Shown here piece by piece: positions 1 to 6,583 of a DNA stretch of 6,583 nt; position 1 is the stretch's first letter, and every line of letters starts with the position of its first letter. The notes under the pieces are model-generated. The model was not told the DNA's origin, searched no databases, and saw only the letters and a program-made list of their open reading frames with translations. The DNA comes from Synergistaceae bacterium (GTDB lineage Bacteria > Synergistota > Synergistia > Synergistales > Aminobacteriaceae), in contig JAFVEW010000041.1 of NCBI GenBank assembly GCA_017475805.1, forward strand, positions 1 to 6,583. The letters run 5' to 3'. A program made the position numbers and the translations under genes.

Positions 1-45
1 GCTACGTTAAGTAACGGCGTTATCTATAAAACAAAACCAACCTAA
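1..45 (+). CDS. Possible C-terminal end of an upstream gene (partial)
   Basis: Frame 1 is open from the window edge to a TAA at 43-45 and would encode 14 residues ending in IYKTKPT. The other two forward frames hit stops within the first 15 bases. A strong intrinsic terminator begins nine bases after the stop, as expected for the end of a transcription unit. Fourteen codons are too few to name a product, and the stretch could equally be untranslated RNA. Confidence 0.33.
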   Translation, partial: ATLSNGVIYKTKPT

Positions 46-53
46 TGAAGAAA

Positions 54-92
54 TTCCCTGTCTCGCGGCATGAGGCAGGGAGTTTTCTTTTT
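54..92 (+). terminator. Intrinsic terminator of the upstream unit
   Basis: A 10-bp stem (55-64 with 72-81, one G-U pair) closes a 7-nt loop (GCGGCAT) and is followed by TTTTCTTTTT at 83-92. An A-run before the stem (51-53) can pair with the first T residues and lengthen the helix. This is a textbook Rho-independent terminator on the plus strand and separates the ATPase gene from whatever lies upstream. Confidence 0.88.
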
Positions 93-125
93 AGTGAGGA
101 GTTAGGAGTGAGGAATGAGGAGTGG
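93..125 (+). repeat. G/A-rich dispersed repeat, copy 1
   Basis: The segment consists of variants of the units AGTGAGGA, GTTAGGAG and AATGAGGAG. Closely related sequence recurs at 5991-6023 in the same orientation and at 6051-6082 inverted. It starts directly after the T-tract of the upstream terminator. The repeat itself contains GGAG followed six bases later by ATG (115-117), so it looks like a ribosome binding site plus start codon. Confidence 0.75.
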
Positions 126-2337
126 AAAAACTGTGAAGGCTTCACAACAATCAAAACGCGGCTTTTCTTTTTCAATGAGAAATTGTCGTGATAAACTTTT
201 AGTTAATATAAAATATTCTTGCAGGGATATTAAAAAATTCCATGCAAAAATTTTCAAAGTTCAAGAGGCTTACTCCGGCGACGCTATGAAAGGTCTTGCG
301 CGTATTCACCCTGACGATATGGCCGCGCTTAATCTCAATGAGGGCGATTTAATCGAAATCATCGGCAAAAAAACAACTCCCGCAAGAGTCAGAGCAGGAG
401 ATCGTGAAGTCGGCCGTGATGTTATTCAAATTGACGGCCTAATTCGTGAGAACGCAGGAACTTCTATTGATGAAAGAGTCAATGTAGAAAGCAGCATAAC
501 TTATCATTTCGCAGGAAGCGCAACTATTCAACCGCTCGGCGACGTTAAACTCACTGACAAAGAAAAAGACGAAAGTTATATTCTCTCAATGCTCGAAGGT
601 CAAGCCGTCCGAACAGGCGACAGACTTAGAATTAATATGTTCGGGACTCGAGTCTGTGATTTTTCCGTCAACGCTACGACCCCCGAAGGCACTGTAATTT
701 TTAATAAATCTACATACTTAAACATATTAAAACCTGTAGAAGCTAATCATGTTCATAAAATTTCATATGAAGATATAGGCGGCTTAGGCTCTCAAATAAA
801 AAAAGTCCGAGAGATGATTGAATTGCCTTTAAGATTTCCGCAAATTTTTGAAAAATTAGGGATTCAACCGCCGCGTGGTGTGCTTTTATACGGGCCTCCC
901 GGCACAGGAAAAACTGTTATCGCCCGCGCCGTAGCGAATGAAACAGACGCTTGGTTCACTCATATATCAGGGCCTGAAATAATCGGCAAATTTTACGGTG
1001 AAAGCGAGGAAAGACTCCGAAAAATTTTCGAGGAAGCTCAAGACCGCGCGCCGTCGATAATTTTTATTGATGAGATTGACGCCATAGCCCCTAAGCGTGA
1101 AGATATGGGCGGCGAAAAACAAGTTGAACGCCGTGTTGTTGCTCAGCTCTTGGCCTTAATGGACGGATTAAAATCGCGCGGACAATTAATCGTTATCGGA
1201 GCTACTAACATTCCTAACGCTCTTGACCCTGCTTTGAGGAGGCCGGGACGTTTTGATCGTGAAATTTCAATTCCGATCCCTGATAGAAAAGGCAGGCTTG
1301 AAATTCTTAAAATTCATACTCGCGGAATGCCTCTCGCTAAAGACGTTGACTTGAAAAAAATCGCGGATTTATCTCACGGTTTTGTCGGGGCGGATTTAGA
1401 AGCTCTTGCAAAAGAGGCCGCAATGTCATGCGTCAGAGACATTTTGCCGTTCGTGAATTTTCAGACTCAGGAAATCCCTTATGAAAAAATTTCGAGTCTT
1501 GAAGTCGGCATGAAACATTTTATGAATGCCCTTTTAGAAACAGAACCTTCAGCAACCCGCGAAGTTTTTGTTGAAATTCCTGAAACGACTTGGAACGATG
1601 TCGCTGGCCTTGACGAAATTAAAACTGAATTAATTAATGCTGTCGAATGGCCTTTGAAACACTCAGAAATTTTTGAACGTTACGAAATTCAATCTGCGCG
1701 TGGAATTTTGCTTCACGGAGCAAGCGGCACAGGAAAAACTCTTTTAGTTAAGGCTCTTGCTCATGAAAGCGGCGTGAATTTTATAAACGTTCAGAGCGCG
1801 AATGTTCTTTCACGTTATTTAGGCGAAAGCGAACGGGCTTTGAAGGATATTTTTAGAGTCGCCAAGCAGGCCGCTCCGTCGATAATTTGCTTTGACGAAA
1901 TTGAAAATTTATTCCCTGAACGTTCAGGAATAAGCTCGCAATTCTCTTCAACTGAAAGCCGCTTAACAGGACAATTTATGAATGAACTTCACGGTCTTGA
2001 AGAGTTAAACGGCGTTACTGTAATAGCGACAACGAATCGAATAGATTTACTCGATAAATCGTTATTAAACTCACGAGCCTTTGACTTAAAATTTGAGATG
2101 CCTTTGCCGGACGAAAAAACACGCGAAAAAATCTTTGCGATTTCTCTTAGAAAAAAGCCGCTCGATAATAACGTAAAAATTTCAGAGCTTGCTAAAATTT
2201 CAGAAAATTTTTCTGGCGGAGATATTGATTTAATTTGCCGCCGTGCCTCGATCGAGGCTTTGAAACGCGACAATGAGAATTTTATTTTGAAAAATTCAGA
2301 TTTTGAAAACGCATTTAAGGTCATAAAAAGCAATTAG
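115..2337 (+). CDS. Cdc48/VAT-family AAA+ ATPase with two ATPase domains
   Basis: Members of this family are hexameric unfoldases that thread proteins through a central pore. Residues about 50-205 match the Cdc48 N-terminal module (EAYSGDAMKGLARIHPDD). Domain D1 has Walker A GPPGTGKT at 260-267, aromatic pore loop KFYG at 292-295, Walker B FIDE at 317-320, and the second-region motif LRRPGRFD with both arginine fingers (R376, R379). Domain D2 has Walker A GASGTGKT at 535-542, pore RYLG at 567-570, Walker B FDE at 593-595 and TTNR ending at 642, but LLNSRAFD where RPGRFD is expected. The C-terminus (VIKSN) lacks a hydrophobic-Tyr-X tail. The start is uncertain: ATG 115 has a GGAG six bases upstream but lies in a repeat, ATG 175 lacks a Shine-Dalgarno, and the first 47 residues look non-homologous to the family. 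rluD follows after 21 bases, probably in the same operon. Confidence 0.9.
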   Translation: MRSGKTVKASQQSKRGFSFSMRNCRDKLLVNIKYSCRDIKKFHAKIFKVQEAYSGDAMKGLARIHPDDMAALNLNEGDLIEIIGKKTTPARVRAGDREVGRDVIQIDGLIRENAGTSIDERVNVESSITYHFAGSATIQPLGDVKLTDKEKDESYILSMLEGQAVRTGDRLRINMFGTRVCDFSVNATTPEGTVIFNKSTYLNILKPVEANHVHKISYEDIGGLGSQIKKVREMIELPLRFPQIFEKLGIQPPRGVLLYGPPGTGKTVIARAVANETDAWFTHISGPEIIGKFYGESEERLRKIFEEAQDRAPSIIFIDEIDAIAPKREDMGGEKQVERRVVAQLLALMDGLKSRGQLIVIGATNIPNALDPALRRPGRFDREISIPIPDRKGRLEILKIHTRGMPLAKDVDLKKIADLSHGFVGADLEALAKEAAMSCVRDILPFVNFQTQEIPYEKISSLEVGMKHFMNALLETEPSATREVFVEIPETTWNDVAGLDEIKTELINAVEWPLKHSEIFERYEIQSARGILLHGASGTGKTLLVKALAHESGVNFINVQSANVLSRYLGESERALKDIFRVAKQAAPSIICFDEIENLFPERSGISSQFSSTESRLTGQFMNELHGLEELNGVTVIATTNRIDLLDKSLLNSRAFDLKFEMPLPDEKTREKIFAISLRKKPLDNNVKISELAKISENFSGGDIDLICRRASIEALKRDNENFILKNSDFENAFKVIKSN
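132..146. other. Perfect 15-base odd palindrome, possible operator or hairpin
   Basis: TGTGAAG and CTTCACA flank a single central G and are perfectly inverted. The site lies between the upstream terminator and the conserved part of the ATPase gene, about 40 bases before a candidate -35 box. It could bind a dimeric regulator, or form a short hairpin in an RNA that crosses it. Nothing in the window identifies a cognate protein. Confidence 0.4.
183..212 (+). promoter_or_regulatory. Candidate promoter for the Cdc48-type ATPase gene
   Basis: TTGTCG (183-188) and TATAAA (207-212) are 18 bases apart, giving a predicted transcript start near 219. An SD-like AGGGA lies at 223-227 and an ATG at 242. 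The arrangement is only reasonable if the true coding start lies near 242 rather than 115, because otherwise the promoter sits inside the gene. Treat it as tentative. Confidence 0.35.
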
Positions 2338-2358
2338 AAATTAGGAAGTAAAAAAATA

Positions 2359-3375
2359 ATGGAAGATGCTTTAGAAATTCTTGAAGAATTTGAAACAGAA
2401 ACAGAAAACGAACTTGAAAATCTTATCGGAGAAAGTGAAGTTGAAGTTGACAACGACGCCGAAAAAATAATTGAAATCACAGCCGAAGAAAATTCAGAGC
2501 GTCTCGATACATTTTTAGCAGAAAAATTAGATTTTTCACGGTCTCGTGTTGCTAACATGATTAGAAATAAATTAATAACAAACGAGGCCGTAAGAAATAA
2601 TCAAGAACGATACTTGAAACCGTCTAGGAAAGTTCAAACAGGCGATAAATTTTTCGTGAAAATTTTTGCTTCTAACAACGAAAATTTTTTGAGAGCCGAG
2701 CCTGTCGATTTTGAAGTCGTTTATGAAGACTCTGATATTTTAGTCATTAATAAACCCTCAGGAGTCGTTGTTCACCCTTCGCCCGGCAACTGGCGAAACA
2801 CTCTTGTGAACGGCCTTGTCTATCGTTATCCTGAAATGAAAAAGTTAATGGCTTGGTTAAGACCCGGCATAGTTCACAGATTAGATTCTGGAACTTCGGG
2901 CTTAATGGTCGTAGCGAGAACAGAAGGCTCTACAAGGGAGCTTCAACGAATGTTCAAAGATAGAGAGATCGATAAAAATTACATTGCGCTTGCTCACGGC
3001 AGGCCAAAGAGACCCGAAGGCACGATTTCCGGCCCGATTGATAGAGACCCCGACAATTTTTTGAAGATGGCAATAATTGCGGGCGGCAAACCTTCATTGA
3101 CGGGCTATAAAGTTTTATGGACTCGAAATAATATTTCTATGGTGAAGTTCAAACTTTATACGGGACGAACGCATCAAATTCGCGTGCATTTTTCCGCGCT
3201 GGGCTGTCCTTTAGTCGGCGATTGCACTTATGGAGCTCCTGAAAATGAGTCAGAGCTTGGCCGCGTATATTTACATTCATGGCGTTTAAGTTTCAAGCAC
3301 CCTGTAACAGGCGAACAAATGAATTTCAAAAAAAATATAACGCCGGATTTTTTAGATTATATTAAGAATCTTTGA
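2359..3375 (+). CDS. rluD: RluA/RluD-family 23S rRNA pseudouridine synthase
   Basis: The enzyme isomerises uridine to pseudouridine in RNA; RluD acts on helix 69 of 23S rRNA. Residues 48 to about 100 form an S4 RNA-binding domain (ERLDTFLAEKL, then RSRVANMIRNKLI). The catalytic domain follows, with YEDSDILVINKPSGVVVHP, the signature HRLDSGTSGLMVV at 173-185 with catalytic Asp176, and GRTHQIRVHFSALG near the end. Its 338 residues compare with about 326 in E. coli RluD; the excess is a strongly acidic N-terminal extension of about 45 residues. The ATG is preceded by AGGAAG with about ten bases spacing. S4-containing RluC and RluD types are hard to separate by eye, so the specific rRNA target is inferred. 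It lies 21 bases behind the ATPase gene and no promoter is evident between them. Confidence 0.9.
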   Translation: MEDALEILEEFETETENELENLIGESEVEVDNDAEKIIEITAEENSERLDTFLAEKLDFSRSRVANMIRNKLITNEAVRNNQERYLKPSRKVQTGDKFFVKIFASNNENFLRAEPVDFEVVYEDSDILVINKPSGVVVHPSPGNWRNTLVNGLVYRYPEMKKLMAWLRPGIVHRLDSGTSGLMVVARTEGSTRELQRMFKDREIDKNYIALAHGRPKRPEGTISGPIDRDPDNFLKMAIIAGGKPSLTGYKVLWTRNNISMVKFKLYTGRTHQIRVHFSALGCPLVGDCTYGAPENESELGRVYLHSWRLSFKHPVTGEQMNFKKNITPDFLDYIKNL

Positions 3376-3403
3376 ATTTAATTCCCTTCTTTCGTGATAG
3401 AAT
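3372..3403 (+). promoter_or_regulatory. Extended -10 promoter of the small-peptide gene
   Basis: TGATAGAAT (3395-3403) is an extended -10 element with hexamer TAGAAT at 3398-3403. A TTGAAT at 3372-3377 overlaps the rluD stop codon but stands 20 bases away, and TTTAAT at 3377-3382 stands 15 bases away, so the -35 is weak. The predicted start near 3409-3410 coincides with the base of a stable hairpin, which would put the hairpin at the very 5' end of the RNA. Confidence 0.55.
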
Positions 3404-3408
3404 CTACT

Positions 3409-3428
3409 TGCCTGTTACTCAGCAGGTA
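3409..3428 (+). other. 5'-terminal hairpin of the small-peptide mRNA
   Basis: The bases 3409-3414 pair with 3423-3428 (six pairs, one G-U), leaving an 8-nt loop TTACTCAG, or a 4-nt loop if two further weak pairs form. It would sit at the predicted RNA 5' end, a position where a hairpin commonly shields mRNA from degradation. The loop bases TTACTCA (3415-3421) are a perfect complement of TGAGTAA (3631-3637) in the terminator loop of the neighbouring small RNA, which suggests a loop-loop contact. Confidence 0.55.
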
Positions 3429-3448
3429 CTCTCTCAGGGAGGGAGGGG
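3429..3448 (+). promoter_or_regulatory. Purine-rich Shine-Dalgarno in a self-sequestering hairpin
   Basis: AGGGAGGGAGGGG at 3436-3448 contains several overlapping Shine-Dalgarno matches and ends six bases before the ATG at 3455, an optimal distance. Just upstream, CTCTCTC (3429-3435) can pair with GAGGGAG (3439-3445) across a 3-nt loop, giving seven pairs with two G-U. This would partly hide the ribosome binding site in the folded mRNA, a known device in type I toxin mRNAs. The fold was worked out by hand. Confidence 0.6.
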
Positions 3449-3454
3449 TTGTGT

Positions 3455-3535
3455 ATGAAATACTTCAAGGTTTTTAGCCTAAGTTTTTGGCTGGGGCGTT
3501 GGCATGTAAAAGTGTCAATTACTTGCTTAAAATAA
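3455..3535 (+). CDS. 26-residue cationic aromatic peptide, candidate type I toxin
   Basis: The ORF runs from ATG to TAA behind a very strong Shine-Dalgarno, and has its own promoter and terminator. The peptide starts MKYFKVFSLSFW and ends HVKVSITCLK. It holds four Lys, one Arg, one His, no acidic residue, and six aromatics (Y3, F4, F7, F11, W12, W16). A hydrophobic patch spans V6-L13; residues 16-24 alternate polar and nonpolar, so a membrane-active amphipathic strand or helix is plausible. In size, charge and style it resembles short type I toxins such as AapA of Helicobacter pylori, but I cannot show homology. The region around its start codon is complementary to the small RNA encoded just downstream. 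Alternatives are a regulatory leader peptide, or a chance ORF inside a structured RNA. Confidence 0.6.
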   Translation: MKYFKVFSLSFWLGRWHVKVSITCLK

Positions 3536-3543
3536 AGGTTTAT

Positions 3544-3567
3544 GGAGGGCTTGGTCCCTCTTCTTTT
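3544..3567 (+). terminator. Terminator of the small-peptide mRNA
   Basis: GAGGG (3545-3549) pairs with CCCTC (3556-3560) across a 6-nt loop, with an extra G-U pair below (3544 with 3561), and TTCTTTT follows to 3567. It starts nine bases after the TAA of the small ORF and would give an mRNA of about 158 nt. The stem is short, so termination may be incomplete. The loop and 3' arm overlap the -35 region of the next promoter. Confidence 0.65.
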
Positions 3568-3577
3568 ATGCTATAAT
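3551..3577 (+). promoter_or_regulatory. Promoter of the antisense small RNA
   Basis: TGCTATAAT at 3569-3577 is a consensus extended -10 element with a perfect TATAAT (3572-3577). TTGGTC at 3551-3556 is a partial -35 with a short 15-base spacer. The predicted start, near 3584, falls two bases before the segment complementary to the small-peptide mRNA. By -10 quality it is stronger than the promoter of the peptide gene, as expected for an antitoxin RNA. It may also feed dnaN by read-through. Confidence 0.7.
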
Positions 3578-3583
3578 ATAACC

Positions 3584-3653
3584 AATTGAAGTATTTGAAA
3601 ATCATACGCAATCGAAAACACTTCCGACCTTGAGTAAGTCGGGAGCTTTTTTT
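3584..3653 (+). ncRNA. Candidate antisense small RNA, about 70 nt, targeting the peptide mRNA
   Basis: The limits come from the TATAAT promoter and the terminator, giving a 5' single-stranded region of about 37 nt and a 3' terminator hairpin. Bases 3586-3596 (TTGAAGTATTT) perfectly complement codons 2-5 of the small ORF (3458-3468). Bases 3603-3613 (CATACGCAATC) complement the start codon, spacer and Shine-Dalgarno edge (3447-3457) with two G-U pairs. The six bases between them bulge. The terminator loop (TGAGTAA, 3631-3637) complements the apical loop of the mRNA 5' hairpin. All contacts are collinear and antiparallel. It would block ribosome entry and perhaps invite RNase III. Since both RNAs are on one strand, the same pairing could also form within a read-through transcript. 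Confidence 0.6.
3621..3653 (+). terminator. Strong terminator of the small RNA, 23 bases before dnaN
   Basis: CTTCCGAC (3621-3628) pairs with GTCGGGAG (3638-3645), eight pairs with one G-U, around a 9-nt loop CTTGAGTAA. The stem is followed by C and seven T residues (3647-3653). It is a near-ideal intrinsic terminator, yet dnaN starts at 3677, and I see no complete promoter in the 23 bases between. It therefore acts either as the end of a free small RNA or as an attenuator for dnaN. Confidence 0.85.
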
Positions 3654-3676
3654 AACGAAAGGAATGAAAATTTTTA

Positions 3677-4996
3677 ATGAAACTTGAATTACAGCGTCAA
3701 GACTTTCTAAAGGCTTGGCAGATTGCTGAAAAGTTTATCGACGCTAAATCCGCAAAAGAATCTATATCAGGAATTTTTGTCAGAGCTTTTGAAGACGGCA
3801 GAGTAACTCTTGAAGCTACTGACTTAAAAACTTCCGTGAGATGCGAAGCTGAAGGCGTCAACGTCATTGAGCCTGGCGTCGCTGTTGTTCCTGCTATGAT
3901 TTTAGGTAGCATGATAAAAAAATCAGCGTCAGATGATTTAATGTTAGAGGTAAATTCCGATAGAGGTCTTCTCAGCGCAGGCAAAAGTAAAACAAGATTC
4001 GCTATTATTTCTGCTGAAACATTCCCGAAAATTCCTGAAAGCTCCGGCGCAGAAAAAATTTTTGATTTTCAGGGCAGCGATTTTGCTAAAATGATAGCTG
4101 AAGGCGGCTCAGCTTCTTCAATGCCTCAAGACTTTCCTAAATATATTGGAACGTGTCTTTTAAGAGCAAAAGCCGGAAAAGACGATGAAAAAGGCAAAAT
4201 TACAATCGTCTCGACAGACGGAAAGAGACTCTCGCGTGCAGAGTCACCGTGCGAAAGTATTTCAAAAGAAACGGATTTATTATTGCCCGCTCAGGCTTTC
4301 AAAGATTTAGGCAAGACCTTAGCTTCAAATTATCCCGATAAAAACTTAAACATTTTAGCTGACGACTCAACTATCTGGTTTAGTCTTGAAGGCGTCGAAT
4401 TTTCAATAAGACTTATAGACGCAACATTCCCGATTTACGAAAGAATCTTAAATGACATCGTAGAAACTTCTCTGAAGATAAAAACAGAAGATTTGATTCC
4501 TGTACTTGATAGAATTGACATTATAGCTCGAACAATACCTGCTCATATTATGGCGATGATCTTAAACCCGAACGGCGAATTAAGAATCACGGCACGCGCT
4601 CCTGAACGCGGCACAGCAAGTGAGAGCATGAACACAAACATCGAAGGGAAATATTTGCAAGTCGGCTTTAACGTCGGTTATTTCCTTGACGGTTTGAAAA
4701 TTCTTGGCAACGGCGAAGTTAAAATAGAATTCAGCGGCGACGAGAGTCAGACTCGAATGAAACGCATTAACAGCGATGGCAGCGACAACAATGATTTTCT
4801 TTATATGCTCATGCCCGCAAGATTAAGCCAGCAAGATAGAATCGCTGAACAAGAAATGGGCGAATTTGAAAACGAGAACGAAAACGATAATAACGATAGC
4901 GTCGACGCTACTGATACTGAAGTTTATAACGCAGCTGAAAATAAAGACGCTGAAGAAAATAATCAGGAATTTCAAGATAATCAAGAAAATCAATAG
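3677..4996 (+). CDS. dnaN: DNA polymerase III beta subunit (sliding clamp) with an acidic C-terminal tail
   Basis: The protein forms the ring-shaped clamp that tethers DNA polymerase III and recruits other repair and replication proteins. The start (MKLELQRQDFLKAWQIAEKFI), LEATDLKTSVRC near residue 50, and the terminal YMLMPARL (376-383) are clamp hallmarks. The last five, MPARL at 379-383, correspond to the MPMRL end of E. coli DnaN that lines the partner-binding cleft. The core thus ends at residue 383, a normal length, and a 56-residue tail rich in Glu, Asp, Asn and Gln follows. The Shine-Dalgarno AAAGGA (3658-3663) lies about 13 bases from the ATG, longer than usual. recF overlaps its stop codon. 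dnaA is absent upstream, so this is not the classical dnaA-dnaN-recF order. Transcription probably depends on read-through from the small RNA region. Confidence 0.95.
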   Translation: MKLELQRQDFLKAWQIAEKFIDAKSAKESISGIFVRAFEDGRVTLEATDLKTSVRCEAEGVNVIEPGVAVVPAMILGSMIKKSASDDLMLEVNSDRGLLSAGKSKTRFAIISAETFPKIPESSGAEKIFDFQGSDFAKMIAEGGSASSMPQDFPKYIGTCLLRAKAGKDDEKGKITIVSTDGKRLSRAESPCESISKETDLLLPAQAFKDLGKTLASNYPDKNLNILADDSTIWFSLEGVEFSIRLIDATFPIYERILNDIVETSLKIKTEDLIPVLDRIDIIARTIPAHIMAMILNPNGELRITARAPERGTASESMNTNIEGKYLQVGFNVGYFLDGLKILGNGEVKIEFSGDESQTRMKRINSDGSDNNDFLYMLMPARLSQQDRIAEQEMGEFENENENDNNDSVDATDTEVYNAAENKDAEENNQEFQDNQENQ

Positions 4997-6033
4997 TGAG
5001 AATTAATTACAGCGTCATCAAAAATTTCAGAAATTTTGTCGGCCCGGAACTCAAATTTGAATGGAGTCCGGGCATTAATTTGATACTTGGCGCGAACGGC
5101 TCAGGGAAAACAAACCTGCTTGAATCTCTTAGTGTCCTTTGCGGTTGGGGAGGTTTTACGAGGACTCAAAATTTAGTCTCGTGGTCAAATCTTGATTCTC
5201 GTGCTTTTGCATTTGCTGAAATGTCAGGCGAAGAAAAATTTAATGTCTCGGCGTCAATTTCGTCGCGCGTTGTCTTAAAAATTAATGACAAAACTATTTC
5301 TTTTACTGATTTAAGGCTTGCAGTGCCTTCAATAATATTTTTAACGGGCGGTGTAAATTTAATCGACGGTGCTCCTGCTGCCCGGCGTTTGTTTATGGAT
5401 AGACTTTGCTCGCTGCTTTTTGCTCCGTACGCGAAAAAACTTTCTGATTTCAAATACGTAATGCGTTCACGAACGGCTTTATTACGTCAGGAAAAATCGC
5501 CGGAAGCTACGACAAAACTTTTTTGTGAATTAGGCGGCTGGATTATGGACAGGCGGCGCGAAGTAACGAGCCTTTTGAAGACCGTGATGCTTCAAAATAA
5601 TTTTAATTTAGAATTTCTACCGTCTATTAATATCAGCAGCGAAAGATTTTTGAAAAATACTCTCAAAGATAAAAAATATCAAGCTCGCGAACGTGGAGCC
5701 ATGCGGCCTTTAATAGGGCCTAATTATGAAGAATTAGCTATAACCTTGCACGACAATAATAGACCTGCTTCAGAGGCTTTAAGTCGCGGACAAAAAAGAA
5801 GATTGATTCTTAATTTGATAATTAACTCAGGAAAATTAATTAAGCTGAGATTAAAAAGGAATCCGATTTTATTATTTGATGACTTAACCGCCGAATTAGA
5901 CTCAGAAGGCCGTGAATGGACTTGTCAAAAAATACTCGAAACAGGTTGGCAAGCCTTCATAACAGCCCCTGAAAATCCCTTTGAAAAAACAGTGAGGAAT
6001 GAGGAGTTAGGAATTAGGAATTATTTTCTTTAG
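4996..6033 (+). CDS. recF: RecF, SMC-like ATPase of recombinational repair
   Basis: RecF binds ATP and DNA and, with RecO and RecR, helps load RecA at gaps. The N-terminus (NYSVIKNFRNF) fits the family. Walker A GANGSGKT lies at 32-39, the ABC-type signature LSRGQKR at 262-268, Walker B ILLFDD at 291-296, and the D-loop AELD at 299-302. The start is GTG, sharing its G with the dnaN stop (TAGTG), so translation is probably coupled to dnaN; no good Shine-Dalgarno is visible. At 345 residues it is slightly shorter than the usual 360-370. The last 13 residues (333-345, VRNEELGIRNYFL) are encoded by the G/A-rich repeat rather than by family-like sequence, so the natural C-terminus seems to have been replaced. 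Confidence 0.93.
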   Translation: MRINYSVIKNFRNFVGPELKFEWSPGINLILGANGSGKTNLLESLSVLCGWGGFTRTQNLVSWSNLDSRAFAFAEMSGEEKFNVSASISSRVVLKINDKTISFTDLRLAVPSIIFLTGGVNLIDGAPAARRLFMDRLCSLLFAPYAKKLSDFKYVMRSRTALLRQEKSPEATTKLFCELGGWIMDRRREVTSLLKTVMLQNNFNLEFLPSINISSERFLKNTLKDKKYQARERGAMRPLIGPNYEELAITLHDNNRPASEALSRGQKRRLILNLIINSGKLIKLRLKRNPILLFDDLTAELDSEGREWTCQKILETGWQAFITAPENPFEKTVRNEELGIRNYFL

Positions 6034-6067
6034 TGTTTTTTTGTCTTTTTACTCCTCACTCCTCATT
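5984..6067 (-). terminator. Inverted repeat between convergent genes, possible terminator for the kinase
   Basis: The arms 5991-6007 and 6051-6067 can form 16 of 17 pairs, one of them G-U, around a 43-base centre. On the minus strand the second arm is followed by G and six U residues (complement of 5984-5989). This fits a terminator for the glycerate kinase mRNA, although the loop is long. On the plus strand no comparable T-run follows the stem, so recF termination there would be weak. Confidence 0.45.
5991..6023 (+). repeat. G/A-rich dispersed repeat, copy 2, inside the recF 3' end
   Basis: The segment opens with AGTGAGGAATGAGGAGT and continues with TAGGAATTAGGAATTA. It shares units and orientation with 93-125. 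It is read in the recF frame as VRNEELGIRN, so it is part of the coding sequence. Its first 17 bases are the left arm of an inverted repeat with 6051-6067. Confidence 0.75.
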
Positions 6068-6082
6068 GCTAATTTCTCATTG
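6051..6082 (-). repeat. G/A-rich dispersed repeat, copy 3, inverted
   Basis: Read on the minus strand, the segment is made of GCAATGAGAAATTAGC followed by AATGAGGAGTGAGGAGT, the same units as the two direct copies. The TGA stop codon of the glycerate kinase (6079-6077) falls inside it. Copies 2 and 3 face each other across a 43-base T-rich centre. Confidence 0.75.
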
Positions 6083-6583
6083 CTTTATTAACGCTAAAGC
6101 AACATCATTGACATTCGTACCCGTCGGTCCTGTCATTAAAAGAGCGTCGGCGGCTTTCAAAGCGTTGTAAGCGTCATTTTCTTTCAAAACGTCAGAGATA
6201 CTAATTTTCTTTTCCTTCAAAATTTCTTCAGTTTTTCCGTCAACGATCCCTCCGGCGGCGTCTGTAGGGCCGTCTGTTCCGTCTGAACCTAACGAGGCTA
6301 TCACGACGTTATCAAGTCCTGCTATGCCTGTCGCTGCAGATAAAGCAAATTCTTGATTTCGTCCGCCCATTCCGTGTCCTGTTAAATGAACGACTGTTTC
6401 TCCGCCTGCAATTAAAGCGCAAGGAGCTTTAACGGGTCTTCCCGAAGTCAAAACTTCACGCGCTACTGATGCCATAAACGAGCCGCCTTCACGGGCTTCA
6501 CAGGTCATTGTTGTAGTCAAGACGAGAGGGTTATAGCCTTTTGATTTAGCTATTTCGCAAGCAGCTTCACACAAAGCAGTAAC
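6077..6583 (-). CDS. Glycerate 2-kinase, MOFRL family (C-terminal part, 5' end outside the window)
   Basis: The enzyme phosphorylates D-glycerate to 2-phosphoglycerate with ATP, feeding serine or sugar-acid breakdown into lower glycolysis. The frame is open to the right edge, so 168 C-terminal residues of a protein normally over 400 long are present. The MOFRL domain is clear: ALIAGGETVV, then GMGGRNQEFALSAA, then SLGSDGTDGPTDAAGG, and TGPTGTNVNDVALALI next to the C-terminus. Related proteins are often labelled hydroxypyruvate reductase (TtuD) or GckA; kinase activity is the better supported role for the family. It converges on recF, with its stop codon inside the inverted G/A-rich repeat, and has no evident functional link to the replication genes. 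Confidence 0.88.
   Translation of the reverse strand, partial: VTALCEAACEIAKSKGYNPLVLTTTMTCEAREGGSFMASVAREVLTSGRPVKAPCALIAGGETVVHLTGHGMGGRNQEFALSAATGIAGLDNVVIASLGSDGTDGPTDAAGGIVDGKTEEILKEKKISISDVLKENDAYNALKAADALLMTGPTGTNVNDVALALIKQ

Follow-up and report, generated by a model that had tools for sequence, protein, structure and literature searches.

The window analysed here is a 6,583-nucleotide stretch of DNA from a Synergistaceae gut bacterium. At positions 3410–3653, between an rluD-like gene and dnaN, it encodes a 26-amino-acid cationic peptide followed downstream, on the same strand, by a predicted small RNA (sRNA) of ~70 nt. All features given below lie on the + strand. The peptide gene, referred to here as the toxin gene, is preceded by an extended −10 box, TGaTAGAAT (3395–3403), recognised by its sequence and by conservation in the leader alignment, where the letters T, G, T, A, A and T are invariant or almost so among 12 members. 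The predicted toxin mRNA (3410–3567) has ends that we infer from these signals, the 5′ end being set 7 nt past the −10 box and the 3′ end at its own terminator. Folding and the alignment place a hairpin at the 5′ terminus (3410–3427), with a stem of five consensus pairs, three of which have both sides changed in aligned relatives. A second predicted hairpin (3429–3441) overlaps part of the purine-rich Shine-Dalgarno sequence GGGAGGGAGGGG (3437–3448). The toxin-like open reading frame (3455–3535) specifies the 26 residues MKYFKVFSLSFWLGRWHVKVSITCLK and is backed by a peptide alignment (A6) and by pN/pS; the open reading frame listing starts the same frame at an upstream TTG (3449).

The predicted sRNA antitoxin (3584–3653) is delimited by an extended −10 box, TGcTATAAT (3569–3577), with a start placed 7 nt past it, and by a terminator (3621–3653) that folds into an 8 bp stem with a 9 nt loop followed by a T-run and aligns in relatives. 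The consensus TGnTATAnT and the terminator are kept in 14 aligned sRNAs. The original prediction of two promoters and two terminators holds, as extended −10 boxes at 3395–3403 and 3569–3577 and as hairpins with T-runs at 3544–3567 and 3621–3653. A simple scanner listed the first + strand terminator, and hairpins are present at the corresponding place in relatives. The scanner missed both promoters because it requires a −35 box, and the second + strand terminator because it allows loops of at most 8 and this one has 9. What speaks for the two putative promoters and the second terminator is that relatives conserve them.

Predicted pairing between the two RNAs at the window locus

The sRNA body (3586–3613) is complementary to the toxin start region, and in the computed duplex it pairs with an mRNA segment extending from −8 to +18 of the start codon (3447–3472). 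Both pairings originally proposed were recovered on recomputation: 3447–3457 with 3603–3613 forms 11 pairs including two G-U, and 3458–3468 with 3586–3596 forms 11 Watson-Crick pairs. A second contact, absent from that proposal, is a 7 nt kissing match between TTACTCA in the 5′ hairpin of the mRNA (3415–3421) and TGAGTAA in the terminator loop of the sRNA (3631–3637), all seven pairs being Watson-Crick and covarying in the family.

The duplex of sRNA body and toxin start region has a computed energy of −27.6 kcal/mol. Not one of 10,000 dinucleotide-shuffled versions of the sRNA body reaches this value, and neither does any of 726 other 68 nt stretches from both strands of the window. A weaker control shows equally strong pairing with the window start region in 38 of 766 flanking 45 nt pieces of the window; the energy at this locus is therefore only moderately unusual. 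The mRNA stretch alone (3400–3575) and the sRNA alone have unremarkable folds (z = −1.75 and −0.78), and the two together (3400–3655) reach z = −5.0 because of the mRNA–sRNA pairing. What settles the matter is the cross-species comparison, not the energy at a single locus.

A proposed family of toxin and sRNA genes in Synergistota

The original prediction called for a search of relatives. Among 185 Synergistota genomes (those named are metagenome assemblies), the open reading frame is conserved as a peptide in 16 further toxin genes, located at 14 loci in seven genomes, with up to four toxin genes per genome. With that of the window there are 17, of which 15 are intact and two carry an in-frame stop. 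A neighbouring sRNA lies on the same strand in all 17; the tandem same-strand layout first proposed for the window is therefore both correct and general, and it departs from the opposite-strand rule for type I loci. In 10 cases the sRNA lies upstream of its toxin and in seven, the window among them, downstream; the tandem genes have separate terminators. Of 27 matches to RNA model R2, 23 have an R1 toxin leader on their own strand no more than 350 nt away; 13 of these 23 were in the R2 training set and 10 outside it. Four orphan sRNAs, without a toxin, were also scored. Twenty flanking open reading frames at the 14 other loci were scanned; 19 have a Pfam family, the neighbours differ between loci, and no dnaN or recognisable mobile-element gene is found among the 20. 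Low-scoring peptide matches were read individually (L102–L108, L110 and L115–L117; of these only L116 and L115, which is member 134, are genuine), and a second set of weak matches, L079–L081 and L083, was inspected. One R1 match, G087:C49, was rejected, as it is 59 nt long and has neither a peptide nor a nearby sRNA match.

Type I toxins are expected to be small (<60 amino acids), hydrophobic and usually basic, and the 15 intact peptides are of this kind, with 26–29 residues, net charges of +3 to +9 and hydrophobic fractions of 0.46–0.62. Their length and charge match those of known type I toxins as described in passages of reviews. The window peptide has no aspartate or glutamate and six aromatic residues, as first noted, and a net charge of +5. 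Proline is absent from 14 of the 15, and the single proline of member 124 lies outside any PXXXG motif. pN/pS is 0.47–0.55 in frame and 0.95–1.28 in shifted frames, with the exception of the pair c1/c2 alone, where one shifted frame is as constrained as the reading frame. On these sequence comparisons, the evolution of the open reading frame is that of a coding sequence.

No convincing counterpart emerged from the databases searched. In Rfam nothing came close to the gathering score in the window or in 3370–3680, and plasmids and phages gave no match to the locus by blastn or to the peptide by tblastn. A degenerate DNA pattern found no match in six genomes. Viral contigs gave one confirmed match and seven pattern matches, on seven contigs in all; ~460 nt around each of the seven pattern matches were inspected by eye, and none has a leader and sRNA. 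Nine of the 15 intact peptides, compared with Pfam, NCBIfam, PADLOC and PHROGs, had no convincing match; scattered hits, each to one member and once to two of the nine, were judged to be chance, the strongest being that of a single member to Pfam CoxIIa (E 0.0036). Profile A3, built from nine peptides, found no relative among PDB sequences, its one match (E 1.7) being ascribed to chance.

Covariation of the contacts and alternative readings

Cognate specificity was assessed in a matrix of 22 sRNAs by 17 toxins, with permutations in which sRNAs were dealt out to other toxins. For 16 of the 17 toxins, a neighbouring sRNA ranks its own toxin best of all 17. The best duplexes of these 16 range from −21.6 to −44.3 kcal/mol, and row means with the others are about −11 to −19. 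Summed over the start-region duplexes the energy is −552.9, compared with −267.4 on average after permutation, and the kissing runs add up to 103 nt, compared with 60.5; in each case none of 100,000 permutations is as good. Five members found solely by the RNA models R1 and R2, and outside their training, behave similarly: one of 120 orders is as good for the duplex and four of 120 for the kiss, both counts including the true order. The kissing run, scored on loop strings chosen by hand from predicted hairpins, is 5–7 nt long in all 15 intact toxins (6–7 nt in 14) and 4 nt in both broken ones. Both sides of the RNA–RNA contacts thus vary together, which is the compensatory change in relatives that the original prediction had looked for. 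Pairing of an antitoxin with its own toxin mRNA, a criterion for type I systems, is found here as covarying pairing potential.

There are exceptions. Toxin 128 has a weak duplex with its loop-matched sRNA (−16.6) and is ranked first by no adjoining sRNA, and four of the 22 sRNAs (54a, 128x, 128y and 132y) do not rank the neighbouring toxin first. The sRNAs c2b and 124a do so, yet without its loop code. Two of the 17 toxins have a better foreign partner: in the window the own sRNA (−27.6) is beaten by that of L078 (−30.4), and for toxin 54b the own sRNA (−21.6) is beaten by sRNA 127 (−22.2). The cognate energy is reached by 109 of 4794 flanking pieces family-wide, including 39 of 170 for toxin 128, 38 of 766 for the window and 19 of 212 for toxin 54. 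Some loop codes recur: three toxins share GCTCAA, two share TAGTCA and three have a TGATC core; TGATCA is self-complementary. Two predicted sRNAs upstream of L116 have no clear partner; they were scored outside the matrix, as were the four orphans.

Could the complementarity be a matter of chance within an unimportant intergenic stretch? The number of flanking pieces that pair as strongly with the window start region would agree with this, but a conserved peptide and contacts that covary across 17 toxin genes do not, and the permutation test refutes it, which leaves this explanation with practically no probability. A single structured leader or attenuator ahead of dnaN, with 3400–3655 as one RNA, would account for the stability of the whole-stretch fold, but the extra stability is the sRNA–mRNA pairing itself, taken within one strand. 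The sRNA also precedes the toxin for 10 of the 17 toxins, and no such element is seen by eye upstream of dnaN in relatives, among the stretches listed. As the other loci have other neighbours, such a role is rejected for the family, and for the window it is very improbable.

The sRNA may also control the peptide as described while the peptide is a small membrane regulator or a signal peptide instead of a toxin. The toxicity of the peptide is itself presumed, and the lack of a recognised mobile-element gene around the loci is compatible with such a role. Orphan sRNAs, the two in-frame stops, varied neighbours and several copies per genome are more readily explained by an addictive unit that is gained and lost than by a conserved regulator. 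The length and charge of the peptide are in line with known type I toxins, and this alternative is considered unlikely. It is highly probable, as judged from sequence, that the loci represent a new family of type I toxin-antitoxin systems with a same-strand, two-contact architecture. The conserved peptide and the covarying contacts thus support the type I reading first proposed for the window, in which toxicity, two separate RNAs and their binding are what we infer.

Proposed mechanism and relation to known systems

In the type I reading, the loop of the mRNA 5′ hairpin would first meet the sRNA terminator loop, and the sRNA body would then zip onto the message from the Shine-Dalgarno sequence past the start codon and on into the opening codons. 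The two contacts run antiparallel and in collinear order, with the sRNA 5′ body facing the mRNA start region and the sRNA 3′ loop facing the mRNA 5′ hairpin, and therefore a single sRNA can hold both. The duplex would block translation and might be presented to RNase III. As the putative promoter of the sRNA, which is close to consensus, lies on the strand of the toxin gene, the sRNA would be antisense by sequence only and act in trans. Upon loss of the sRNA, the basic aromatic peptide of 26–29 residues would act at the membrane.

The balance tilts slightly towards the view that new toxin/antitoxin pairs, insulated from others, arise within tandem arrays, and that leftover sRNAs, either orphans or those of another toxin residing beside a different one, provide immunity to toxins no longer or not yet present. 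With 17 natural toxin genes and their sRNAs, the family offers material on the specificity of RNA pairs after duplication, and is suited to asking which of the contacts determines it. According to a 2025 paper, type I systems had been known from no groups beyond Proteobacteria, Firmicutes and Tenericutes, to which it adds a candidate from Cyanobacteria (PMC12390103). The TADB 3.0 finder, in the part of its description that concerns type I loci, demands opposite strands (PMC10767807), and same-strand loci would therefore be passed over by rule. A passage of one review permits a parallel layout, and the opposite-strand requirement is treated here as a rule of the finder and not as part of the type I mechanism.

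The zorO-orzO, tisB-istR and shoB-ohsC systems, in the passages that describe them, have non-overlapping sRNA antitoxins and resemble the Synergistota family in having an sRNA from a neighbouring gene with limited pairing in trans, and ZorO, with 29 residues, is of comparable size (PMC3919570, PMC4147584). In the zorO-orzO group, too, there are homologous copies in tandem, and their sRNAs tell the targets apart. These gene pairs are divergent, whereas those of Synergistota share a strand, and the zorO-orzO group pairs in a long 5′ UTR away from the translation start, whereas the present family would pair over the start codon and by a loop–loop contact.

Similar in mechanism to the proposal is par/Fst (RNAI–RNAII of pAD1), in which, according to the relevant passages, a contact at the sRNA terminator loop is followed by a second that hides the start codon and Shine-Dalgarno sequence; it likewise has a short peptide and an mRNA stem-loop at the Shine-Dalgarno sequence (PMC7472228). 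The par genes differ in being convergent, with a shared bidirectional terminator and direct repeats, and in kissing at the mRNA 3′ terminator instead of a 5′ hairpin; the Fst motif PXXXG (PMC7472228) is not a property of the Synergistota peptides. No sequence relation to par/Fst emerged from the peptide family-database searches.

The AapA peptides of Helicobacter may resemble those of the Synergistota family. The aapA1-isoA1 system, as portrayed in the passages concerned, likewise has two kissing-loop contacts, and AapA1 is a 30-residue peptide whose C-terminal basic residues are essential (PMC8309996, PMC8167048). IsoA1 is a cis-encoded antisense RNA (PMC8309996, PMC8167048), whereas the sRNA of the Synergistota family is encoded beside the toxin gene, on the same strand.

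Conservation of the predicted toxin and sRNA in Synergistota

The original prediction holds for the putative toxin ORF of 26 codons (3455-3535), its Shine-Dalgarno (SD) sequence, both extended -10 boxes and both terminators, and the two pairings proposed between the toxin mRNA and the ∼70 nt small RNA (sRNA, 3584-3653) are exact when computed on the window sequence. The anticipated conservation is also found. Searching 14 relative genomes at the DNA level gave three loci with five toxin copies; in four of these the peptide is kept and codons have changed, and the fifth has an in-frame stop.

A peptide profile, built from five and then nine peptides, was run over 185 Synergistota genomes. The later run yielded 10 members with E-values no higher than 5e-7, plus locus L116 at E 0.08, an eleventh member accepted because of its leader and sRNA. 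Covariance models of the toxin leader (R1, trained on 12 members) and of the sRNA (R2, trained on 14 sequences), a type of search suggested with the original prediction, detected leaders and sRNAs in the same 185 genomes. R1 has 17 matches at E <= 0.05, in seven genomes, and 16 of these have a family peptide and an adjoining R2 match (11 from the training set, five new). R2 has 27 matches in eight genomes; 23 have a toxin leader on their own strand no more than 350 nt away (10 of these were outside the training set), and four stand alone. At this search scale the strict filters may miss weak family members. When 21 of the 185 genomes were searched with greater sensitivity, no additional strong match appeared, and peptide E-values dropped from 4.5e-6 to 0.01. 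With the window, the family comprises 17 toxin genes, distributed over 15 loci; two of the genes (members 54 and 78) have an in-frame stop and the other 15 are intact. Genomes G001 and G013 have four copies each, G008 three, G006 two, and G002, G004 and G087 one each.

The peptide consensus is MKxxxxxFxLxFWLGRWHxxxxIxRxx. Family peptides are 26-29 amino acids long, with a net charge of +3 to +9, three to seven aromatic and zero to two acidic residues. In-frame pN/pS is 0.47 among the eight members of FWLG type and 0.55 over the whole set of 15, compared with 0.95-1.28 in shifted frames; it is 0.24 between the window toxin and its closest relative, L053 copy 3. For one pair of toxins, c1 and c2, pN/pS fails to distinguish the reading frame from shifted frames. 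Because the RNA pairing extends into the first codons, some of the measured constraint may act on the RNA.

Two predicted contacts between sRNA and toxin mRNA

At the start region, 16 of the 17 toxins are the best partner, among all 17, of some neighbouring sRNA, the exception being toxin 128. The best cognate duplexes of these 16 have 21-35 bp and energies of -21.6 to -44.3 kcal/mol; relative to the start codon they begin at -14 to -5 and end at +15 to +42. None of 100,000 partner permutations is as good as the observed total, and for the five members that came to light only with the models, one of 120 orders, the true order included, is as good. Viewed from the toxins, the best of the 22 sRNAs is a neighbour in 15 of 17 cases. 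The window toxin pairs more strongly with the L078 sRNA than with its own, and for toxin 54 sRNA 127 is marginally stronger than its neighbour 54b. The extra sRNAs 54a, 128x, 128y and 132y do not rank the neighbour toxin first; sRNAs c2b and 124a do, yet without its loop code. Flanking pieces that match the best neighbour sRNA in pairing strength number 109 of 4794 overall (window, 38/766; 128, 39/170; 54, 19/212).

The second contact involves a predicted hairpin with which the toxin mRNA starts, the loop of which is complementary to the terminator loop of the sRNA. Matched mRNA/sRNA strings include TTACTCA/TGAGTAA in the window, TTTCCGA/TCGGAAA in L055, TTGGTCA/TGACCAA in L053 copy 3, TCGTCAA/TTGACGA in L127, TGGGTAA/TTACCCA in L132 and TAACCA/TGGTTA in L096, the loop strings having been chosen by eye from predicted hairpins. 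There are 12 distinct matched runs among the 15 intact toxins; a TGATC core is common to three, and TGATCA is self-complementary. The observed total is reached in 0 of 100,000 partner permutations, and for the five later members four of 120 orders, including the true one, are as good. When sRNAs are ranked on loop match only, toxins 54, 78, 124 and 128 do not have their cognate sRNA in first place. Every intact toxin (15 of 15) has a matched run of 5-7 nt, and both broken ones have 4 nt, as expected if the contact decays after toxin death, two cases being few.

In 11 of 14 predicted mRNA folds that stop near the toxin terminator, the SD has a mean unpaired probability below 0.5 and so is mostly paired; the count leaves out 78, 128 and 132, whose folds ran past it, and the fold of 75 ends slightly short of it. 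Some predicted folds (e.g. window, 55, 77) show a 5′-to-3′ clamp of the SD with a terminator arm, which is not claimed as a feature.

Gene order, proposed duplication, and loss

The same-strand layout originally proposed holds throughout: the sRNA is always on the toxin's strand, upstream in 10 cases and downstream in seven. Where sRNAs are upstream, the T-run of the nearest one runs into the toxin's -10 box. At L053, four sRNAs accompany three toxins. Tandem duplication accompanied by loss would account for both gene orders on one strand. Loci L077 and L124 both precede a T2SSE (PilT-like) gene. L148 of genome G005 has an sRNA without a toxin, followed by sequence nearly the same, compared by eye, as that downstream of L124; thus loss of a toxin is visible here, and the L148 sRNA loop still fits toxin 124 over 6 nt. 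Another orphan sRNA, L142 (G005:C45), has a body that pairs with the L055 toxin of another genome at -35.7 kcal/mol and a terminator loop that does not fit it. Two G008 loci have like sRNA pairs and different toxins, and each toxin's loop fits a different sRNA. A flanking stretch, AGGGGAGGCAAGGTG, is common to L128 and L132 of G008 and recurs downstream in L132; it may have helped copying of the unit.

In the window, which comes from a Synergistaceae bacterium, the locus sits within a 300 nt gap preceding dnaN (3677-4996). A bacterial CDC48-like two-domain AAA ATPase gene (115-2337) adjoins an rluD-like pseudouridine synthase gene (2359-3375) and dnaN; a RecF-like and a MOFRL protein are also encoded, the recF-like gene after dnaN, and within the window no dnaA lies ahead of dnaN. 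In a genome collection, the nearest DnaN (76% identity) is from an uncultured Fretibacterium MAG and the next (66-64%) are from goat, sheep and other rumen-type MAGs; one contig encodes a protein 98% identical to the window's DnaN. In two relatives (L002, L003) another conserved, GC-rich stretch lies upstream of dnaN. At the 14 other loci, 19 of 20 flanking ORFs tested have a family, mostly of housekeeping genes (HIT, radical SAM, M20 peptidase, MatE, MFS, AdoMet decarboxylase, T2SSE, RNase E/G, ribosomal S9, Mur ligase, ATP synthase D and others). Among these 19 is L075:1712-2020, a type II toxin gene (YafQ-type) directly after a member's sRNA on the opposite strand. A purine-rich simple repeat, e.g. 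gaggagttaggaattaggaatt, is intergenic at window positions 5977-6094 and 95-130 in inverted and direct copies, and similar repeats flank sRNAs in L148, L155 and L158. A whole-window Rfam scan has just two matches, at E 0.39 and E 0.97, both of them chance fits to this repeat.

Relation to known type I systems

On its sequence features the family is a candidate type I system, strict membership depending on a growth effect of the peptide. In the portions of the open-access literature covered, no such family was found for type I systems with Synergistetes, Synergistota, Synergistaceae or Fretibacterium, nor among the matches listed for same-strand, tandem or parallel type I layouts; three family peptide motif strings were likewise not found in the open-access papers searched. 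The TADB 3.0 finder, according to sections of its description, excludes a same-strand layout (PMC10767807). Parallel orientation is mentioned in one clause of one review, as excerpted, and the layout may therefore have precedent. Non-overlapping E. coli antitoxins, in extracts of two accounts, have divergent genes and pair upstream of the start (PMC3919570, PMC4147584), whereas here the genes share a strand and pairing is predicted over the start. In par/Fst, as partial text of one paper describes it, terminator-loop kissing is followed by start-site sequestration (PMC7472228). By that partial description the family is not a member of par/Fst, because gene layout, terminators and peptide differ, but the mechanism predicted here would work in the same way, with a terminator-loop kiss and then sequestration of the start site.
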